NCBI GenBank assembly: GCA_001899635.1
Contig: MKVQ01000004.1
Span: 1 to 64,000, forward strand
Reading direction: 5' to 3'
From: Myxococcales bacterium 68-20
GTDB lineage: Bacteria > Myxococcota_A > Polyangia > Polyangiales > Polyangiaceae
DNA length: 64,000 nt
The notes under the pieces are model-generated. The model was given only the letters and a program-made list of their open reading frames with translations, made no database searches and had not been told where the DNA came from. Both the position numbers and the translations under genes were made by a program. Shown here in pieces: positions 1-64,000 of the stretch (its first letter is position 1; the number at the start of each line of letters is the position of its first letter).

Positions 1-1
1 C

Positions 2-298
2 GACATCCCACTCCAGATCGCGGGCAACGACACGCAAACCTGCGCCGTCATGGGCAGTGGACGCGTCTATTGCTGGGGCAGTGAGCAGCCACTACACGAA
101 CGGGGGCGACCGACCCGCGTGCATGGTCTGAGCGGCCCTGCCGTGGCACTCTCGCTGGCCTTCAATACTTCATGTGCGCTCCTACGCTCGGGCGTCGTTG
201 AGTGCTGGGGAAGCAACCTTTTCGGCGCTTTGGGGAGAGGCATCGATGATATCGAGCTCGTCGATTCGCAGCCCGCGCCCGTCTACTTTGAGCGATAG
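2..298 (+). CDS. RCC1-repeat protein, C-terminal fragment cut by window start
   Basis: The frame is open from the first bases of the window, so this is the last 98 residues of a longer protein. It holds RCC1/BNR-type propeller blades: an Ile-Ala-Gly start, then Thr-Cys-Ala, a short turn and V-Y-C-W-G, repeated as S-C-A-L-L and V-E-C-W-G. The Cys-Trp-Gly blade signature is the same as in the RCC1 lipoprotein at 44367-45752. Such proteins are usually secreted or surface-bound seven-bladed propellers; here no catalytic role can be read. The next gene starts 13 bases downstream on the same strand after an AGGAG-type ribosome site, so the two are probably one operon. The start, signal peptide and number of blades lie outside the window. 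Confidence 0.75.
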   Translation, partial: DIPLQIAGNDTQTCAVMGSGRVYCWGSEQPLHERGRPTRVHGLSGPAVALSLAFNTSCALLRSGVVECWGSNLFGALGRGIDDIELVDSQPAPVYFER

Positions 299-311
299 GA
301 GATAGGGGTCG

Positions 312-1223
312 ATGTTTCATCGCACGGTCTATGGTTCACTATCGACTCTCGTGGTCGTCGTGCTGGGCGCCTCGGCGATTCAATGTTCGTCGAGTAGTCG
401 GGACGGGTACGAGGCTCCTCACGCTCCCGATGCCGAGCCGCAGCAGCAGCTCATCTCTCCCGTTGACGCCGCGGCCGAGGCAAACGTCGCGGACGGCATC
501 GACCAAGAGTGCACCGGCGAGAACACGCAGATCTACGTCCTCACACGTTTTCCGTCTGCGATCTACCGGTTCGATCCCGCGTCGCTCACATTCGCGCTCG
601 TCGGCCAGCTCGACTGCCCGACAGGAAAACGCTCAACTTTTTCGATGGCGATCGATCGCCGCGGCAATGCGTGGGTCTTGTTCAGCGGCGGCATGGTCGT
701 CAACGTCCGCCTCTCTGATCTTCAATGTAAGGAAGTCGTGCTGAACAACCGCCCAGCAGACTTGGCCTCCTATGGAATGGGGTTTTCCAAAGACGACTCG
801 AGTGCGGGAGAAAGTCTATTTCTCCACGACTACGCCTTGAACATGGGCCTATTCAGGGTCGATCTCTCGACGCGCGACGTCAGTCGGGTCGGACTGACGA
901 GCGTGGGAGCTGCCGAGCTGACGGGCACGGGTGATGGCAAGCTCTTCGGCTACTACTCGAGCAACGGCGTGATCGCACGCTTCGACAAGACTACCGGCGC
1001 GAGCCTCGAAACCTATCGTACGTCCGCCGTCGGCAAGGGTAGTTGGGCGTTCTCACAATGGGGCGGCGACTTCTGGATTTACTTGGGGGAGTCGGGGACG
1101 ACGTCGTCCGTCCACCGCTACTCGCCGGCAACGGACGAAACTACGATCGCGATAGAGGACACGGGGCTCGACATCGTCGGAGCCGGCTCGTCGACGTGCG
1201 CCCCCTTCAAGCCTGTACAGTGA
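312..1223 (+). CDS. secreted protein of unknown function, probable beta-propeller
   Basis: A 303-residue protein with a hydrophobic N-terminal segment (about residues 8-24) ending in A-S-A-I-Q-C, followed by a Ser-rich and Asp/Ala/Pro-rich linker. The Gln just before the Cys makes this a poor lipobox, so lipoprotein status is uncertain. The mature part (about 65-300) has repeated short blade-like stretches (I-Y-R-F-D-P, F-R-V-D-L, I-A-R-F-D, V-H-R-Y-S-P) spaced as in a propeller of the YncE/SMP-30 general shape. I do not recognise a named family. AGGAG lies 10-14 bases before the ATG. It follows the RCC1-type gene closely and probably shares its transcript. Confidence 0.7.
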   Translation: MFHRTVYGSLSTLVVVVLGASAIQCSSSSRDGYEAPHAPDAEPQQQLISPVDAAAEANVADGIDQECTGENTQIYVLTRFPSAIYRFDPASLTFALVGQLDCPTGKRSTFSMAIDRRGNAWVLFSGGMVVNVRLSDLQCKEVVLNNRPADLASYGMGFSKDDSSAGESLFLHDYALNMGLFRVDLSTRDVSRVGLTSVGAAELTGTGDGKLFGYYSSNGVIARFDKTTGASLETYRTSAVGKGSWAFSQWGGDFWIYLGESGTTSSVHRYSPATDETTIAIEDTGLDIVGAGSSTCAPFKPVQ

Positions 1224-1617
1224 GGGCGGCGTCAAGAACCCCGCACCGAGCCTGTGACCGCGGACTTCGGCCCCGGGGTGCCGTGAGATACATGGACCTG
1301 GCACCGAGCGTCTTGATCCGATAGGCGACCGCCAGGGAGTCCCCGGAGTCGCTCGAGCGAGAGGGGTGGACGGGCCCCATATCTGGATAGCCGCTCACGC
1401 CCCGATCGTCCTCCGCGGCGATTCGGACGCTCGTGTGGAGATTGAAGCCTTCATGTTCGACAGCCCTCACCCGTGCGGGCGCTCGCCTGCGAGGCGCGCC
1501 CGCCGCGGGTGATTGGCGTGGCCGAGGGCACATGACGCCGGCTCGCCTTAGGGCGCGTCGACGGACGTGCACGAGTCTGCACAGCGCTTCGAGGTGTGCG
1601 AGGCGTCCGTCGTTGCG
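1224..1617. other. intergenic stretch holding a transposase remnant
   Basis: About 390 bases between a plus-strand gene and a minus-strand gene that converge here. The only recognisable content is the frameshifted IS91-type transposase fragment at 1270-1455, annotated separately. No intact gene, RNA gene or clear terminator was seen in the remainder. Confidence 0.6.
1270..1455 (-). pseudogene. IS91-type (Y2) transposase remnant, frameshifted
   Basis: Read on the minus strand, the fragment starts V-E-H-E-G-F-N-L-H-T-S-V-R-I-A-A-E-D-D-R, changes frame to give G/R-E-R-L-S-R-Y-G-A-R-P-P-L-S-L-E-R-L, then returns to the first frame for V-A-Y-R-I-K-T-L-G. This order (GFNLHxxVRI, then RERLxRYxARPPLxLERL, then VAYRIK) is characteristic of the central part of IS91/IS801-type rolling-circle transposases, as recalled from the family. 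Two frame changes within about 90 bases and the lack of the N-terminal zinc region and catalytic part show that it is dead. No terminal sequences of the element were identified. It marks an old insertion beside the lipoprotein genes. Confidence 0.75.
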
Positions 1618-2115
1618 CTACTTGGACTCGCACAGCTCATGGGACCGGCATGCGAGGACGCGTGCGAGCTTCTTCACCGGATTGTTGCACTCCTCCTTCT
1701 GGATCGACTGGACGCAGTTGTTCAGCTCCTTCTTGGAGATCCCGCTGGGGCACTCCGTCGCGCTGATCTCGTCGCTCACCTCCGCGCCGATCTTCTTCTC
1801 GCATGCGCCCTTGTCCGCGTAGTCCTTGTCTGGACCGATGTTCTTGCAGTGGGCCTCGCGAGCACACCGCGCGGAGACGATCCCCTTGATCGCTTCCTCG
1901 TTGGTCACCGCGCCGGCCTGCAAGCCGGCCAAAGCAGCCGACTCGGCCTGGTCCGTGTCCTCGGCAGCGGGGAGATCGCTCTCGGACGCACCGAGCCCGG
2001 AGCGCTCCTGCCCCTGGGAAGCTCCTGCTTCGACTTCATCGCTCGCGTCACCGACACAGGCAACGAGCACGATGACGCAGCCTATCGACACCAGAGAAGC
2101 AGCTTTCTTCAGCAT
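1618..2115 (-). CDS. DUF6184-type Cys-rich lipoprotein
   Basis: A 165-residue lipoprotein: Lys-Lys, a hydrophobic stretch and lipobox V-L-V-A-C at about residue 20, an acidic linker (20-75), then a small domain (75-165) with regularly spaced Cys residues. The pattern A-R-C-x-R-E-x-x-C-K-N-I-G, C-x-x-x-I, C-x-x-G-I, L-x-x-C-x-x-x-I and a final C-R-x-x-x-L-C matches the myxobacterial DUF6184 family, some members of which are annotated as lipoproteins near natural-product genes. No biosynthetic genes are visible here, so that association is not supported at this locus. Even Cys spacing suggests disulfides in the periplasm or on the surface. It stands alone, with more than 700 bases of noncoding sequence upstream. 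Confidence 0.75.
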   Translation of the reverse strand: MLKKAASLVSIGCVIVLVACVGDASDEVEAGASQGQERSGLGASESDLPAAEDTDQAESAALAGLQAGAVTNEEAIKGIVSARCAREAHCKNIGPDKDYADKGACEKKIGAEVSDEISATECPSGISKKELNNCVQSIQKEECNNPVKKLARVLACRSHELCESK

Positions 2116-2862
2116 GGCGGCTCACCTCCGCCGGTCTCCGGCTGCAACCGAGGTGCCCGGACCGAGCGCGAGCCACGCCCACCGCAATCCGACGCTTCGG
2201 GTCTCACGCCAGCGATCCCGGCCGCCCGAGGACGAGACGCCGAGAGCCCCAGCGAGAAGGGGAAAATCGAGCTGCACGACCACGACTCGAGTTCGGAGAA
2301 AGCCATGTCCGAGTCGCGGCTGTTCGATCACCGAACTGTCAGGCCACTCCGCGCGTGGTCATCTCGGGCCCCAGCGTACGATCCCGGCACACCGCATGGC
2401 CGACGCTCCCCTGCCTCATCCGAGACAAGGATGTTGGGCTAGGGCTCTCGAGCGCTGCCGAGCGAGAAGCGCCTAGCTCTCGCTTGCTCCGTTGTCCGCG
2501 AGCGGCCGAGCCGTTGGCGCTCGGCTGCGTCTTCCACCTCGTGATCGGGCACGAGGATGAACCGGCAGGTGACCTCGCGTGCAGTCCTCCGCCGCCGTGC
2601 AGCATGCAGTCTTGGTTGAGGAGAAGAGTCGGCGCGAGCGAGCTTTCCCGAAGCTCTTCCCCTGAGCAGCTCTCCATTCCGAGCGTGACAGGGGCCATCA
2701 CCCCCAGGGGTGATGGTGGAGCCGTGGCGAGGCGTGTTTCACTTGAGAATCGTTGAGGGGGCTCGAGTCAGGTGCGGGGCCTGGACGTCGCTACGTAGCC
2801 GCGACGACCGCGGGAGTAGCGGCATCGACGCGGCGCTAGCCGTCAGTCGCAAGGAGACGAAG
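2116..2862. other. long intergenic region, no gene recognised
   Basis: About 750 bases between two divergently transcribed lipoprotein genes. Open frames exist on both strands but have arginine/serine-rich shadow composition, no ribosome site and no recognisable motif. It must contain the promoters of the DUF6184 lipoprotein (leftward) and of the 2863-6428 operon (rightward), but I could not point to a convincing promoter. Confidence 0.5.
2851..2856 (+). promoter_or_regulatory. AAGGAG ribosome-binding site fixing a GTG start
   Basis: AAGGAG sits six bases before GTG 2863. The reading frame is open 153 bases further upstream, but the GTG is directly followed by a basic N-terminus, a hydrophobic stretch and a lipobox, so this site decides the start of the lipoprotein. 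Confidence 0.75.
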
Positions 2863-3660
2863 GTGGGGACACGCCATCAGAGGCGACCGGTTTCGGTGGG
2901 CCGCATCGTACCGCGGCTCCTGGCGACAGTGCTTGCCGCCCAGGCCCTCGCAGGATGCGACGGCATCGCGGACTTTTTCCTGGGCACGTGGGATCCCAAA
3001 GACCCGCCTGCGATTCCGTACATCGCCATCGTCGAGACACCTGGTTTCCCAGGCGACGCGGGCGGCGCGACTCCAAACGTTCACGCGGAGGTGGTCGCGG
3101 GGGGCGTGGGTGGTCCACGCTTCGTCGCGCTCTATGCTCCGGGCGCGTTGTTGTCCCCGATCGGGCGTGAGGGAGTGTGCATGCGCTTCCCGGATCAGGG
3201 AACGCTTCCCATCTCGCTCACGACGGCAGGCGAGGCGGTCGAGGTGTGGGCTGCGCTCGTAACCAGCGACAGCATCCATGCCGAGAACGGCGGAGCCACC
3301 GACAGCGCAGCAGACAACGACTTCACTCGGGACGCAGAAGCAGGGGCGGAGACGACCGACGCCAACGCGAGCGACGCCAGCGCGAGCGACGCCGGTGAGG
3401 AAGACGCCGCACCAATCCGGAGGCCATGCGCGGATCGCACGACCGCTATCGGAACGGGAGACATCATGACGAGCGAGTGCGTGGCCGCAGTGCTGCGCCG
3501 ACTCTGTGGAGTCGATCGCCTAAGCGCGGTGGCGTACGCCGGACTCCTCTCGCGCACGGCCGGTCGTGCCGTGGCGACCGCGGACGACGCTTCCTCCGCG
3601 GACGACGCGTCCGGAGAAGGAGACGCAATGGATGCCAGCGACGCGGCGGGGGACGACTAG
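2863..3660 (+). CDS. lipoprotein of unknown function with Asp/Ala-rich region
   Basis: 265 residues from the GTG chosen because of the AAGGAG site. A basic N-terminus and hydrophobic segment end in lipobox A-L-A-G-C at about residue 32. The middle (45-125) looks like a small beta domain, followed by a strikingly low-complexity Asp/Ala/Ser run (about 135-175), a short Cys-containing segment (180-215), and a second Asp/Ala-rich tail. Such acidic, alanine-rich runs are common linkers in surface lipoproteins of myxobacteria. No family recognised. Its stop codon TAG overlaps the GTG start of the next gene by one base, so translation of the two is probably coupled. Confidence 0.7.
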   Translation: MGTRHQRRPVSVGRIVPRLLATVLAAQALAGCDGIADFFLGTWDPKDPPAIPYIAIVETPGFPGDAGGATPNVHAEVVAGGVGGPRFVALYAPGALLSPIGREGVCMRFPDQGTLPISLTTAGEAVEVWAALVTSDSIHAENGGATDSAADNDFTRDAEAGAETTDANASDASASDAGEEDAAPIRRPCADRTTAIGTGDIMTSECVAAVLRRLCGVDRLSAVAYAGLLSRTAGRAVATADDASSADDASGEGDAMDASDAAGDD

Positions 3661-4868
3661 TGGCCCGCACAGGACATCGCGTTTTCTCCTGCGTAGCCTT
3701 CGCATTGGGTACAGTCGCCGCCGTCTTCCAAGTCGCGGCCAGCTGCGAAGGCACCGCGCGGGCAGCCCCCGAGCGCGTGCCGGATCTCGCGTGGGTCGAC
3801 TACGACGGCTCGTGGGCCGACGGCGAGCCTCCGACGAGTCAGCCCACCATATCGCCGGACGGTGGCTCCAATGGAGCGACCGCCGCCACGAAGAGCGTAT
3901 TCACATCCAACGGCTGCAACGAAGACCTCGTCCTGTGCCTCGACGTCGACGGGAACACACTCGCGCGCGACGACGCCGGGGACGGGCGCGATCGCATTCC
4001 AGTGCCCCGCGTCGGCGACGTGCTTCGCGTGCTCGTGATCGGCAACCGAGCCAAAGTGGCAGACGAGACCTTGGTCGTCACGAACGAGGGCGCCCTAGAA
4101 CCTCGGAAACGATCGTTCGCCACCGCGGACGGCGGGACAGTGACCGCGTCCGAACGCGACGAAGTGCTGATGGAGACATTCATCTCCGTCCCGGACACGC
4201 CCGCCGTGCGCGTCCGACTGCAACGGCTCTCCCCCGACGGCAAGGTCACGCTCGTCGACCAGACCGTAAGGATCTCCGTCGAGAGGCGCCAAGCTTTTCA
4301 CTTCGAGGCGATCCTCCTCGTCCCCGTGATCCCGCGCGGCGTCCGTCAGGTCAGCGCGACTCCACGTCCCGGAAGCAACCTGCGCTTCGTCGACGTCACG
4401 GAGGACGCTCGCGCAACCATAGGCCTCGCGCTCAACTACTTCCCCTTCGGAATATGCGGGAACGGACCGTGGGCCTCCGACGGCAGCTGCAGGAGTCGAG
4501 GGCCTAGGGAGGAGGACGAGCGGCTCGGGCTCAAGCGCTACTTGCTACAACCGCTCGGGCTTCAGGTCGGGACCACGCTCGACTTCAGCCGCGACTCGTT
4601 TCGCGAGTGGTACACCGGACTCGCCTTCGAGGCGGTACGAGGCGCGAGTCTCTCGTTCGGGTTCGCGTACGTGCGAGGGCGCTTCCTACGCCCCGGCTAC
4701 GAGCAGAGTGGTTGGGTCCCCGATGGCGACACGGACAAGATCAGCTACGAGCGAACCATGATCCGACCGTACCTGGGCTTCGGGATCTCACCAGAAATAA
4801 TAGGGACACTTCTCAGTGTTCTGGAGCAAGTGAAGAAGATCGACCCTCCTGATGGGACCAGCCGATGA
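3660..4868 (+). CDS. secreted protein of unknown function
   Basis: 402 residues from GTG 3660, which overlaps the previous stop (taGTG). This start gives a normal signal sequence (about residues 8-30, ending A-A-S-C-E-G; possible lipobox), whereas upstream extensions of the frame are Arg-rich and lie inside the preceding gene. After a linker, residues 80-240 have a beta-rich pattern with a Cys pair (N-G-C-N-E-D-L-V-L-C-L-D) near the start, and residues 240-400 contain alternating aromatic/hydrophobic strands that could be an outer-membrane or beta-sandwich domain. No family recognised. It overlaps the next gene by four bases (ATGA). Confidence 0.65.
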   Translation: MARTGHRVFSCVAFALGTVAAVFQVAASCEGTARAAPERVPDLAWVDYDGSWADGEPPTSQPTISPDGGSNGATAATKSVFTSNGCNEDLVLCLDVDGNTLARDDAGDGRDRIPVPRVGDVLRVLVIGNRAKVADETLVVTNEGALEPRKRSFATADGGTVTASERDEVLMETFISVPDTPAVRVRLQRLSPDGKVTLVDQTVRISVERRQAFHFEAILLVPVIPRGVRQVSATPRPGSNLRFVDVTEDARATIGLALNYFPFGICGNGPWASDGSCRSRGPREEDERLGLKRYLLQPLGLQVGTTLDFSRDSFREWYTGLAFEAVRGASLSFGFAYVRGRFLRPGYEQSGWVPDGDTDKISYERTMIRPYLGFGISPEIIGTLLSVLEQVKKIDPPDGTSR

Positions 4869-5812
4869 ACATCTCACGCCTCGTTGCTCTAGGCTGTCTC
4901 GGGGCTGTCCTGATCCTCGCGCCCGGAGTTCATGCTGACGGAAAGACCATTGGCGCAAAGGCAACAGCCGACGACGGAAAGGCCGTCCAGCGAGGCCACC
5001 AGATCATCGGCCAGTTCCGGGACCTGTTCAACGCATCCGATCTCGACAAGCTCGGCGAGCTCTATACCGAGGATGCCTTGCTGGTCGACGGCCCGCGAAA
5101 GCCGCCGCGCGGTCGCCAGAACGTGAAGCGGTATCTCGGCGGCGTCGTATTGAGCAGTGGTCGGGTGAACCGATGGCATGACGTCGTCTACGAGCTTCCG
5201 AACGCGGCCGTCGTCGAATGGGTGCATTGCTACCCGCGGCAGACGGCGGCCGGGACAGAGACATTCACTCTCCGAGGGGCCGACCTCTTCACGTTCAACT
5301 CGACAGGGCTTGTGAAGCGTCACGACATCTACGCCGACGACGCCCTCTACAAGAAGAAGCTCACAGCGACGGCCGAGGCGTGTCCCGGGGATACGTCAGC
5401 GCGCGTAATTCTAGGAACAGACGCAACGGATAGAGACGCCGCGGCGCTCCTCGCGGGAGTCTGGCCCCACGCGCCATCGGCGGCGCACCCCAAGACCGCG
5501 GGCGCCGAGAAGTTCGAGGACTTCGCGCTGCTCGACACGCCTGGCTCGAAGAAGCCGGACAGCAGGTTCTACGCTGCGATGTTCGGCTCGGTCGTCATGG
5601 GCGCATCGGCTGTCAGGTGGAGCGCAGGCGACACGGTGATCGTCCAGTACACCATGCAGTTTCCGGTCGACGTGCCAGCCCAACCGAGCCTCGGAGTTCC
5701 ATCGATAAAGAGGGGTGCGGAGATCCATGCGCTCGACATCGTCATCACGGAGAACGGGAGCCGGCGCCGGCGCAGCTATTGGAACCGCGCCGAGGCTGAG
5801 AAAGGCCCCTGA
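4865..5812 (+). CDS. secreted protein with SnoaL/NTF2-like domain
   Basis: 315 residues with a cleavable signal peptide (hydrophobic 4-20, cleavage near H-A-D). Residues about 40-160 match the SnoaL-like/NTF2 fold: an opening helix with F-R-D-L-F-N-A-S-D-L-D, then L-Y-T-E-D-A-L-L-V-D-G-P, G-R-Q-N-V-K-R-Y-L-G, and late beta strands including D-L-F-T-F. The remaining 150 residues are a separate domain of unknown type. SnoaL-like proteins are cone-shaped small-molecule binders or enzymes; no substrate can be named. The ATG lies inside the stop of the preceding gene (ATGA overlap), so it belongs to the same coupled operon. Confidence 0.7.
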   Translation: MNISRLVALGCLGAVLILAPGVHADGKTIGAKATADDGKAVQRGHQIIGQFRDLFNASDLDKLGELYTEDALLVDGPRKPPRGRQNVKRYLGGVVLSSGRVNRWHDVVYELPNAAVVEWVHCYPRQTAAGTETFTLRGADLFTFNSTGLVKRHDIYADDALYKKKLTATAEACPGDTSARVILGTDATDRDAAALLAGVWPHAPSAAHPKTAGAEKFEDFALLDTPGSKKPDSRFYAAMFGSVVMGASAVRWSAGDTVIVQYTMQFPVDVPAQPSLGVPSIKRGAEIHALDIVITENGSRRRRSYWNRAEAEKGP

Positions 5813-5816
5813 AGGG

Positions 5817-6428
5817 GTGCGCGCACAAAGGCGAGCCGAAACGAGAATCGCGCTTGTTGGCATCGTCGCGCTCGCATGCACGTGTCACACTCTGCTTGCG
5901 GGCGCCCAGGGGCATGCCACGACTGTCGCGAACGGCGCCTCCACGACAGCGCTCGCACGCGCAGGTCGACAGCCAGTAGAGCTCAACTTCCGCCTCGTGC
6001 CTCTCGTGGGGTATTGCTCGTTCGACGGAACCGGTGCCTTGATGACCCTCCCCTTCGGCGTCTCTCTCGACGCGGCGAACCACACGATCGGCCCCGGCGC
6101 GCGCTGGTTCTCGGTTCATGCGTCGGTCTACGGTCCGGGCATCAACTGGAGCGGGATCAAGAACCCTCGCCCGTTCTACCCAAGCGTCCTCGGAGCCATA
6201 TCCATCGGGCCTCGCATATCGTGGCAGTACGGGGCATCCCCCACCCTCGGCGACGGCGAAGGCACGACGAGCGGGCTGGGTGCGCAGGTCGTCAACCGAC
6301 AGATCTTGTCGGTCGACCTGAGCTTGATGGGCCTCGCGACCGGCGAGATGTTCTATGCGCAGCAAAGCAGCGAAAGCAGTGGTCCACTTAGCGCAGGCTT
6401 CGCCCTCGGCGCTACGTGGATCCCGTGA
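5817..6428 (+). CDS. secreted or outer-membrane protein of unknown function
   Basis: About 203 residues if GTG 5817, four bases after the preceding stop, is the start; this gives a basic segment, a hydrophobic core (residues about 10-28) and L-A-G-A-Q-G as a plausible signal cleavage site. The frame is also open upstream inside the preceding gene. The mature protein is rich in Gly and aromatic residues with alternating strands (L-N-F-R-L-V-P-L-V-G-Y, I-S-I-G-P-R-I-S-W-Q-Y, G-F-A-L-G-A-T-W-I-P) and ends in an aromatic/Pro terminus, as in small outer-membrane beta barrels. Family not recognised. It is the last gene of the 2863-6428 operon. Confidence 0.55.
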   Translation: MRAQRRAETRIALVGIVALACTCHTLLAGAQGHATTVANGASTTALARAGRQPVELNFRLVPLVGYCSFDGTGALMTLPFGVSLDAANHTIGPGARWFSVHASVYGPGINWSGIKNPRPFYPSVLGAISIGPRISWQYGASPTLGDGEGTTSGLGAQVVNRQILSVDLSLMGLATGEMFYAQQSSESSGPLSAGFALGATWIP

Positions 6429-6474
6429 CCAGCCACTCCAATTCGGCACAGTCTCGTACGCTCGTAGCGCGGCG

Positions 6475-7530
6475 CTACGCGGCGAGGCCCTTGCGCTTCA
6501 TCATGTCGAGCAAGGTGGTGCGCTTGATGCCGAGCATGTCGGCGGCGCGCTGCTTGTTGTTCTGCGACTTCTCGAGTGCCCTCCGGATGAGGCGGCTCTC
6601 GAGGGCGTCGACCGCAGCCCGGAGATCGACCATGCCGTCGCCCATGCTCGGTGGGAGCGTGAAGCGATCGTCCCTGGACGCGACCGAATGCGTGAGGATC
6701 GGTACCTCCGGCAAAGCAGCGGCGGCGCGGGCGAGGATGCGCGCGGGAAGGCAGTCCATATCGATCTCGTGGCCTCGAGCGAGGAGCACCGCGCGCTCGA
6801 GCGCGTTCTCGAGCGCACGCACGTTGCCGGGCCAATCGTCCGCCTCGATGAGCTCGAGCACACCTGGAGCGAAGCCGGTCACGTCGGTGCGACCGGTCCG
6901 CTCGGCGCAGGTCTCGAGAAAGTGCAGGGCGAGCGGGCGGATCTCCTCGCGGCGCTCGCGGAGCGGGGCGAGGTGCACGTGGACGACGTCGAGGCGGAAG
7001 TAGAGATCCTCGCGGAAGCGCCCGGCACGGACCTCGGCGGCGAGGTCTCGGTTCGTCGCGCCGACGACACGTGCGTTGCTCCGTACCGGCGTCGTCTCGC
7101 CGATCGGGGTGTACTCGCGCTGCTGGAGGAGGCGGAGCAGCTTCACCTGAGCGGCGGGCGAGAGCTCGCCGACCTCGTCGAGGAAGAGCGTCCCGCCTTC
7201 CGCGGCGGCCACGTAGCCTCGGCGAGCGGTCAGCGCTCCGGTGAACGCCCCCCGCGCATGCCCGAAGAGCTCGCTCTCGACGAGCTGGTCGGCGATGGCC
7301 CCGCAGTTGACCGCAACGAGCGGCCCGTTGCGGCGCGGGCTCATCTCGTGGAGCGCACGGACGGCGACCTCCTTGCCCGTCCCGCTCTCGCCCGTCACCA
7401 GCACCGTGCAGCTCGAGGGCGCAACACGCCGGAGCACGTCGATGGCATCACGCATCGCCTCGCTGATCGCTACGAGGCCCGCGCCCCGACCGCTTCGCCC
7501 CGCATCGAGCTTTTCCGCTGTCCCGTTCAT
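6475..7530 (-). CDS. sigma54-dependent flagellar-type transcriptional activator (no receiver domain)
   Basis: 351 residues: an AAA+ domain (about 20-260) with Walker A G-E-S-G-T-G-K-E (47-54), the sigma54-contacting loop G-A-F-T-G-A (94-99), Walker B G-G-T-L-F-L-D-E (112-119) and R-x-D-L-Y-F-R-L, followed by a Fis-type helix-turn-helix (about 310-351, [11 protein letters not shown]). There is no N-terminal receiver, GAF or FHA domain; only about 18 residues precede the AAA+ domain, so control would come from partner proteins or expression. It sits directly after fliS in a flagellar block, which suggests a FlbD/FlrC/FleQ-like role in class II-III flagellar genes. No gene symbol is assigned because these regulators cannot be separated by sequence alone. 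Confidence 0.9.
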
Positions 7531-7594
7531 TCAGGCAAGGAACAACGGCGGACGGTCGCGAAGATTCAACATCGATCGAGATGGGGCCCGGCGA

Positions 7595-7981
7595 TCAACG
7601 CGCCGCTGCGACCGCGGCCCAGGCCTCGCGGAGCGGAGTGAGCGACGCCACGACGTCCGCGAGCGCGGCGCGGTCACGTCCGAGGTTCGCGTCGAAGAGG
7701 CGCCGCTTGCAGAAGCCGTAGAGGGCGAGGAGGTTCTCGGCGAGCTCCGGGGCATGCGTCGGGTCGAGGGTCGCGGCGAGCTCGTCCACGATCGCCATCG
7801 CACGGCCGATGCGATCGCCGGCACGCGCGCGTTCATCGCGAGCGAAGGCCTCGTCCGCCTCGCCGACAAAGCGGAGCGCGCCGTCGTACAGCATCACGAC
7901 GAGCTGCGCGGGAGAGGCGGTGTTCAGCTGGACGCCTCGATAACGGGCGGCGGCAGCGGCAGCGGACATGAGAGCGGACAT
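7595..7981 (-). CDS. fliS: flagellar export chaperone FliS
   Basis: 128 residues with the FliS core: [22 protein letters not shown] near the N-terminus, and four amphipathic helices ending in an Ala-rich tail. FliS binds the C-terminal D0 helix of flagellin in the cytoplasm, prevents its premature assembly and hands it to the FlhA export gate. Length is normal. It lies downstream of fliD and fliC, the usual filament-gene context, and is followed by the sigma54 activator. Confidence 0.92.
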
Positions 7982-8022
7982 CGGGACGTTCCTGTCTTGG
8001 TCGTCGAGGCGACGTCGAGCGC

Positions 8023-9369
8023 TCAGCCCGACTTGTTGATGTTGGTGAGCGAGCCGAGCGCGCCGGACATCGACTGGTATCGGGTCATCGCGATGTCGAG
8101 ATTCGAGAACTGGCGGCGGAGCTGCTGCTCGTACGCGGCCACACGCTCTTCCTTCTTGGTACGCGACTCGACCAGCCGCTTGCTCTGTGCGACGAGGGCT
8201 TCGATCCGGCTCTTTACCGGCGCGTCCTTGACCGCGACGAGGTCGTTGATCGCGTCGCTCATGGTCTTCATCATCCCGGTGGCGCCGGACTGCGCGTCGG
8301 TGACGAACAGGCGGCGAACCGATTCCGGATCCTTCGCGAGCGCGGCCTCGAGCTTCGTTGCATCGAGCGACATGACTCCGTCGCGCGACAAGCTGATCCC
8401 GACCGCGGACAGTGACCGATAGTCCCCGGTCGCGTTCGCCACCGCGCCGGTAGCAATCGCGGAGATCCGGTCGAGCGATCGACGGATGCTCGAGTCCGCG
8501 GCGAGCACCGAGCTCGACGCCTTCGTCGAGCCGTAGCCGGCGACCGCGTGGCCGGTGCCGACGACGTCGTTGTACGCGGACACGAACGCCGCGAGCTTCG
8601 TCTTGAGGGCGGACGAGTCGCTCGCGACCCGGATGGTGGCCGGCGTGGTCGTCGTCTTCGTGAGCGCCAGCGTCACGCCCGGGATTGCGTCCGCGATCGA
8701 GTTGGTCGCTCGCGTGACCTCGAGCCCGTCGATCGTGAGACGAGCGTCTGCGGCCGTCTCGTACGTGCTCGCGGGGTCGGAGAACCCGAGCGAGAGGCCG
8801 CTGCTCTCGGTGAAGGCGATCGCGTTCGCGGCGCCCGTGTCGAGCCCCTGGATGCTCAGGCGGTACGAGCCGCCGGCGTTGATGACGCCTGCGCTCACGC
8901 GCGCGCCGCTCTGCGCGATCTTGTTTGCGATGTCGGAGAGCGAGTCTGTCGGGAGGACGGAGATCGTGACCGGGCTCCCATCGCCGATGCGCATCGTGAG
9001 ATCACCGGCCTGGCCGAGCGGCTCGGTCGCCGAAGACTGCGCGTCGCTGCGTGACTTCTGGGCGCGAGCGAGCTCGGTGACCTCGACCGAGTACGACGAC
9101 GCCGCGGCCGAGCCGGTGACAGTGGCGACGAGCCCAGTATCCGACGACGAGGCGGACATCGAAGTGAAGCCGCTCGTCGACGAGAGGGCGATCGCGGCGT
9201 TCTTGAGCGCCGTCAGCTTGGCGGAGAACGCCGAGAGGGTGGAGCTGGCCGAGTCGATCTGCACCCGCTTCGTGTCGATCTCGCGGAGCGGCTTCTTCGC
9301 CAGATCGACGAGCTGGGAGATGACGGTCCCCGACTCGAATCCGCCGAGCCCGGTGAGCTGAATGGGCAT
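8023..9369 (-). CDS. fliD: flagellar filament cap protein FliD (hook-associated protein 2)
   Basis: 448 residues. The N-terminus ([20 protein letters not shown]) matches the FliD D0 region that inserts into the filament, and residues 20-60 form the first coiled coil. The middle is Ser/Thr/Ala-rich and variable (D2/D3 plate), and the C-terminal 70 residues ([12 protein letters not shown] onwards) form the second coiled coil. FliD caps the growing filament and folds exported flagellin under the cap. Context: between fliC and fliS on the same strand, with a strong hairpin separating it from fliC. Confidence 0.92.
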
Positions 9370-9428
9370 TGAATCGTCTCTTTCTTCCAGCGCGTGTCGT
9401 CCTGATGTGGAGGTTTACGACCATCGGT

Positions 9429-9457
9429 GTCCCCCGGCACCCTCCGCGCCGGGGGAC
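9429..9457 (-). terminator. strong hairpin downstream of fliC
   Basis: A perfect 10-bp inverted repeat (GTCCCCCGGC at 9429-9438 pairing with GCCGGGGGAC at 9448-9457) with a 9-base loop, 17-45 bases after the fliC stop. There is no U tract, as is common in GC-rich genomes. It probably ends or trims the abundant flagellin transcript before fliD. Confidence 0.7.
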
Positions 9458-9474
9458 ATTGCACTCACCGGCGA

Positions 9475-10302
9475 TCAGCCGCGGAGGAGGCTGAGCGCGA
9501 GCTGCGGGGTCTGGTTCGCCTGCGAGAGGATGGCTGCTCCCGCCTGCGAGAGGACCTGGTTCTTCGAGAGCGAGGCCGTCTCCGAGGCGATATCCGTGTC
9601 CTGGATGCGGCTCAGCGAGGCCGCGGTGTTCGTCTGCATCGACTGGAGGCTCGTGACCGTCGAGGTGAAGCGGTTCATGCTCGCACCGAAGCCGGCGCGA
9701 ACGCCGCTCAGGGTCTGAATCGCGCTGTCGAGGCTGGTGATCGCCGCCTGCGCGTTGGCGTAGGACGTCACGCTGCTGCCCGTGACCGCGAGCTGCGTCG
9801 CGTCCGCGCCGCCGAAGTCGACCGAGATCTGGTCGGTCGACGCGGTACCGATGCCGACCTGGAACGTCCTCGACGCCGCGGCCCCCTGGAGGAGGTTGAT
9901 CCCGTTGAACTGCACCGAGCCGGCGACGCGGTCGATCTCCTCGAGGTTCTGCTGGAACTCGGCGTCGATGTTCGAGTAGTCGTTCGCGCTGAGCGACCCG
10001 TTCGACGCCTGCGTCGCGAGCTCGCGCATGCGCGTCAGGAGGCCGTGGATCTGCTCGGCGCCGCCATCGGCCGTCTGAAGCATGCTGATGCCGTCGTTCG
10101 TGTTGCGCTCGGCGACCGCGTAGGAGCGGATCTGCGCGTTCATCGACTTGCTGATGCCGAGGCCTGCGGCGTCGTCGGCAGCGCTGTTGATTCGCATACC
10201 ACTCGCGAGGCGCGCGAAGGACGTCTTGAGCGCGTCCTGCGTCTTGGAGAGCTGGTTGTACGCGTTCATCGAGGTGACGTTGGTGTTCACGCTGAGTGCC
10301 AT
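9475..10302 (-). CDS. fliC: flagellin
   Basis: 275 residues from the ATG at 10302, chosen because an AGGAGA site precedes it and flagellins start M-A-L-S-V-N-T-N; the frame is open 28 codons further upstream. Residues 1-140 carry the conserved N-terminal D0/D1 coil (R-L-A-S-G-M-R-I-N-S-A-A-D-D-A-A-G-L and T-N-D-G-I-S-M-L-Q-T-A-D-G), residues about 220-275 the C-terminal D1/D0 coil ending L-A-L-S-L-L-R-G. The middle is only about 70 residues, so this is a short flagellin with little or no D2/D3 surface domain. It is the only flagellin in the window and is flanked on both sides by hairpins, which fits separate high-level expression. Confidence 0.95.
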   Translation of the reverse strand: MALSVNTNVTSMNAYNQLSKTQDALKTSFARLASGMRINSAADDAAGLGISKSMNAQIRSYAVAERNTNDGISMLQTADGGAEQIHGLLTRMRELATQASNGSLSANDYSNIDAEFQQNLEEIDRVAGSVQFNGINLLQGAAASRTFQVGIGTASTDQISVDFGGADATQLAVTGSSVTSYANAQAAITSLDSAIQTLSGVRAGFGASMNRFTSTVTSLQSMQTNTAASLSRIQDTDIASETASLSKNQVLSQAGAAILSQANQTPQLALSLLRG

Positions 10303-10335
10303 GGTGACGTTCTCCTGACTGTCTTCGTGTGAGGG

Positions 10336-10347
10336 AGGGTATCGGGA
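10336..10347 (-). promoter_or_regulatory. possible sigma28 -10 element before fliC
   Basis: About 35-40 bases before the fliC ATG the minus strand reads T-C-C-C-G-A-T-A-C, close to the core of the sigma28 -10 element (GCCGATAA). A good TAAA -35 element is not present at the usual distance, so this is weak. fliA encodes a sigma28-type factor in the same block. Confidence 0.25.
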
Positions 10348-10391
10348 CCGGCTCGCCTTCTTCTTCGGCTTGCCTCGTCCCCTCATGTTCG

Positions 10392-10414
10392 GGAACGGTC
10401 ATCAGGGCCGTTCC
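10392..10414 (-). terminator. hairpin between the response-regulator gene and fliC
   Basis: Perfect 7-bp stem GGAACGG (10392-10398) with CCGTTCC (10408-10414) and a 9-base loop, about 33-55 bases beyond the stop of the HDOD response-regulator gene and about 90 bases before fliC. It probably separates the flhA-to-regulator operon from fliC. No U tract. Confidence 0.5.
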
Positions 10415-10446
10415 TTGAGTCGATTTGGTGGGAGCCCGCCCCACGC

Positions 10447-11577
10447 TCAGGCAGCGTGCTTCTCCTCGAGGTATGCCTCGCGAATGTCGGCGAGGCGCGA
10501 CTCGACGCCTGCGCGACGAGCGGCCTCCGGGCTGACGACGTCGCCCGCGACGATGCAATGAGCCACGTGGACCGCCGCCGACAGATGCGACGGGTCGCGT
10601 CCGAGATCGTGATGTCCGAGGACGGCGTCGACGATCACCGGAGGCACGCCCCAGAGACCGAGGACATAGCCCCCGACATCGGCATGGCTCGAGCCGAGGA
10701 GCTCCTTCTCCGCGACGTGGATCGGGACGAGCCCCTCGGTCGCGTACGCGCGCACGGCGGCGATCTCGTCGGGCGCGCCTTGCTCGAGCACCAACGTTCC
10801 GACGTCGCACAGGAGCGCCGCCGTGAAGGCGGTGCGCTGGTGCTCGGGCGCGACGATGCGTATCGTCACCGCCGCCGCATCGAGCGAGTCGCGCTGGATC
10901 TGCTCGACGCGCGCTCCGGAGAGGCCGCACGAGGCACGCTCCTGGAGGACGAGCGCGCGCAGGAGATCGAGCCCCACCCTCGCCGTCGCCGTCCGCACGT
11001 CACGGACGAGCTGCCCGCGCGCGAAGAACGCCGAGTTCACGATGCGAAGGATCTTGGCGCAGAGCCCCGGATCCTGCGCGACGAGGTCCGCCGCGTCGCG
11101 CACGCTCGCCCGTGACCCGTCGATGAGCGCGAGGATGCGCTCGTGGACCTTCGGCATCGCCGGCAACCGATGGACGGCAGCGGCGAGCTCGCGCACGCGC
11201 GCGTTCGGAGTGAGCGCGCTCAGGTAGAACGCGTTCTCGACCACGTCGGTCAGTCTCTTCGGATTGCACGGCTTGCTGAGGAACTGGTGCGCGCTTCCCA
11301 TCGCACGCATCGCGTGCTCCTGGTCGGTGTGACCGGAGAGGACGATGCGGGTGATCGAGGGCCATCGCTCGTGGACCTTGTTGAGCAGCGTCGCTCCGTC
11401 CATCCCCGGCATGCGGATGTCCGTCACGATGACGTCGATGCGGGAGTCCTCCAAGAGCGCGAGCGCCTGCTCGCCGCTCGTCGCCGTGATGACCTCCCAG
11501 GCGCCGGCCGCGTCGGACAACATGCGCTGGATCGCCTCCAGGACTCGGGGCTCGTCGTCTACGAACAGGACTCTCAT
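10447..11577 (-). CDS. response regulator with HDOD output domain
   Basis: 376 residues: an N-terminal CheY-like receiver (1-125) with acidic pair D7-D8, phosphoacceptor Asp about 53 in V-T-D-I-R-M-P-G-M-D-G, the conserved Ser/Thr in L-S-G-H and Lys in S-K-P-C; then an HDOD domain (about 135-330; I-L-R-I-V-N-S-A-F-F, A-A-L-L-C-D-V-G-T-L, G-H-H-D-L). HDOD domains are HD-fold relatives without phosphodiesterase metal residues and are found in signalling proteins, including ones controlling cyclic-di-GMP or motility. The ATG overlaps the kinase stop by four bases, so the two are a cognate pair. Their place between flgJ-like and fliC suggests a role in flagellar control, which is inference. Confidence 0.9.
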   Translation of the reverse strand: MRVLFVDDEPRVLEAIQRMLSDAAGAWEVITATSGEQALALLEDSRIDVIVTDIRMPGMDGATLLNKVHERWPSITRIVLSGHTDQEHAMRAMGSAHQFLSKPCNPKRLTDVVENAFYLSALTPNARVRELAAAVHRLPAMPKVHERILALIDGSRASVRDAADLVAQDPGLCAKILRIVNSAFFARGQLVRDVRTATARVGLDLLRALVLQERASCGLSGARVEQIQRDSLDAAAVTIRIVAPEHQRTAFTAALLCDVGTLVLEQGAPDEIAAVRAYATEGLVPIHVAEKELLGSSHADVGGYVLGLWGVPPVIVDAVLGHHDLGRDPSHLSAAVHVAHCIVAGDVVSPEAARRAGVESRLADIREAYLEEKHAA

Positions 11578-12650
11578 GCCAATGGCCTCGGTGGTGCGCA
11601 GAAGGTTGAAAACCGCTCCTCGTGAACATTGACGGGGAGCCGAACGATGAAGGTCGTGCCGCGTCCGAGCTCGGTCTCGAAGGAGATCTCGCCGCGGTGC
11701 TTCTCGACGATCACCGAGTAGGCGATCGCGAGGCCCTGTCCCGTCCCCTTGCCCACGGGCTTCGTCGTGAAGAACGGGTCGAACACGCGGTCGCGCGCCT
11801 TCTCGGGGATCCCGCAGCCGGTGTCGGTGACCCTGATCTCGGCCCAACCGCCGTCGTGGGTCGTCTCGATCCTGATCGTCCCCTTGCCCTTCGAGCCGCC
11901 GATCACTACCGCGTCGATCGCGTGAGCGCCGTTGACGATGAGGTTCAGGATCACCTGATTGACCTCGTCACGAAGACAACGCACGAGCGGCAAGGTCGGG
12001 TCGAGGTCGGTCTCCACCTCGGCGACGTACTTCCACTCGTTCGTCGCCACGATGATGGTGGACGCGATCGCCTCGTTGAGATCGCATGGCGCCTTCTCCC
12101 CTCCGCTCGGGTGGGAGAAGTCCTTCATCGCGGCGACGATGTTCGCGACCCGATGCAGCCCGTCGACGGACTGCTGCAGCGCCTTCGGCGCCTCGGTCAG
12201 GATGTAGTCGATGCGCGCATTGGCCAGGCTCGCCTCGGCGCGCGCGAGCACCTCCGACGACGGAGCGCCCTGCTTGGCGCTCTCGAGGAGCTCACGCGAC
12301 GCGACGACCAGCTGGCACAGGCGTTCGAATGCCCGCGAGAGGAACTCGACGTTGTCGGTCACGTACTGCGTCGGCGTGTTGATCTCGTGCGCGATGCCGG
12401 CAGCGAGCTGCCCGATCGCCTCGAGCTTGTGTGCCTGCAGCAGGCGCGCCTGGGTGCTCTTCAGATCGGCGAGCGCCTTCTCGAGACGCCGCCGCTGATC
12501 CTCGAGCTCGGCCACGGCCGCGAGCGAATCACGCGGCGGCGGCCGGGCGCTGTTCGTCGAGCCCTCACGCGCGCCGAGCGGCGCTGGCGCTTCGCTTGCC
12601 ACCAGACCTACCATTGCACCTCCAGACGCACCCGAGACGGGGCTCGTCAT
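11574..12650 (-). CDS. soluble sensor histidine kinase
   Basis: About 358 residues from ATG 12650; a GGAGG motif just before the internal ATG at 12614 makes that a real alternative, and TTG/GTG codons near 12698 are also possible. There is no transmembrane segment. A short Ala/Pro-rich N-terminus and a coiled coil ([11 protein letters not shown]) lead to the H box G-I-A-H-E-I-N-T-P (His about 88), an intervening helical region, then an HATPase domain with N box ([10 protein letters not shown]), G1 box D-T-G-C-G-I-P and G2 box G-K-G-T-G-Q-G-L-A. No sensory domain is visible, so the signal is probably a partner protein. The gene overlaps the HDOD response regulator by ATGA. Confidence 0.9.
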
Positions 12651-12722
12651 CCGATTCAACGGCTCGCGCCTGGAGGTCTGAAGGCTGTTCGTCACCAATC
12701 AGGTCGATCGCACGCCCCCGAC

Positions 12723-13388
12723 TCACCCGTCGTCGGGGTCGCCCTCGTCCGTCGTCGCGGTCCGCGAATGACGGGCGATGGCGTCGAGCACGCGGCCGAG
12801 CTCGAACGAGTCCGGGAACACGGACGCCGGAGACGCCTCGATCCGCGCCGGAGTCGCCGGCGCGGCGAGCGCGTCGGTCTTCCCGGCAAGGCCACGAAGA
12901 GCGCTTGCGTACTTCGACTCGTCGGCGGTGTAGTAGCGCGCCTGCTTGAGCGCATGAGCGAACCCGTCGACGTCTCCGCGCTCCGCGTGCAGGGCGGCGG
13001 CGCCGAAGCGATCGCGTATCAACCGCACGTAGTCGACGGCACCCTCGTCGAGCGATCGGTACGCCCGGAAGCCGTCGCGGACCTCGACCTCGTGGCCGTT
13101 CAGGACCTCCTTGGTCCGGCATCGCGCGGTCTCTCCCGTCGGGCTCGCGCCCTTGATGCCTCCGAAGTTGTAGTTGTACATCTGCCTGCCGCTGCCGGTC
13201 TCGAGCGACGCGTGCGCGGTGAGGACATCGAGGAACGCAGGGCTCGCGGCATGCCCGGTCAGCTTCTGATGCGCGCGACCGATGGCGCCGCGCAGGTCGG
13301 CGCGCGAGACCTCCGTGCGCTGCGGATCGACCTCCGTCCTCTGGCGCGGAGCGATCGCGGTCGAGGCATCGTTCGGACCAACCCTCAT
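12723..13388 (-). CDS. FlgJ-like glucosaminidase (flagellar peptidoglycan hydrolase)
   Basis: 221 residues. After about 25 residues, residues 28-170 match the glucosaminidase (GH73-type) domain found as the C-terminal half of FlgJ: H-A-S-L-E-T-G-S-G with the catalytic Glu, Y-N-Y-N-F-G-G-I-K-G, F-R-A-Y-R-S-L-D-E-G, and Y-Y-T-A-D-E-S-K-Y. The rod-capping N-terminal half of enterobacterial FlgJ is absent. The domain cuts the glycan strand so that the rod can cross the wall. No signal peptide, as expected for a protein exported by the flagellar apparatus. Four bases separate it from flgF, and the kinase gene follows. Confidence 0.85.
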   Translation of the reverse strand: MRVGPNDASTAIAPRQRTEVDPQRTEVSRADLRGAIGRAHQKLTGHAASPAFLDVLTAHASLETGSGRQMYNYNFGGIKGASPTGETARCRTKEVLNGHEVEVRDGFRAYRSLDEGAVDYVRLIRDRFGAAALHAERGDVDGFAHALKQARYYTADESKYASALRGLAGKTDALAAPATPARIEASPASVFPDSFELGRVLDAIARHSRTATTDEGDPDDG

Positions 13389-13392
13389 CGCA

Positions 13393-14115
13393 TCACTCCG
13401 TCGCCCCCGGAGTCGTCGTCAGCACCTTGCGGTCACACTCGCTGAACGTGTCGAGCATCCGCTGGAACGCCTCGAACGTGCGCGAGGCCGCCACGAGATC
13501 CGTCATCGCCGAGACCGCGGTGGAGTTCGAGTCCTCGAGCGCACCGACGTCCAGCGTGGTCGTGGTCGGTACCGGCACCGGGCCTCGCGACGCGAGGAGC
13601 GCACCGCCCTCGTGCGCGAACATGGTGCCCTCCCCTGCCCTCACGACCTTGAGACGGGCGACGATCTCGCCGCCTTGCACCACCGAGCCGTCGGGGTTGA
13701 TCGAAGCCTCACCTGCTGCGAGCGAGAGCTGCAACGGCTTCCCGTCTTCGCGCACGAGCGGGGTACCGGAGACCGTCTTCAGCATCCCGTCCGCGCCCGT
13801 CGAGAGCGCCCCCGCGCGCGTGTAGCGCTCGCCTCGAGGTGTCGTGACCGCGAGGTAGTGTCCCTCCGGCAGCGCAACGTCGAGCGAGCGGCCCGTCGCG
13901 CGGACCGTGCCCCGCGATCCGTCGACCGCCGTCCCGCCGACCTCGGCGTAGCGCAGGTTCTCCTTCTTCGAGGCGCCCGCGAGCACCTCGCGAAACATCG
14001 GGCGCAGCCGCTGGTAGCCCGGCGTCGCCGCGTTGGCGAGGTTCGTCGCCGTCGTCTCGAGCGCATGCTCCTGCGCGACCGCGCCGCTCAGCGCGACATA
14101 GACTCCGCGAGACAT
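13393..14115 (-). CDS. flgF: flagellar basal-body rod protein, FlgF type
   Basis: 240 residues. The N-terminus has the rod/hook signature (A-L-E-T-T-A-T-N-L-A-N-A-A-T-P-G-Y-Q), then the FlgF/FlgG core (L-D-V-A-L-P-E-G-H-Y-L-A-V, R-Y-T-R-A-G-A-L-S, D-G-M-L-K-T, G-S-V-V-Q-G-G) and the C-terminal helix (S-N-S-T-A-V-S-A-M-T-D-L-V-A-A-S-R-T-F-E-A-F-Q). It forms part of the proximal rod. FlgF is preferred over FlgG because of its length and early position, but no paralogue is available for comparison. One base separates it from fliA upstream. Confidence 0.85.
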   Translation of the reverse strand: MSRGVYVALSGAVAQEHALETTATNLANAATPGYQRLRPMFREVLAGASKKENLRYAEVGGTAVDGSRGTVRATGRSLDVALPEGHYLAVTTPRGERYTRAGALSTGADGMLKTVSGTPLVREDGKPLQLSLAAGEASINPDGSVVQGGEIVARLKVVRAGEGTMFAHEGGALLASRGPVPVPTTTTLDVGALEDSNSTAVSAMTDLVAASRTFEAFQRMLDTFSECDRKVLTTTPGATE

Positions 14116-14116
14116 C

Positions 14117-14833
14117 TCACTCCCTTCCTGCTGCCGCCCGCAGGCGGTGGATTGCTTCAGTGTGGATCTGACAGACGCGTGACTCGGAGACCTCGAGGAT
14201 GCTCCCGATCTCGCGCAACGTGCGCTCCTCCTGGTAGTAGAGCGCCAGCACCAGCCGGTGCCGATCCGGAAGGGCGTCGATCGCCGACGCGACCAGGGCG
14301 CAGAGCTCCTTCCGTGCGGCCCGCTCGTCGGCCGGCTCCTCGTCGGCGCCGACGCTCAGCTCGTCGATGTCGAGCATCTCGAGCCGATCCATGCCGGCGC
14401 GGCCGAGTCGTTCGAGCGCGCCGCGATACTCCTCGACGCTCATCTCGAGACGCTTCGCGATCTGCTCCTCCTCCGGCGGCTTGCCACTGCGCTCGCTCGT
14501 CAGGTCCGACATCGCGCGCGCCACCTTGCGCGAGAGCGCCCGCGCAGCGCGTGACGCCGGATCGAGCGAGCGCAGGTGGTCGAGCGCCGCGCCACGCACG
14601 CGGTACACGGCGTAGGCTTCGAACTCCTCGGCGTCCATGTCGGGGCTCGCTCGCTCGAACGCGTCGAGCAGGCCGACCCAGCCGTAGCTGACGAGATCGG
14701 CCACCGTGATGTGGTTCGGGAGCCTCCGCGCCAGCTTCATCGCCGTGCGGCGGACGAGCGGGAGGTAACGCTCGTAATCCGCTCGTGAGAGCCTTCGTCT
14801 GGCGCGGACTTCCTCCACCGCAAGAGCGCTCAT
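14117..14833 (-). CDS. fliA: RNA polymerase sigma28 factor FliA
   Basis: 238 residues in the usual FliA size range. Region 2 (D-L-V-S-Y-G-W-V-G-L-L-D-A-F, then Y-A-V-Y-R-V-R-G-A-A-L-D-H-L-R) and region 4 (R-T-L-R-E-I-G-S-I-L-E-V-S-E-S-R-V-C-Q-I-H) match the flagellar sigma family. It should direct class III genes such as fliC. The ATG overlaps the flhF stop by four bases. The usual anti-sigma FlgM is not seen in the window. Confidence 0.95.
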   Translation of the reverse strand: MSALAVEEVRARRRLSRADYERYLPLVRRTAMKLARRLPNHITVADLVSYGWVGLLDAFERASPDMDAEEFEAYAVYRVRGAALDHLRSLDPASRAARALSRKVARAMSDLTSERSGKPPEEEQIAKRLEMSVEEYRGALERLGRAGMDRLEMLDIDELSVGADEEPADERAARKELCALVASAIDALPDRHRLVLALYYQEERTLREIGSILEVSESRVCQIHTEAIHRLRAAAGRE

Positions 14834-15924
14834 CGGTCGGTCTTCGCCTCGTTCGAGCTCGGGAAGAGGTAGTCGGCGATCGCTCCGTCGGTCGCCTCCG
14901 CGATGTCCTCGGGGACGCGCTGCCCGGCGCAGAGCGTGCTCACGGGAAGGCGCGTCGCGAAGACGGCGTGGACGATCCCGGCGGGAGCGTCGGTCTCGTC
15001 GAGCTTCGTCACCGCCAGCGCCGTCGGACGCGTCGTGGCGAAGTCGCGATGCACGCGCGCGGCATCGGAGGCGCGGAGCGATGCCGTCACGCAGAGGAGG
15101 ACCTCCACGCGGCGGCTGCCCTTACGGAGCTCCGGAGCGCCGAGCCACGCCTCGGTCGAGTCCGGCTCGACGGGGCGTCCCGAGGTGTCGACGATGATGA
15201 CGTCGGCATTCTCGTTCCGGATGATCTCGGCGAGCTCCTCGGGGGTCGTCGCCGTATGGAAGCGCGCGTCCATCAGCTCGGCGTACTTTCCGAGCTGGTC
15301 CATCGCGCCGACGCGGAAGCCATCGCACGAGACGAGGGCAACACTCTTCTTCGCCATGCGCGCGTGCGCCGCGAGCTTGGCGGCCGTCGTCGTCTTTCCG
15401 ACGCCCGCCGGCCCGACGAGCGCGACGATCGCACGCCCCTCCTGCACGCGAGCCTGCGGTGACGGCGCGATCCTCACGAGCGCACCACACGCCGCCCGGA
15501 GACTGCGGTTGTCGAACGAGTCCTCGTCGTCCTCCGAGGGCGCCGTGCCGCCCTTGACCTTCTCGCTCTTCTTGGCGAGACGCGCGAGCGCGGCAGCGGC
15601 GGCCCCTTCGATCGCGCGAGCGCGGATCGCCGACGCGACCGCATTGGTCCGCCTCGGCGCGGCGAGGAGCTCACTCACCTCGGCGCGGAGCGTCGCGAGC
15701 TCGGCGAGGAGCTCGGCGGGGACCTTCGTGGGCCGCGCGAGCGCGAGCCGGAGCGCACGCGCCTCGCCGCGGAGCTCGGCGCGGAGTTGCGCGATCTCGC
15801 CCTTGGCCGCTCCGTTCGGCTCGTCGTCGTCGTCGTCACGATAGACGCCGGCGGCGAAGAGAGCCTCCGACCTCGGCTTCGTGACGGCTTCCCTGTGGAC
15901 CGCACCGGCATAACGCGAATTCAT
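14830..15924 (-). CDS. flhF: flagellar SRP-type GTPase FlhF
   Basis: 364 residues: a variable, acidic and coiled N-terminal region (1-160), then the SRP-GTPase NG domain with Walker A G-P-A-G-V-G-K-T-T (171-179), D-T-S-G-R (246-250) and the specificity motif T-K-L-D-E (306-310). FlhF sets the pole and number of flagella with its partner FlhG. The expected flhG gene does not follow: fliA starts inside the flhF stop. A nearly perfect Shine-Dalgarno (15930-15937) precedes the ATG, so flhF may be expressed more strongly than flhA upstream. Confidence 0.95.
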   Translation of the reverse strand: MNSRYAGAVHREAVTKPRSEALFAAGVYRDDDDDEPNGAAKGEIAQLRAELRGEARALRLALARPTKVPAELLAELATLRAEVSELLAAPRRTNAVASAIRARAIEGAAAAALARLAKKSEKVKGGTAPSEDDEDSFDNRSLRAACGALVRIAPSPQARVQEGRAIVALVGPAGVGKTTTAAKLAAHARMAKKSVALVSCDGFRVGAMDQLGKYAELMDARFHTATTPEELAEIIRNENADVIIVDTSGRPVEPDSTEAWLGAPELRKGSRRVEVLLCVTASLRASDAARVHRDFATTRPTALAVTKLDETDAPAGIVHAVFATRLPVSTLCAGQRVPEDIAEATDGAIADYLFPSSNEAKTDR

Positions 15925-15929
15925 CGATA

Positions 15930-15937
15930 CCTCCTTT
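15930..15937 (-). promoter_or_regulatory. very strong Shine-Dalgarno before flhF
   Basis: On the minus strand the eight bases AAAGGAGG lie five bases before the flhF ATG, an almost perfect complement of the 16S rRNA tail and much stronger than the sites of neighbouring genes, most of which rely on stop/start overlap. Confidence 0.8.
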
Positions 15938-15943
15938 GAACAC

Positions 15944-18025
15944 TCACGCAGCGAGACGATCGATCACACGCAGCGGCGCGCTCGACTCGATCTCTCGGAA
16001 AGACACGACGGGGAGCTGGGGCAACTTCCGCTCGAGGATCGCGCGGACGTAGCGGCGCAGATCCGGAGCGGTGACGACGAGAGGTGATGCACCGTGCGCG
16101 CCAAAGGCGGCGAGCGCGCGCTCGGCCACCGCTCCGAGCCCGCGGAGCATCTCGGGATCGAGCGCACCGCCGGTTCCCTTGGCGATTTCGGAGAGCGACT
16201 GGCGGAGCACCTGCTCGAGGCGTCCATCGAGCGTCAACGCGTTGACGACGCCGTCGGTCCGGAAGCGCGCCGTGATCTGCGGAGCCAGGCGCTCACGAAC
16301 GAGCTCCGTGAGCTGCTCCGGATCCTTCGTCTGCGCGGCGAGCTCGCCGAGCGCCTCGAGGATAGAGCGCATGTCGCGCACGGAGACGCCTTCCTTGACG
16401 AGGTTGCGAAGCACCCGAACCACTTCACCGAGAGACAGCAAGCTCGGGACCACGTCGTCGACGAGCTTCGGGCTCGTGCGAGCGAGGACATCGAGCAGGT
16501 GCTGCGCCTCCTGCCGGCCGATGAGCCGGTGAGCCTGCGTGCGCACGACCTCGCCGAGATGCGTCGCGACGATCGTCGCGTGGTCGACGACGGTGTAGCC
16601 GAGGGCCTCCGCGAGCTCTCGGTCGCGCTCGGCGATCCAGACCGCGGGCATTCCGAACGTGGGATCGACCGTGGCCTCGCCCTCGAGCGCGGGTGCCCCG
16701 CCGCTCGGGCCGATCGCGAGGAGGCGACCGGCAGCGCACTCGCCGCGCCCGACCTCGGTCCCGAGGAGAGCGATGCGGTAAGCGCCCGCGGAGAGCGAGA
16801 GATCGTCCGTGACGTGGACGGGCGGGACGACGATGCCGAGCTCGCGCGCCACCTCCGTCCGGAGCTTCGCGACGCGATCGAGCAGCGTGCCACCGCGCGC
16901 TCCATCGACGATGCCGACGAGCTCGTAGCCGACCTCGATCGAGAGCACGTGCACCGCGAGCGCAGCGTCCACGTCCTCGGCGGAGGAGCGCTTCGCGTCG
17001 TCGACCGTCGGTTTTCCGACGCCGCCCTCGCCCCCGCTCGACGCTGCGGACGCCGGCGCCGCGCTCACCTTGCGCGAGACGATGACTAGCGCGGCGGCGA
17101 GCGCGAAGCACGGCAGCGCGGGCATGCCCGGCATCAGGCCGAGGATCGCCAAGATCGCGGCGGTGATCGCGACGGCCCGGCGACGGCCGAAGAACTGCTG
17201 CGAGAGCGCACGACCGAGCTGATCACCCGTGGCGCTACGGGTCACGACGATGCCGGACGCGGCCGACATGAGGAGCGCGGGGAGCTGCGAGGCGAGCGCG
17301 TCACCGACGCTGAGGATCGAGAACGTCTCCGCGGCGCGGCCGATGTCCATCCCGCGCGAGATCCCGAGGACGAGGCCGCCGATCAGGTTGATCGCCATGA
17401 TGAGCAGTCCGGCGATGGCGTCGCCGTGGACGAACTTGCTCGCGCCGTCCATCGCTCCGTAGAAGTCGGCCTCGCGCTCGAGGTCGCGACGGCGTGTGCG
17501 CGCAGCGTCGTTCGTGATCGTCCCGGTCGACAGATCGGCGTCGATCGCCATCTGCTTGCCGGGCAACGCGTCGAGGGTGAAGCGCGCGGCGACCTCCGCC
17601 ACGCGGCCAGCGCCCTTCGTGATGACGACGAAGTTGATGACCGTGAGGATCAGGAAGACGACGAGACCGACGACGACGTTGCCCTCGACCACGAAGCGGC
17701 CGAACGCCTCGACGACGGAGCCGGCCGATCCCTGCCCCTCGCCGCCGTGGAGAAGGATGAGGCGCGTGGTGGCGACGTTGAGACTGAGGCGGAGGAGCGT
17801 CCCGACGAGGACGAAGGCGGGGAACGCCGAGAACTCCAGCGCATTCTCGATGAAGAGGGACGTCAGAAAGACGCCGATCGAGATCGCCATCGAGAGTGCG
17901 ATCATGCCGTCGAGGAGCCACGCCGGCATCGGCAGCACCATCATGAGGATGATGCCGATGATGGCGATCGGGACGAGGCCGTCCCATTTTCGACTCGTCG
18001 GCGCGATGACACCCGTGCTGCTCAC
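15944..18025 (-). CDS. flhA: flagellar export gate protein FlhA
   Basis: 693 residues, the normal FlhA length. Eight hydrophobic segments occupy residues 15-310 (for example I-A-I-I-G-I-I-L-M-M-V-L-P and F-L-I-L-T-V-I-N-F-V-V-I-T-K-G-A), with the conserved cytoplasmic loop (R-F-T-L-D-A-L-P-G-K-Q-M-A-I-D-A-D-L). The C-terminal 350 residues form the cytoplasmic platform (G-E-V-V-R-T-Q-A-H, L-I-G-R-Q-E, V-V-T-A-P-D-L-R-R-Y-V-R). FlhA uses the proton gradient and receives chaperone-substrate complexes. Translation begins at GTG 18025. FlhB and FliO-P-Q-R are encoded separately at 55.8-59.4 kb. Confidence 0.96.
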   Translation of the reverse strand: MSSTGVIAPTSRKWDGLVPIAIIGIILMMVLPMPAWLLDGMIALSMAISIGVFLTSLFIENALEFSAFPAFVLVGTLLRLSLNVATTRLILLHGGEGQGSAGSVVEAFGRFVVEGNVVVGLVVFLILTVINFVVITKGAGRVAEVAARFTLDALPGKQMAIDADLSTGTITNDAARTRRRDLEREADFYGAMDGASKFVHGDAIAGLLIMAINLIGGLVLGISRGMDIGRAAETFSILSVGDALASQLPALLMSAASGIVVTRSATGDQLGRALSQQFFGRRRAVAITAAILAILGLMPGMPALPCFALAAALVIVSRKVSAAPASAASSGGEGGVGKPTVDDAKRSSAEDVDAALAVHVLSIEVGYELVGIVDGARGGTLLDRVAKLRTEVARELGIVVPPVHVTDDLSLSAGAYRIALLGTEVGRGECAAGRLLAIGPSGGAPALEGEATVDPTFGMPAVWIAERDRELAEALGYTVVDHATIVATHLGEVVRTQAHRLIGRQEAQHLLDVLARTSPKLVDDVVPSLLSLGEVVRVLRNLVKEGVSVRDMRSILEALGELAAQTKDPEQLTELVRERLAPQITARFRTDGVVNALTLDGRLEQVLRQSLSEIAKGTGGALDPEMLRGLGAVAERALAAFGAHGASPLVVTAPDLRRYVRAILERKLPQLPVVSFREIESSAPLRVIDRLAA

Positions 18026-18216
18026 GCGTCGACATCGAGCACGTCACGTGCCGGCCTGTATTTCCGGCGGATCGCGCCGTCGCCGGCGACGAGCGTCAAG
18101 GCCGTGACACTCGCGACTCCGCCCGCGACGAGCGCGCGCCACGCGATTCGCTCGTACCGAAGCGAGGAACGTCGTCTATGCTGCCCTCTTGAGAGGGATA
18201 GCCAGGTGAACGACAA
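18022..18216 (-). CDS. possible small membrane protein coupled to flhA
   Basis: A 64-codon frame whose stop overlaps the flhA GTG start by four bases (GTGA), the same coupling style as other genes in the block. It has a hydrophobic segment (A-L-V-A-G-G-V-A-S-V-T-A-L-T-L-V-A-G) and a basic/acidic tail. No ribosome site is visible at its GTG start and its first 11 bases overlap the divergent gene at 18206, so it may be a chance frame or start later. No family recognised. Confidence 0.3.
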   Translation of the reverse strand: MSFTWLSLSRGQHRRRSSLRYERIAWRALVAGGVASVTALTLVAGDGAIRRKYRPARDVLDVDA

Positions 18217-18601
18217 CCCGTACCGCCGTCCAGCCGTCGACGGTCATGGCCCTGACCGAGGGTCGCTCTTCGTTCTCGCCGGCATCGGCTCGGCGCTCGC
18301 GAGCCTCTACTGGGGGGCGCTGACCTTACTCATCTTCCTCGGGGTCGCGGCGGGCTCCGTGTCCGGCATGCAGCTGATCCTGCCCTTGGTGCTGATCGGG
18401 CTCTATGCCGTGCGCGCCTTCCAGGTCTTCAAGGGCGACCGCAACGCCGCCCAGCGGTTGCTCTGGCTGCACGGCTTCGGCGGGGCAATGGCGTTGGTCC
18501 AGATTGTGTCGGGCGGTCCGACGCTCATCGTGCTCCAGGGCATCAAGATCGTGATTCACGTCTTCGGCGGCGTGACGGCCTACCTCGCTCAGCGCCGCTG
18601 A
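18206..18601 (+). CDS. small integral membrane protein of unknown function
   Basis: 131 residues from GTG 18206, preceded by GAGAGGGAT about seven bases upstream. After a short polar N-terminus with Pro residues it has three or four hydrophobic segments (about residues 22-45, 50-70, 85-105, 108-127). The frame continues far upstream but that part is antisense to flhA and Arg/Asp-rich, so the GTG is preferred. No family recognised. It is transcribed away from flhA and converges on the acyl-CoA synthetase gene. Confidence 0.7.
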   Translation: MNDNPYRRPAVDGHGPDRGSLFVLAGIGSALASLYWGALTLLIFLGVAAGSVSGMQLILPLVLIGLYAVRAFQVFKGDRNAAQRLLWLHGFGGAMALVQIVSGGPTLIVLQGIKIVIHVFGGVTAYLAQRR

Positions 18602-18664
18602 GCGGTGCACCCGGCGGCAGGTCATCGATGAGCCCTGTCGGGCGAGGCGTGCGCCGCCCGGCGA

Positions 18665-20350
18665 TCAGCCCATCTCCTCGAGCCAATGCTCCTGCGCGCC
18701 GCGCTCGTTCGCCGCGCGCCGGGACTCCTCGAGCTTCCGCAGCTCGATGCGCCGGATCTTGCCGCTGATCGTCTTGGGCAATGCCGCGAACTCGAGCCGA
18801 CGGACGCGCTTGTAGGGCGCGAGCTTCTGCGAGCACCATTCGAAGACCGCGCGCGCGGTCTCCTTCGTCTCGGGGACGCCGGGCTTCAGCACCACGAAGG
18901 CCTTCGGGACCGACAGGCGCACGGGATCGGGGCTCGGCACGACGGCGGCCTCGGCCACGTGCTCGTGCTCGACGAGCACGCTCTCGAGCTCGAACGGGCT
19001 GATGCGGTAGTCGCTGCTCTTGAACACGTCGTCGCCGCGGCCGACGAAGTGGATGTAGCCGTCATCATCGCGCCGAGCCTCGTCGCCGGTCCGGTAGTAC
19101 CCGCCTGCCATGACCGCGCTCGTTCGCTCCTCGTCGTCGGCATACGCGGTCATCAGTCCGGACGGTCGCGGCGTCAGGCGGAGAGCGACCTCTCCTTCGT
19201 TCGACTCGCGGCCGTCGGCGTCGAGGAGCACGATGTCGTAGCCAGGAAGCGGCTTGCCCATCGAGCCCAGACGCACGGGGAAGCCTGGCGGGTTACCGAC
19301 CTGCGCGGTCGTCTCCGTCTGACCGTAGCCGTCACGGATCGTGAGGCTCCACGCATCGCGCACGTGCTCGATCACCTCCGGGTTGAGCGGCTCACCGGCG
19401 CTCGCCAGCTCGCGGAGGGCCGCAGGCTTCGCGCCGAGCGACTCGAGGATGAGCATGCGCCACACGGTCGGCGGCGCGCAGAGGGTGGCGACGTCGTGCT
19501 CGCGAAGCACCTCCAGCGTCCGCTTCGCCGAGAAGCGCGGCGCGTCGTGCACGAGGATCGTCGCGCCCGCGTTCCACGGGGCGAAGAAGCTCGACCACGC
19601 ATGCTTGGCCCATCCCGGCGAGCTGATGTTCTGGTGCACGTCGCCTTCGCGGAGGCCGAGCCAGTACATCGTGGAGAGATGGCCGACGGGGTAGCTCTGA
19701 TGCGTGTGGAGCACGAGCTTGGGCTTCGCCGTCGTGCCGGACGTGAAGTAGAGGAGCAGCGGATCGCTCGCGAGGGTCCGCACACGCGCGAGCGACGCGG
19801 GCGCCGCGAGCGCGTCCTCGTAGCGAGTGAAGCCCGCCACACGATCGCCGACCGCGAGCCGAACGCGGAGGCGCTCGGGGGCACGGAGCTTCGCGGCGCC
19901 GGCCTCGTCGGTGATCATGTGGCGGACGTTGCCACGCTCGATGCGATCATCGATGTCCGCCGCGGTGAGCTGCGTCGTCGCCGGGATCATCACGGCTCCG
20001 AGCTTGATCGCTGCGAGCATCGTCTCCCAGAGCGGCTGCACGTTCGTGAGCATGACGAGGATGCGGTCGCCGCGGACGACTCCCTGATCGGACAGCCATC
20101 GCGCGAGGCGGGTCGAACGCTCCGCGAGCTCGGCGTAGCGGACCTTCGTGACGCGCGGAGTCCCTTCGGCATCGCTCACGAGGACGAGCGCCGTCGCATC
20201 GCGACGCGACGCGAGCACCTCGAACCAGTCCCAAGCCCAGTTGAACTCCTCGAGCTGCGGCCACGCGAAGGCGGCGCGCGCACGTTCGACGTCACCAGCG
20301 TTCTGGAGGAGCGCGTCGCGAGCGCGCTCGAAGGCTTCGGTCGGATTCAT
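18665..20350 (-). CDS. acyl-CoA synthetase (AMP-forming), medium-chain or aryl type
   Basis: 561 residues, from the ATG followed by N-P-T-E-A-F-E-R. ANL-superfamily signatures: P-loop-like Y-F-T-S-G-T-T-A-K-P-K (about 210-220), S-A-G-E-P-L-N (about 340), G-Y-G-Q-T-E-T (about 363), Y-R-T-G-D-E-A (about 450), G-R-G-D-D-V-F-K-S-S-D-Y-R-I, and the catalytic Lys in P-K-T-I-S-G-K-I-R-R near the C-terminus. It activates a carboxylic acid as acyl-AMP and then acyl-CoA. The arrangement resembles MACS/benzoate-CoA-ligase-type enzymes; the exact acid cannot be read. Divergent, 47 bases away, is an MBL-fold hydrolase. Confidence 0.88.
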   Translation of the reverse strand: MNPTEAFERARDALLQNAGDVERARAAFAWPQLEEFNWAWDWFEVLASRRDATALVLVSDAEGTPRVTKVRYAELAERSTRLARWLSDQGVVRGDRILVMLTNVQPLWETMLAAIKLGAVMIPATTQLTAADIDDRIERGNVRHMITDEAGAAKLRAPERLRVRLAVGDRVAGFTRYEDALAAPASLARVRTLASDPLLLYFTSGTTAKPKLVLHTHQSYPVGHLSTMYWLGLREGDVHQNISSPGWAKHAWSSFFAPWNAGATILVHDAPRFSAKRTLEVLREHDVATLCAPPTVWRMLILESLGAKPAALRELASAGEPLNPEVIEHVRDAWSLTIRDGYGQTETTAQVGNPPGFPVRLGSMGKPLPGYDIVLLDADGRESNEGEVALRLTPRPSGLMTAYADDEERTSAVMAGGYYRTGDEARRDDDGYIHFVGRGDDVFKSSDYRISPFELESVLVEHEHVAEAAVVPSPDPVRLSVPKAFVVLKPGVPETKETARAVFEWCSQKLAPYKRVRRLEFAALPKTISGKIRRIELRKLEESRRAANERGAQEHWLEEMG

Positions 20351-20397
20351 CGCCCATACGCTACACCTGGGTGCGAAAGGCGACGTAGGATGCACGC

Positions 20398-21339
20398 GTG
20401 CAGAATCACTCCCGACTCACGATCGATGCAGACGTAAGGTCGCGCTTCACCGCCTGCTACCTGCGCGTCGCGGGCGACGAGTGCGCCTTCATCGAGTCCC
20501 ACACCGCCCATGCCGTGCCGCGTCTCCTTGCAGCGCTCGAGCTGCAGGGAAAGACGCCGAACGACGTACGATACGTGGTCGTCACGCATGCTCACCTCGA
20601 CCACGCCGCCGGCGCGAGCGCGCTCCTCGCAGCGTGCCCGAAGGCGACGCTCCTGGCTCATCCGCGCGCGGCGAAGAACCTGATCGAGCCGGACCGTTTG
20701 ATCGAAGGCGCGACCGCAGTCTACGGCGCAGAGCGCTTCGCCGAGCTCTACGGCACCGTCGGCCCCATCCCCGCCGAACGCGTGCGCGCACTGGAGGACG
20801 GCGAGACGTTCGCGCTCGGCGGCGCGACCCTCGCGGTCCACCACACGTACGGCCACGCGTACCATCACTTCGTCGTCGACGATCCGACGCTCGAGACGGT
20901 CTACACCGGCGACACGTTCGGCCTCGTCTACCCTGCTCTCCAGTTGCACGGCCGGTTCGCGCTCCCCTCGACCAGCCCGACCGGCTTCAACGCCGCCGAG
21001 GCGCGGAAGAGCATCGACAAGGTGCTCTCGCTCGGCGAGCGCCTCGTCTGCCCGACGCACTACGACGCGTACGAGGACAAGGAGGCGATCGCCGCGCAGC
21101 TCCGCCGCTTCATCGACCGCGCCGAGGCGTGGGTCGATCAAGGCGCGAAGGGCGACGAGTCGGTGGCCGCGCTGGAGAAGCGCTTCGCCGAGGCATGGTG
21201 GGCGAGCATCGCCGAAGAGGCTCCCCACTTCGGCGCGGACGAGAAGGAGCTCCTCGCACTGGACGTGGAGCTCAACGCGCAGGGACTGGCGTTCGCCGCT
21301 CACGCCATCCGACAACGCGCCGCGAAGAGCGGCGGCTGA
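20398..21339 (+). CDS. MBL-fold metallohydrolase
   Basis: 313 residues from GTG. The metallo-beta-lactamase fold is shown by T-H-A-H-L-D-H-A-A-G (residues about 62-71, zinc ligands), a second His in T-Y-G-H-A-Y-H, Asp in Y-T-G-D-T-F-G-L and a late His in C-P-T-H-Y-D-A-Y. The C-terminal 100 residues are helical. The type is glyoxalase II/MBL-like (possibly a thioesterase or lactonase). The divergent partner is an acyl-CoA synthetase, so a role on an acyl thioester is possible but is inference. Confidence 0.88.
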   Translation: MQNHSRLTIDADVRSRFTACYLRVAGDECAFIESHTAHAVPRLLAALELQGKTPNDVRYVVVTHAHLDHAAGASALLAACPKATLLAHPRAAKNLIEPDRLIEGATAVYGAERFAELYGTVGPIPAERVRALEDGETFALGGATLAVHHTYGHAYHHFVVDDPTLETVYTGDTFGLVYPALQLHGRFALPSTSPTGFNAAEARKSIDKVLSLGERLVCPTHYDAYEDKEAIAAQLRRFIDRAEAWVDQGAKGDESVAALEKRFAEAWWASIAEEAPHFGADEKELLALDVELNAQGLAFAAHAIRQRAAKSGG

Positions 21340-21424
21340 TCGACGAGATGTGCAGTCCGGTCCGCATCTCCTCCACCGAAGCGCAGGTGAAGCTGGTCGC
21401 ACGCGGGGCCCCGCAGGAGACCTG

Positions 21425-22258
21425 GTGAGTCGCGCCGTGCGCTCGCTCGCGTGCCTCGGCTCGCTGGCAATCTTCCTTCATCTGTCGGTCGCCGAGGCTC
21501 ATGCCTGTTCGATGGCGTTGACGATCCCGTCCTCGGGCGCGCTCGTCGGCACCGCGGGTGGATTCGTCGAGACTCCCGAGTTGCCGCGGAACGTTGCGTT
21601 CATCTTCTACGGCCCCGAGGCCCCGCCGACGCTCGACGTGGCGCGTGCCGCCGACGGCACGCTCGTCCAGGCGCGACTCTCTCGAGAGCTCCCGCTCGGA
21701 ACGCAAAGCTCGATGTTCCTCTACACCCTCGACGCGCCCTTGCCGACTGGGGCGCGATTCAAGGAACTGCTCGCCTGGCGCAGCTTCGAGATCGGGAACG
21801 AGCTGCTCGACTCGCCGCCCCCGCCAACCGAGCTCCGGGCGGCAGAGGTCCGCCACTCCGACGACAACGACGGCTGCTTCCGGCAAGACAGCTGTGGGGC
21901 GATGACGACGCTCGACCTCGACCATCCCGAGGAGCCCGGCGCCGTGTTCTACGGCGTCTACTACGGCGACAGCCCGGAGGAGGTGGCGGCCGCCACCGCC
22001 CCGACGGAGATCACGACCGTGACCTACCTGCACGTCGAGGAGACGCTTCGCTACGGTGCCCGCTTCGTCGCCGTCACCGTCTTCGACCGCGCGGGCCACG
22101 AGAGCGCGAAGAGCAAGACGATCCGGATCGTCAACGAAGGCGAGGAGGGCTGCAGCGCTGCCCCCCACTCCTCCGGCGTCTTCCAGGGCTACGTGTTGAT
22201 GCTCGCCGCGGCAGCGCTCACCCGCATCCGCCGCCTACGTGTTCGGCACGGGGACTGA
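21425..22258 (+). CDS. secreted protein with MYXO-CTERM-like tail
   Basis: 277 residues from GTG 21425, chosen because AGGAG lies about seven bases before it and a normal signal peptide follows (hydrophobic 6-20, cleavage near A-E-A-H-A-C). Residues 30-240 look like two beta-sandwich domains (V-A-F-I-F-Y-G-P-E-A-P and later A-V-F-Y-G-V-Y-Y-G), with paired Cys residues. The C-terminus has the sorting-signal layout E-E-G-C-S, a hydrophobic run (about 248-264) and R-I-R-R-L-R-V-R. This Cys/hydrophobic/Arg arrangement resembles MYXO-CTERM tails. Function unknown; likely exposed on the cell surface. Confidence 0.7.
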   Translation: MSRAVRSLACLGSLAIFLHLSVAEAHACSMALTIPSSGALVGTAGGFVETPELPRNVAFIFYGPEAPPTLDVARAADGTLVQARLSRELPLGTQSSMFLYTLDAPLPTGARFKELLAWRSFEIGNELLDSPPPPTELRAAEVRHSDDNDGCFRQDSCGAMTTLDLDHPEEPGAVFYGVYYGDSPEEVAAATAPTEITTVTYLHVEETLRYGARFVAVTVFDRAGHESAKSKTIRIVNEGEEGCSAAPHSSGVFQGYVLMLAAAALTRIRRLRVRHGD

Positions 22259-22285
22259 GCGCGCTGGGGAAGAGCGAGCTCGAGC

Positions 22286-23563
22286 TCAGGTGCTCCGCGA
22301 GCGCGAGACGCGCCGGCGCGCCCACGCCATCATCGCAAGGCCGAGACCGAAGAAGCCGCCCGCGGCGCTGACCGGCGCCTTCTGCGTCATCGAGCAGCCG
22401 CCGTCGAAGACGACCGGGGAGCTCTGTCGGTCACCGGTCGCGTTCATGTGCTCGTCGACGACGGCCGACTCGAAGGCGCCCTTCGCGTCCTCGTCTTCCG
22501 CTTTCGGCGACTCGCCCACGTCGCCGCCGGTGCTTGCGCCGATCGTCTTCTTCGGAGCCGGAGTGCACGGAGCGGCGAACCCGGAGAGCATCTTCGCCAG
22601 CGCGATCGGGTCCCCGAGCATGTCGTTGTGGGCGTTCGTCGTGATCGACGTCAGCAGGAGGAAGTTGTCGACGTTCGGCGCTTCGTCCTGGAAGCCCGCC
22701 GTCGCGCCGGCGAGCAGATCCGCGACCGCGACGATGTTCGTGTAACAGACGTTCGGCGCCGAGTCGTTCGTGGTCTTCGAGCGCTGGCTCTGCCCGAACC
22801 GGATGAAGGAGAGCGGCTCCTCGGAGTGTCCGCCTTGCAGGTCCTCCCAGTAGACCGGGTCGAACAGGTCGCTCGTGAAGTTCGACTGCATCGTCGCGCG
22901 GAGCGCGGGGTCGACCATGCCGAGCGGCGAGCCGGCAGCGGAGTACAGATCGAGGGCGACCTTGACGACCAGCGACGCCGAGATGCCCGGGACCACCCGG
23001 CGCGCGGCGGCGATCATGTTCGGCAGATAGAGCGTGGCGTCGGCGAACTTCGCCACTCCGACGTGCGCGTACGGATGGTGGAGCCCACCGAACATCGCCG
23101 CCCGATGGACCTTCGCCGCCCCGCCCTTCTTCTGGATGTAGTTGTTCAGCACGCCGACGCCGGCGGAGTGTCCGACGACGTTCACCTTCGCGGCCTTGGT
23201 CTGCGACAGCACCTGATCGACGAACGCACTGATCTGCCCGGCGGACGTGGAGAGGTGGTCCTGTCCGTTGGCGCCGCCCGGGACGTGGCCGTAGTTCCTG
23301 GCGTAGACGCAGTAGCCGGCGCCGACGAGCGCATTGGTGACGCCGCTCATCCCTTCGAAGTTGCCGGCCTGACCGTGGACCACGACCACGGGGTAGGGGC
23401 GCGCCGCCGTGGGCTTGCAGCTCGGATTGTTCAGTCCCGCGGCCTCCGCGGACGACGCGGACGCCAGCAGCGCGCCCGCAACGGCGGCGGCGCCCGCGAT
23501 GCGCCCCACGAGCGACGAGCGGTGCGACTTGGGAGAGCGGATCGAGCACGGGGTGGTGGTCAT
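22286..23563 (-). CDS. secreted lipase-like alpha/beta hydrolase with MYXO-CTERM tail
   Basis: 425 residues with a signal peptide (hydrophobic 22-40, A-E-A-A). The hydrolase domain (about 48-300) has V-V-V-V-H-G-Q-A-G-N (oxyanion-side loop), the nucleophile elbow G-H-S-A-G (about 133-137) and a late His in A-H-N-D-M. The pattern resembles lipase class 2/EstA-type esterases. A Thr/Ala/acidic linker (330-390) leads to G-G-C-S-M, a hydrophobic stretch and W-A-R-R-R-V-S-R, a MYXO-CTERM-type anchor. It would act on lipid esters outside the cell or at the surface. Substrate unknown. Confidence 0.82.
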   Translation of the reverse strand: MTTTPCSIRSPKSHRSSLVGRIAGAAAVAGALLASASSAEAAGLNNPSCKPTAARPYPVVVVHGQAGNFEGMSGVTNALVGAGYCVYARNYGHVPGGANGQDHLSTSAGQISAFVDQVLSQTKAAKVNVVGHSAGVGVLNNYIQKKGGAAKVHRAAMFGGLHHPYAHVGVAKFADATLYLPNMIAAARRVVPGISASLVVKVALDLYSAAGSPLGMVDPALRATMQSNFTSDLFDPVYWEDLQGGHSEEPLSFIRFGQSQRSKTTNDSAPNVCYTNIVAVADLLAGATAGFQDEAPNVDNFLLLTSITTNAHNDMLGDPIALAKMLSGFAAPCTPAPKKTIGASTGGDVGESPKAEDEDAKGAFESAVVDEHMNATGDRQSSPVVFDGGCSMTQKAPVSAAGGFFGLGLAMMAWARRRVSRSRST

Positions 23564-24026
23564 CGAGGGAACCTCGTCGAGAGAGGCGTTGGTGCCTCGA
23601 GACAGGCTTCAGCGAGAACCGTGCCGTCACGGAGCAGGGATCTCGGGCGGTCCGCGAGCTCGGACAAAGCAGCGTCATTTTCAGGCGATGAACGCATCGG
23701 GCGCGCTTGCTCGCCTGTCCGACCGGAACGGAAAGCGAGCACTCTCGATGGACACAGCCGTGACCTCACCCGGCGCTCGGGCGAGCCTGCATCGCGTCCT
23801 TCTCCCCGCGCGCACGCCTCTCACGACCGTGACCAGAGGATCGATCCGACCCTCTCCCGATGGCCATCGATCGAGCCCAACACGGCACGGCGACAGAGAA
23901 CGAGAGACGGGCGAATGGCCGGAAGAAACACGATCTATCGACTCCCTTCCCGCCTTCCCGCCTCCATGTTTCCCCCCTCTCGCCGAGCCCGAGCCGCGAG
24001 GCCCGGAGCCTGCATGAGCCCGAGCG
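23564..24026. other. divergent intergenic region, nothing recognised
   Basis: About 460 bases between the leftward hydrolase gene and the rightward DUF4185 lipoprotein gene. It should hold both promoters. I saw no convincing gene, RNA, repeat or promoter consensus in it. Confidence 0.5.
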
Positions 24027-25460
24027 ATGCTTCGCCTGAACGTGATGCGAACGGCCCTCGCGTGTGTGGTGACGATGACGATCGGCCATGGGCTCGTGGC
24101 CTGCTCCGACGACGACCAGCAGATGCGGACCCGCCGGGGCTCTGCGCGTGAGCGCTCGTCCGCGAACGGCGACGGCGGAGCCGGGACCCTCGAGGAAGAG
24201 AGCACGGGCACCGCCCCGGACACGCTCCCGGATCCGAGCTCGCAACCGATGCCGAAGCTCAGGTCGCTCGCCGAGCGTTGCAAGTTGATCAGCGATCGCA
24301 ACCTCGACGATCCCACCGCGAACGACACCCACTTCCGCGCGAACCTCCGCGGGACGGACCTCGGGATCCCGGTCGCGCACGCGAACGATCTCTACTTCTT
24401 CTTCGGCGACACGGCGGGCGTCCGCGGGATCTGGGCGCTCGGCCCCGAGTCCCTCCCCGACGCCGTCGGCGTCGCCTCGTACTCCGCGGTGAAGAGCGAT
24501 CCGAGCACGCTCTGCAGCAATCTCCGCTTCCTCGGCGGCAGCCCGGAGTCGAGCGTCGGACGCGCCCAGGACTCGCGGATCGCGCGCGACTTCGCAGGCG
24601 CGTGGATGACGCCGCCGGAAGGACACTCGATCGGCGAGTACATCCGCAATCCGTCGGGACCGCGGGGCAAGGGCGCCTGGCCCAACATGCCGGGCGACTT
24701 CGAAGTGCCCTCGGGAGCCTTCTCCCATCAGGGCTCGATCTACGTCTTCTACACGACGGTCGAGTCTCCGAGCGTGGTCGAGATGAAGGGCGCTTACCTC
24801 GCGCGGTGGACGTCGCCGTCGGCCACCGGCCTGCCTGCCTACGAGATCCTCTACTCGGTCGATCAGCGCTTCGACGACAGTGGTCCCCTCCGCGGGGACT
24901 TCATCAACATCGCGCCGCTCGTCGTGGACGACTACCTCTACGTCTACGGCTCCGGCAAGTATCGCCAGAGCAGCGTCCACCTCGCGCGCAAGCCGCTCTC
25001 CGCGCTCGCTACGCCCGGCGGCTTCGAGCGCTTCGACGCCGACACGATGACCTGGCGCGCCGCGAACGACGCGAGCGCCAAGCCGATCGTCGCGTCGCCC
25101 ACGGTCGGCGAGCTCTCGGTCCGTTACTTCCCCGCGGTGAATCGCTTCGTGATGATGAACCAGGAGATTAACGGCAGCGGCAACCAGGTCGTCGTGAGGT
25201 TCGCGAAGTCCCCCGAAGGCCCGTGGAGCGCGCCGACGGCGATCGCGTCCTTCTCCGACCCGGCGTTCCTCGCCACGTACTGCTGCGTGAACGGCGTGTG
25301 CTCCGGCAAGCGCCTCTTCAACTGCGATCGCGCGGGCTTCTACGGCACGTACATGCTCCCGGACGCGACGAAGAACGCCGATGGCTCGTTCACGATCGAC
25401 TTCACGATGTCGACGTGGGACCCGTACAACGTGGCGCTCATGAGCGCGACGTTCGAGTGA
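24027..25460 (+). CDS. DUF4185-domain lipoprotein (five-bladed-propeller type)
   Basis: 477 residues (ATG 24045, six codons in, is an equally good start). A signal segment ends in lipobox G-L-V-A-C (about residue 26), then an acidic/Ser/Gly linker to residue 75. Residues 85-477 match DUF4185: L-Y-F-F-F-G-D-T, G-A-F-S-H-Q-G-S-I-Y-V-F-Y, a late C-C-V-N-G-V-C and the ending T-W-D-P-Y-N-V-A-L-M. The family resembles glycoside-hydrolase propellers (GH43/GH117-like shape), so a carbohydrate ligand is plausible, but no catalytic activity is established for it. It is an outer-face or periplasmic lipoprotein and seems monocistronic. Confidence 0.8.
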   Translation: MLRLNVMRTALACVVTMTIGHGLVACSDDDQQMRTRRGSARERSSANGDGGAGTLEEESTGTAPDTLPDPSSQPMPKLRSLAERCKLISDRNLDDPTANDTHFRANLRGTDLGIPVAHANDLYFFFGDTAGVRGIWALGPESLPDAVGVASYSAVKSDPSTLCSNLRFLGGSPESSVGRAQDSRIARDFAGAWMTPPEGHSIGEYIRNPSGPRGKGAWPNMPGDFEVPSGAFSHQGSIYVFYTTVESPSVVEMKGAYLARWTSPSATGLPAYEILYSVDQRFDDSGPLRGDFINIAPLVVDDYLYVYGSGKYRQSSVHLARKPLSALATPGGFERFDADTMTWRAANDASAKPIVASPTVGELSVRYFPAVNRFVMMNQEINGSGNQVVVRFAKSPEGPWSAPTAIASFSDPAFLATYCCVNGVCSGKRLFNCDRAGFYGTYMLPDATKNADGSFTIDFTMSTWDPYNVALMSATFE

Positions 25461-25467
25461 GCCGGCG

Positions 25468-26022
25468 TCAGCGCGTCGGCTCGTCGGGCGCGATGCGCAG
25501 CGCTTTGATCGTGGTCGCGAGCATCTCGTAGTGACTGGCGAGCATGACGAGCTCGACACACTCGGCGGCGTCGAGATGTCGGCCGAGCTCGGTCCACAGC
25601 TCGTCCGAGAGATCCTTGGTCGCGTGGAGCGAGTCGGTCGCCCGGAGCATCGCGCGCTCGCGCGGCGAGAACCCGTCGGCCTCGGGGCCTTCCTTCACGC
25701 GGGCGAAGTCGGCTTCGGTGAGCCCGACCCGCGCGCCGACGCGCATGTGGTGCTCGAGCTCGTAGCGGCAGTCCCGCAGGTGCGCGACCCGGAGGATCAC
25801 GAGCTCGCTCTCGCGCCGGCGAAGCTTGCCGAACGGCATGAGGCGTGACGCGAACACGAGCCAGCCGAGGAGCAGGCGCCGGTTGCGTCCGAGCGTCGCG
25901 AAGAGGTTCGGTGGCTTGGTGCGTGCGGCGAGGCCGAGGACGCGCACCACGCTCCACACGACGACGCCGAGCTCGGAGCGCGAGCCCGGCGGGACGCGCG
26001 GAGCCTCTGCGAGATCGCTCAT
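25468..26022 (-). CDS. carboxymuconolactone decarboxylase (AhpD-like) family protein
   Basis: 184 residues. The family core at about 55-110 contains R-R-R-E-S-E-L-V-I-L-R-V-A-H-L-R-D-C-R-Y-E-L-E-H-H, with one Cys and the conserved Glu/His pair; the second Cys of the AhpD CxxC is missing (C-R-Y-E instead), so a peroxidase-type disulfide cycle is unlikely. A second motif, A-A-E-C-V-E-L-V-M-L-A-S-H-Y, lies at about 152-165. The start ATG lies inside the stop of the SDR gene (ATGA overlap), so the pair is cotranscribed. Substrate unknown. Confidence 0.85.
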   Translation of the reverse strand: MSDLAEAPRVPPGSRSELGVVVWSVVRVLGLAARTKPPNLFATLGRNRRLLLGWLVFASRLMPFGKLRRRESELVILRVAHLRDCRYELEHHMRVGARVGLTEADFARVKEGPEADGFSPRERAMLRATDSLHATKDLSDELWTELGRHLDAAECVELVMLASHYEMLATTIKALRIAPDEPTR

Positions 26023-26912
26023 CGGCTGGCCCGCACCTGCGAGCGCACGGGCTGGTCCGTCGTGAGCGGCGCGTCCTCGTCCCGCGCGACACGCAGCGCC
26101 TCCACGACGCGCGGGCCGCCCATCACGCGCTCGACCGCGCGCTGCGCCGGCATGCGGAACGGCAGCAGCGCACCGACCCACCACGGAGCGACGATGCGGC
26201 GCGAGCGGCGAGCGATGCCACGCTCGAGCGCGTCGATCCCGAGGGCAAGAGGCGCCACCGAGGTGAATGGCCCTGCCTTGGCGATCTTCGCGGCGGCGGC
26301 GGTGCCGAAGCCTCGCCGCGTCATGTCGGTGTCGAGCTCGGCGAAGTAGGCGACGCCCACGCGCGCCCCCGATGAGGCGAGCTCGATCCGTAGACTGTTG
26401 CCCATCGCCTCGACAGCGGCCTTCGACGCGCAATACGCGCCGAGCAGCGGCGGATGCAGCGCCGCCGCCAGTGACGAGACCGCGAGCGCATAGCCGCCCT
26501 GATGCTCCACGTGCGGGCCAGCAGCGCGGAACGTGTAGTAGACGCCGAGCACGTTGACCGCCAGGCTGCGCTCGAACACCTCCGGGTTGCCCCCGAGGAG
26601 CGGGAGCTGCGCTGCGACTCCCGCGTTCGCGACGACCACGTCGAGCCCGCCAAGCTCGCGCACCATCGAAGCGACGCTCGCCTCGACCTGCCCGCGGTCG
26701 CTCACATCGGACTCGGACCACGGGGCGTTACCGCACTTCGCGGCGCTGGCCGCGAGCGCGTCGGCCTCGAGCCCCATGAGCGCGACGTGCGCTCCGCGTA
26801 GATGAAGACGCTCCGCGAGCGCCGCGCCGATGCCCCGCGCAGCGCCCGTGACGAGCACACGCTTGCCCCGAAGAGGAGGAGGAGAGAAGAGCCCCATGTC
26901 GACCGAGCTCAT
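26019..26912 (-). CDS. short-chain dehydrogenase/reductase
   Basis: 297 residues with a classical SDR core: T-G-A-A-R-G-I-G (cofactor loop, about 22-29), the N-A-G motif in V-A-N-A-G-V-A (about 94-100), catalytic Ser in V-S-S-L-A, and Y-C-A-S-K (Y-x-x-x-K) at about 160-164. No acidic residue stands clearly at the usual NAD-specific position (L-M-G-L-E follows), so cofactor preference is uncertain. The C-terminal 90 residues are helical and basic, as in SDRs of lipid metabolism. It is the first gene of a two-gene operon with the AhpD-like protein. Confidence 0.88.
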   Translation of the reverse strand: MSSVDMGLFSPPPLRGKRVLVTGAARGIGAALAERLHLRGAHVALMGLEADALAASAAKCGNAPWSESDVSDRGQVEASVASMVRELGGLDVVVANAGVAAQLPLLGGNPEVFERSLAVNVLGVYYTFRAAGPHVEHQGGYALAVSSLAAALHPPLLGAYCASKAAVEAMGNSLRIELASSGARVGVAYFAELDTDMTRRGFGTAAAAKIAKAGPFTSVAPLALGIDALERGIARRSRRIVAPWWVGALLPFRMPAQRAVERVMGGPRVVEALRVARDEDAPLTTDQPVRSQVRASR

Positions 26913-26949
26913 TGTTCGCTGCCCTCCGTCCGATTTGCAAGACAGGCCC

Positions 26950-26967
26950 TGACGGCGCTCGCCGTCA
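26950..26967. terminator. hairpin at the end of the C39-LGFP gene
   Basis: Perfect 7-bp stem TGACGGC/GCCGTCA with loop GCTC. It contains the stop codon of the minus-strand gene at 26965 and lies just upstream of the SDR gene. No U tract. Possible terminator or mRNA 3'-end stabiliser. Confidence 0.45.
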
Positions 26968-28116
26968 CGGCTTCATCTCGACGGTGGTGGTGTCGGTCGC
27001 GACGTTCCACTCGATGGATCCGTTCTGGAAGTCGCTCCTCCGCCCGCCCGTCACCGCGTATTCGCCCGAGGTCGGGTAGCCGAGCGCGCCAGCCTCCCAG
27101 CCCAGCTCCTTCCACTTGTCACGGATCCGCCCGAGCACCTCGTGCGCGCCCGTCTCCGGCGTCCAGTAGATCGACCCGCCCTCGAAGACGTTGTACCGGC
27201 CGTTCCGATCCGGCGTCGTGACCTCGTCCGAGATCGGGTAGCCGAGCACGCCCGGCTCCCACCCAAGGTCCCTCCACTTGTCGCGGATGATGCCGTGCAC
27301 CACGTGCGCGCCGGTGTTCGGCGTCCAGTAGATCGAACCGCGCTCGAACACGCTGTAGCGACCTTCTCCGTCCGGCGTCGCGAGCTCGTTCGTGATCGGG
27401 GCGCCGAGCATCGAACCACAACCGCCGAGCGACCGGTACTTCGCGTCGATCGCGCCGACCGTCGTCCCCGACCCGCCGGGGCAGCTCGTCCCGACCCTCG
27501 CTGCCGCGTATCCCTTCGGCGGGATCAACGACGCGAGCTGATTGAACGACAGCCAGTAGAAGGTGTTGCCTCCGAAGTTCGCCGAGTCGGCGATGAAGAC
27601 CTGTCTCGTGTCGGGGTTGTAACCAATGACCGAGAAGTAGTGGTAAATCGTCGATGCCGGATAGCCGGGGGGATGGTTGTTCGGGGGAGCGACGATGTTG
27701 GTGACGACCACGTAGCCGGCGTCGATGTTGCGAACGATGTCGTCCCAGAGGCGATCCCGCTGCTGCGGCGTCGGCGGATCGTTCGGGATCTCGTGCGTCT
27801 CGTAGGTGCCGGCTCCGAGGTGCGCGTTCAAGGTCGCGGTGACCTGTCCAATCCAATCGGTCCCATCCGTCGTCGTCCCGAGCTGGCTCGCGAGGCTCGC
27901 CTGACTTGGCGGGTTGATTCGCGTCGAGAGCGCGACGCGTGTTGCGGCGGGACCGCACCACCAGCCCGTTTGTTGCACCTGGAACTGGACGTTGAGGACC
28001 TTCCAGCGAGCCTGGTTCAGCGAATCGGTGGACGAGGCCGTCACCTCGTCGTCGACGGTCGAAGTGCAGGCGAGCCCGGTCAACGCCATCATCGCGGCGA
28101 TCGTCACTACACGCAT
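26965..28116 (-). CDS. lipoprotein: C39-like cysteine peptidase plus LGFP repeats
   Basis: 383 residues from ATG 28116, preceded by an AGGAAGGG-type site. Lipobox L-T-G-L-A-C at residues 12-17. Residues 40-200 form a C39/BtrH-like papain-fold domain: the Cys in T-G-W-W-C-G-P-A-A (Cys 54), His 159 in [10 protein letters not shown] and Asp 177 in F-I-A-D-S-A, a complete triad. Residues 207-375 hold a Gly/Ser-rich segment and about three LGFP repeats (W-E-x-G-x-L-G-Y-P, then a G-R-Y-x-x-F-E/G-S-I-Y-W turn), thought to bind cell-wall polymers. The LGFP part is almost identical to that of the neighbouring gene. The enzyme probably cleaves peptides at the surface. Confidence 0.82.
26973..27489. repeat. 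direct repeat copy A (LGFP-tail coding)
   Basis: A 517-base segment that aligns without any gap, at a constant offset of 1235 bases, with 28208-28724. It codes for the Ser-Cys-Pro-Gly-Gly segment and the LGFP repeats to near the C-terminus of the C39-type lipoprotein. The encoded proteins differ at about 11 positions in roughly 172, and a central stretch of about 90 residues is identical. Confidence 0.85.
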
Positions 28117-28193
28117 TCTTCGAGTCCCTTCCTGTTGCAAAGCGGACGTCACGACGAGCGCATCGACGGAGAACGAAGCGCCTCGCTTGCTGC

Positions 28194-29429
28194 TCATTCC
28201 TCTGGAATCATCTCGACGGTGGCCGTGTCGGTCGCGGCGTTCCACTCGATCGAGCCGTGCTGGAAGTCGCTCCTCCGCCCGCCCGTCACCGCGTATTCAC
28301 CCGAGGTCGGGTAGCCGAGTGCGCCAGCCTCCCAGCCCAGCTCCTTCCACTTGTCGCGGATCCGGCCGAGCACCTCGTGCGCGCCCGTCTCCGGCGTCCA
28401 GTAGATCGACCCGCCCTCGAACACGTTGTACCGGCCGTTCCGATCCGGCGTCGTGACCTCGTCCGAGATCGGGTATCCGAGCACGCCCGGCTCCCACCCG
28501 AGGTCCTTCCACTTATCGCGGATGATCCCGTGGACCTCGTGCGCGCCCGTCTTCCGCGTCCAGTAGATCGACCCGCGCTCGAACACGCTGTAGCGACCGA
28601 CTCCGTCCGGCGTCGCGCGCTCGTTCGTGATCGGAACGCCGAGCATCGAGCCACAACCTCCGAGCGACCGGTACTTCGCGTCGATCGCGCCGACCGTCGT
28701 CCCCGATCCGCCGGGGCAGCTCGTACCCGAAGCCCAGAAGCCCGTGCCCTGTGTGTCGGCGAGGACCTGCGAGAGTCCCTCGCTGTACGTCTGGTAACGT
28801 GGGCCCCAGCAGCTCCAGCCCGGCTGGCAGCCGTTGTACAGAAGGACGAGCGTCCGGATCCACTGGTCTCGCAGCGTCCCATTGCGGACGTCGAACCCAT
28901 TGATCCACGCGAGTGCCTTCTCGTTGGTCTCCGCGTTCGTCGTGTAGGGCGAGTCGCGGACGATCCGCACGACGAAGTCGATCGCGCGGGAGATCTGACC
29001 GTCGATGGTGAGCACGCCGAGGCCGTACACGTTCAACGTGTCGCCGAAGGTGCCGGAGTCGAACTGGAAGAGGCCGAGCCCTCCCTGCTGCGCGCTGCAC
29101 GGGCCGTCCGCCGCGCCCGCGATCACCGGTCCGCCGCCGCAATCCGGCGAGCTCGGGCCCTGACACGCCCACGTCGCCTCCGACCAGCAGTGCGCGAGCC
29201 CTGTCTCGTCGAACGCGATGCCCGCGAAGAGGTAGCCCGTGTCCCGGACGCCATGCGCGGCAGCGGCATCACGGATCCGGACGTAGCGGTCGATTCGCGC
29301 GGGGACCGACAGCTCGTCGCTCGTCTGCCCGACGTCTTCGGTGGAAGTCGTGCAGGCACTCGCGCCCGCGACGAGCGAGACGAGCAGCGCCACGGGACCC
29401 GCGAGAGAGAGGCGGAGATGCACGGCCAT
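28194..29429 (-). CDS. lipoprotein: lysozyme/transglycosylase-like domain plus LGFP repeats
   Basis: 411 residues from ATG 29429. Lipobox A-G-A-S-A-C at about 21-26. Residues 45-235 resemble a lysozyme-like (SLT/goose-type) fold: an acidic residue in A-F-D-E-T-G-L followed by [12 protein letters not shown], similar to the transglycosylase G-L-M-Q region, later A-L-A-W-I-N-G-F and L-V-L-L-Y-N-G-C. Several Cys residues suggest disulfides. From about residue 240 to the end it carries the same LGFP-repeat tail as the C39-type protein downstream. The most likely role is cutting peptidoglycan at the cell surface, of self or prey; the catalytic Glu is inferred. 77 bases separate the two genes. Confidence 0.78.
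28208..28724. repeat. direct repeat copy B (LGFP-tail coding)
   Basis: Partner of 26973-27489, gapless over 517 bases. Outside this block the two proteins are unrelated (peptidase versus lysozyme-like), so the tail was duplicated or converted as a module. Confidence 0.85.
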
Positions 29430-29633
29430 GCACGGCCCTGGTGCGAGGGTCGTGCCTGTGCCGCGTCGCGCGTGATTCGGGCACGAGCCCCGACATCGGC
29501 GCTCCACCGTCGATGCATGGTGCCCGCACGTGGTCCGCTCCGCTGGTCACGACTCTGACCTCCGCCCGGCCGGCACCTGCCACGCTGGGCGAAGCGTTTG
29601 CTCGCCCGTTGGCCGTGTGTGAAGCTTGGCTCG

Positions 29634-30326
29634 ATGTTCTCGTTGCGTGGGCCCGCCCTGGCGTCGCTTCTCGTCGCCGCATGTGCACCGATCGTCGGGG
29701 TCACGGAGCTCGAGGTCGTGGAGAGAGCGGAGCCGGCACCACCCGTCGAGACGGCACCCGACGCGGCCGCCCACGACGACGCCGCGCCCTCTCAGGTCGA
29801 GAAGGACGCCGGAGACGCGGGCGACGCGGGGGTCGGCGACAAGCGGGTCTTCGTCACGTCCACCGCGTTCAACGGCATCATGGGGGGCGTGGCCGGCGTC
29901 GACGCACGCTGCATCGCCGCCGCGGATCGCGAGGGCCTCGGCGGCGACTGGGTCGCGTGGATCAGCGCGGACGGAAAGAACGCGATCGACCGCATCACCC
30001 ATGACGGGCCTTACGTCCGACTCGACGGCGCGCGCGTGGTGAGAGACAAGTCCCAGCTCGTCTCGGGCGTCCTCACCTCACCGATCGACCGGACTGAGAA
30101 GGGGGAGACCGTCACCGAGAACCCGCTCGTGTGGACCGGAACGTTCATGAACGGCACCTTCTCGACCGACTGCAACAACTGGTCGACGAGCAACGCGCTC
30201 AGCTTCGGCGCGATCGGGACGCTCAACCGGGTCGACCGCCTGTGGACCGACAACGGCGGTCCCGGCGGGGGCTTCCGCAACTGGGGCTGCCAGACGAGCG
30301 CGCGCCTGTACTGCTTCGAGCTCTGA
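29634..30326 (+). CDS. DUF1554-domain lipoprotein
   Basis: 230 residues from ATG 29634. A signal segment ends in L-V-A-A-C (about residue 18); a Glu/Pro/Ala/Asp linker extends to about 70. Residues 72-230 match DUF1554: F-V-T-S-T-A-F-N-G near the start, D-A-R-C-I-A-A-A-D, W-V-A-W-I-S, G-P-Y-V-R-L-D-G, T-D-C-N-N-W-S-T and the closing C-Q-T-S-A-R-L-Y-C-F-E. The fold is related to collagen NC10/endostatin-like domains and occurs in surface lipoproteins of Leptospira and myxobacteria. Function unknown. It converges on the TPR-like gene with only four bases between the stops. Confidence 0.78.
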   Translation: MFSLRGPALASLLVAACAPIVGVTELEVVERAEPAPPVETAPDAAAHDDAAPSQVEKDAGDAGDAGVGDKRVFVTSTAFNGIMGGVAGVDARCIAAADREGLGGDWVAWISADGKNAIDRITHDGPYVRLDGARVVRDKSQLVSGVLTSPIDRTEKGETVTENPLVWTGTFMNGTFSTDCNNWSTSNALSFGAIGTLNRVDRLWTDNGGPGGGFRNWGCQTSARLYCFEL

Positions 30327-30336
30327 GGAGTCAGAG
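30321..30336. terminator. bidirectional hairpin spanning two convergent stop codons
   Basis: CTCTGA-GGAG-TCAGAG: a perfect 6-bp stem in which the TGA of the plus-strand DUF1554 gene pairs with the TGA of the minus-strand TPR-like gene. It could serve both transcripts, though the stem is short and without U tract. Confidence 0.4.
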
Positions 30337-31293
30337 TCCGAGCGTCACGGCGAGCCCGAGCGCGGTACGATCGACGAGCGGGGCGACCGATACGCGACGC
30401 TCCGGCGCGGTGAGGTGGAGCACGACGCCCGCCGCCAGCCCGATCGCCCCGACCGCCGTGGCCACGCTGCTGATCGTGGAGAACGTTCGCGCTTCGTCGG
30501 CATCCGAGGCCTTGCGCAGGCGAGCGGCCTCGGACGGACACTTCCCGTCGGGGCACACCTCCGAGACCGAGTCCCATCGCACAAAAGCGAGCGCACCGAA
30601 GACGAGTCCGGCCGCGAGGACGGCGCCGCCGCCGATCTCGAGCCCGATGGCGACCGCGCGCTGCGTGTCGCCAGGTGACTCGTCCTGCGGTGCAGACATC
30701 TGCGCGACGGGCGTGGTCGGGTCGAGGTCGGGGATCTGGACGGTCTTGCGCTCACCCTCGCGAAGCTCGACCGTCGTCTGCCACGACTTGCGCTCGTCGG
30801 CGGCGACTTCGATCGTCTGCAACCCAGGATCGACCGGCAGCGGCGCATCGAAGGCAGCCGGGTCGACGCGTACGCCGTTGCGCGTGACCGTCAGCCCCGG
30901 CGGCGTCGCCTTCGGGCTCGCGATCGAGAGCAATGCGAGCCGCGGCTCGATCCGTGCCGCAGCCGAGCGCGCGATGCTTGCCCGGCGCTCGTCGTTGCGG
31001 GTGACGGCGAGCGCCGTCGCTTGACGATACGCGAGCCATGCGGTCGCGAGCTTGTCGACCTGCTCGTAACACTCGCCGAGGTTGAGCAGCGTGCCCACCG
31101 CCGGATCGAGCTGCTGGCTCCGCGAGAAGAGACCGCATGCCTCTTCGAATCGGCCTTTGTCGGCGAGAGCACGCCCTTCGCGGAACAGGCTCTCGGCCGC
31201 GACCGCGGAGGCCTCGTCGGCGCGCGCGGCGCGGGGCACGCACAGCGCGAGCCCGAGGCTCACGACGATCATCCGCAAGCGCCGGCGCATCAT
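30331..31293 (-). CDS. exported TPR/PEGA-like membrane protein
   Basis: 320 residues with a signal peptide (about 8-25, A-R-A). Residues 28-115 read as TPR-like helical pairs (L-F-R-E-G-R-A-L, G-R-F-E-E-A-C-G-L-F, L-N-L-G-E-C-Y-E). Residues 120-195 resemble a PEGA-type beta domain (V-T-R-N-G-V-R-V, P-G-L-Q-T-I-E-V). Two hydrophobic segments near the C-terminus (about 212-235 and 275-293) would anchor it. This layout is very common beside Hanks-type kinases in Polyangiales, and here its ATG overlaps the kinase stop (ATGA). It is probably an envelope partner or target of the kinase; that is inference. Confidence 0.75.
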   Translation of the reverse strand: MMRRRLRMIVVSLGLALCVPRAARADEASAVAAESLFREGRALADKGRFEEACGLFSRSQQLDPAVGTLLNLGECYEQVDKLATAWLAYRQATALAVTRNDERRASIARSAAARIEPRLALLSIASPKATPPGLTVTRNGVRVDPAAFDAPLPVDPGLQTIEVAADERKSWQTTVELREGERKTVQIPDLDPTTPVAQMSAPQDESPGDTQRAVAIGLEIGGGAVLAAGLVFGALAFVRWDSVSEVCPDGKCPSEAARLRKASDADEARTFSTISSVATAVGAIGLAAGVVLHLTAPERRVSVAPLVDRTALGLAVTLGL

Positions 31294-32714
31294 CGATAGC
31301 TTCTCGGATCGACCGCGCTCGACCGAGGCCGCGGCCCTCGACGTTTCACCCCAGTCGCCGCCGGAGCGGCATTCTCGACGACCTGCGACGTGGGCGAAGG
31401 CTCCACCGGGATCGCCTCCTCGGGATCGTTCGCGAGCTCGATCGGCGGCACATCGACCGAGACCGCCGCGTTCGTCGCCGCGAGCGACGTCTCGTCCGAC
31501 GCGCCCCTTCCGGACGCAGCCTGCGCTCCGACGGGTCGACGAACGCTGGCGATCGCAGCGAGGATCACGAACGCCATGAGCACGCCGAGGCCGATAGCGA
31601 AGATCATGCCGCGCCGACTCGGGGCAGCATGGGAAGCAGGCCTCACGACCTCGACGCCTTCCGCCGACTCCGGTCCAACGGAGCTCGACGGAGCCCGGTT
31701 GCCGTGCGGCCCCACCGCCGCGCCCGCGCGAGACAGGTCGAGTTCGCGCAGCAGAGCATCGACCGACAGACGATCGACCGTGGAGACGGCGTCCTGGAGG
31801 AGTCGATGTCGCTTGGCGAGGCTCTCCGCGGAGAGCCGGCGGACCCATGCGCCGACCTCGTCGTCGGACGCAGTCTCCCAGGGCTCGAGAGCGCCGAGGA
31901 GCTCGCGCGCCGTGAGGTACCGCTCGGAGAGCTCGCGTGCAGTCGCCTGCATCACGACGGCGTCGATCTCGCGGGGCACGTCCGGATTGGCTTCGCTCGG
32001 TGGCCGGATCGCGCCACGCATGACCGCCGCGCAGATGACGCGCTCGTCGTCGCCGGTGAAGAGGCGCGCGCCGACCAGCAGCTCCCAGAGGAGGACGCCG
32101 GTCGCGTAGACGTCGACCTGACGCGTGACGGGTCGTCCGAGCAGCTGCTCGGGAGCCATGTACGCGAACTTGCCGCGGACCTCCCCCGGACGCGTCGCCA
32201 ACATCCGTCCGAACGCCTTCGCGACGCCGAAGTCGATGATGCGCGGGATCCCGTCGACTCCAACGAGGATGTTCTGAGGAGAGATGTCCCGATGAACGAT
32301 CCCGAGCGGCTGCCCTTCCTCGTTGCGCGCCTCGTGCGCCGCCTCGAGCCCGCGAAGAACACCGTAGAGGATCGCCAGCGCGATCGGGCGCGGGACCATC
32401 TCACCGCGCTTCGCCGCTTCGGCGATGAGCGCGCTCAGCGACTCGCCTTCGACGTACTCGAGCACCAGGCTGAAGGCGCCGTCGCTGACGACCAGGTCGA
32501 GCGTGTCCACGACGTTGGAGTGACGGATCTGTGCGGCGAGCCGCGCCTCGTCGACCAGCATCGCGATGAAGTCATGCTGCGCCGCGAGCTGCGGATGCAG
32601 TCGCTTGATCGCGACCGGGCGCGAGAAGCCGGCGCTGCCCATCATGCGCCCGAGATAGACGCTGGCCATGCCTCCGGAGGCGATGGTGCCGAGGATGGTG
32701 TAGCGAGCCGACAT
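31290..32714 (-). CDS. Hanks-type Ser/Thr protein kinase with one membrane segment
   Basis: 474 residues. Kinase domain 1-270: Gly loop I-A-S-G-G-M-A-S-V-Y-L-G (10-21), invariant Lys in V-A-I-K-R-L (about 37), catalytic loop H-R-D-I-S-P-Q-N-I-L, I-D-F-G-V-A-K for metal binding and M-A-P-E-Q. HRDIS in place of HRDLK is typical of myxobacterial kinases. A linker leads to a transmembrane helix (about 372-393), then a Pro/Ala-rich extracytoplasmic tail of about 80 residues without PASTA or other sensor repeats. It is the first gene of a two-gene operon and its promoter region is part of a duplicated block. Confidence 0.92.
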   Translation of the reverse strand: MSARYTILGTIASGGMASVYLGRMMGSAGFSRPVAIKRLHPQLAAQHDFIAMLVDEARLAAQIRHSNVVDTLDLVVSDGAFSLVLEYVEGESLSALIAEAAKRGEMVPRPIALAILYGVLRGLEAAHEARNEEGQPLGIVHRDISPQNILVGVDGIPRIIDFGVAKAFGRMLATRPGEVRGKFAYMAPEQLLGRPVTRQVDVYATGVLLWELLVGARLFTGDDERVICAAVMRGAIRPPSEANPDVPREIDAVVMQATARELSERYLTARELLGALEPWETASDDEVGAWVRRLSAESLAKRHRLLQDAVSTVDRLSVDALLRELDLSRAGAAVGPHGNRAPSSSVGPESAEGVEVVRPASHAAPSRRGMIFAIGLGVLMAFVILAAIASVRRPVGAQAASGRGASDETSLAATNAAVSVDVPPIELANDPEEAIPVEPSPTSQVVENAAPAATGVKRRGPRPRSSAVDPRSYR

Positions 32715-32829
32715 GTGACGAGGCCGAACGTTGCGGTATGGTCCGACGTGGCCCGATGAGCGAAGCTAGCACACGCACGCTCCTCCGACCTCGCACGGCC
32801 GTTCCGGCCTGCGTGTGACCGTGGTCGCC
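32667..32829. repeat. duplicated divergent promoter block, copy 1
   Basis: About 163 bases closely similar to 33687-33850, aligning at an offset of 1020 with one single-base gap. It contains the 5' end of the intact kinase gene (minus strand), the promoter gap, and the first codons of a broken FHA-sigma54 regulator gene (plus strand). Confidence 0.85.
32756..32829 (+). pseudogene. 5' remnant of an FHA-sigma54 regulator gene
   Basis: The ATG and next codons read M-S-E-A-S-T-R-T-L-L-R-P-R-T-A, matching the start of the intact regulator at 33776 (M-S-E-F-S-T-R-T-I-L-R-P-R-T-A). A single-base deletion then shifts the frame to a TGA within seven codons, and similarity ends at 32829. It faces the intact kinase gene, as the intact regulator faces a kinase remnant. 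Confidence 0.8.
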
Positions 32830-33143
32830 AGATCGAATGGGCTCGGGGGATTGCCTACGACCGTGAGGTGATCCGCCGAGCGTCGGATGCACGCGAGGCT
32901 CGGGCGCGTTCGGCGTGTTCACCGTGACCCGCGACATCACTCGCTACAGGAAGGCGAGCCTCTTCGCCGATCTTGCCGTCCTTCGCGCTGCCGGCCATGA
33001 CGCCGTGCGCGAGGGCTCTCCGTGTAGCGCCGAGCTCGAGCCTATGCAGTGACCTCGGATGAGCCCGCGCTCGCGAGGGCGACGCGTCCGCGAGCGGCAG
33101 CAGGGGCATGGCGCTTGCACGCCCCATCTGCGCAATTCAACGA

Positions 33144-33188
33144 GGGCCGAAGGCCCACCTCTGCGGGTGGTTGGGGCGCGAGCCCCAA
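33144..33188. other. three consecutive hairpins upstream of a small membrane-protein gene
   Basis: GGGCC-GAA-GGCCC (33144-33156), CCACC-N6-GGTGG (33155-33170, sharing two bases with the first) and TTGGGGC-GCGA-GCCCCAA (33171-33188), the last a perfect 7-bp stem closed by a GNRA-type GCGA tetraloop. They end 34 bases before ATG 33223. A leader RNA structure or the end of a small RNA is possible; no known riboswitch was recognised. Confidence 0.45.
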
Positions 33189-33222
33189 ATTCGTGTGCGC
33201 GAGTGGCGTGCGAGAGGTCTGC

Positions 33223-33633
33223 ATGAAGTCGTCCCTGGCTGTCCTCGTCGGTTTCCTGATTGCCGCCATGGGGCTCGTCGGTCTCATCGTCCCGAGCGTG
33301 TTCGTTCGGCTCGGGTGGGCCTGGGCGACCGTCCCTGGAATCTACGTCAGCGCCGCCATCGACATCGTCGTCGGACTCGTGCTCATTCGAGCCGCTCCAC
33401 GGTCGCGGAGCCCGGTTGGGCTCGGCGTGTTCGCAGCGGTGAGCCTGATCGGAGGTGTGATCACGCCCTTCCTCGGCCTCGCGCGCATGTACGCAGCCGC
33501 GCGGTGGTGGTCGGGTCAGAGCCCGACCATCCTCCGCCTCTGGGCATTGTTCGAGCTCACGGTGGGCGTCCTCATCGTGTGCGCGGTCGTGCCTCGCCGT
33601 CGCGCATTGCGCCCTGCGACAGCCATCCCCTGA
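33223..33633 (+). CDS. small four-helix membrane protein of unknown function
   Basis: 136 residues from ATG 33223, with GAGAGG six bases upstream. Hydrophobic segments lie at about 4-28, 34-55, 66-86 and 100-122, with Arg-rich ends facing the cytoplasm. No family recognised. It is isolated between the two copies of the kinase/regulator promoter block, and its leader holds three hairpins, so it may have arrived with the rearrangement that split the two regulators. Confidence 0.7.
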   Translation: MKSSLAVLVGFLIAAMGLVGLIVPSVFVRLGWAWATVPGIYVSAAIDIVVGLVLIRAAPRSRSPVGLGVFAAVSLIGGVITPFLGLARMYAAARWWSGQSPTILRLWALFELTVGVLIVCAVVPRRRALRPATAIP

Positions 33634-33686
33634 TTGTCGGGTCTCCAGCGCAGATGCTGACTAGGGTTGCGCTGAGCGCGGTGGAG

Positions 33687-33734
33687 CATGCCTCCGGAGG
33701 CGATGTTGCCGAGGATGGTGTAGCGAGCCGAGAC
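33687..33734 (-). pseudogene. 5' remnant of a second Ser/Thr kinase gene
   Basis: On the minus strand the 48 bases read V-S-A-R-Y-T-I-L-G-N-I-A-S-G-G-M, the same as the first 16 residues of the intact kinase (M-S-A-R-Y-T-I-L-G-T-I-A-S-G-G-M) with the ATG changed to GTC. Similarity stops after the Gly loop. This is the partner remnant of the duplicated divergent promoter. Confidence 0.8.
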
Positions 33735-33850
33735 GTGCCAAGGCCGAGCGTTGCGGTATCGTCCGACGTGGCCCGATGAGCGAATTCAGCACACGCACGA
33801 TCCTCCGACCTCGCACGGCCGCTTCCGGCGTGCGTGTGACCGTGGTCGCC
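33687..33850. repeat. duplicated divergent promoter block, copy 2
   Basis: Partner of 32667-32829. Here the plus-strand regulator gene is intact and the minus-strand kinase gene is reduced to 16 codons. The segment between the two starts (33735-33775) is closely similar in both copies and probably contains the functional promoter elements. Confidence 0.85.
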
Positions 33851-35119
33851 GGACCGTCGACCGGAGCCGTAGCCGCTGGTCGGAAGATCACGCTCGGCCG
33901 ATCGCGAGTCGCCGATCTGGCGATCGCCGATTTCACCGTCTCCGAGTTCCATCTCGAGCTCGCTCCGCACGAAGGCGGGATCGACGTCCGCGATCTCGAG
34001 AGCTGGAACGGTACGTACTTCGAGGGTGGCAGGCTGGGACGAGCGGTGGTGCCGCCCGGAGCGATCCTTGCGCTGGGACAGTCTGCAATTCGAGTCGACC
34101 TGGCGAACGAACCGGAGCCGGCGCGACCCGTGCGAGATTCGTTCCGCACGCTCCTCGGCCGGAGCACCGCGATGCGCGAGCTCTTCGGTCTGTTGGAGCG
34201 CCTCGCGCCGACCGAGCTGACGGTGTTCATCGAGGGACCGACCGGCAGCGGCAAGGAGCTCGTCGCGCGCGTCCTCCACGACGAGAGCCCGCGGGCTGGC
34301 CGTCCCTTCACGGTGCTCGACTGCGCGGCCCTGCCCGCGAGTCTCGCCGAGTCGGTCCTCTTCGGGCACGCCGCGGGCGCGTTCACCGGGGCGGTCGCGG
34401 CACGGGCCGGCGTCTTCGAGGCGGCCGACGGCGGCACGGTCTTCCTCGACGAGGTCGGCGACCTCCCGCTCGACCTCCAGCCCAAGCTCCTCCGTGTGCT
34501 CGAGCAGCGCCAGATCGTTCGGCTGGGAGAGAACCGACCGCGTCCGGTCTCGGTGCGCGTCGTCTCCGCTACCTGGCGCGACCTTCGCCGGATGGTGAAC
34601 CAGGGCCAGTTCCGCGACGACCTCTATTTCCGCCTCGCGCAGACGCGCCTGGTCCTCCCCTCCCTCGCCGAGCGACGCGAGGACATCGAGATCCTGACGA
34701 CGGAGTTTCTCCGGCGCATGCCGCGGAACGCAGCGTGCGCCCGGGCGATCTCCCGGGAGGCGCTCGCGGAGCTCGCCACGCGCACCTATCCAGGCAACGT
34801 GCGCGAGCTCAAGAACACGATCGAGCGCGCCGCCTATATGTGCGACGGCCCGGTGATCCGACCGCAGGATCTCGCGTTCGAGCGACTCCTCGAGCGAGGC
34901 CGCGAGCCCGCGTCCCATGAGGAGGAAGCCGACGACGGCTCGGTCCCCGAGTTCAAGGGAGCAAAGCGCACCGCCGTCGATGACTTCGAGCAGGCCTATC
35001 TCGCGCGGCTCATGACGAAGACCAACGGCAACATCGCGATGGCCGCCGGCCTCGCAGGGATCGAGCGGCACTACCTGCGCTCCCTGCTGAAGAAGCACGG
35101 TCTCCATTCGCGCGAGTGA
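33776..35119 (+). CDS. FHA-domain sigma54-dependent activator
   Basis: 447 residues. FHA domain at about 38-105 (L-G-R-S 40-43, S-E-F-H 56-59, N-G-T-Y 78-81), a phosphothreonine-binding module. AAA+ domain at about 122-365 with Walker A G-P-T-G-S-G-K-E (154-161), G-A-F-T-G-A (201-206), Walker B G-G-T-V-F-L-D-E (219-226) and Y-P-G-N-V-R-E-L. Fis-type DNA-binding helices at about 405-447. FHA-sigma54 activators act downstream of Ser/Thr kinases in myxobacteria, and the remnant kinase start directly upstream shows it once faced a kinase gene, so the kinase at 31290-32714 is a candidate input. Confidence 0.92.
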   Translation: MSEFSTRTILRPRTAASGVRVTVVAGPSTGAVAAGRKITLGRSRVADLAIADFTVSEFHLELAPHEGGIDVRDLESWNGTYFEGGRLGRAVVPPGAILALGQSAIRVDLANEPEPARPVRDSFRTLLGRSTAMRELFGLLERLAPTELTVFIEGPTGSGKELVARVLHDESPRAGRPFTVLDCAALPASLAESVLFGHAAGAFTGAVAARAGVFEAADGGTVFLDEVGDLPLDLQPKLLRVLEQRQIVRLGENRPRPVSVRVVSATWRDLRRMVNQGQFRDDLYFRLAQTRLVLPSLAERREDIEILTTEFLRRMPRNAACARAISREALAELATRTYPGNVRELKNTIERAAYMCDGPVIRPQDLAFERLLERGREPASHEEEADDGSVPEFKGAKRTAVDDFEQAYLARLMTKTNGNIAMAAGLAGIERHYLRSLLKKHGLHSRE

Positions 35120-35246
35120 CGCATCGGCGGCGCGATGGTCACGCCTGTGACCTGCGACGTTGCCCAGGCGGTCTGCGCGACATGCGCAGATACCGAACAA
35201 GCAGCCCTTCGCGGCTCAGAGGCACCGCTCGCACCGCGCCGATTCC

Positions 35247-35843
35247 TCACCCGTGAGCTCCGCAGCTGTCGGCTCCCCACCGAACCATCCCGCGCATGGT
35301 CGCGTGCGCGCTCTCGCCGAGCTCGTCGGACACGATCACTCGAACCTCGACGGCGCGCTCGAGCACGTCGCTGGGGACCTCGATGACGGGCGTGAGCCCC
35401 GTCACGCGCCGGACGCGGTCGGAGAGCGGGTCCACCTCGAAGGGTAGGCGCACGTCGAAGGGGACCGAGACCGGAGCGCCGTCGTCCACACGAACGATCT
35501 GGACGCTGACGCGAGCGTAGAAGCCACTCGCGCCTGCGACCCGAACGGAGGTGAAGATGTGTTGGGAGCCCTGGCAACCCCGCTGCAGATCGAGCGTCGC
35601 ACCATCGACGGCGGGAAGGAACACGCCCGGTTCCCCGGTCCCGATGGCAACGTTCAAGGCTGCCACCGCCCCATCGGGCTCCGCCTGCCGAGCAGCCGTC
35701 GAGCCGGCGCGCGCGTCGGCAGCTCTCGCCTCTGCATCGGCTCCTGCAGCGGTCCCCGCGTCCTCGTCGCCCCCACATCCTGGCGGACCGAGTGCGAGCA
35801 GCAATCCCATGCCCACGGCTCGAATGCGCGCTGCGTAGATCAT
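35247..35843 (-). CDS. small lipoprotein of unknown function
   Basis: 198 residues. The signal segment ends in L-G-P-P-G-C (about 23; Pro at -2 makes a weak lipobox), followed by Gly/Asp/Ala-rich linker to about 60. The mature domain (about 62-198) is beta-rich (A-V-A-A-L-N-V-A-I-G-T-G, H-I-F-T-S-V-R-V, F-Y-A-R-V-S-V-Q-I-V-R-V, V-E-V-R-V-I-V-S-D) with a Cys near each end, like an immunoglobulin-type sandwich. No family recognised. Its ATG overlaps the stop of the NHL gene by four bases, so it is the third gene of the haloperoxidase operon. Confidence 0.72.
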   Translation of the reverse strand: MIYAARIRAVGMGLLLALGPPGCGGDEDAGTAAGADAEARAADARAGSTAARQAEPDGAVAALNVAIGTGEPGVFLPAVDGATLDLQRGCQGSQHIFTSVRVAGASGFYARVSVQIVRVDDGAPVSVPFDVRLPFEVDPLSDRVRRVTGLTPVIEVPSDVLERAVEVRVIVSDELGESAHATMRGMVRWGADSCGAHG

Positions 35844-38101
35844 GGCGCGATCGGAATGGACGGTCGCGCGCGATATACCGCGTGCTCCGAGACGAAGCCG
35901 AGGTCGCCGGCCGCGATGACAGGTGCGTTCGGGAAGTAGAGGGGTGCTTCGGCGAACGGCATCGCTTTGCCGGGGGCCAGCCCCCCGTTGCGCGAAGGAT
36001 CACCGAGCCACGTGCTTACCTTCTTCGCGATCAGGTCGAGGCGTCGGATGGTGTGTCCGCTCGAGTCCGTAACGTACAGCGCGTTCTCACCGGCGCTGAA
36101 CACGAGGCCAGACGGCGCGTTGAACCGCGCATCGAGCAACCGTCCGTCGGCCGGCCCCTGCTCACCATCACGCCCCGCAACGGTCGCGACCGTTCCGCTT
36201 CCGAAATCGATGACGCGGATCGTGGAGCGCGACCGCTCCGCCACGTAGAGCCGGTTCCCCTGGCCGTCGAATGCGAGCGCGCTCGGTGAGTGAAACGTCG
36301 CGGAGACGACCGGTCCATCGACGGGTGCAGCTGCTCGCGCGCTGCCTGCGACCAGCGACACGGACTTCGTCGTCAGGTCGATGACATGGACCGCCGCTCG
36401 CCCCGCCGGCACGGAAGGGCTCGGCTGGGCGATGTCGCTCACGTAGAGCCGCGCGCCGACCGGATCGAGGCTCAGCGCCGAGGGCTGCACGAAGCCGTTC
36501 TGCGCCTCACCATCGTTCGCCTCGGAGAGCGTCTCGACCGCGCCGGATGCGAGGTTCACGCTCCGCACCGTGCGGCTTCCACTATCGACCACGTAGACGA
36601 TTCCGCGACTCTCATCCCACGCGAGCGCGCCGGGCGAGGAGAAGCGAGCATCGACGAGCGACCCGTTCGCCGTCCCCGCCTCCCCTGCCTTCCCGGCGAG
36701 CGTACCGACCACGCCGGCCGCGAGATCGATCCGACGAAGCAGATGGGCAGCCGAGTCGGACACGAGCCAAGTCTTGCCGTCCGCACTCGCCGCGAGACCA
36801 CTCGGGCTCTCGAACCGCGAAGCGAGGAGCGAACCGTCGAGCGTCGCCTCGGGCTCCTTCGAGCCTGCGAACGTCGATACCGCGAGCGTCGCGAGATCGA
36901 TCTTCCGGATGCTGCTCGCGCTCCGGTCCTGATACCAGAGCACCGTGCCGGAAGGCGGCGCCATCGGCTGGGCAAACGCAGCCCCAAGGCGCACGGCCGC
37001 GCCGACTCCATCGACGGAGCGCGCGTCACCTTCGACGCCGAGGATCGTAGTGACGCTGAATTCGTCGAGAGAGACTCTCCGGAGCACGCCGCCGAAGCTC
37101 GTCGAGTACAAGTACCCGCCTGAAACGACGACCCCTTGCGGTGTATCGAATCGCGATTCGGCCGCAGTGCCGTCGACGACACCGGCGGTTCCGGGAGCTC
37201 CGGCGACCGTGGTCACGGCGAACGTATCGAGCGCCACGCGCCGAAGCGCGTGGTTGAACGTGTCGGCGACGAAGAGCTCGTTTCCGACCCGTGCGAGACC
37301 ACCGACGCCGCTGAAGCGGGCATCGACGCCGACGCCGTCGACGTGCTGCACCGCCCCTGCGTATGGTGCTCCCGCGACGGTCTTCACCTCACCGGTAGCG
37401 AGATTCAAGGTGCGTAGAGCCTTGTTGCTACGGTCGGCGATGAACAACGTGCTTCCGTCCGCAGACACCTCGAGCGCATGCAAGAGGAAGCCGAGGCGCA
37501 CGACCGGCCCCGTCCCGTCGGCGAAGCCCGCGGCTCCTGGCGTGCCCGCAAGTGTCGTCACCTGGTAGCCGGGCAGCGCGACCTTGCGCACCGTCGGACC
37601 GTCGGCAACGTAGACGGCGCTGCCGTCGGGAGCAGCCACCATCGCGCGCGGGCTCTGGAAACGAGCGCTCGTCCCTACGCCATCCGCCGTGGCCTGGACT
37701 TGAACGCGCCCTGCCACGGTGGTCACTGCGCCGCTCGCGTCGATTCGACGGATCACCGCATTGAAGGTGTCGGCCACGAGGATGGTCGAGCCGTCCGGAA
37801 GCACGACACCGCCCGACGGGCCGTTGAAGCGGGCATCCGTTCCAAGTCCGTCCACCCAGCCCGTCGCCGAGCTTCCGGCGATGGCCTCCACCAGCCCGCG
37901 CTCGGCGCCGTCGACGGTCGCATCCGGCTCCGTATCGTCCAAGCCCGAATCCCGCGCCGAGTCGGCGTCGGAATCGGCAGCGGGAGAGCGAGAGGCGTCG
38001 TGGCCGTCCTCGGACACGGTTGGATCACCCTCGCCGCATGCGAGGATCGCAGCACTGAGCGCGCTCGACAGTACCAGCGCAGACAACAATCGATGAATCA
38101 T
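35840..38101 (-). CDS. NHL-repeat beta-propeller lipoprotein
   Basis: 753 residues. Lipobox A-A-I-L-A-C at about 17-22, Asp/Ser/Ala-rich linker to about 70, then NHL-type blades through to the C-terminus. Each blade combines a D-A-R-F-N/S-x-P-x-x-x-A/V turn, a V-A-D or V-D-S step, R-R-I-D-L and V-T/S-T-x-A-G. I count about eleven D/T-G-x-x-x-x-A-R-F-type turns, enough for two propellers. NHL propellers bind peptides, sugars or lipids and rarely catalyse reactions. The gene lies 28 bases after the haloperoxidase stop and overlaps the next gene by ATGA. Confidence 0.85.
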   Translation of the reverse strand: MIHRLLSALVLSSALSAAILACGEGDPTVSEDGHDASRSPAADSDADSARDSGLDDTEPDATVDGAERGLVEAIAGSSATGWVDGLGTDARFNGPSGGVVLPDGSTILVADTFNAVIRRIDASGAVTTVAGRVQVQATADGVGTSARFQSPRAMVAAPDGSAVYVADGPTVRKVALPGYQVTTLAGTPGAAGFADGTGPVVRLGFLLHALEVSADGSTLFIADRSNKALRTLNLATGEVKTVAGAPYAGAVQHVDGVGVDARFSGVGGLARVGNELFVADTFNHALRRVALDTFAVTTVAGAPGTAGVVDGTAAESRFDTPQGVVVSGGYLYSTSFGGVLRRVSLDEFSVTTILGVEGDARSVDGVGAAVRLGAAFAQPMAPPSGTVLWYQDRSASSIRKIDLATLAVSTFAGSKEPEATLDGSLLASRFESPSGLAASADGKTWLVSDSAAHLLRRIDLAAGVVGTLAGKAGEAGTANGSLVDARFSSPGALAWDESRGIVYVVDSGSRTVRSVNLASGAVETLSEANDGEAQNGFVQPSALSLDPVGARLYVSDIAQPSPSVPAGRAAVHVIDLTTKSVSLVAGSARAAAPVDGPVVSATFHSPSALAFDGQGNRLYVAERSRSTIRVIDFGSGTVATVAGRDGEQGPADGRLLDARFNAPSGLVFSAGENALYVTDSSGHTIRRLDLIAKKVSTWLGDPSRNGGLAPGKAMPFAEAPLYFPNAPVIAAGDLGFVSEHAVYRARPSIPIAP

Positions 38102-38129
38102 GACGTTCGTTCCTTTTCAGGTGAATCGC

Positions 38130-40985
38130 TCAGGGAACGGCTGTTCCCGCGAAGTGCGCGCGCGCCTTGTCGACCGCCGCGAGACCGGCCGTGCGACCGA
38201 TCCGCCGTCCGACGAAGTCGTCCGGGGCGATGTGGATTCCTCCCCAGATGCGTGACTGACCTGCTTGATCGGCCGCGTCGAAGTACGTCGCCCATTGCAG
38301 GCGCACGGTCTCGGACGGTCCTCGCTCGAACGTCAGATACACATCCTTCTTCACCTCGACCTCGGCGAAGCCTCCAGGAAAGAACGCGCTGCCCGTGACC
38401 GCAGTGAGCACCTCGGCGGCGGCTCGACTGAACGTGCTGTGGCCGGACACGAATCCCGGGAACGCCGGCGTGACGAACGTGCGTCTCTGGTAGGGCAACC
38501 AGTCGACCGCACGAATCCATTCGACTCCGCCCACGTCCGCGACACGGTCGCCCGGCTCACCACGCCACGACCGGACGGCGACCTCGCCGACGAACGGGGC
38601 GAGCGCGGCATGTCGACCGCTCCGCACGCTCTCCTCGGAGACGAGCTCCACGAGTCCGGGGACGAGCGGTAGGCCCTCGGCGGAGTAGGCCGTCAGCGAG
38701 GGAGCGCTCGACTGCCCCTTTCCACCCATGAAGCGGATCAACGTGATCGGACGCGGTCCGAGCAGGCTTCGCTTCACGTCCCACGCAGCGATCGCCGCGT
38801 CGTGCAGCGCGCCGTTGAGGACGAAGTAGATCGCGACGTCCCACGCAAGTACGTCCAGCGGCTCTCCGTCACCCCAGAGCCGGCGACCGAACGTCGGTTG
38901 GTCGGCGACCGTGTTGGCGATCACGTTCCAGTGGCCGGGCGGTGTCTCCGACTTCGGGCCGTCTGCCCAGAACTCCGCGAGCACCCGGCCGAAGTCGCCA
39001 ACCTTCACGACGTTCGCCGCGTACGGTGCGGACGTCGCGGGATTGATCGGGTGGCCCCTCCCATCGTTCGTTCCAAGCGGGTTGTTTCCGATTGCCGCCG
39101 GCGAGGCGTCGAACGTCTCGCTCGATGCAACGTCGAGCTCGCTCGTCCTGCGCAAGACCTCGAGAGCCCACGGTCGGAGCCGTGCCACGTCGGAGCCAGG
39201 CGGCGGACCGGGGTCGACGTACGCGCCCGCCGGCGTGCTCCGGGTGAGCGCAAACGGCCGGACATCCCCCCACTGGGCTCCGATGTAGCTCTGAATGCCC
39301 GCGGGAAGGACGAGGCCGTTCTGCGTCGCGGCGATCGAGAGGTTCAGCGGTTGCCATTCGCCGAGGTCGACCACGCTCGTGCCTGGCTCGTCCACCACGA
39401 GGGGCGGGTTCTTCGGCTGCCACGAAGTAGTGTCCGCGTAGTCGGCAGCTTCGTTGGCGCCATCCGCCGCGTATGCCTCGATGTACTGGCGCGCGATCCG
39501 ATTTCCGAGCGCGCGACCGGACGTCCCCGACTCGTCGTCGTTGGTCGGATCGAGGCCGAGTCGACCGAGGAACGCATCGAAACACGCACCCGACGTGGAA
39601 CCGCCGACGGCCTTACCGTAGCGGTGGGTCAAGATTCGGTAGGCGGCGAAGCTGATCGCGTCGCGGCGAGCGTTCTCGACGTCGTCCGCTACGACCTTTT
39701 CATGAGAGAGCCAGCCGTCCGACACGGGCGAGTAGGCCGACCAGGCGTCCCACATCGCGGCCGAGAGATGAAACAGGTTACGAGCATGAACACCGGGCCG
39801 CGGGAGGTCGCGCCGGATCGCGCCGAGGATCTGCTCGTTCCAGCGCCGGGCGATCGACCGCGTGGGCGCGGGGTCGACCGCCTCTTCGGGACAGACCGGC
39901 GCTGTGGGAGGCACGACGTCCGCTTCACGCGGAAGCGTGGGGACCCCCGGGCCATGATGAAGAATGACGCCGCCGTCGAGGCGCGGCGACATGACGTTGC
40001 CTCCGACGATCCACGCGGCGCCCGTCGGATCGCACCAGACGCTGTGGAGCGACTCGACCGCGGACGGCGGCCGATGAGCAAAGTCGCTCCAGCGGCCGTC
40101 GGCACGCCGCAGAACGAGGCCCTTCTGCCCGACGGCCCAGCCGGCACCATCGGCAGAGACGCAAACGCCTTGCAACAGCGCCGCCCCCTCCGGCTGGCGT
40201 TCGACGAAGCTGTCGGCGCCATCCAGGAGGATGCCACGACCGGTTCCGCCGGCGATGGTGACGCCGCCAACTGCACCGAAGACCGCGAACAGGCGCTCGG
40301 TCGTCCCCGACGGCACGACCTCGAGGGGACCACCGTCACGGCTCCGGAGGATCGTCCCGCGATCGCCGACGATCCAGACGTTCCCGTCGTCATCTCCCCA
40401 AACCTTGAGCAGCGAAGGCACCTCTCCATCCGGCCGCCGCGGCAGGTCGCGCGGCAGCGGCACGGTCTCGAGCTCGCCGTCGCGCATCCGCCAGACGAAG
40501 CCATCCCGCCCCGCCGCTCCACCGACGGCCCACAGCTCGCCCGCCGGTGACGCCCAGACGCCGAAGACGGTCTGCTTACCGAGACCACGCGTGCGCAGGC
40601 GCTCGAAGCGCCCGTTCTCGAAGCGAAGGATCGTTCCCTCCGAGCCGCCGAAGTAGGCCTGACGGTGCCCCGTCGCGTGCACCCACCAGAGGTCCCCACG
40701 TTGCCCGGTCTGCAAGCGCTCCCACCTCGTACCGTCGAAGTGGACGACGGCAGGCCCTGCGCCCTTGTCGGCGCCGACGACCCATACGTCGTCCGATGCG
40801 GTGCCTCCCACCGAGAGGAAGGCAGTCGGTTCATCCGACGCGACCGTGCGCAGACCATCCGCCGCCGCGTCGTCGACAGGTCGAGGCAGGTCGGTCCCCG
40901 GCGCGATGGGAGCATCGCCGCCACAAGCGATCGCTACCCCGACCATCACGACGATTGAACCGACGACCAACTGTGTACGTCTCAT
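38130..40985 (-). CDS. propeller-fused vanadium-dependent haloperoxidase lipoprotein
   Basis: 951 residues. Signal segment ending V-A-I-A-C (about 21). Residues 50-345 are propeller-like (D-V-W-V-V-G-A-D, V-V-H-F-D-G-T-R-W, G-T-I-L-R-F-E-N-G-R-F). Residues about 375-951 form a helical PAP2/vanadium-haloperoxidase domain with all metal-site motifs: K-x6-R-P at 738-746, V-S-G-H at 846-849 and S-R-x5-H-x3-D at 911-922. Vanadium enzymes oxidise halides with peroxide; PAP2 relatives are acid phosphatases, so the reaction is not settled by motifs. The fusion to a propeller on a lipoprotein is unusual. It heads an operon of three and its promoter has a Fur-type inverted repeat 32 bases before the start. 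Confidence 0.88.
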   Translation of the reverse strand: MRRTQLVVGSIVVMVGVAIACGGDAPIAPGTDLPRPVDDAAADGLRTVASDEPTAFLSVGGTASDDVWVVGADKGAGPAVVHFDGTRWERLQTGQRGDLWWVHATGHRQAYFGGSEGTILRFENGRFERLRTRGLGKQTVFGVWASPAGELWAVGGAAGRDGFVWRMRDGELETVPLPRDLPRRPDGEVPSLLKVWGDDDGNVWIVGDRGTILRSRDGGPLEVVPSGTTERLFAVFGAVGGVTIAGGTGRGILLDGADSFVERQPEGAALLQGVCVSADGAGWAVGQKGLVLRRADGRWSDFAHRPPSAVESLHSVWCDPTGAAWIVGGNVMSPRLDGGVILHHGPGVPTLPREADVVPPTAPVCPEEAVDPAPTRSIARRWNEQILGAIRRDLPRPGVHARNLFHLSAAMWDAWSAYSPVSDGWLSHEKVVADDVENARRDAISFAAYRILTHRYGKAVGGSTSGACFDAFLGRLGLDPTNDDESGTSGRALGNRIARQYIEAYAADGANEAADYADTTSWQPKNPPLVVDEPGTSVVDLGEWQPLNLSIAATQNGLVLPAGIQSYIGAQWGDVRPFALTRSTPAGAYVDPGPPPGSDVARLRPWALEVLRRTSELDVASSETFDASPAAIGNNPLGTNDGRGHPINPATSAPYAANVVKVGDFGRVLAEFWADGPKSETPPGHWNVIANTVADQPTFGRRLWGDGEPLDVLAWDVAIYFVLNGALHDAAIAAWDVKRSLLGPRPITLIRFMGGKGQSSAPSLTAYSAEGLPLVPGLVELVSEESVRSGRHAALAPFVGEVAVRSWRGEPGDRVADVGGVEWIRAVDWLPYQRRTFVTPAFPGFVSGHSTFSRAAAEVLTAVTGSAFFPGGFAEVEVKKDVYLTFERGPSETVRLQWATYFDAADQAGQSRIWGGIHIAPDDFVGRRIGRTAGLAAVDKARAHFAGTAVP

Positions 40986-41016
40986 GGGCGCGGCGATCTA
41001 GAGGAACGAATCCCTT

Positions 41017-41035
41017 AACGCAACTCCATTGCATT
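41017..41035. promoter_or_regulatory. predicted Fur/Zur-family box in a divergent promoter
   Basis: AACGCA-N7-TGCATT, extendable to CTTAAcGCA-N7-TGCaTTAAG (41014-41038), arms of nine bases with one mismatch. It lies 32-50 bases before the haloperoxidase start and about 41-59 bases before the Cys-rich lipoprotein start. The 20 bases from 41017 match the box at 53404 in 17 positions; that box lies upstream of the zinc-type L33 cassette and near the Fur-family gene. Confidence 0.6.
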
Positions 41036-41075
41036 AAGATTGACGCCGCCGTCACGTCCTGTCACTTCATCGCTC

Positions 41076-41633
41076 ATGCGAAGCGTCACCTCGATTCTGT
41101 GTCTCTGGTTCCTCGTAGGTTGTGTCGACGGAAGTCCCTCCGGCTCTCACGCTCGAGAGGCCGGTGCGGAGGGCGCCGAGAAGGAGCCGCGCGCCGAGCC
41201 GAGCGACGCCGGATCGACGGACTTCGAGACATCCCTGGACGTCGCGTGCTGGCATGGCGACGGATCGACGTGCAACCCACTCGACAACGCGGGGTGCAGC
41301 GATGGGATGGTCTGCGGGTTCCCTCGCGACGACGCACGACTCGTGCTCGTCTGCCGCGAGCAGAGAGCGCGTGCCGAGGTCGGCGCGACATGCAGCGACG
41401 TTGCAGGCGTCGACTGCGTCGCCGGTGCCTTATGCGTCTCCGGAAGCTGCAGGCAAGCCTGCTGCTCGGATGACGACTGTTCAACGCGCGGCCATCAGTG
41501 CATCGCGTTCGAGCCGAAGCTGGGCACGCTCGGTGTCTGCGGCGCCCCCGAAGCATGCAGAGATGCAGGCGATTCCTGCAAGTCCAACCGCGATTGCTGC
41601 TCTGGCGAGTGCCATGTCGGTCATTGCCACTGA
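41076..41633 (+). CDS. Cys-rich lipoprotein
   Basis: 185 residues from ATG 41076 (hydrophobic segment and lipobox F-L-V-G-C at about 12-16); a TTG in frame 12 codons earlier would spoil the signal. Residues 16-50 are acidic/Ser-rich linker. From 50 on there are about 18 Cys residues in short spacings (C-C-S-D-D-D-C, C-K-S-N-R-D-C-C-S-G-E-C-H-V-G-H-C-H), like disulfide-knotted or metal-binding modules. The His-ending C-H-V-G-H-C-H tail could bind metal. It shares a Fur-type box with the haloperoxidase operon and is followed 68 bases later by an HX4DH metal transporter. Confidence 0.75.
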   Translation: MRSVTSILCLWFLVGCVDGSPSGSHAREAGAEGAEKEPRAEPSDAGSTDFETSLDVACWHGDGSTCNPLDNAGCSDGMVCGFPRDDARLVLVCREQRARAEVGATCSDVAGVDCVAGALCVSGSCRQACCSDDDCSTRGHQCIAFEPKLGTLGVCGAPEACRDAGDSCKSNRDCCSGECHVGHCH

Positions 41634-41701
41634 GCCGAATGCTCCGAAGATGCTCCGAGCGAACCTCAACGCAGGATGACGGACGAGGCGCCGGCGCTCA
41701 C

Positions 41702-42355
41702 ATGTCCTCAAGCATCGTCATTTCTCTCGTGCTCGGCCTCCGTCATGCACTGGATGCCGATCACCTCAGTGCGATCGTCGCTCTGGTCACGTCCTCCGAG
41801 ACGACATACGGCCCCGTCCCGACCGCAACAAGAGCATCACCGATGCCTCGCCTGGCAAGGGCCCTGGCCACGGCCGCCACGTGGGGTATCGGTCATACGC
41901 TTGCCATCATGCTGGTCGGGATCCCGGTCATCGGATTTCGCTCGACGTTGCCACCAGCCTTCGAGCCAATGTCGGCGTTTGCCGTGGCCACGATGCTGAT
42001 CGTGCTCGGTGCGCGCAGCGTCCTCACGAATCGCGCCACCTCCTCTCGCAGGAGCCAGCACACGTCGTGGAAGTCGTTCGTCGTCGGTTGTACACACGGG
42101 CTCGGTGGCTCGGCTGCGCTCACCTTGCTGGCGCTCGCGTCACTGCCGACTCGCTTCGACGCACTCGCGTCTCTCGTCCTATTCGGCGTTGGCACCATCG
42201 GCGGGATGGTTGGCCTGACCGCCGTCATCGCCTGGTCGATGCACTGGCTCTCTCACAGACGACCGTCCGCTCTCGTGCACCTCGCGCGGTTCGCCGGCGC
42301 CGCATCCGCGGTGACGGGCGCATGGATCATGCTGCAGCTCTTCATGTCGCGCTGA
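41702..42355 (+). CDS. nickel/cobalt-type (HX4DH) membrane transporter
   Basis: 217 residues from ATG 41702. Helices at about 4-30, 58-80, 90-108, 130-150, 157-180 and 195-215. The signature H-A-L-D-A-D-H (His 15 to His 21) in L-G-L-R-H-A-L-D-A-D-H-L-S-A-I is the metal-binding HX4DH motif of NiCoT/UreH/RcnA-type carriers. A second motif G-C-T-H-G-L-G-G-S-A-A supports the UreH/sulfite-exporter-like branch. The usual cargo is Ni2+ or Co2+; because the promoter box resembles that of a zinc cassette, another metal is possible. Direction of transport cannot be read. Confidence 0.8.
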   Translation: MSSSIVISLVLGLRHALDADHLSAIVALVTSSETTYGPVPTATRASPMPRLARALATAATWGIGHTLAIMLVGIPVIGFRSTLPPAFEPMSAFAVATMLIVLGARSVLTNRATSSRRSQHTSWKSFVVGCTHGLGGSAALTLLALASLPTRFDALASLVLFGVGTIGGMVGLTAVIAWSMHWLSHRRPSALVHLARFAGAASAVTGAWIMLQLFMSR

Positions 42356-42440
42356 AGTTTCCGAACGCGAATCTGCCGGCGACGAGGCTTCCCGCCTGAC
42401 CCGAGGTTCCTCCGGGAGCGCCGCAACTACGGCGGCCACA

Positions 42441-42458
42441 CCGAACTATGACGTTCGG
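42441..42458. terminator. weak hairpin between convergent genes
   Basis: CCGAAC-TATGAC-GTTCGG, a perfect 6-bp stem in the 160-base gap between the transporter gene and the end of the IgGFc-binding gene. It could terminate either transcript; no U tract. Confidence 0.35.
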
Positions 42459-42516
42459 CGACGAGCAAGACCTTGCCGGACCTGCAACCCCCTCGGGCGA
42501 CCGAACTGCTGGTTGC

Positions 42517-44370
42517 TCATCGCACGACCTCGACCTCGGGCTTCACGGGGCTAATGGGACGAAGTCCCATCCCGCCAGGGAAGCCGTAGCTGGCATAGTA
42601 GTCCGTCCCCCAGACGGTGACTTCGAAAGGACCCTCACTGAAGATCTTCTGATGACCATAGCCGCACACTTTGTCGCCGAATTTCTGCGAGACGAAGTTC
42701 GCCGTCATGAGGACCCACGCATACTCGTATTCGCCGCCCGTACCGATCGGCTGAAACCCGGACACCTCCCCCGCACACTCGAGCGTTACTGGCAGGAACC
42801 CGTTTTCAGTCCTTCGACGAATGACCGTAAGTGACGTATTCGCGTACGTATGATCGGTGAAGAACACGTAGCGATCTAGATACTGGTCCGTCGGAACGAC
42901 GTTGACGAACTCCGGGTCGCCATTGCTATTGGTCGCACCGTTAGGGTACTGAGCGCTCGGCATGAAGGAGCCGACGAAGAACGGGTGTGCCGCGTCTTGT
43001 GAGCGGACCGTGAATACGGCGTCCGTGGAGAACGAGACGCTCTCGCCGGCGGAAAGAGTCCTGGGAGCGGAGGCAGGTGGCCCGGGGTCGTACGTGAGCA
43101 CCGTCCCATCGACGGCAGCCACGATGCTGTAAGGAGCGACGTCGCGAGCGCGATGAACGTCGTCCTTCGGGTCGGAGCTCCAGCGCGGACGGAACGGCGC
43201 GACCGCATACTCGTGCCCCCACTGCGCAGGAGGTGGAATCTGCTGTTGCATCAAGTCGCAAGCTTGCCATGACGACGGGACATACGAGCAGCGCGCGCCG
43301 CCGAAGAGTCCGATGGGTTTGTCGGCGCTGAGCAAGCTCCCCGTCAAGTCGCTGGCCTGCACGAACTGGAGCAGCTGTCCGCGCGACAGCGTCCATGACT
43401 TCACGTGCCCGGCGGCGGTTCCCACGACGCCCTCTCCGTCGGCGACATCGACCCTGGGCAGCACGGAGACCGTCGTATTGTCCTCACTGGCCACGATCTG
43501 AACGTAGCGGTCGCCCACCAGAGTGCGTGTGCCACCGGTGCCGTCTCCCGGACGCGCGCCAACGCGGCTGGGGCTCACGGCGATATAGCCTTTGTCGTAC
43601 GACGAGATGGGAAGGAGCAGCGACGCCGCCGGGTAGTATCCCTTTGCACCGCCATATGGGAAGATCGCGTACGAGCTGACCGGCACGGAGCTCGATATGC
43701 GAAAAGCCCTCGCGAAACCGGTTCCGCGCGCGGCGACGCTCCCGACCCGCGCCGGCACGACCGCGTCCGGACAGGTGACGTGCGCACCCGTCATGTGAGA
43801 GAGGAACACGACCCCCACCTTGCCGGGCGCGAGCGGTCCCTCGATCTGGGTGTAGGCTGCGTTGCCTTCGGCGTCAGTCTGCACGTCATAGATGGATCGT
43901 GAGATGTCGATCGCCTCTCCGCCGAGCTCGGCCGAAAGGTCCGCCGGTTCGTCCCATGAGTTGGCGATGAGCGCCGCGTAACAGCTGCCTTCGTAGTCGT
44001 TGGGTTGGACGGCGTAGAACTCGCAGCCGATGGAGCCCTTCGATATCGCCGCTGCACGGCAAGCGCTGACGCAGCTGCCGTCGCCACACCCCTTCCCCGG
44101 ACCGCATGTCTCGACCAATTCGTCGGCGCCGCCTCGAGAACTGCAGCCTCGAAGCACCGACTTCAGATCGCGAGAGCAGTAGAGACCGTCACATCCAGCG
44201 TCTCGCTGCTCGGGCTGCGCAGCGTCGAGGGTGTCCGGAAACACGCGCGACGTCTTGTCGAACCCGCTTCGGTCGTTGCCGCAGGACGCCACGGCGAGGG
44301 CGACGAGCCCAAGGACTGCGACGAAACAGAGGCGGGCGGGCGAGCTCCTCTGCCGCGGTTTGGCCGTCAT
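42517..44370 (-). CDS. IgGFc-binding-domain lipoprotein
   Basis: 617 residues from ATG 44370, which overlaps the RCC1 stop by four bases. Signal segment with A-V-A-S-C at about 31. Residues 50-115 are Cys-rich (G-L-Y-C-S-R-D, C-G-P-G-K-G-C-G-D-G-S-C). Residues about 120-600 match the IgGFc-binding N-terminal domain: G-C-E-F-Y-A-V, repeated V-x-x-A-I-x-N-S, A-F-R-I-S-S-S-V-P-V-S-S-Y, Y-P-A-A-S-L-L-L-P, Y-I-A-V-S-P-S-R. In animal mucin-like proteins this domain is an adhesive module; in bacteria it marks large surface adhesins. A surface binding role is plausible, the ligand unknown. It is the last gene of the sigma-factor-led operon. Confidence 0.82.
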   Translation of the reverse strand: MTAKPRQRSSPARLCFVAVLGLVALAVASCGNDRSGFDKTSRVFPDTLDAAQPEQRDAGCDGLYCSRDLKSVLRGCSSRGGADELVETCGPGKGCGDGSCVSACRAAAISKGSIGCEFYAVQPNDYEGSCYAALIANSWDEPADLSAELGGEAIDISRSIYDVQTDAEGNAAYTQIEGPLAPGKVGVVFLSHMTGAHVTCPDAVVPARVGSVAARGTGFARAFRISSSVPVSSYAIFPYGGAKGYYPAASLLLPISSYDKGYIAVSPSRVGARPGDGTGGTRTLVGDRYVQIVASEDNTTVSVLPRVDVADGEGVVGTAAGHVKSWTLSRGQLLQFVQASDLTGSLLSADKPIGLFGGARCSYVPSSWQACDLMQQQIPPPAQWGHEYAVAPFRPRWSSDPKDDVHRARDVAPYSIVAAVDGTVLTYDPGPPASAPRTLSAGESVSFSTDAVFTVRSQDAAHPFFVGSFMPSAQYPNGATNSNGDPEFVNVVPTDQYLDRYVFFTDHTYANTSLTVIRRRTENGFLPVTLECAGEVSGFQPIGTGGEYEYAWVLMTANFVSQKFGDKVCGYGHQKIFSEGPFEVTVWGTDYYASYGFPGGMGLRPISPVKPEVEVVR

Positions 44371-45752
44371 CGAAACCTCACACTGAGGGGCTCGGGATGC
44401 GGGGCGCTGTCTACGGTACCCTGTCCGAGCTCGCCCTTCGTGTTCGCCCCCCAGCACTTCACCTCTCCGCTCTGGAGCAGCGCGCACTTCGCGCTGTCGG
44501 CTGCCGCGATCTGGACGACGGGTCCGCCGAGCGCCGAGGTGGCGATGAACGACATGGAGCTCGTCATGCTCATGTCCCCGGTGCCCAGCCCGCCGCTGCC
44601 GTTGGATCCGCAGCACTGGACGGTGCCGTCACTCAGGCGTACGCACGCGCCATTGCTGCCCAGAGCGACGGCGACCTGTCTCGGCTGAGCAGTCCCGTCG
44701 ACACCAGCGGCGACGGGGAGCCTCTTGGTCGTCGTCGGGCCCGTCCCATCGCAGAGAAACGTCGGCGTCGTGCCGTGGACCCAGCACGCCAGCCGTCCGT
44801 TCGCGATCGCGCATGCGTGAGATGCGCTCGCCGCGATGTCCGAGACGCGCGGAAGGTCGAGCGCGATCGGGTAGGCACGCGCGGGCCCGCTCGGCGGGGC
44901 ATCGCGGCCGGAGACGAAGCCCCACTCGATGAGCACACCATCGCTCGCGATGGCAAACGGGGCGCCTGATCGACCAAAGCGCTCGATGCCATAGGGAAGC
45001 AGGCGATCCGCAAGGCCGGGGGTCGCAGTCTGCACGGCGTCCGAGAGCGCGCTCCGCCCGAGCAGCCCGCTCGCCCCTCCATTGGCTCCCCAGCACCACG
45101 GCTCGCCGGTCTCGAGCGTCGCACACGCGAACGTCGACGTCCCCGCCGCCGACAAGACGTCGACACGACGCGCCGCGGCCGGCAATGGCACACTCGATGG
45201 ACGAGGGTGAGGATCCGCGATGCCCTCGCTGTGCCCGAGGGCAGCGGTCGCGTTGCTTCCCCAGCACCACACGTTCCCGTCCTCGAGAAGCGCGCAGCTC
45301 GTGCTGTCGACCGCGCTGACCTGCAGCGCCGTCGTCAGCTCACTCACGGCGGCTGGCCCTGCTCCCGCATCCCCGGCGCTTGCGACGCCGAGCTGCCCCC
45401 GAGCGTTGTCGCCCCAGCAGCGGACGGTCTTGTCTTGGAGGAGCGCGCAGAAGTGTCCTCTTCCCGCAGTGATCTGGGTCACGCACGGAGTGACGGAGCA
45501 CACGACCGGATCTTCCGGTGGTGGCGTCGGGCCGCCGTCTGCCTCGACGTCGCCCGCGTCGCGATCGCTCGCGTCGAGCCCCGGTTCGCCCGGAGACGGC
45601 GTGCTGGTGTCGAGCGAGGCGTCGGCCGGCGTGCTCGGAGCGACGAACGATGAGCTGTCGTCGTCGCCGCAGGCGAGCGCTGTCGCGCCCGCGAGGACGG
45701 AGCCGGTACCCAACCAGACCGTCAAGACCGAGATACGGTGGGTGCTACTCAT
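44367..45752 (-). CDS. RCC1-repeat lipoprotein
   Basis: 461 residues from ATG 45752. Lipobox G-A-T-A-L-A-C at about 28, Asp/Ser/Pro linker to about 80, then RCC1-type blades with the pattern I-x-A-G-x-x-H-F-C-A-L-L-x-D-x-x-V-R-C-W-G-x-N-x-x-G-Q-L-G. Six or seven blades are visible, each with paired Cys (C-A, C-W) that could form blade disulfides. One blade has C-C-G in place of C-W-G and one W-G without Cys. The same family is cut off at the window start. Start and stop both overlap neighbours by ATGA. Confidence 0.85.
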   Translation of the reverse strand: MSSTHRISVLTVWLGTGSVLAGATALACGDDDSSSFVAPSTPADASLDTSTPSPGEPGLDASDRDAGDVEADGGPTPPPEDPVVCSVTPCVTQITAGRGHFCALLQDKTVRCWGDNARGQLGVASAGDAGAGPAAVSELTTALQVSAVDSTSCALLEDGNVWCWGSNATAALGHSEGIADPHPRPSSVPLPAAARRVDVLSAAGTSTFACATLETGEPWCWGANGGASGLLGRSALSDAVQTATPGLADRLLPYGIERFGRSGAPFAIASDGVLIEWGFVSGRDAPPSGPARAYPIALDLPRVSDIAASASHACAIANGRLACWVHGTTPTFLCDGTGPTTTKRLPVAAGVDGTAQPRQVAVALGSNGACVRLSDGTVQCCGSNGSGGLGTGDMSMTSSMSFIATSALGGPVVQIAAADSAKCALLQSGEVKCWGANTKGELGQGTVDSAPHPEPLSVRFR

Positions 45753-47059
45753 AGTGGCCTCACATTCCGAAGCGCAATGTCCCTGCCAACAGCCCAGATC
45801 GTCCCAGCAGCCCCGGAGATGGCGTAGAGGTCCGACGTGATCGGCAGATTCGTCGCCGTAACCGCGGAGACACGCCAGTTCGTTCCGTCGTAGTGATTGA
45901 TTCGTCCCCAAGCAGCGACCGACCAGAGCTCCGTCGCGCTCGTCGCGAAGAGCCCGCTACGCTCCAGGTACTGGTCGGTCCCCATGCGGCTGCACTCCCA
46001 GGTCGTCGCGCGCGAATCGGAATCGAATGTACCGACGGCGAGGCCCGTCGAGCGTCCGTTGAAGTTGCTCATGAGCCATACGCGGTTTGCGCGGGCCATC
46101 CCCAACGTCACTCCGCGCTTCGTCGTGACCACATAGTCGGCGCAGCTCGCGCTCGCACCGAACGAGGCGAACATCTCCACCCAGGTCGTCTCACCGCTCG
46201 GCTCGACCACGCGGCGCAGCACCGATTGGGCGTAGGGCCCCGACGATCTGGCCTCGGCCCCCGCGATGACGAGCTCGCCGGTTGGCGTCCCCAGCACCTT
46301 GTCCCATTTGAAACTGTTGGGACCGACCGGCGGCAGCTCTGCCGTCGAGAGATCGGACTCGAGCTCAAACGACGGAGCCCCTCCGCCACCGAGCCCGCGA
46401 TGGCGAACGACCCGAGCGACACCGTACCGCGCGGAGCCTGACGCAATCTGCCTGCTCCCCGCGAACCAGACGTCGTTCGCGCTCGTTCCTCCGACGGCCT
46501 CGAGGACGGTGTCCACGTCTCCGGGGAGCTCGGAGAGCGGGATCAACGTCCATGTCAACGAGCTGGAGCTCGGCCCGGTGCCGTGCAGGATGCCGGTGGC
46601 GCTCGTGATCCAGAGGTCCGTCGGCCCGCTCCCCCAGATCGCGTAGAGAGCGTCGTTCCCGGCACGTGCGAGCGTCCAGGACTGGCCATCCCACCGGAAG
46701 ACGTTCCCTTCGTCGCTCACGGCCCAAGCGACGCCCGTATCGTCAGCCCAAACGCTGCGCAGGCTCGTGGGCGTCGTGCTCGAAGGCAGCGGAGTGATGC
46801 ACCACCCGTCGGCGCTGCAGGGCACGCGACCGTCCGCGCCATCGGCCTCCGCGTCGACCGGCACGCCTCCGTCATCGAAGGAGCCGTCCGCTCCGTCGGG
46901 AGGCGGGGTACGCGAGCCGTCGCCGCCATCGGCGTCCGACCGAGCAAGCGGCTCGTCGTCGGCGTCGGTACCACGGCCCGCGCAGGCGGCCGCCGCCATC
47001 GCACCAAGCAAAAGCGCGACGACCATGCGAGAGCGGTCCCGGTAATTGGACAAGCTCAC
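45749..47059 (-). CDS. beta-propeller lipoprotein (first of two neighbours)
   Basis: 436 residues. Lipobox A-A-A-A-C (about 26), long Asp/Gly/Pro linker to about 80, then propeller blades with the step W-A-V-S-D-E-G-N-V-F-R-W-D-G-Q-S-W, L-Y-A-I-W-G-S-G-P-T-D-L-W, I-N-H-Y-D-G-T-N-W and a final W-A-V-G-R-D. This W-x-V-G/S...H-Y-D-G-x-x-W layout is shared with the gene at 47056 and with the propeller half of the haloperoxidase. No enzyme motif. It overlaps both neighbours by four bases, so expression is tightly coupled. Confidence 0.8.
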   Translation of the reverse strand: MSLSNYRDRSRMVVALLLGAMAAAACAGRGTDADDEPLARSDADGGDGSRTPPPDGADGSFDDGGVPVDAEADGADGRVPCSADGWCITPLPSSTTPTSLRSVWADDTGVAWAVSDEGNVFRWDGQSWTLARAGNDALYAIWGSGPTDLWITSATGILHGTGPSSSSLTWTLIPLSELPGDVDTVLEAVGGTSANDVWFAGSRQIASGSARYGVARVVRHRGLGGGGAPSFELESDLSTAELPPVGPNSFKWDKVLGTPTGELVIAGAEARSSGPYAQSVLRRVVEPSGETTWVEMFASFGASASCADYVVTTKRGVTLGMARANRVWLMSNFNGRSTGLAVGTFDSDSRATTWECSRMGTDQYLERSGLFATSATELWSVAAWGRINHYDGTNWRVSAVTATNLPITSDLYAISGAAGTIWAVGRDIALRNVRPL

Positions 47060-48291
47060 CGCTCACCTGCTGCTTCGAGGCTGACGTCCGGGTTCAGGCG
47101 AACGATCACGCCTTTGCCGACGACCCAAACGTCTTTCGGGCCACTTCCCCAGATCGCGTAGAAATCATGGTTACCTTGATTCTTCATGTACAGGCTCGGA
47201 CGCGTCCACTCGTTGCCGTCGTAGTGCAATATGGTGCCGCCTTTGCCGACGACCCAAAGATTCGTCGAGCTCGTGCCCCAGATCCCGTAGAGATCGCTCG
47301 TCGTCGGCACCGCGACGACGTCGAATCGTGGGACCGAACCGCCGCCGAACCGGCGGACGACACCTTGAAGTCCCACGGCCCACACGCTCCCATCCGGAAA
47401 GGCAATGACGGACGTGAGCTCGCGGGACGTTTGCGTGTCGAATGCGAGCCAAGGCGCCTCGCCGTTGGCCTCCCAGAAACCAATCGCTCGCGCCGCGTGG
47501 CCGCTCGGCCCGACACGCCAAATATCGGCCCCAGTCCCCCCGAACGCACTGAGCGAAACGAATCCATTCACGCCGACGCTCGCCCACGCCCCCTCCTTGT
47601 TCCGGAGGAGGAGACTCTTCCCTTGACCAAGGGGCTGCGGTGGCCGGCCCGGCGGTGGCCTGCTCGGGTCCCACGCGCCCCAACCGAGCCCAATCAAGAG
47701 CTGTTGACCGTTGGGCGCACCCAATATGGCATTATACGGATACGCAATCACTGGACCTGGAGCAGCCCCTCCAAGGTCCGTGAAAGCGACGCCACCGTCC
47801 GGAGCAACCTGGCCACGGAGCAACGTAGTCGTGGAGCCCGTGAGCCAGATCTCATTCTGGCCCGTCACCCAGAGACTACGGAGGGTGTCGAATACGTTCG
47901 TGGGCACCTTCGCCCATCTCGTGCCGTCGTAGTGAACGACTGTCCCCGCTGCGCCGGAAGCCCAGACGTCGTTCCTGCTCGTGCCACGCACGCAGAGCAG
48001 CGAATAACGAGCATCTAGGTTTGCGTCCTCTTCGCAGAAGTGGGCTGTCGCACAGCTCTTCGGCCGTTCACATGCGGGGTCGGCGCCCCCATCACATGGG
48101 GGCCCGATACCAGCGTCATCGACGCTCGCGTCGACCTGGTCGAGTCCAGGGCTGCCGTCGGCGAGCGGAATCGCAGACGCGGCATCCTCGTCCGAGCGGT
48201 CACCCTCGTCGGAGACGGCGCAGGCCGGGAGTGCGTACGAGGTCACGACGGAGAGGGTGAGGCTTGCGGCCAAGACGACGATCCGCTTCAT
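47056..48291 (-). CDS. beta-propeller lipoprotein (second of two neighbours)
   Basis: 411 residues from ATG 48291, overlapping the previous stop. Signal segment with L-P-A-C at about 24. An acidic linker and a Cys-containing segment (C-D-G-G-A-D-P-A-C, C-A-T-A-H-F-C) precede propeller blades: D-V-W-A-S-G-A-A-G-T-V-V-H-Y-D-G-T-R-W, E-I-W-L-T-G-S, S-V-W-A-V-G-L-Q-G-V-V-R-R-F, L-Y-G-I-W-G-T-S-S-T-N-L-W-V-V-G-K-G-G-T-I-L. It is a paralogue of the gene at 45749 but diverged. No catalytic residues are apparent; it is probably a surface binding protein. Confidence 0.8.
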   Translation of the reverse strand: MKRIVVLAASLTLSVVTSYALPACAVSDEGDRSDEDAASAIPLADGSPGLDQVDASVDDAGIGPPCDGGADPACERPKSCATAHFCEEDANLDARYSLLCVRGTSRNDVWASGAAGTVVHYDGTRWAKVPTNVFDTLRSLWVTGQNEIWLTGSTTTLLRGQVAPDGGVAFTDLGGAAPGPVIAYPYNAILGAPNGQQLLIGLGWGAWDPSRPPPGRPPQPLGQGKSLLLRNKEGAWASVGVNGFVSLSAFGGTGADIWRVGPSGHAARAIGFWEANGEAPWLAFDTQTSRELTSVIAFPDGSVWAVGLQGVVRRFGGGSVPRFDVVAVPTTSDLYGIWGTSSTNLWVVGKGGTILHYDGNEWTRPSLYMKNQGNHDFYAIWGSGPKDVWVVGKGVIVRLNPDVSLEAAGER

Positions 48292-49502
48292 TTCGTAGGT
48301 CCTTCCTCGCAAGGCTTCGTCACACAGACACCGCGGACGCATGGCTGCCCTGCGGACAGGTCACATTGGTTCCCGCAGGCCCCGCAGTTGGCGGGGTCGT
48401 TCGAGAGGTTCGTCTCGCACCCATTGGTGCGTTCGCCATCGCAATCGCCGTATCCCGTGTCACACGTGAGGCCGCATTGGCCCGAGAAGCACTCGGGCTG
48501 CGCATGGACCTGCGCGGCCGTCACGCCCGGGCAAACGACCTTGCATCCTCCGCAGTTGGCTGGACTGGACAACAGATTGACGCAGCCAGTGAAGTCACAA
48601 TGGGTCTGGCCCTGCGGACAGCCGTCGCCCGTCAGGAGTTGGCAGACCAGCTTCCCGCTACTGTTGGATGCGCAGACCTCTCCGGGCGCACACGCAACTC
48701 CGCATGAACCGCAGTTGTCGGTGGTGTTGATGAGCGTCTCGCACCCGTCGAACAGATCACCGTTGCAATCAGCCCGATTGATCGCGCACACGAGCTTTCC
48801 GCACTCGGAACCGAGACAGGTGTAGCTCATGTAGTCAGGCGGCGCCGGGCGCCCACTGTCATCGCAGACGTTACCGCAGGCTCCGCAGTTGAAGACGTCG
48901 TTCGCAAGGTTTACGCACCGGTCATTGGGTTGACAGAGCGTATTCGGCGCGCGACAGCCACAATACCCGTCGATGCAAGGCATCCCCGAAGGGCACTTTA
49001 CGCCACATGCACCGCAGTTGTTCGGATCGTCCTTGACGGAGACCTCACACCCGTCATCGACGAGACTGTTGCAGTTCGCATAGTCGCTCGAGCATTGGAT
49101 GACGCAGGCCCCGTCTCGACAGTGCGTCTCCATCTGCAACTGCGGGCTGCCATTGCCGCCGTTGTAGACCGGGCAGACGTTCCCGCACCCCCCGCAGTTG
49201 TTGTCATCGGTCTGAAAGTCGATATCGCATTTGAATCGACTGTTCGGACACGTGCCAAACGGCGCAGGACACTCCGTATCGACGCACTGGTCGGAACCGG
49301 CACCGATCGGCGTCGATGCGTCGTTCGCCCCCGCTCCGGCCTCCGGTCCAGGCGTAAAGCTCGGTGTTCCGGAGCCATTGCCTGCGTCGACGTCGAAGCT
49401 GCGACCAAGGTCGAGGTCGGAGGTGCAGGAGACGATCGCGACGATTGCGGCGGTAGCGAGGAGCGAGGAGGCTTTGGTCTGCCAAGGGTATCGCGAGTTC
49501 AT
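48288..49502 (-). CDS. Cys-rich repeat lipoprotein (CGxCG type)
   Basis: 404 residues from ATG 49502. Lipobox A-I-V-S-C (about 26). Residues 70-400 consist of about seven imperfect repeats built on D-x-x-N-C-G-A-C-G-N-x-C followed by C-x-x-G-x-C-x-x-x-C and D-G-C-E-T/V. Such Asn-Cys-Gly-x-Cys-Gly repeat proteins are very common in Polyangiales; some are misnamed tryptophan synthase alpha chain in databases. The Cys residues probably make a rod of small disulfide modules on the cell surface. It overlaps the next gene by four bases and is one base from the anti-sigma-like gene. Confidence 0.82.
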   Translation of the reverse strand: MNSRYPWQTKASSLLATAAIVAIVSCTSDLDLGRSFDVDAGNGSGTPSFTPGPEAGAGANDASTPIGAGSDQCVDTECPAPFGTCPNSRFKCDIDFQTDDNNCGGCGNVCPVYNGGNGSPQLQMETHCRDGACVIQCSSDYANCNSLVDDGCEVSVKDDPNNCGACGVKCPSGMPCIDGYCGCRAPNTLCQPNDRCVNLANDVFNCGACGNVCDDSGRPAPPDYMSYTCLGSECGKLVCAINRADCNGDLFDGCETLINTTDNCGSCGVACAPGEVCASNSSGKLVCQLLTGDGCPQGQTHCDFTGCVNLLSSPANCGGCKVVCPGVTAAQVHAQPECFSGQCGLTCDTGYGDCDGERTNGCETNLSNDPANCGACGNQCDLSAGQPCVRGVCVTKPCEEGPTK

Positions 49503-49503
49503 G

Positions 49504-50289
49504 TCAGTGCGTCTTTTCCGCTTCCATGGCGTGAGCTTTGTCGGCGAGGGCGCGGATTCGCTTCGCGACTGGGCTCGTGGGGTAGTCCTCGAGGAACCGT
49601 GAGGCGAGCGCCAACGTTGCTGTGGTCTGCCCGGCGGCGAGGAGCGCTTCCACGCGAAGGGCGGTAGACTCCGGAACGAGGCGACCGCGACGGAAGCGAG
49701 CGTCGTGCGCATCGAGCATGCGGAGCGCTCCGGTCGTGTCCCCCGCCGCGAGGGTCCGCTTGGTCTCGTCGAGGCTTGCGAGCTCCGCTGCGAGATCCTC
49801 CACATCGACTTCCGCCGCTTCGAGCTTCGCGGATTTGGCTCGCGCGCTCGCCGCGGTGAGCGTCGCTTCCAATGCGCTGCTGCTCGGCGGCGGAGCGACG
49901 ACCGACGGGAGTGCGGTTACGTCCATCGACGGCGGCTCGTCATCGATCGCCGGGATGGCACTCGCCGTCGCCGGCGCATGGAGAGCCATGGGGCTGCCGT
50001 GCGACGCAGGCGACACCGGGGCTGCGGTCTCGCCCTCGCTCGCTGCACGCCACGCGATCGCTCCCACCGCGACTCCGCACGAGACGAGCCCGGTGACGAG
50101 GCGGCGGTTGGAGCTCCAGAAGGAAGGCCCTCTTCGAGGGCTCGCAAGCGCGGGTGCGCTCGCCGATGATGCGACGGCTGCAAGTGTACGCCCGCGAGCC
50201 TCTTCGGAGACTCGGTAGGCGCGTGCGCCTTGCAGGAGCTCACGTTCGAACTCGGTCGACTCTGCATCGAGGATACGACGCTCGCTCAT
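49504..50289 (-). CDS. membrane protein coupled to the ECF sigma factor, possible anti-sigma factor
   Basis: 261 residues. A soluble N-terminal part (1-58; L-L-Q-G-A-R-A-Y-R-V-S-E-E-A-R-G-R-T-L) is followed by one transmembrane helix (about 63-80) and a periplasmic part rich in Ala/Pro/Ser (90-150) ending in TPR-like helices (155-255; L-A-A-G-D-T-T-G-A-L-R-M-L-D-A-H). Start overlaps the sigma stop by ATGA and has GAGGAG upstream. Position and single-span topology suit an anti-sigma factor, but the N-terminus lacks a clear zinc (HxxxCxxC) anti-sigma motif. Call by context. Confidence 0.7.
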   Translation of the reverse strand: MSERRILDAESTEFERELLQGARAYRVSEEARGRTLAAVASSASAPALASPRRGPSFWSSNRRLVTGLVSCGVAVGAIAWRAASEGETAAPVSPASHGSPMALHAPATASAIPAIDDEPPSMDVTALPSVVAPPPSSSALEATLTAASARAKSAKLEAAEVDVEDLAAELASLDETKRTLAAGDTTGALRMLDAHDARFRRGRLVPESTALRVEALLAAGQTTATLALASRFLEDYPTSPVAKRIRALADKAHAMEAEKTH

Positions 50290-50867
50290 CTCTCTTGCTC
50301 CTCGTCGTGCCTACGCAGGCCGTTCGTCAGTTGGTAGCGTCGGACGCGCGCGTGAAAGTCCTCTCGGGCGCGTCGGAGACGCGAGCTCGCCGTTCCGAGG
50401 GGGATCCCGAGCAACGCGGCGATCTCGGCCATCCGTAGCTCCTCGATGTCGGAGAGGACGAGCACGGACCGAAATTCGAGGGGCATCTCGTTGAGGATCG
50501 TGTCGAGCGTCGCGCGCGCATGCCGCTGGGCCGCGAGCTCGTCTGGGGGCGGGGCAGGGTCGCGCTGGTCGAGGAGGGTTTCGTCGAGCACCTCGCGGCG
50601 CCTCCCGAGCGCGCGTCGGCTCTTGGAGGCAACACGCATCGCGACGGCGATGAGGAACGCACGCTCGGCCCCTCGCTCGATGCTCGCGAGCTTTCGAGTG
50701 GCAGTGACGAAGACGACTTGTACGGCATCTTCGACGTCCGCCTCCGGCACTCCGAGATTGCGCAGGTAGCGGCCGATGAACTGGATGTGACGGTCGACGA
50801 GCTGCTCTGCCGTGCAGACTGCAGGGCTCACCTCGTCGTTCGCCATGACTACGGAAGACAAGTCCAA
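50286..50867 (-). CDS. ECF-type RNA polymerase sigma factor
   Basis: 193 residues from TTG 50867, decided by GAGGAG six bases upstream; the next in-frame ATG (50846) has no such site. Region 2 (Q-L-V-D-R-H-I-Q-F-I-G-R-Y-L-R-N-L-G-V, D-V-E-D-A-V-Q-V-V-F) and region 4 (L-N-E-M-P-L-E-F-R-S-V-L, E-E-L-R-M-A-E-I-A-A-L-L-G-I-P-L-G-T) are both clear, and region 3 is missing, as in ECF factors. It heads an operon of a membrane protein and five lipoproteins and presumably drives that operon. Confidence 0.9.
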   Translation of the reverse strand: MDLSSVVMANDEVSPAVCTAEQLVDRHIQFIGRYLRNLGVPEADVEDAVQVVFVTATRKLASIERGAERAFLIAVAMRVASKSRRALGRRREVLDETLLDQRDPAPPPDELAAQRHARATLDTILNEMPLEFRSVLVLSDIEELRMAEIAALLGIPLGTASSRLRRAREDFHARVRRYQLTNGLRRHDEEQER

Positions 50868-50873
50868 GGGGAG

Positions 50874-50879
50874 CTCCTC
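50874..50879 (-). promoter_or_regulatory. GAGGAG ribosome site supporting a TTG start
   Basis: On the minus strand GAGGAG lies six bases before TTG 50867, the chosen start of the ECF sigma factor. A rare start codon on the first gene of the operon may limit its level. Confidence 0.65.
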
Positions 50880-50921
50880 AGCGCCAAGCCGTGGAGTAAT
50901 CCCCGCCTTCTCACCCCACGA

Positions 50922-52031
50922 TCACAGAAAGTTCATTCCGATGCCGATCGCGACGTTCACCGTGACCGCAGGCGACGTGTAGACGGAACGATCGTCGAAA
51001 ACGAGTCTCACCCGAGCGATGGGAGCGACCAGCGCCACCTCGAGCTCGACGCGAAAGCGCGAGCTCACGGCCAAGCTCGAGCGTCCGAGCAGCCCGGCGG
51101 CGAAGTGTGTGGTCGCGTTCGCGCTTGGGGACGCGACCCAGGCGCCCTGGCCGAACAACGCTCCGGCTTCCAGAGTTGCGCACGGTTCGACCTGCCAAAC
51201 GGAGCGCACAGGCCAATGAACGGGGCATCCGTCGAAGCGCGCGGTTGCGAGTTGGAACTGAGCCTTGCCGGGGCCGAGAGCGTGGGAGACCGTTGCGAAA
51301 CCTCCGAGCGACACACGCCCGGACGGGGAGAGGAGCTTCGTGGCTGAACGCTGGTGCAGTTCGAACCAGACGCGGCCGCCCCAGGCGGGTGCCGGGAGCA
51401 AGTTCACGAGACTCGATGCATCCACGCCGATCATCGACGACCATTGAACCGCGTTCCGAGTTTCGAGCGCCGGTCGCGGCGTCGCACGCGCTTGCTCACG
51501 CTGAGGAGGAGCCGGCGTCGAAGCGGCTCCCGTCTGCGGTGGCAACGATGGCTGGTCGGGGCGGGGCACGGCTGGAGGTAGTTGCTCCACGCTGGCTCCG
51601 TCGCGGGTGAGTTCATCGGGAGCGGGCGCACCCCCGAGTGGAAGGAGCGACGCCTGGGGATCGATCCCCATCGCTGCAACGAACGCGAGCGCCGAAACGA
51701 CCTGCTCGCACTGCCGGCCGGAGACTTCGCGCACCGAGGTCTCTGAATTCGCGGCCCGCAGCTCGAGATGCCCACGCACCCCCGTCGGGCTCGCTGTAAC
51801 CGTCACCATGACCTGGCGCGCGCCCACAACATCATCATCACGACGGACGCGATTCGTTCGCGCTCGGATCTGACCGAAGAAGAAGGCGTCATCGGGGCAT
51901 GATGGAGGAGCGCTATAGATGATCCGGATCGGCTCGGTCGCCGCATCGGTCGGAGCGCCGGATGCCATGCGGATGCCGAACGCCGCACACGCAAAGATGG
52001 CACCGAGCGGTCTGGAGCACGATCGGGTCAT
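50922..52031 (-). CDS. secreted protein of unknown function upstream of the ECF operon
   Basis: 369 residues from ATG 52031, followed by a signal sequence (about 5-25, M-A-S-G-A). The frame is open another 400 bases upstream but with Arg/Ser-rich composition. Residues 30-130 are a beta/alpha domain with a Cys pair (S-C-P-D, Q-C-E-Q); 135-195 is a Pro/Gln/Ala linker; 200-369 has alternating strands ending in G-I-G-M-N-F-L, like an outer-membrane barrel with C-terminal aromatic. It lies 54 bases before the sigma factor on the same strand and may be the first gene of that operon. No family recognised. Confidence 0.65.
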   Translation of the reverse strand: MTRSCSRPLGAIFACAAFGIRMASGAPTDAATEPIRIIYSAPPSCPDDAFFFGQIRARTNRVRRDDDVVGARQVMVTVTASPTGVRGHLELRAANSETSVREVSGRQCEQVVSALAFVAAMGIDPQASLLPLGGAPAPDELTRDGASVEQLPPAVPRPDQPSLPPQTGAASTPAPPQREQARATPRPALETRNAVQWSSMIGVDASSLVNLLPAPAWGGRVWFELHQRSATKLLSPSGRVSLGGFATVSHALGPGKAQFQLATARFDGCPVHWPVRSVWQVEPCATLEAGALFGQGAWVASPSANATTHFAAGLLGRSSLAVSSRFRVELEVALVAPIARVRLVFDDRSVYTSPAVTVNVAIGIGMNFL

Positions 52032-52635
52032 ACCCTCGACCACTGAGGTTATGTCGAATGCCCGCTGGCGGGTACGCCCATCGCCGCTCTGCCAATCCTC
52101 GGAGACACGCGCCGGGTCGAGTGTCGTGTCGGAGAACAAGCGTGAGAGGTCGCGTGAACGTCGACGAATCTCTCCTCGTCTTCGGAGATAGAGGTGTCTT
52201 CGAGGGCGACGAGACGGCGCTACACCGCCGCGTACGAGAAGAAGGTCCTTCCATGAGGTCGACCGCTGCGTCGAGCGCGGAGAGGTCGGCGTTCGAGCGA
52301 GAGCGGACATCCGAACACCAGGGGCAGAGCGATGCACCGGATTCGCGTCGAGAAGTCCCATCCACCAGTCGCTCGCCTTCCACGCATCGGACCTCGCAGC
52401 GCCACGCCGACGATGCTCGCAATGCTCGAGCATCTGCCGCCCCGAAGGCGAGCTGCGGACGCCTCATCGCGAGGCTCGGCCCCCCCTACTTTCTGATGAG
52501 CTTCCGTCACGCCCCGACGTGAAGACGAGCGCCGGCCACGGCGTCATCGCTCTCTCGAGCACCCGGAGGAAACGGCACGAGCTCGTGCAACGCGCGCGTC
52601 CTGCAGCCCGACGAAGCGCGCTCAGCGCCCGCCGG
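52032..52635. other. intergenic region, no gene recognised
   Basis: About 600 bases between two minus-strand genes. Open frames on both strands show no motif, signal peptide or ribosome site. It should contain the promoter of 50922-52031 and the end of the Fur-family transcript. Confidence 0.5.
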
Positions 52636-53085
52636 TCAGAGGCACTGCTCGCAGCGTCCCTTGATCTGGACGTCGATGACGCCGCGTCCGATCCGAGGAG
52701 CGATGTGAACGGCATCGCGAGGCAGGCACTGTACCGTCTTGCACGTCACGCACATGAAGTGCGGGTGCGGATCGTGGCCCATCGCAGTGTTCCGCAGCTC
52801 GAAGCGCCACGTGCGATCGCCGATGTCCGTTCGATCGACGAGCCCCACTTCCGTCAGCGCGACGAGGATGCGCCAGACCGTAACCTTGTCGAGCTTCTCG
52901 CCAGCGAGTCGCTCCGCCACCTCTGCGTGGCTCATCGGCGCGTTCGTGCGGTTGAGCTCCGTGAGAACGGCGAGACGTCCCGACGTCGCCTTGAGCCCGA
53001 CGGCTCGAAGCTGTGCCCGGAAGTCATCGTCGATCGCCGGACGCCCACTCGATTGGGCGACCTTCTTACGCGCCTTCGTCACCAT
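52636..53085 (-). CDS. Fur-family metalloregulator, probably zinc-sensing
   Basis: 149 residues from ATG 53085 (an in-frame start nine codons earlier is possible). An N-terminal winged helix (about 20-85; L-K-A-T-S-G-R-L-A-V-L, V-T-V-W-R-I-L) and a dimerisation domain (90-149) with H-D-P-H-P-H-F-M-C-V-T-C (His 104, 107, 109; Cys 112, 115) and the second pair C-E-Q-C (145, 148), giving the structural zinc site and a His-rich sensing site. Fur, Zur and PerR cannot be separated by motif alone. Zur is favoured because the next plus-strand genes form a typical zinc-starvation set and a palindromic box lies between them. Confidence 0.88.
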   Translation of the reverse strand: MVTKARKKVAQSSGRPAIDDDFRAQLRAVGLKATSGRLAVLTELNRTNAPMSHAEVAERLAGEKLDKVTVWRILVALTEVGLVDRTDIGDRTWRFELRNTAMGHDPHPHFMCVTCKTVQCLPRDAVHIAPRIGRGVIDVQIKGRCEQCL

Positions 53086-53640
53086 CGTGAGCTCGCAACC
53101 ATCTCCGTCCACATCATGGCGAGTTCTTCAGATGATGAAGTGTCGCTGCGTACGAGCTCGAATGCAAGCGAAGGCGCAACCCCATTGCGCCGACGCCCAG
53201 GAGCGACGCGCCGGCAATGAGCCCTCGAGCTTCGACGAGTCTCTCGCGGTGCACGCGAGCGAGGTCGATGCACGCGACCGCCGCGACGATCCTGCCCGGC
53301 ATGGGGCACGGACATCTGTGGCGCGCTTCGGCTCGTTCCGTCGTGCGTCCACTGCCCTTCATCAAGCGATGAAGCGATCACCGTAGGTTCTCGCCTTGCC
53401 ACAAATGCATCTCGATTGCATTATCGGCACATCTGTCACCGACAGCGCACCGCGCTCCTCTCGGGCCCGCGTTCAGCGCATCGATGACAGGAAGCCCCCT
53501 CGAAGACATTGATGTGGCCGTTCGCACGGCCGCGCTCAACGACACTCCGACGACGACGTCGCCCACTCGTCGAACGACGCTCCGCGCAGCAATGCCGAAC
53601 CGTTCGGCGACCGAGCGACTCGCCACACGAAGGAACCACG
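53086..53640. other. divergent intergenic region with Fur-type box
   Basis: About 555 bases between the Fur-family gene and the L33 gene. It holds an inverted repeat at 53404-53422 and a hairpin GGCCGT-TCGC-ACGGCC at 53516-53531. Two minus-strand frames of 70-107 codons at 53079-53402 have a hydrophobic stretch but no ribosome site or family, so no gene is called. Confidence 0.55.
53404..53422. promoter_or_regulatory. predicted Zur/Fur-family box before the L33 cassette
   Basis: AATGCA-N7-TGCATT, a perfect 6-bp-arm inverted repeat 219 bases before the L33 ATG and about 320 before the Fur-family start. The same motif, with 17 of 20 bases identical, occurs at 41017. Spacing and size suit a Fur-family dimer. 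The long distance to the genes implies an upstream transcription start with a long leader. Confidence 0.6.
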
Positions 53641-53802
53641 ATGCGCGACACCATCCAACTCGTCTCGACGGCCGGAACCGGCTACGCCTACGTGACCACG
53701 AAGAACAAGCGGACGATGCCCGACAAGCTCGAGCTCGCGAAGTACGACCCGATCGCCCGAAAGCACGTCATCTTCGTCGAGAAGAAGATCTCGAAGGGAT
53801 GA
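53641..53802 (+). CDS. rpmG: ribosomal protein L33, zinc-free (C-minus) form
   Basis: 53 residues with AAGGA before the ATG. The sequence has the L33 core ([37 protein letters not shown]) and contains no Cys. Zinc-binding L33 has two CxxC pairs; the Cys-free form can replace it when zinc is scarce and frees ribosomal zinc. Many Deltaproteobacteria and Myxococcota carry both forms. Here it stands outside any ribosomal operon, first in a set with DUF1826 and a COG0523 GTPase, which supports a zinc-starvation role. Confidence 0.92.
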
Positions 53803-53818
53803 TGGGCGGCACCGAACC

Positions 53819-54520
53819 ATGAAAGAACGAACCACGTCGCCGCTCAGTCGGCGCGAAGAGGGGCTCCTGCCCTCGCGCGACGAGCACGCGTCGTCGAGCA
53901 CGGTCTGGGTCGATGGCACCGCCGACATGGCGATCCTCTTCGAGCCTCACGTGAACGTGGTGGTCCTGCAACGCCAAGGACACGAGGCGCTCGCCGCCTA
54001 CGCCGCGAAGGTCGCTCGTCGAGGGGAGCTCTCCTTCAAGGCCACCGCCGCATTCCATCAGGCGAACGGGCTCGATGCCCTGGACGAGCTCGCGCTCCAC
54101 CTCCCCCCGGACGACGCCCGCGACGTGCTCATCGAGGACCTGGCGTACTGGATCGAGGTCGTCACCGAGCTGTCCGGTTCGCCCCGCGTCGGCCTGCGGC
54201 TCGTTTCTCTCGACGCGCCGATGTGCCCGAGCTTCCATGTCGACCACGTCACCGTGCGCCTGGTCTGCACTTACTCCGGTGCCGCGAGCGAATGGCTCGA
54301 AGAGCGCGATCTCGATCGGTCCCTCCTCTCGAGGCTGCCTCCGATGCCAGTCGCCGCTGCCGTCCGTCGCGGTGCGCTCGTGCAGCGATGCGAGCCGCTC
54401 GACGTGGTGCTCTTGAAGGGCACCGCCTGGAGCGGGAACGAAACTCGCGGCGCCGTCCACCGTTCCCCCGTCCACAGTGCTCAGCCTCGCCTCCTCCTCA
54501 CCATCGATCCGCTCGGTTGA
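53819..54520 (+). CDS. DUF1826-family protein
   Basis: 233 residues, no signal peptide. It matches DUF1826: [13 protein letters not shown] near residue 42, [27 protein letters not shown] near 130 (one Cys and two His that could bind metal), T-Y-S-G-x-A-S-E-W-L, and late V-L-L-K-G and [11 protein letters not shown]1826 genes often lie in Zur-regulated clusters of other bacteria next to COG0523 GTPases; the biochemical role is not known to me. 16 bases after L33, two bases before the GTPase gene. Confidence 0.85.
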
Positions 54521-54522
54521 AC

Positions 54523-55761
54523 ATGCCCCCGACGTCCCCCGCCCCCGCCTCGCCTGCCTTCCGCCGACTCCCCGTGACCGTGCTCTCCGGCTTCCTCGGC
54601 GCCGGCAAGACCACTCTCCTGAACCACGTGCTCGCGAACCGCGAGGGCCTCAAGGTCGCGGTGATCGTGAACGACATGAGCGAGGTCAACGTCGACGCTC
54701 AGCTCGTGAAGGGCGGTGCATCAGCGCTCTCGCGCGTCGACGAGAAGCTCGTCGAGATGCAAAACGGATGCATCTGCTGCACGCTGCGCGAAGACCTCCT
54801 CGTCGAGGTCTCACGGCTCGCGCGCGAAGGGCGCTTCGACTACCTGCTCGTGGAGTCCACCGGCATCGCGGAGCCGCTCCCGGTCGCGGAGACCTTTACC
54901 TTCGAGGACGAGACGGGGCGCAGCCTCTCCGATCTGGCTCGGCTCGACACGATGGTGACGGTCGTGGACGCGAAGAGCTTCCTCGCCGACTGGCAGAGCG
55001 AGGACGAGCTCCGCGACCGCCGCGCAGCGCTCGGGGAGGACGACGATCGGACGGTGGCCGACCTGCTCGTCGAGCAGATCGAGTTCGCCGACGTGCTCGT
55101 CCTGTCGAAGCTCGATCTCGTGTCGACCGCCGACCGCGACCGCCTCGAAGCGATCCTCCGCAGCCTCAACACGAGCGCTCGCATCGTTCACGCCTCTCAC
55201 GGCCGCGTCCCGCTCGACGCGGTGCTGGGGACCAACCTCTTCGACTTCGACAAGGCCGCCGCCGCACCGGGCTGGCTCGCCGGCCTCCGCGGAGAGCGGA
55301 CGCCCGAGACCGAGGAGTACGGCATCTCGAGCTTCGTCTACCGAGCGCGCACGCCGCTGCACCCCGCGCGCTTCTGGGAGCTCCTCCACGACTCGACGAG
55401 CTGGCGAGGCGTCTTGCGCTCGAAGGGCTTCTTCTGGCTCGCGTCGCGGATGGATGTCACCGGGCTCTGGTCGCAAGCCGGCGGCTCGGGCCGATGCGAA
55501 GCGGCGGGGATGTGGAACGCGGCGCTCCCCGAGGAAGAGCGTCCCGAAGAGGAGGAATCGCGCGAGGAGCTAGCGCGTGTGTGGCAGGAGCCATGGGGCG
55601 ACCGCCGTCAGGAGCTCGTCTTCATCGGCAGCGGCATGAACGAGGCTGCCCTCCGCGCGCGGCTCGACGCGGCACTCCTCACCCCCGACGAGCTCGCGGC
55701 TGGGCCGTCGAGCTGGGAAGCGCTCGACGATCCCTTCCCGACGTGGACGTTCGAGGAGTGA
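54523..55761 (+). CDS. COG0523 (CobW/ZigA-type) GTP-dependent metal chaperone
   Basis: 412 residues from ATG 54523. GTPase domain: Walker A G-F-L-G-A-G-K-T (23-30), metal site G-C-I-C-C (82-86), E-S-T-G-I-A-E-P, and S-K-L-D in place of NKxD. The C-terminal CobW domain (about 260-412) has [14 protein letters not shown] and [11 protein letters not shown]0523 proteins use GTP to deliver a metal, typically zinc during starvation (ZigA/ZagA), to client enzymes. It follows DUF1826 by two bases, so the three genes L33-DUF1826-GTPase are one operon. Confidence 0.92.
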
Positions 55762-55770
55762 CGCGCCGGC

Positions 55771-56850
55771 TCACCTCGACCCCGCGCGGCCGCGACCACG
55801 ATTGCCCCGCAGCCGATAGACGAACGCGAGGACACGCGCGACGGCGGCGAAATGCGCGGCCGGGACGGGACGGCCGATCATGACCTCGGCGTCGAGCGCA
55901 CGCGCGAGTCGGCGGTTCTCGAGGATCGGGATGCCGTGTTTGCGTGCCTCGGCGCGGATCCGCAGCGCGACCTCGTCGTGCCCCTTCGCGATCACGACCG
56001 GCGCAGGATCCTTCGCGCCATAGCGGAGGGCTACCGCGACGTGGGTCGGGTTGGTCACGACGACGTCGGCGCCCTTGACCGCGTTCATCGCACGCTTCTT
56101 CGCGAGCGCCTTCGCCCGTGACTTCATGCGAGCCTTCGTCTTCGCATCGCCGTCGGACTGCTTGGACTCGTCCTCCCGCTCCTTGCGGGTCATCTTCATG
56201 TCCCGCGAGATCGTGTAGCGGCTCTGCGCGTAGTCGATCCCCGCGACCAGCACGAGCACGCCGGTCACCATCCCGACCATTCGCGCGAGCGCGGCGAACA
56301 TCACGGGGATGCTCCCCTGGAGCGGCATTCGCGCGAGCGCGATCAGCAACGGGAGCTCCGTCGAGAGCGCATGCCAGGCGATCGCCCCGACGGCGGCCAC
56401 GCGTACGATCGCCACCACCGCTTCGAGGCCGGCGCGCTTCGGCGAGAAGAACCGTCCGAGGCCCTTCGACGGATCGAGACGCGAGAGGTCGGGGCTGAGC
56501 AGCTCGCTGTAGGTGCGAAAGCCCGCCTGGGCCGCACCGACCGCGGTCGACGCACCGACCGCGGCCAGCACCGCCGCGCCCGCGAGCGCGACGAGCTCGC
56601 TACCCGCGGAAGAGAGGACGGCGACGGGACCGAGCCGCTCGAGCGCACCGAGATCGCCGAGCGTGCCGTTCATGAGCCGGCGCGCGGCTTCCACCAGATG
56701 CTCCTGCGAGCCGGCGAAGACGGCGAGCACCGCGACGGTGGCGACGACTCCGCCGGCGTCGCGCGCCTTCGCGAAGCGCCCCTGCTTGCGGAACTCCTCC
56801 CGCCGCTGCTCCGTCGGCTCGTAGGTCCTGTCGCCGGTATCCGCGCTCAT
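55771..56850 (-). CDS. flhB: flagellar export switch protein FlhB
   Basis: 359 residues from ATG 56850. Starts with the family signature (T-Y-E-P-T-E-Q-R-R-E-E-F-R-K-Q-G-R), four membrane segments (about 34-50, 85-105, 143-175, 180-205), and the cytoplasmic domain with the autocleavage site N-P-T-H (267-270). FlhB sets substrate specificity from rod/hook to filament. The C-terminus is short and Arg-rich (R-G-N-R-G-R-G-R), a little beyond the usual end. Its start overlaps the fliR stop by four bases. Confidence 0.95.
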   Translation of the reverse strand: MSADTGDRTYEPTEQRREEFRKQGRFAKARDAGGVVATVAVLAVFAGSQEHLVEAARRLMNGTLGDLGALERLGPVAVLSSAGSELVALAGAAVLAAVGASTAVGAAQAGFRTYSELLSPDLSRLDPSKGLGRFFSPKRAGLEAVVAIVRVAAVGAIAWHALSTELPLLIALARMPLQGSIPVMFAALARMVGMVTGVLVLVAGIDYAQSRYTISRDMKMTRKEREDESKQSDGDAKTKARMKSRAKALAKKRAMNAVKGADVVVTNPTHVAVALRYGAKDPAPVVIAKGHDEVALRIRAEARKHGIPILENRRLARALDAEVMIGRPVPAAHFAAVARVLAFVYRLRGNRGRGRAGSR

Positions 56851-57626
56851 CTGCCGGCCACGTCGGAGACGACCTGCTCGATTCGCGCGCCTTCGCGTTC
56901 GAGCTCGTTCGCGAGGCCTGCCGCGGCGTCGTCCATCGTGCCGAGGATCCCGAGGAGCCCCGCGGCTACGGTCACGCCCATACCGACGCTGAACACCTGC
57001 AACGAAGGCGACGCACGAGCGACGAGCGCGAGCGCGAGCTGCACCGCGAGCGCGATCGCCATGACGGGGACCGAGAGGCGAACGCCCACGTCCATCGCTT
57101 GCGCGAGGAAGTCGACCATCGACGGAGCGGCCGCGCCGATCTCGGCGGTGTGACCGATCGGCAGCGCTCGGAACGACTCGAGAGCGTACGCGATCGCGAC
57201 TCGATGCGCACCGATCCCGAGGAACAGCAGCATCGAGAAGAGCGCGACGACCCGCGACGGGACCGAGTCTTCGTTGCCGAGCGTCGGATCGTAGACTTGA
57301 CCGAAGGTGAGGCCGGTCCCCTGGGCGAGGCTCGCCCCGAGCACCTCCGCCGCCGAGAACGTGACACGCACCGTGAAGCCGATGACGATCCCGATCCCGA
57401 GCTCGCCGGGGACGATCCCGAAGAGCGCGAGATCGAGACCGAGATCCGGAGTCGCCGGCCGGACCGCCCGCGCGATCCACGCGAGCATCAGAACGAGACC
57501 GATCTTCGCCTTGCTCGGCACGTTCTTGCCGGGGAACGGCGAGGTCAGGACGAAACCCGCGACGCGCGACGCGGCGAGCACGAAGGCCGCAACCTCGGCG
57601 ATGGCGAATGCGGGGAGCGGGATCAC
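56847..57626 (-). CDS. fliR: flagellar export protein FliR
   Basis: 259 residues from GTG 57626. Six membrane segments; the family pattern R-V-A-G-F-V-L-T-S-P-F-P-G and G-L-T-F-G-Q-V-Y-D-P-T is present. FliR joins FliP5FliQ4 in the export-gate core. The GTG overlaps the fliQ stop (GTGA). The length is normal. Confidence 0.92.
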   Translation of the reverse strand: MIPLPAFAIAEVAAFVLAASRVAGFVLTSPFPGKNVPSKAKIGLVLMLAWIARAVRPATPDLGLDLALFGIVPGELGIGIVIGFTVRVTFSAAEVLGASLAQGTGLTFGQVYDPTLGNEDSVPSRVVALFSMLLFLGIGAHRVAIAYALESFRALPIGHTAEIGAAAPSMVDFLAQAMDVGVRLSVPVMAIALAVQLALALVARASPSLQVFSVGMGVTVAAGLLGILGTMDDAAAGLANELEREGARIEQVVSDVAGR

Positions 57627-57892
57627 CGGACGACGTGCTCGATCGCCTGGAGCGACCCGCGAGTGTAGTCGACGACCTTGCTGGCGAGCGCCGGGCCGAG
57701 CACCACGAGGACGCTGACGAGCGCAGCGACCTTCACCACGAAGCTGACGCTCGCCTCGTTGATCTGGAGCACCGTCTGAGCCACACCGACGAGGAGGCCT
57801 GCAACGAGCGCGATCGCGAGGAGAGGACCCGAGATCCACAGCGTGACGCGGAGCGCCTCGAGCACCATCGCGAGCGCCTGATCGCCGTTCAC
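57623..57892 (-). CDS. fliQ: flagellar export protein FliQ
   Basis: 89 residues from GTG 57892: two long hydrophobic hairpins with L-L-V-G-V-A-Q-T-V-L-Q-I-N-E-A-S (the conserved Q-x-x-x-Q-I-x-E region). FliQ surrounds the FliP/FliR core in the basal-body membrane. The start overlaps the fliP stop and the stop overlaps the fliR start (GTGA both). Confidence 0.92.
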   Translation of the reverse strand: MNGDQALAMVLEALRVTLWISGPLLAIALVAGLLVGVAQTVLQINEASVSFVVKVAALVSVLVVLGPALASKVVDYTRGSLQAIEHVVR

Positions 57893-58635
57893 GACGAGAA
57901 GCTCCGGAGTAGAGACCCGACGAGCAGGTGCCAGCCGTCCACCACGACGAAGAGTAGGAGCTTCAGCGGCAAGCTGATCGACGCCGGTGGGACCATCATC
58001 ATGCCCATCGCCATGAGGACCGCAGCGACGGCGAGATCGATCACGAGGAACGGCAGGAGCACGAGCACGCCCATATGGAAGGCTGTGGTGAGCTCGCTGA
58101 CGACGAAAGCAGGCGAGGCGATGCGCATCGGCACCTCCTCTTCCGTCGACGGCAGCGGCGCTTGCGCGGCCTGGTAGAACAGCGCGAGGTCCGCCTCCCG
58201 CGTCTGGCGGAGCATGAACGATCGGAGCGGCGCCGCCGCGCGTTCGAGCGCCGCGCTCTCGTCGATCTTCCCGGCAGCGTAGGGCTCGTAGGCCTCCTTC
58301 AGCACGGTGTTCGTGACCGGAGCCATCGTGAACATCGTGAGGAAGAGCGCCAATCCGACGAGCACCTGGCTCGGCGGAGACTGTTGCGCGCCGACGCCTT
58401 GCTTGACGAACGAGAGGACGACGACGATGCGCGTGAACGACGTCATCGTCAGGACGATCGCCGGGAGCAGCGACAGCAGCGTGAGGAGGGCGAGGATCTT
58501 GAGCTGCGGCGCGAGCCCGGGGCCGGCCGTCATCGACAGGAGGTCCGGAGCCGCCGGCGCGCCTTGCGCGTCGCTCGACACGACGAGCCCGAAGAGGAGC
58601 GCGCCTGCGGCCGCCGCGATCCGAGCCGGCTTCAC
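57889..58635 (-). CDS. fliP: flagellar export protein FliP
   Basis: 248 residues from GTG, with a cleavable signal sequence (hydrophobic 6-22). The core (T-S-F-T-R-I-V-V-V-L-S-F-V-K-Q-G, F-L-T-M-F-T-M-A-P-V, I-D-L-A-V-A-A-V-L-M-A-M-G-M-M) is the FliP family pattern. FliP forms the pentamer of the export channel. Overlaps fliO and fliQ by four bases each. Confidence 0.95.
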   Translation of the reverse strand: MKPARIAAAAGALLFGLVVSSDAQGAPAAPDLLSMTAGPGLAPQLKILALLTLLSLLPAIVLTMTSFTRIVVVLSFVKQGVGAQQSPPSQVLVGLALFLTMFTMAPVTNTVLKEAYEPYAAGKIDESAALERAAAPLRSFMLRQTREADLALFYQAAQAPLPSTEEEVPMRIASPAFVVSELTTAFHMGVLVLLPFLVIDLAVAAVLMAMGMMMVPPASISLPLKLLLFVVVDGWHLLVGSLLRSFSS

Positions 58636-59402
58636 CAGTCCCCCAGTCGAACCGGGCGATCGGGCGCGGTCCTTGGCTCCGCTCGAGCGTCGTCCGGCTT
58701 GTCGAGCGCGAGGAGGAGCCCCTTCGCCTGACCGGCGACGCGCGGGATCTTCGGGCCCGTCCCGGAGACCGCCGTGCGCTTCGGAGCTGCGACCGCCGGC
58801 CTGTGCGGGGCGCGCATGGCACCGAGCAGCGCACGCGCGCGATCGGCGACGTCACGCACCGGACGCTCCGGCGCAGGCACGACCGAGCGGCGCTCGCGCT
58901 CCGGAGCCTCGACGGTCGCGGGCGCCTCGGAGGCCTCCGTGGACGCCTCCGCCTCGCCGTCGAGCACCGCGAGCGTCTGGATCGCGCTCGGCGTCATGCC
59001 GACGAGGAGCCGGGTGCCTTCGACCTCGACGACGAGGAGCTCGCTCCGCACCCCGACCGACGTGCGGGCGAGGACGTCGACACGGCTCGCAGGAGCGGTG
59101 GACCGGGTCCCGCGCTTCTTTCGCAGCCACAAGCCCGCGGCGGCGATGACCCCGATGCCGGCGATCAACTTGTAGCCGAACGGCGTGCCTTCGTTCGTGC
59201 TCGCCAGCGTGAGCGGCTTGCTCGGACGAGGGGCGAGCGGCGTCCCCACGCCGGCGGGCGCCGGAGCGGGCTCGGGTGCGACGGGGGCTTCGGCCGACGG
59301 CGCGGCCAGCGCCGCAGTCGACGCAGGCGCCTCGTCGGCAATGGCGAGCGACGGAACGAGAGAGAGCGTCAACGCCATGACAGCTGCGCGGAGGGCTTTC
59401 AC
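58632..59402 (-). CDS. fliO: flagellar export assembly protein FliO
   Basis: 256 residues from GTG 59402. A signal-like N-terminus (9-22), an Ala/Pro linker, one membrane helix (about 76-92), then the small FliO domain (R-V-D-V-L-A-R-T-S-V-G-V-R-S-E-L-L-V-V-E). The C-terminal 120 residues are Ala/Pro/Glu-rich and extend well beyond the usual 120-150-residue FliO. FliO helps assemble the FliP-FliR complex. The family is weakly conserved, so position between fliN and fliP supports the call. Confidence 0.85.
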   Translation of the reverse strand: MKALRAAVMALTLSLVPSLAIADEAPASTAALAAPSAEAPVAPEPAPAPAGVGTPLAPRPSKPLTLASTNEGTPFGYKLIAGIGVIAAAGLWLRKKRGTRSTAPASRVDVLARTSVGVRSELLVVEVEGTRLLVGMTPSAIQTLAVLDGEAEASTEASEAPATVEAPERERRSVVPAPERPVRDVADRARALLGAMRAPHRPAVAAPKRTAVSGTGPKIPRVAGQAKGLLLALDKPDDARAEPRTAPDRPVRLGDW

Positions 59403-59725
59403 TGCGGCTCCGTGGGCGTCGCCTCGGGCGCCGCCATCGCGACGTCGGGCTCGGACGAGGACGTGGTCACGATCTCCGTGATCCGCAGGCCGTAGCGGTC
59501 ACCGAGGACGACGGCCTCGCCGCGTCCGATCAGGCGCCCGTTGACGACGATCTCCAGCGGCTCGCCGGCGGCCTTGTCGAGCTCGAGGGTCTGCCCCGTG
59601 CCGAGGCGGAGCAGATCACCGATCTTCATTCGCTTGCGCCCGATTTCGAGCGTCACCTCCACCTCGACGTCCCTCAGGAGCCCGAGAGCAGTGGCTGGAG
59701 GCGTACCGATCCTTCCGTTCGTCAT
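59399..59725 (-). CDS. fliN: flagellar motor switch protein FliN (SpoA domain only)
   Basis: 108 residues from ATG 59725 (a TTG six codons earlier is possible but less likely). The SpoA domain (about 18-90) has L-R-D-V-E-V-E-V-T-L-E-I-G-R-K-R, I-G-D-L-L-R-L-G, G-Q-T-L-E-L-D-K, G-E-P-L-E-I-V-V-N-G-R-L-I-G-R-G-E, and Y-G-L-R-I-T-E-I. Only about 17 residues precede it, so FliN here has almost no N-terminal extension. It is part of the C ring and binds FliH. fliM is not seen in the window. Confidence 0.92.
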   Translation of the reverse strand: MTNGRIGTPPATALGLLRDVEVEVTLEIGRKRMKIGDLLRLGTGQTLELDKAAGEPLEIVVNGRLIGRGEAVVLGDRYGLRITEIVTTSSSEPDVAMAAPEATPTEPQ

Positions 59726-59798
59726 GACGGCGACTTTCTTCAAGCGCCGTGCCGCTCAAGAGCGTCAAAACCGTGTCGCCGGCTGCTCCGGGCGAGGC

Positions 59799-61976
59799 TC
59801 AGTACTCGAACCCGCTCCCGCCGATGAACTCGCGGATCAGCGACGTCGGTGGGACGTGGTCGGGGTGGATCGCGACGAACTGATCGATGAGCCGCCGAAG
59901 ACGGTGCGCGGTCGTGAACGACGGGTGGCTCGCGGGCACTTCGAGGAGGTAGCGCTCGGCATACGTCTTGAGGACGCTGAGCTCGTAGACGAGCGAGGAG
60001 TCGAAGACCGCGTCGGCGTGCGGGAGGAACGGGTAGATGTGAACGAGCTCGCCGCGCCGCACCGACGGCCACCTCGCGATCGTGTCGGCGGCCGAGTACT
60101 CCCGCTGATGGCGATCGCGAACGATGCGCCGAATCAGCCTGACGTCCTCCGGAGCGAGGGCCCCGAGCCGGTCGAACGCGAGCGTGTTCGAGGGCTGCAC
60201 GAAGATCCGGAAGACGCGGTCGGGCGAGACGACGCCGTCGAGCAGCGCCGGGTTCAGCCCGTGAATGCCTTCGAGCAGGAGGACGTCCCCGTCTCTCATC
60301 GCCAGCGACGCTCCGCCGGCCCGGTCGCTCTTTCCTCGGACGAAGTCGTAGCGCGCGGTCGTCACTGCCTCGCCGGCAAGCAGACGCAGGACGTGATCGC
60401 GCAGGAGCGAGAGATCGATCGCCTCCAGCGCCTCGAAGTCGTACTCGCCAGACTCGTCGCGCACCGTGCGCTCGCGGTCGACGTAGTAGTCGTCCAGCGA
60501 CAGCGCGAGCGGCCTTCGTCCGTCGACGAGGAGCTGCACGACGAGGCGCTTGATGAACGTCGTCTTCCCCGACGACGAGGGCCCGGCGACCGTGATGATC
60601 CGGACGGTGTCCGCGCGCGAAGAGATCGCATCGGCGATCCGCCCGATCCACTTCTCGTGAAAGCCCTCCGCGACACGAATGAGCTCCGGCACCCGACCAC
60701 GAACGCATTGCTCGTCGAACGTACCGACGCTCGTGACGCCGAGGCCGGCGAGCCAGCGACGGGCCGCCGACGCCATCTCGCTCCCGTGCCGGGGCGCCAT
60801 CGCCTCGGCAGCGGCAGGGTCCATCCGCGCGCCGCTCGCCGCCGGCATGTAGCGATCGAGGTCGCGGAGCCGGAGCAAGAGTCCTCGAGCATGCGGCTCG
60901 ATCTCGACGGTCCCGAGGTAGCCCGCTCGCGGAAGCAGCGGCCCCATCCCGAGCGCGAGCGTCTCACCGCAGGTCGCGAGGGCAACGGTGGACTCCCGCC
61001 GGTTCGCGAGAAGGGCGGCCGCGTCGGCGGCACGTCGCTCGCCGAGCTCCGCTCGCGCCTCGTCGATCGACCAGATCTCCTCACGGAGCGGCGCGTCCTC
61101 GACGATGAGACGGCGCATCGCGCCGAGGATCGCTTGCCCGACGCGCACGACGTCGACGTCACCGACCACCTCGACGACGAGGCCGTTCTCGAGGGTGCCG
61201 GCGAGGCGAACATCCAAGGCTGGCGCGACCCGCCGGGCTGCCTCGAGGAGAACGAGGCCGGCGCTCCGCGAATAGATCTCGCGACCGTTCGGCGAAGCGA
61301 GGGAGAGCGGCTCGAGCTGGCAGTCCGCGACGATCGCGCTCTCGAGCGAGACGGGCCTCTTGTTCGAGGCGGCGCCGACGACGGGAGCTCCGTCGTGCTC
61401 GCGCGGAAGGAGCGAGCCGACGACGGTCCCCGTCGCGACGATCAGCTCGTCGGCGCCGCGGCGCACGCGGACCTGGAGACGGCGCGGCGCCGAGCGCTGG
61501 TGCACGAGCAGACCGACGCTGTCGGTGGCCGCGATGACCTCGTCTCCGAGAGCAGCTGCCAGGGCCTGCGTGAAGTGGAGCGCGAGACGCGGGTGGCTCG
61601 TGGCGAGCGCCCGGTAGCGCGAACGCGAGAGCCGGGCGAGGCGCATCGTGGTGTCCGCCTCGACGGTGACCGGTCGAGGGCGCTCGTCGAGCATCGCGAG
61701 CTCGCCGAAGTGGTCGCCGGGCCCGATCGACCGCAGCTCCATCGGGCCACGACAGAGCCGCGCCTTGCCTTCGAGCACGAAGTACATGTACTCGCCCGCG
61801 TCCCCCTCGCGGATGACGGACGTGCCGTGCGGGAGGGCGACTTGGTCGAGCAGGTCGAGGAAAGCTCCGAGCTCGCGCACGCCGAGCCCGCGGAGAAGCC
61901 TCGAGCGCCCGAGGACATCGAGGTCGTCGAGTCGCTTGCCGTAGACCAACGGCAGTGGCGTGATCGAGGCGGTCAT
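59799..61976 (-). CDS. fusion: cyclic-nucleotide-binding domain, ThrRS-like domain, uridine-kinase-type nucleoside kinase
   Basis: 725 residues. CNB domain about 20-145 (G-D-A-G-E-Y-M-Y-F-V-L-E-G and phosphate cassette G-D-H-F-G-E-L-A-M-L at 87-96). Residues about 166-400 resemble the TGS/second-additional-domain region of threonyl-tRNA synthetases found in bacterial nucleoside kinases (I-Y-S-R-S-A-G-L-V-L-L-E-A-A). Residues 455-650 are a PRK/uridine-kinase P-loop domain: Walker A G-P-S-S-S-G-K-T-T (465-473), S-L-D-D-Y-Y-V-D-R (493-501), L-L-L-E-G-I-H-G-L. Predicted to phosphorylate a nucleoside, with cyclic-nucleotide control of activity; the CNB fusion is unusual. Stands alone next to the fliN block. 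Confidence 0.85.
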   Translation of the reverse strand: MTASITPLPLVYGKRLDDLDVLGRSRLLRGLGVRELGAFLDLLDQVALPHGTSVIREGDAGEYMYFVLEGKARLCRGPMELRSIGPGDHFGELAMLDERPRPVTVEADTTMRLARLSRSRYRALATSHPRLALHFTQALAAALGDEVIAATDSVGLLVHQRSAPRRLQVRVRRGADELIVATGTVVGSLLPREHDGAPVVGAASNKRPVSLESAIVADCQLEPLSLASPNGREIYSRSAGLVLLEAARRVAPALDVRLAGTLENGLVVEVVGDVDVVRVGQAILGAMRRLIVEDAPLREEIWSIDEARAELGERRAADAAALLANRRESTVALATCGETLALGMGPLLPRAGYLGTVEIEPHARGLLLRLRDLDRYMPAASGARMDPAAAEAMAPRHGSEMASAARRWLAGLGVTSVGTFDEQCVRGRVPELIRVAEGFHEKWIGRIADAISSRADTVRIITVAGPSSSGKTTFIKRLVVQLLVDGRRPLALSLDDYYVDRERTVRDESGEYDFEALEAIDLSLLRDHVLRLLAGEAVTTARYDFVRGKSDRAGGASLAMRDGDVLLLEGIHGLNPALLDGVVSPDRVFRIFVQPSNTLAFDRLGALAPEDVRLIRRIVRDRHQREYSAADTIARWPSVRRGELVHIYPFLPHADAVFDSSLVYELSVLKTYAERYLLEVPASHPSFTTAHRLRRLIDQFVAIHPDHVPPTSLIREFIGGSGFEY

Positions 61977-62445
61977 CGCGGGCTCACCAACGCTCCCGTG
62001 CAGGTTCGCACGGGAGCACGCCCTCGCTCACGACTCGGGCAGGCTCGACGAGCTCGTCGAGGCCCTACCACTGCGTGATCCTTGCAAACGTCGAGCGTGA
62101 CTGCCAAGCCGATCTCCTTTCGGTCGGCCGCGGCATCTGCAAGCAAGCGGCCACGCTGGCGTTCCATGCGAGCGAGCGTCGACCGACGCCGGCGCCAAGG
62201 AGAATCGCGATGCGCGGCTCACCGCCCGTCCACTCGGCGCGGAGGCGCAAACCGCGCAGGTCTCGCGGCGACGCGCACGCCCTGCGCCGCACCACTGCGG
62301 GCGGTCGGAGCGCTTCTCTACTCAGCACGGGACGCAAGGCGCCTCGGGGCCCGTGAAGACGCGCACGTCGTGCGCCGCGTCGGGCGTCGAACGCCGAAGC
62401 TGCAGCCGAATCCGAGCTGGCACGGTCGATGAATGACGACGGCGC
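61977..62445. other. divergent intergenic region, nothing recognised
   Basis: About 470 bases between the leftward kinase fusion and the rightward hemerythrin gene. Frames present are Arg-rich on both strands and lack motifs. It should contain both promoters; no consensus was convincing. Confidence 0.5.
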
Positions 62446-62916
62446 ATGAAGCGCACGCCCCCGCCCTCCGGTTCGCCGAGCAACTCGGACCTCGACCGCA
62501 TCGACGAGCGCGTGGTCCCACCGGGCTTCGCGCTCCTCCGCGCGGAGCACGCACGGCTCGAGAGTGTGTACGACTCGCTGCTGGCAGCCTACCGCCACGG
62601 CGATTGGCCCGATGTCCAGGCGACCTGGCAGGTCTTCGAGCCCGCGCTGCGCGCCCACATGGATCTCGAAGAGCGCCTCGCCTTCCCCGCGTTCCGAGCG
62701 ACGAGCCCCGCGGACGCGAGCGCGCTCCTGGCCGAGCACGCCGAGCTCCGGACGCTCCTCGACACCCTCGCGATCCACATCGAGCTCCATGCCGTCCCGC
62801 TGGCCGACGCCGAGGAGCTCATCCGTCGGCTGCGCGCGCACGGCCATCACGAAGAGCTGGTCCTCTACCCCTGGGTCGAGGCGGCGATGGACTCCGCGGC
62901 GCTCGCCGGCCCCTGA
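62446..62916 (+). CDS. hemerythrin-like domain protein
   Basis: 156 residues. The four-helix HHE-type pattern is visible: L-R-A-E-H-A-R-L (first His), [15 protein letters not shown] (His and Glu), L-A-E-H-A-E-L-R and [12 protein letters not shown] at the end, all compatible with a di-iron site that binds O2 or NO. No signal peptide, so cytoplasmic. Usual roles are oxygen/NO sensing or iron-sulfur repair; none can be picked. It lies 88 bases before the luciferase-like gene and may be cotranscribed. Confidence 0.85.
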
Positions 62917-63004
62917 ATGTGAGGCGGGAGCGGCGCGCAACCCCGATCCACTGGCGGTCATCCTAGCGAGCCCGGCGTCTCGTGACGGCGGTACGGTGTC
63001 CCGC

Positions 63005-63988
63005 ATGGTTCCGCTTTCGATTCTCGACCTCGTCCCCGTCGTCCAGGGTTCGACGCCCCGTCAGGCGCTCGAGTGCAGCCTCGATCTCGCTCGCCACGCC
63101 GAGCGCCTCGGATACACGCGCTACTGGGTCGCCGAGCATCACAATATGGCCGGCATCGCGAGCGCGGCCACGTCGGTCGTGATCGGCTACCTCGCCGGCG
63201 GAACGAAGACGATCCGTGTCGGGGCCGGCGGCATCATGTTGCCGAATCACTCGCCTCTCCAGATCGCCGAGCAGTTCGGCACGCTCGAATCGCTCTACCC
63301 GGGGCGCATCGACCTCGGGCTCGGGCGCGCGCCCGGCACCGATCAGCTTACCGTGCGCGCGATGCGCCGAGATCCGCGGGCGTCGGACGAGTTTCCGAAC
63401 GACGTCCAGGAGCTCCGGGCGCTGTTCGAGCCGGTGCGCGAGGGCCAGCGGATCCAGGCCGTGCCGGGAGCTGGGCTCCGGGTGCCGCTCTGGATCCTCG
63501 GATCGAGCATGTTCGGCGCGCAGCTCGCCGCGCTGCTCGGCCTTCCGTACGCGTTCGCTTCGCACTTCGCGCCCGCGTCGCTGGACGACGCGCTCGCCCT
63601 CTATCGTCGGAATTTCGAGCCGTCCAGACAGCTCGAGCGGCCGCATGCGATGGCCGGCGTGAACGTCATCGCGGCCGAGACGGACGACGAAGCGCGGCGC
63701 CTCTTCACGACGCTGCAGCAAGCGTTCACCGACCTGCATCGAGGAGCGCGCGGCCTGCAGAAGCCGCCGATCGACGACATCGATGCCTACTGGACGCCGG
63801 CCGAGAAAGTGTCTGCTGCGAGCATGCTCACGCACTCGATCGTGGGATCACGCCAGACGGTACGCGCCGGCCTGGAGCGCTTCGTTGCGCGGACCAGGGC
63901 CGACGAGCTGATGGTGGTGAGCACGGTCTTCGATCACGGTGCGCGCAAGCGGTCGTACGAGATCCTCGCAGAGCTCTGGGGCCTCTAG
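63005..63988 (+). CDS. luciferase-like FMN-dependent monooxygenase
   Basis: 327 residues from ATG 63005. It shows the LLM-superfamily TIM-barrel pattern: [14 protein letters not shown] (residues 35-48), [15 protein letters not shown] (72-86), [23 protein letters not shown] (about 90-112), and P-L-W-I-L-G-S-S. It belongs to the YhbW/one-component branch of alkanal-monooxygenase-like proteins. Substrate unknown. Ends 12 bases before the window edge. Confidence 0.9.
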
Positions 63989-64000
63989 GGCGATTCGTTC

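Follow-up and report, generated by a model that had tools for sequence, protein, structure and literature searches.

An ECF sigma-led operon with five predicted lipoproteins belongs to a family of about 120 diverged copies in a Labilithrix-like genome, built from separately inherited head and tail cassettes

Introduction

FecIRA signalling and the ECF/anti-sigma PULs of Bacteroides combine an outer-membrane protein with an inner-membrane anti-sigma factor and an ECF sigma factor, control surface lipoproteins and occur in many copies per genome. The Bacteroides PULs are discussed in the same work as Dma, a single chain that carries an anti-sigma domain, a transmembrane helix, a long tether and an outer-membrane beta-barrel (PMC13088901). 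Reports of the Dma/Das ECF21 systems are confined to Bacteroidota, and for B. thetaiotaomicron three members are named (PMC13088901). In myxobacteria, multi-copy polymorphic cassettes encode the lipoprotein toxins known as SitA (PMC5562445). Here, we analysed an eight-gene operon within a 64-kb window (the whole stretch of DNA under study), which an original prediction had described as a sigma-led, tightly coupled set of surface lipoproteins.

Results

Layout of the operon and comparison with described systems

The genes BAR-SIG-ANT-CYS-PR1-PR2-RCC-IGG all lie on the minus strand and run from 52031 down to 42517, the span and single direction given in the original prediction. The seven genes that begin with SIG meet at six junctions, of which five are 4-nt start/stop overlaps and the only exception, between ANT and CYS, is a 1-nt gap; the predicted count of five overlaps and one single-base gap was thus correct, but only four of the overlaps are ATGA, the other being GTGA (at 47059). 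BAR lies upstream of SIG, separated from it by 75 nt. The features are as follows.

BAR, 50922..52031, minus strand: secreted protein with an N-terminal alpha/beta periplasmic domain, a Pro-rich tether and a C-terminal barrel (predicted); opens the head cassette
SIG, 50286..50846, minus strand: ECF sigma factor; an alternative TTG start is possible at 50867
ANT, 49504..50289, minus strand: putative anti-sigma factor; closes the head cassette; 4-nt overlap with SIG
Head/tail junction, 49503..49503, no strand: 1-nt gap; exchange boundary of the family (correlation break and start of shared tail DNA)
CYS, 48288..49502, minus strand: Cys-rich rod lipoprotein with CGxCG repeats (predicted); opens the tail cassette
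PR1, 47056..48291, minus strand: W/HYDG beta-propeller lipoprotein (predicted); 4-nt overlap
PR2, 45749..47059, minus strand: second W/HYDG propeller lipoprotein (predicted), more diverged; GTG start, GTGA overlap
RCC, 44367..45752, minus strand: RCC1-type propeller lipoprotein (predicted); Pfam RCC1_2
IGG, 42517..44370, minus strand: IgGFc_binding-domain lipoprotein (predicted); closes the tail cassette; Pfam PF17517

The head shares its layout with FecIRA and the PULs (predicted outer-membrane protein, putative inner-membrane anti-sigma factor, ECF sigma factor and lipoprotein output) and, like them, occurs in many copies per genome. However, the FecIRA receptor is a 22-stranded TonB receptor with an N-terminal signalling domain whereas BAR is predicted to form an 8-stranded barrel; in addition, the operon contains no SusC/D or TonB-dependent protein, and one conserved non-enzymatic kit recurs throughout its family. 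As in Dma, an ECF sigma gene adjoins an arrangement of transmembrane helix, long tether and outer-membrane barrel, but Dma is one protein across both membranes, whereas here the barrel (BAR) and the transmembrane helix (ANT) are encoded by separate genes. ANT and BAR also add TPR and alpha/beta periplasmic domains, and the family has more than 100 copies with a fixed, presumably surface-exposed payload, compared with the three named Dma members of B. thetaiotaomicron. By analogy, the head looks like a Dma protein divided over two genes. The family is like SitA in consisting of multi-copy polymorphic lipoprotein cassettes in myxobacteria, but neither the variable C-terminal toxin domain nor the adjacent immunity gene of SitA/SitI was recognised in the sigma-led eight-gene operon. 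IGG is a clear member of the PF17517 proteins, which elsewhere occur outside such an operon; a search of the open-licence literature found no paper that treats IgGFc-binding and myxobacteria together.

Proteins of the head and tail cassettes

SIG matched the Pfam sigma region 2 and region 4/4_2 models and scored 60.9 bits against TIGR02937 (sigma70-ECF; cutoff 42.9), and it has regions 2 and 4 only in about 190 aa, as is characteristic of ECF (group IV sigma70) factors. The fetched loci contained 137 SIG homologues. The region 2.4 and 4.2 helices of the sigma factors hold variable positions. For BAR, which precedes the sigma gene in most copies, Pfam returned no family and Pfam and NCBIfam gave no confident assignment; a PDB sequence search gave no match for either BAR or IGG. 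The AF2 model of BAR contains an 8-stranded barrel (pLDDT mostly > 85) that matched OmpA in Foldseek (E 2e-8) and, by VIA alignment, NspA (Z 17.6, rmsd 2.5, 149 aligned) and OmpA (Z 17.4). On this model, the C-terminal domain of BAR is predicted to be an OmpA/NspA-like 8-stranded outer-membrane barrel. An alignment of 18 paralogues gave ANT a short cytoplasmic N terminus, one transmembrane helix, a Pro/Ala-rich tether with an LPxAP motif and a C-terminal TPR/BamD-like domain; its match to Pfam YfiO (1e-4) was below the cutoff, and the best BamD chain in the PDB had an E value of 0.03. No anti-sigma domain or model (ZAS, RskA or FecR-like) was recognised in ANT by Pfam and NCBIfam; with its one transmembrane helix and its genetic coupling to SIG, ANT is a putative anti-sigma factor. 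A tethered ANT with one transmembrane helix, a barrel protein and an overlapping ECF sigma gene together make up the layout of a trans-envelope sigma switch.

Among the tail proteins, CYS matched the Stig1-like Cys repeats of Pfam (1e-7) and an MXAN_6577-like Cys-rich model (E 5e-24, below the cutoff), and its alignment contains many invariant Cys residues. PR1 gave a weak Ycf48/PSII_BNR-like match in Pfam and NCBIfam; PR2 had no Pfam match and no confident family in either database, and belongs with PR1 to one HMM family. RCC matched Pfam RCC1_2 (1e-35), and IGG matched Pfam PF17517 (IgGFc_binding) at 1.1e-97, with 327 bits against a cutoff of 25.6. The AF2 model of IGG is mostly beta (pLDDT 86) and found no clear match among solved structures, the best being a 104-residue sub-domain at Z 8.6. 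Lipobox-like N termini were recognised by eye in all five tail proteins of the window, and across the 98 copies a crude motif test detected one in 66-86 (67-88%), depending on the tail gene. No toxin domain was recognised in the tail proteins by Pfam and NCBIfam, and PADLOC gave no matches. Presumably, the five lipoproteins lie exposed on the cell surface and function jointly in adhesion or recognition; since IGG lacks a clear solved-structure match, the adhesion role is drawn from the family names and the beta-rich folds.

Copies in the same genome

The genome is 11.9 Mb in size and Labilithrix-like, and its assembly consists of 52 contigs with an estimated contamination of 4.2%. Paralogues were fetched locus by locus from ANT or IGG matches and annotated with HMMs that were seeded with the window proteins and iterated. 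The genome contains 108 ANT homologues and 138 IgGFc_binding domains (three short fragments left out), and the ANT-IGG distance varies little (mostly 6.2-6.8 kb). The order BAR-SIG-ANT-CYS-PR-PR-RCC-IGG recurs throughout the genome: 124 units contain SIG and CYS, 98 of these are strictly complete with two propellers, and 84 of the 98 have BAR detected directly upstream. Furthermore, 93 of the 98 complete units are intact, in that each of their genes reads as one open frame over 75% or more of its model. The median span of a unit is 9.5 kb, and the family occupies 8-10% of the genome. Start/stop overlaps are kept at most junctions across copies, the ANT>CYS junction being among the least conserved. 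At least 13 heads without a tail and at least 5 tails without a same-strand sigma gene were also found, both counts being lower bounds because loci were picked by ANT or IGG matches. The genome also has at least 150 sigma region-4 matches, most with the head membrane protein directly downstream.

The copies are diverged, with a median pairwise identity of 20-41% depending on the gene and no near-identical pair; they are thus old and not an assembly artefact. In unsaturated comparisons, dN/dS was about 0.2-0.6, which indicates that each of the eight genes is under purifying selection in the pairs compared, and broad diversifying selection was not seen in these pairs. About 120 diverged copies of the operon, the one in the window included, are present in this one genome. 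The arrangement is not a product of chance, because some 100 diverged paralogous operons in the genome have this order and these overlaps too, which bears out the sigma-led, tightly coupled operon originally proposed. Separately, IgGFc-domain fragments with in-frame stops (G000:C48:255528-256006 and G005:C290:29163-29576) are probably decayed copies.

Independent divergence and exchange of head and tail

Pairwise identities across the 98 operons were correlated within the head (Spearman 0.40-0.49) and more strongly within the tail (0.71-0.82), whereas head and tail were uncorrelated with each other (-0.11 to 0.09). The closest paralogue was the same for 42-49% of modules within the head and 48-62% within the tail, but for only 2-10% across the boundary. 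The break at ANT/CYS is sharp: the last ANT columns track SIG, and the first CYS columns track the tail. Because the five lipoproteins diverge together, they form the fixed set that had been predicted and not random combinations without the sigma factor.

Exchange was also seen in individual pairs. M023 and M062 have a recently shared tail (dS 0.20-0.37) but long-diverged heads (dS 0.94-1.54), while M042 and M068 have a recently shared head (dS 0.38-0.52) but long-diverged tails (dS 0.95-1.44). In AU tests, head data rejected two tail groups, one with four members (p 4e-65) and a second one (p 2e-6), and tail data rejected head clades (p 1e-34 and 3e-51); the groups were picked from the same identities, so these p values are inflated, but at 269-551 units the likelihood gaps are large. 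In tail-sharing pairs, the shared DNA starts a median of 151 nt past the ANT stop, within the start of CYS, and stops a median of 4 nt beyond the IGG stop, so what is exchanged is the block of five lipoprotein genes. Tails were also found behind unrelated heads. These results show that each unit consists of a head (BAR-SIG-ANT) and a tail (CYS-PR1-PR2-RCC-IGG) that are separately inherited and joined at ANT/CYS.

K-mer counts upstream of the head, at ANT/CYS and downstream of IGG revealed no recombination site or flanking repeat common to the copies. Flank synteny was used to look for tail replacement in place: the flanks of L150/M050, a pair orthologous as whole operons, were syntenic, and L152/M074, L155 and L173 showed no flank synteny, so that tails may have been replaced in place or transposed. 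Heads and tails can also be divergent or lie apart; at three loci (G000:C44 near 197-201 kb, G000:C23 near 238-243 kb and L157), they are arranged divergently and do not form one operon.

Distribution in other genomes

Among named relatives, the full operon was found in Labilithrix MAGs; outside the genus, CYS-tail matches were weak and partial only (best candidates per genome, 108 family and 284 phylum genomes). Within the genus of 12 genomes, the CYS marker was counted about 129 times here and 40, 12, 4, 4, 3, 2 and 1 times in seven others, with one weak partial match in a further genome and none in three. ANT homologues occur in 71 of 79 genomes of the family, and BAR, SIG and ANT stand together without the CYS-IGG tail at 18 of 20 inspected loci of other genomes. 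Several of these tail-less heads precede one different lipoprotein, and in two cases the downstream gene encodes a GH8-family enzyme. The tail is genus-specific, and the head triad is family-wide, with other payloads elsewhere. PF17517 proteins are also present in Nannocystis, Minicystis, Sorangium and Polyangium without the operon, and the rest of the family has at most 22 IgGFc_binding candidates per genome.

Four loci (L149, L150, L152 and L167) are orthologous between species as whole operons. L155, in contrast, combines an M095-type head with a tail 86-91% identical to that of M013, and L154, L159, L168 and L173 are mixed in the same way, the head matching one copy of the window genome and the tail another.

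The GH8 lipoprotein genes lie within about 10 nt 3' of ANT at L265 (G086) and L261 (G019), which suggests that heads can control polysaccharide-degrading surface enzymes. At L264 (G003, same genus, CYS-tail marker not found), another type of lipoprotein, encoded by one gene, comes after the head triad, possibly a pre-tail state. The IgGFc gene of L185, from a MAG labelled Phycisphaerales, equals that of L183, from a Polyangiaceae MAG, in score, identity and matched residues; L185 is probably a misbinned contig.

Promoter searches

No sigma-dependent promoter motif common to the copies was found upstream of BAR, where a Gibbs motif search returned only an apparent codon-periodic signal. The sole strand-biased element was a TAGANT box, present upstream of BAR in 17 of 84 copies of this genome and in 1 on the reverse strand; it is possibly the housekeeping -10 element of the genus.

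Discussion

We consider it probable that the window operon belongs to a family of about 120 copies that pairs an exchangeable trans-envelope sigma switch with a kit of surface lipoproteins. BAR, in the outer membrane with a tethered periplasmic domain, would contact ANT, in the inner membrane with a tethered TPR domain; on perception of an extracellular or envelope cue by BAR, ANT would let go of the ECF sigma factor. The freed SIG would then transcribe its own operon, and the cell would display that copy's version of the five-lipoprotein kit on its surface, where the kit probably forms a complex for adhesion or recognition. With cue and kit on exchangeable cassettes, recombination could rewire which cue switches on which kit variant. 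It is conceivable, although we lean against it, that more than 100 orthogonal switches and five-lipoprotein variants, recombined at a fixed boundary, serve combinatorial surface display and give one cell a large identity or binding repertoire.

The copies could instead encode a variable surface coat with antigenic or identity variants (kin, phage or predator evasion), of which self-activating sigma factors would allow one or a few to be expressed in a mutually exclusive manner. The presence in one genome of some 120 diverged variants of a single kit, the recombination of tails and the variable positions in the region 2.4 and 4.2 helices of SIG all fit such a coat, which we nevertheless regard as unlikely: dN/dS of 0.2-0.6 in the tested pairs shows no broad diversifying selection, and every copy, in contrast to silent-cassette systems, has a distinct switch of its own.

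The original prediction also held that a single surface structure is assembled and that its assembly is sensed by its own sigma/anti-sigma pair. Tight translational coupling and the co-divergence of the five lipoproteins agree with this proposal, but a head that sensed its own tail should diverge in step with it, whereas heads and tails swap freely: their identities are uncorrelated, closest-paralogue agreement falls from 42-62% within cassettes to 2-10% across the boundary, tails sit behind unrelated heads, and at 18 of 20 loci examined in other genomes the head triad has no CYS-IGG tail. Assembly sensing by a cognate pair is thus unsupported, and we judge it highly improbable.

We give similarly little credence to the view that a selfish or recombination-prone segment has duplicated out of control and that most copies have little function. 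The range of the tail marker from 0 to about 129 copies within one genus, the non-syntenic sites of some operons in a sister species and the few IgGFc fragments with stops point in this direction; against it, 93 of 98 complete copies are intact, all eight genes are under purifying selection in the tested pairs, and flanking repeats were not found. That the copies are SitA-like contact-dependent polymorphic lipoprotein toxins is hardly credible, since multi-copy cassettes of myxobacterial lipoproteins are the only support found and neither a toxin domain nor an immunity gene was recognised in the fixed eight-gene order.

One operon family thus takes up about a tenth of a large bacterial genome, and it is absent or rare in several congeneric species. 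Its roughly 100 pairs of sigma and putative anti-sigma factors constitute a natural experiment on sigma orthogonality, and the head may be a Myxococcota counterpart of dual-membrane anti-sigma sensing. The family further offers a case of sensor-output wiring evolving through cassette exchange, and it provides a testable context for the little-understood IgGFc-binding, RCC1 and Cys-rod lipoproteins of bacteria.
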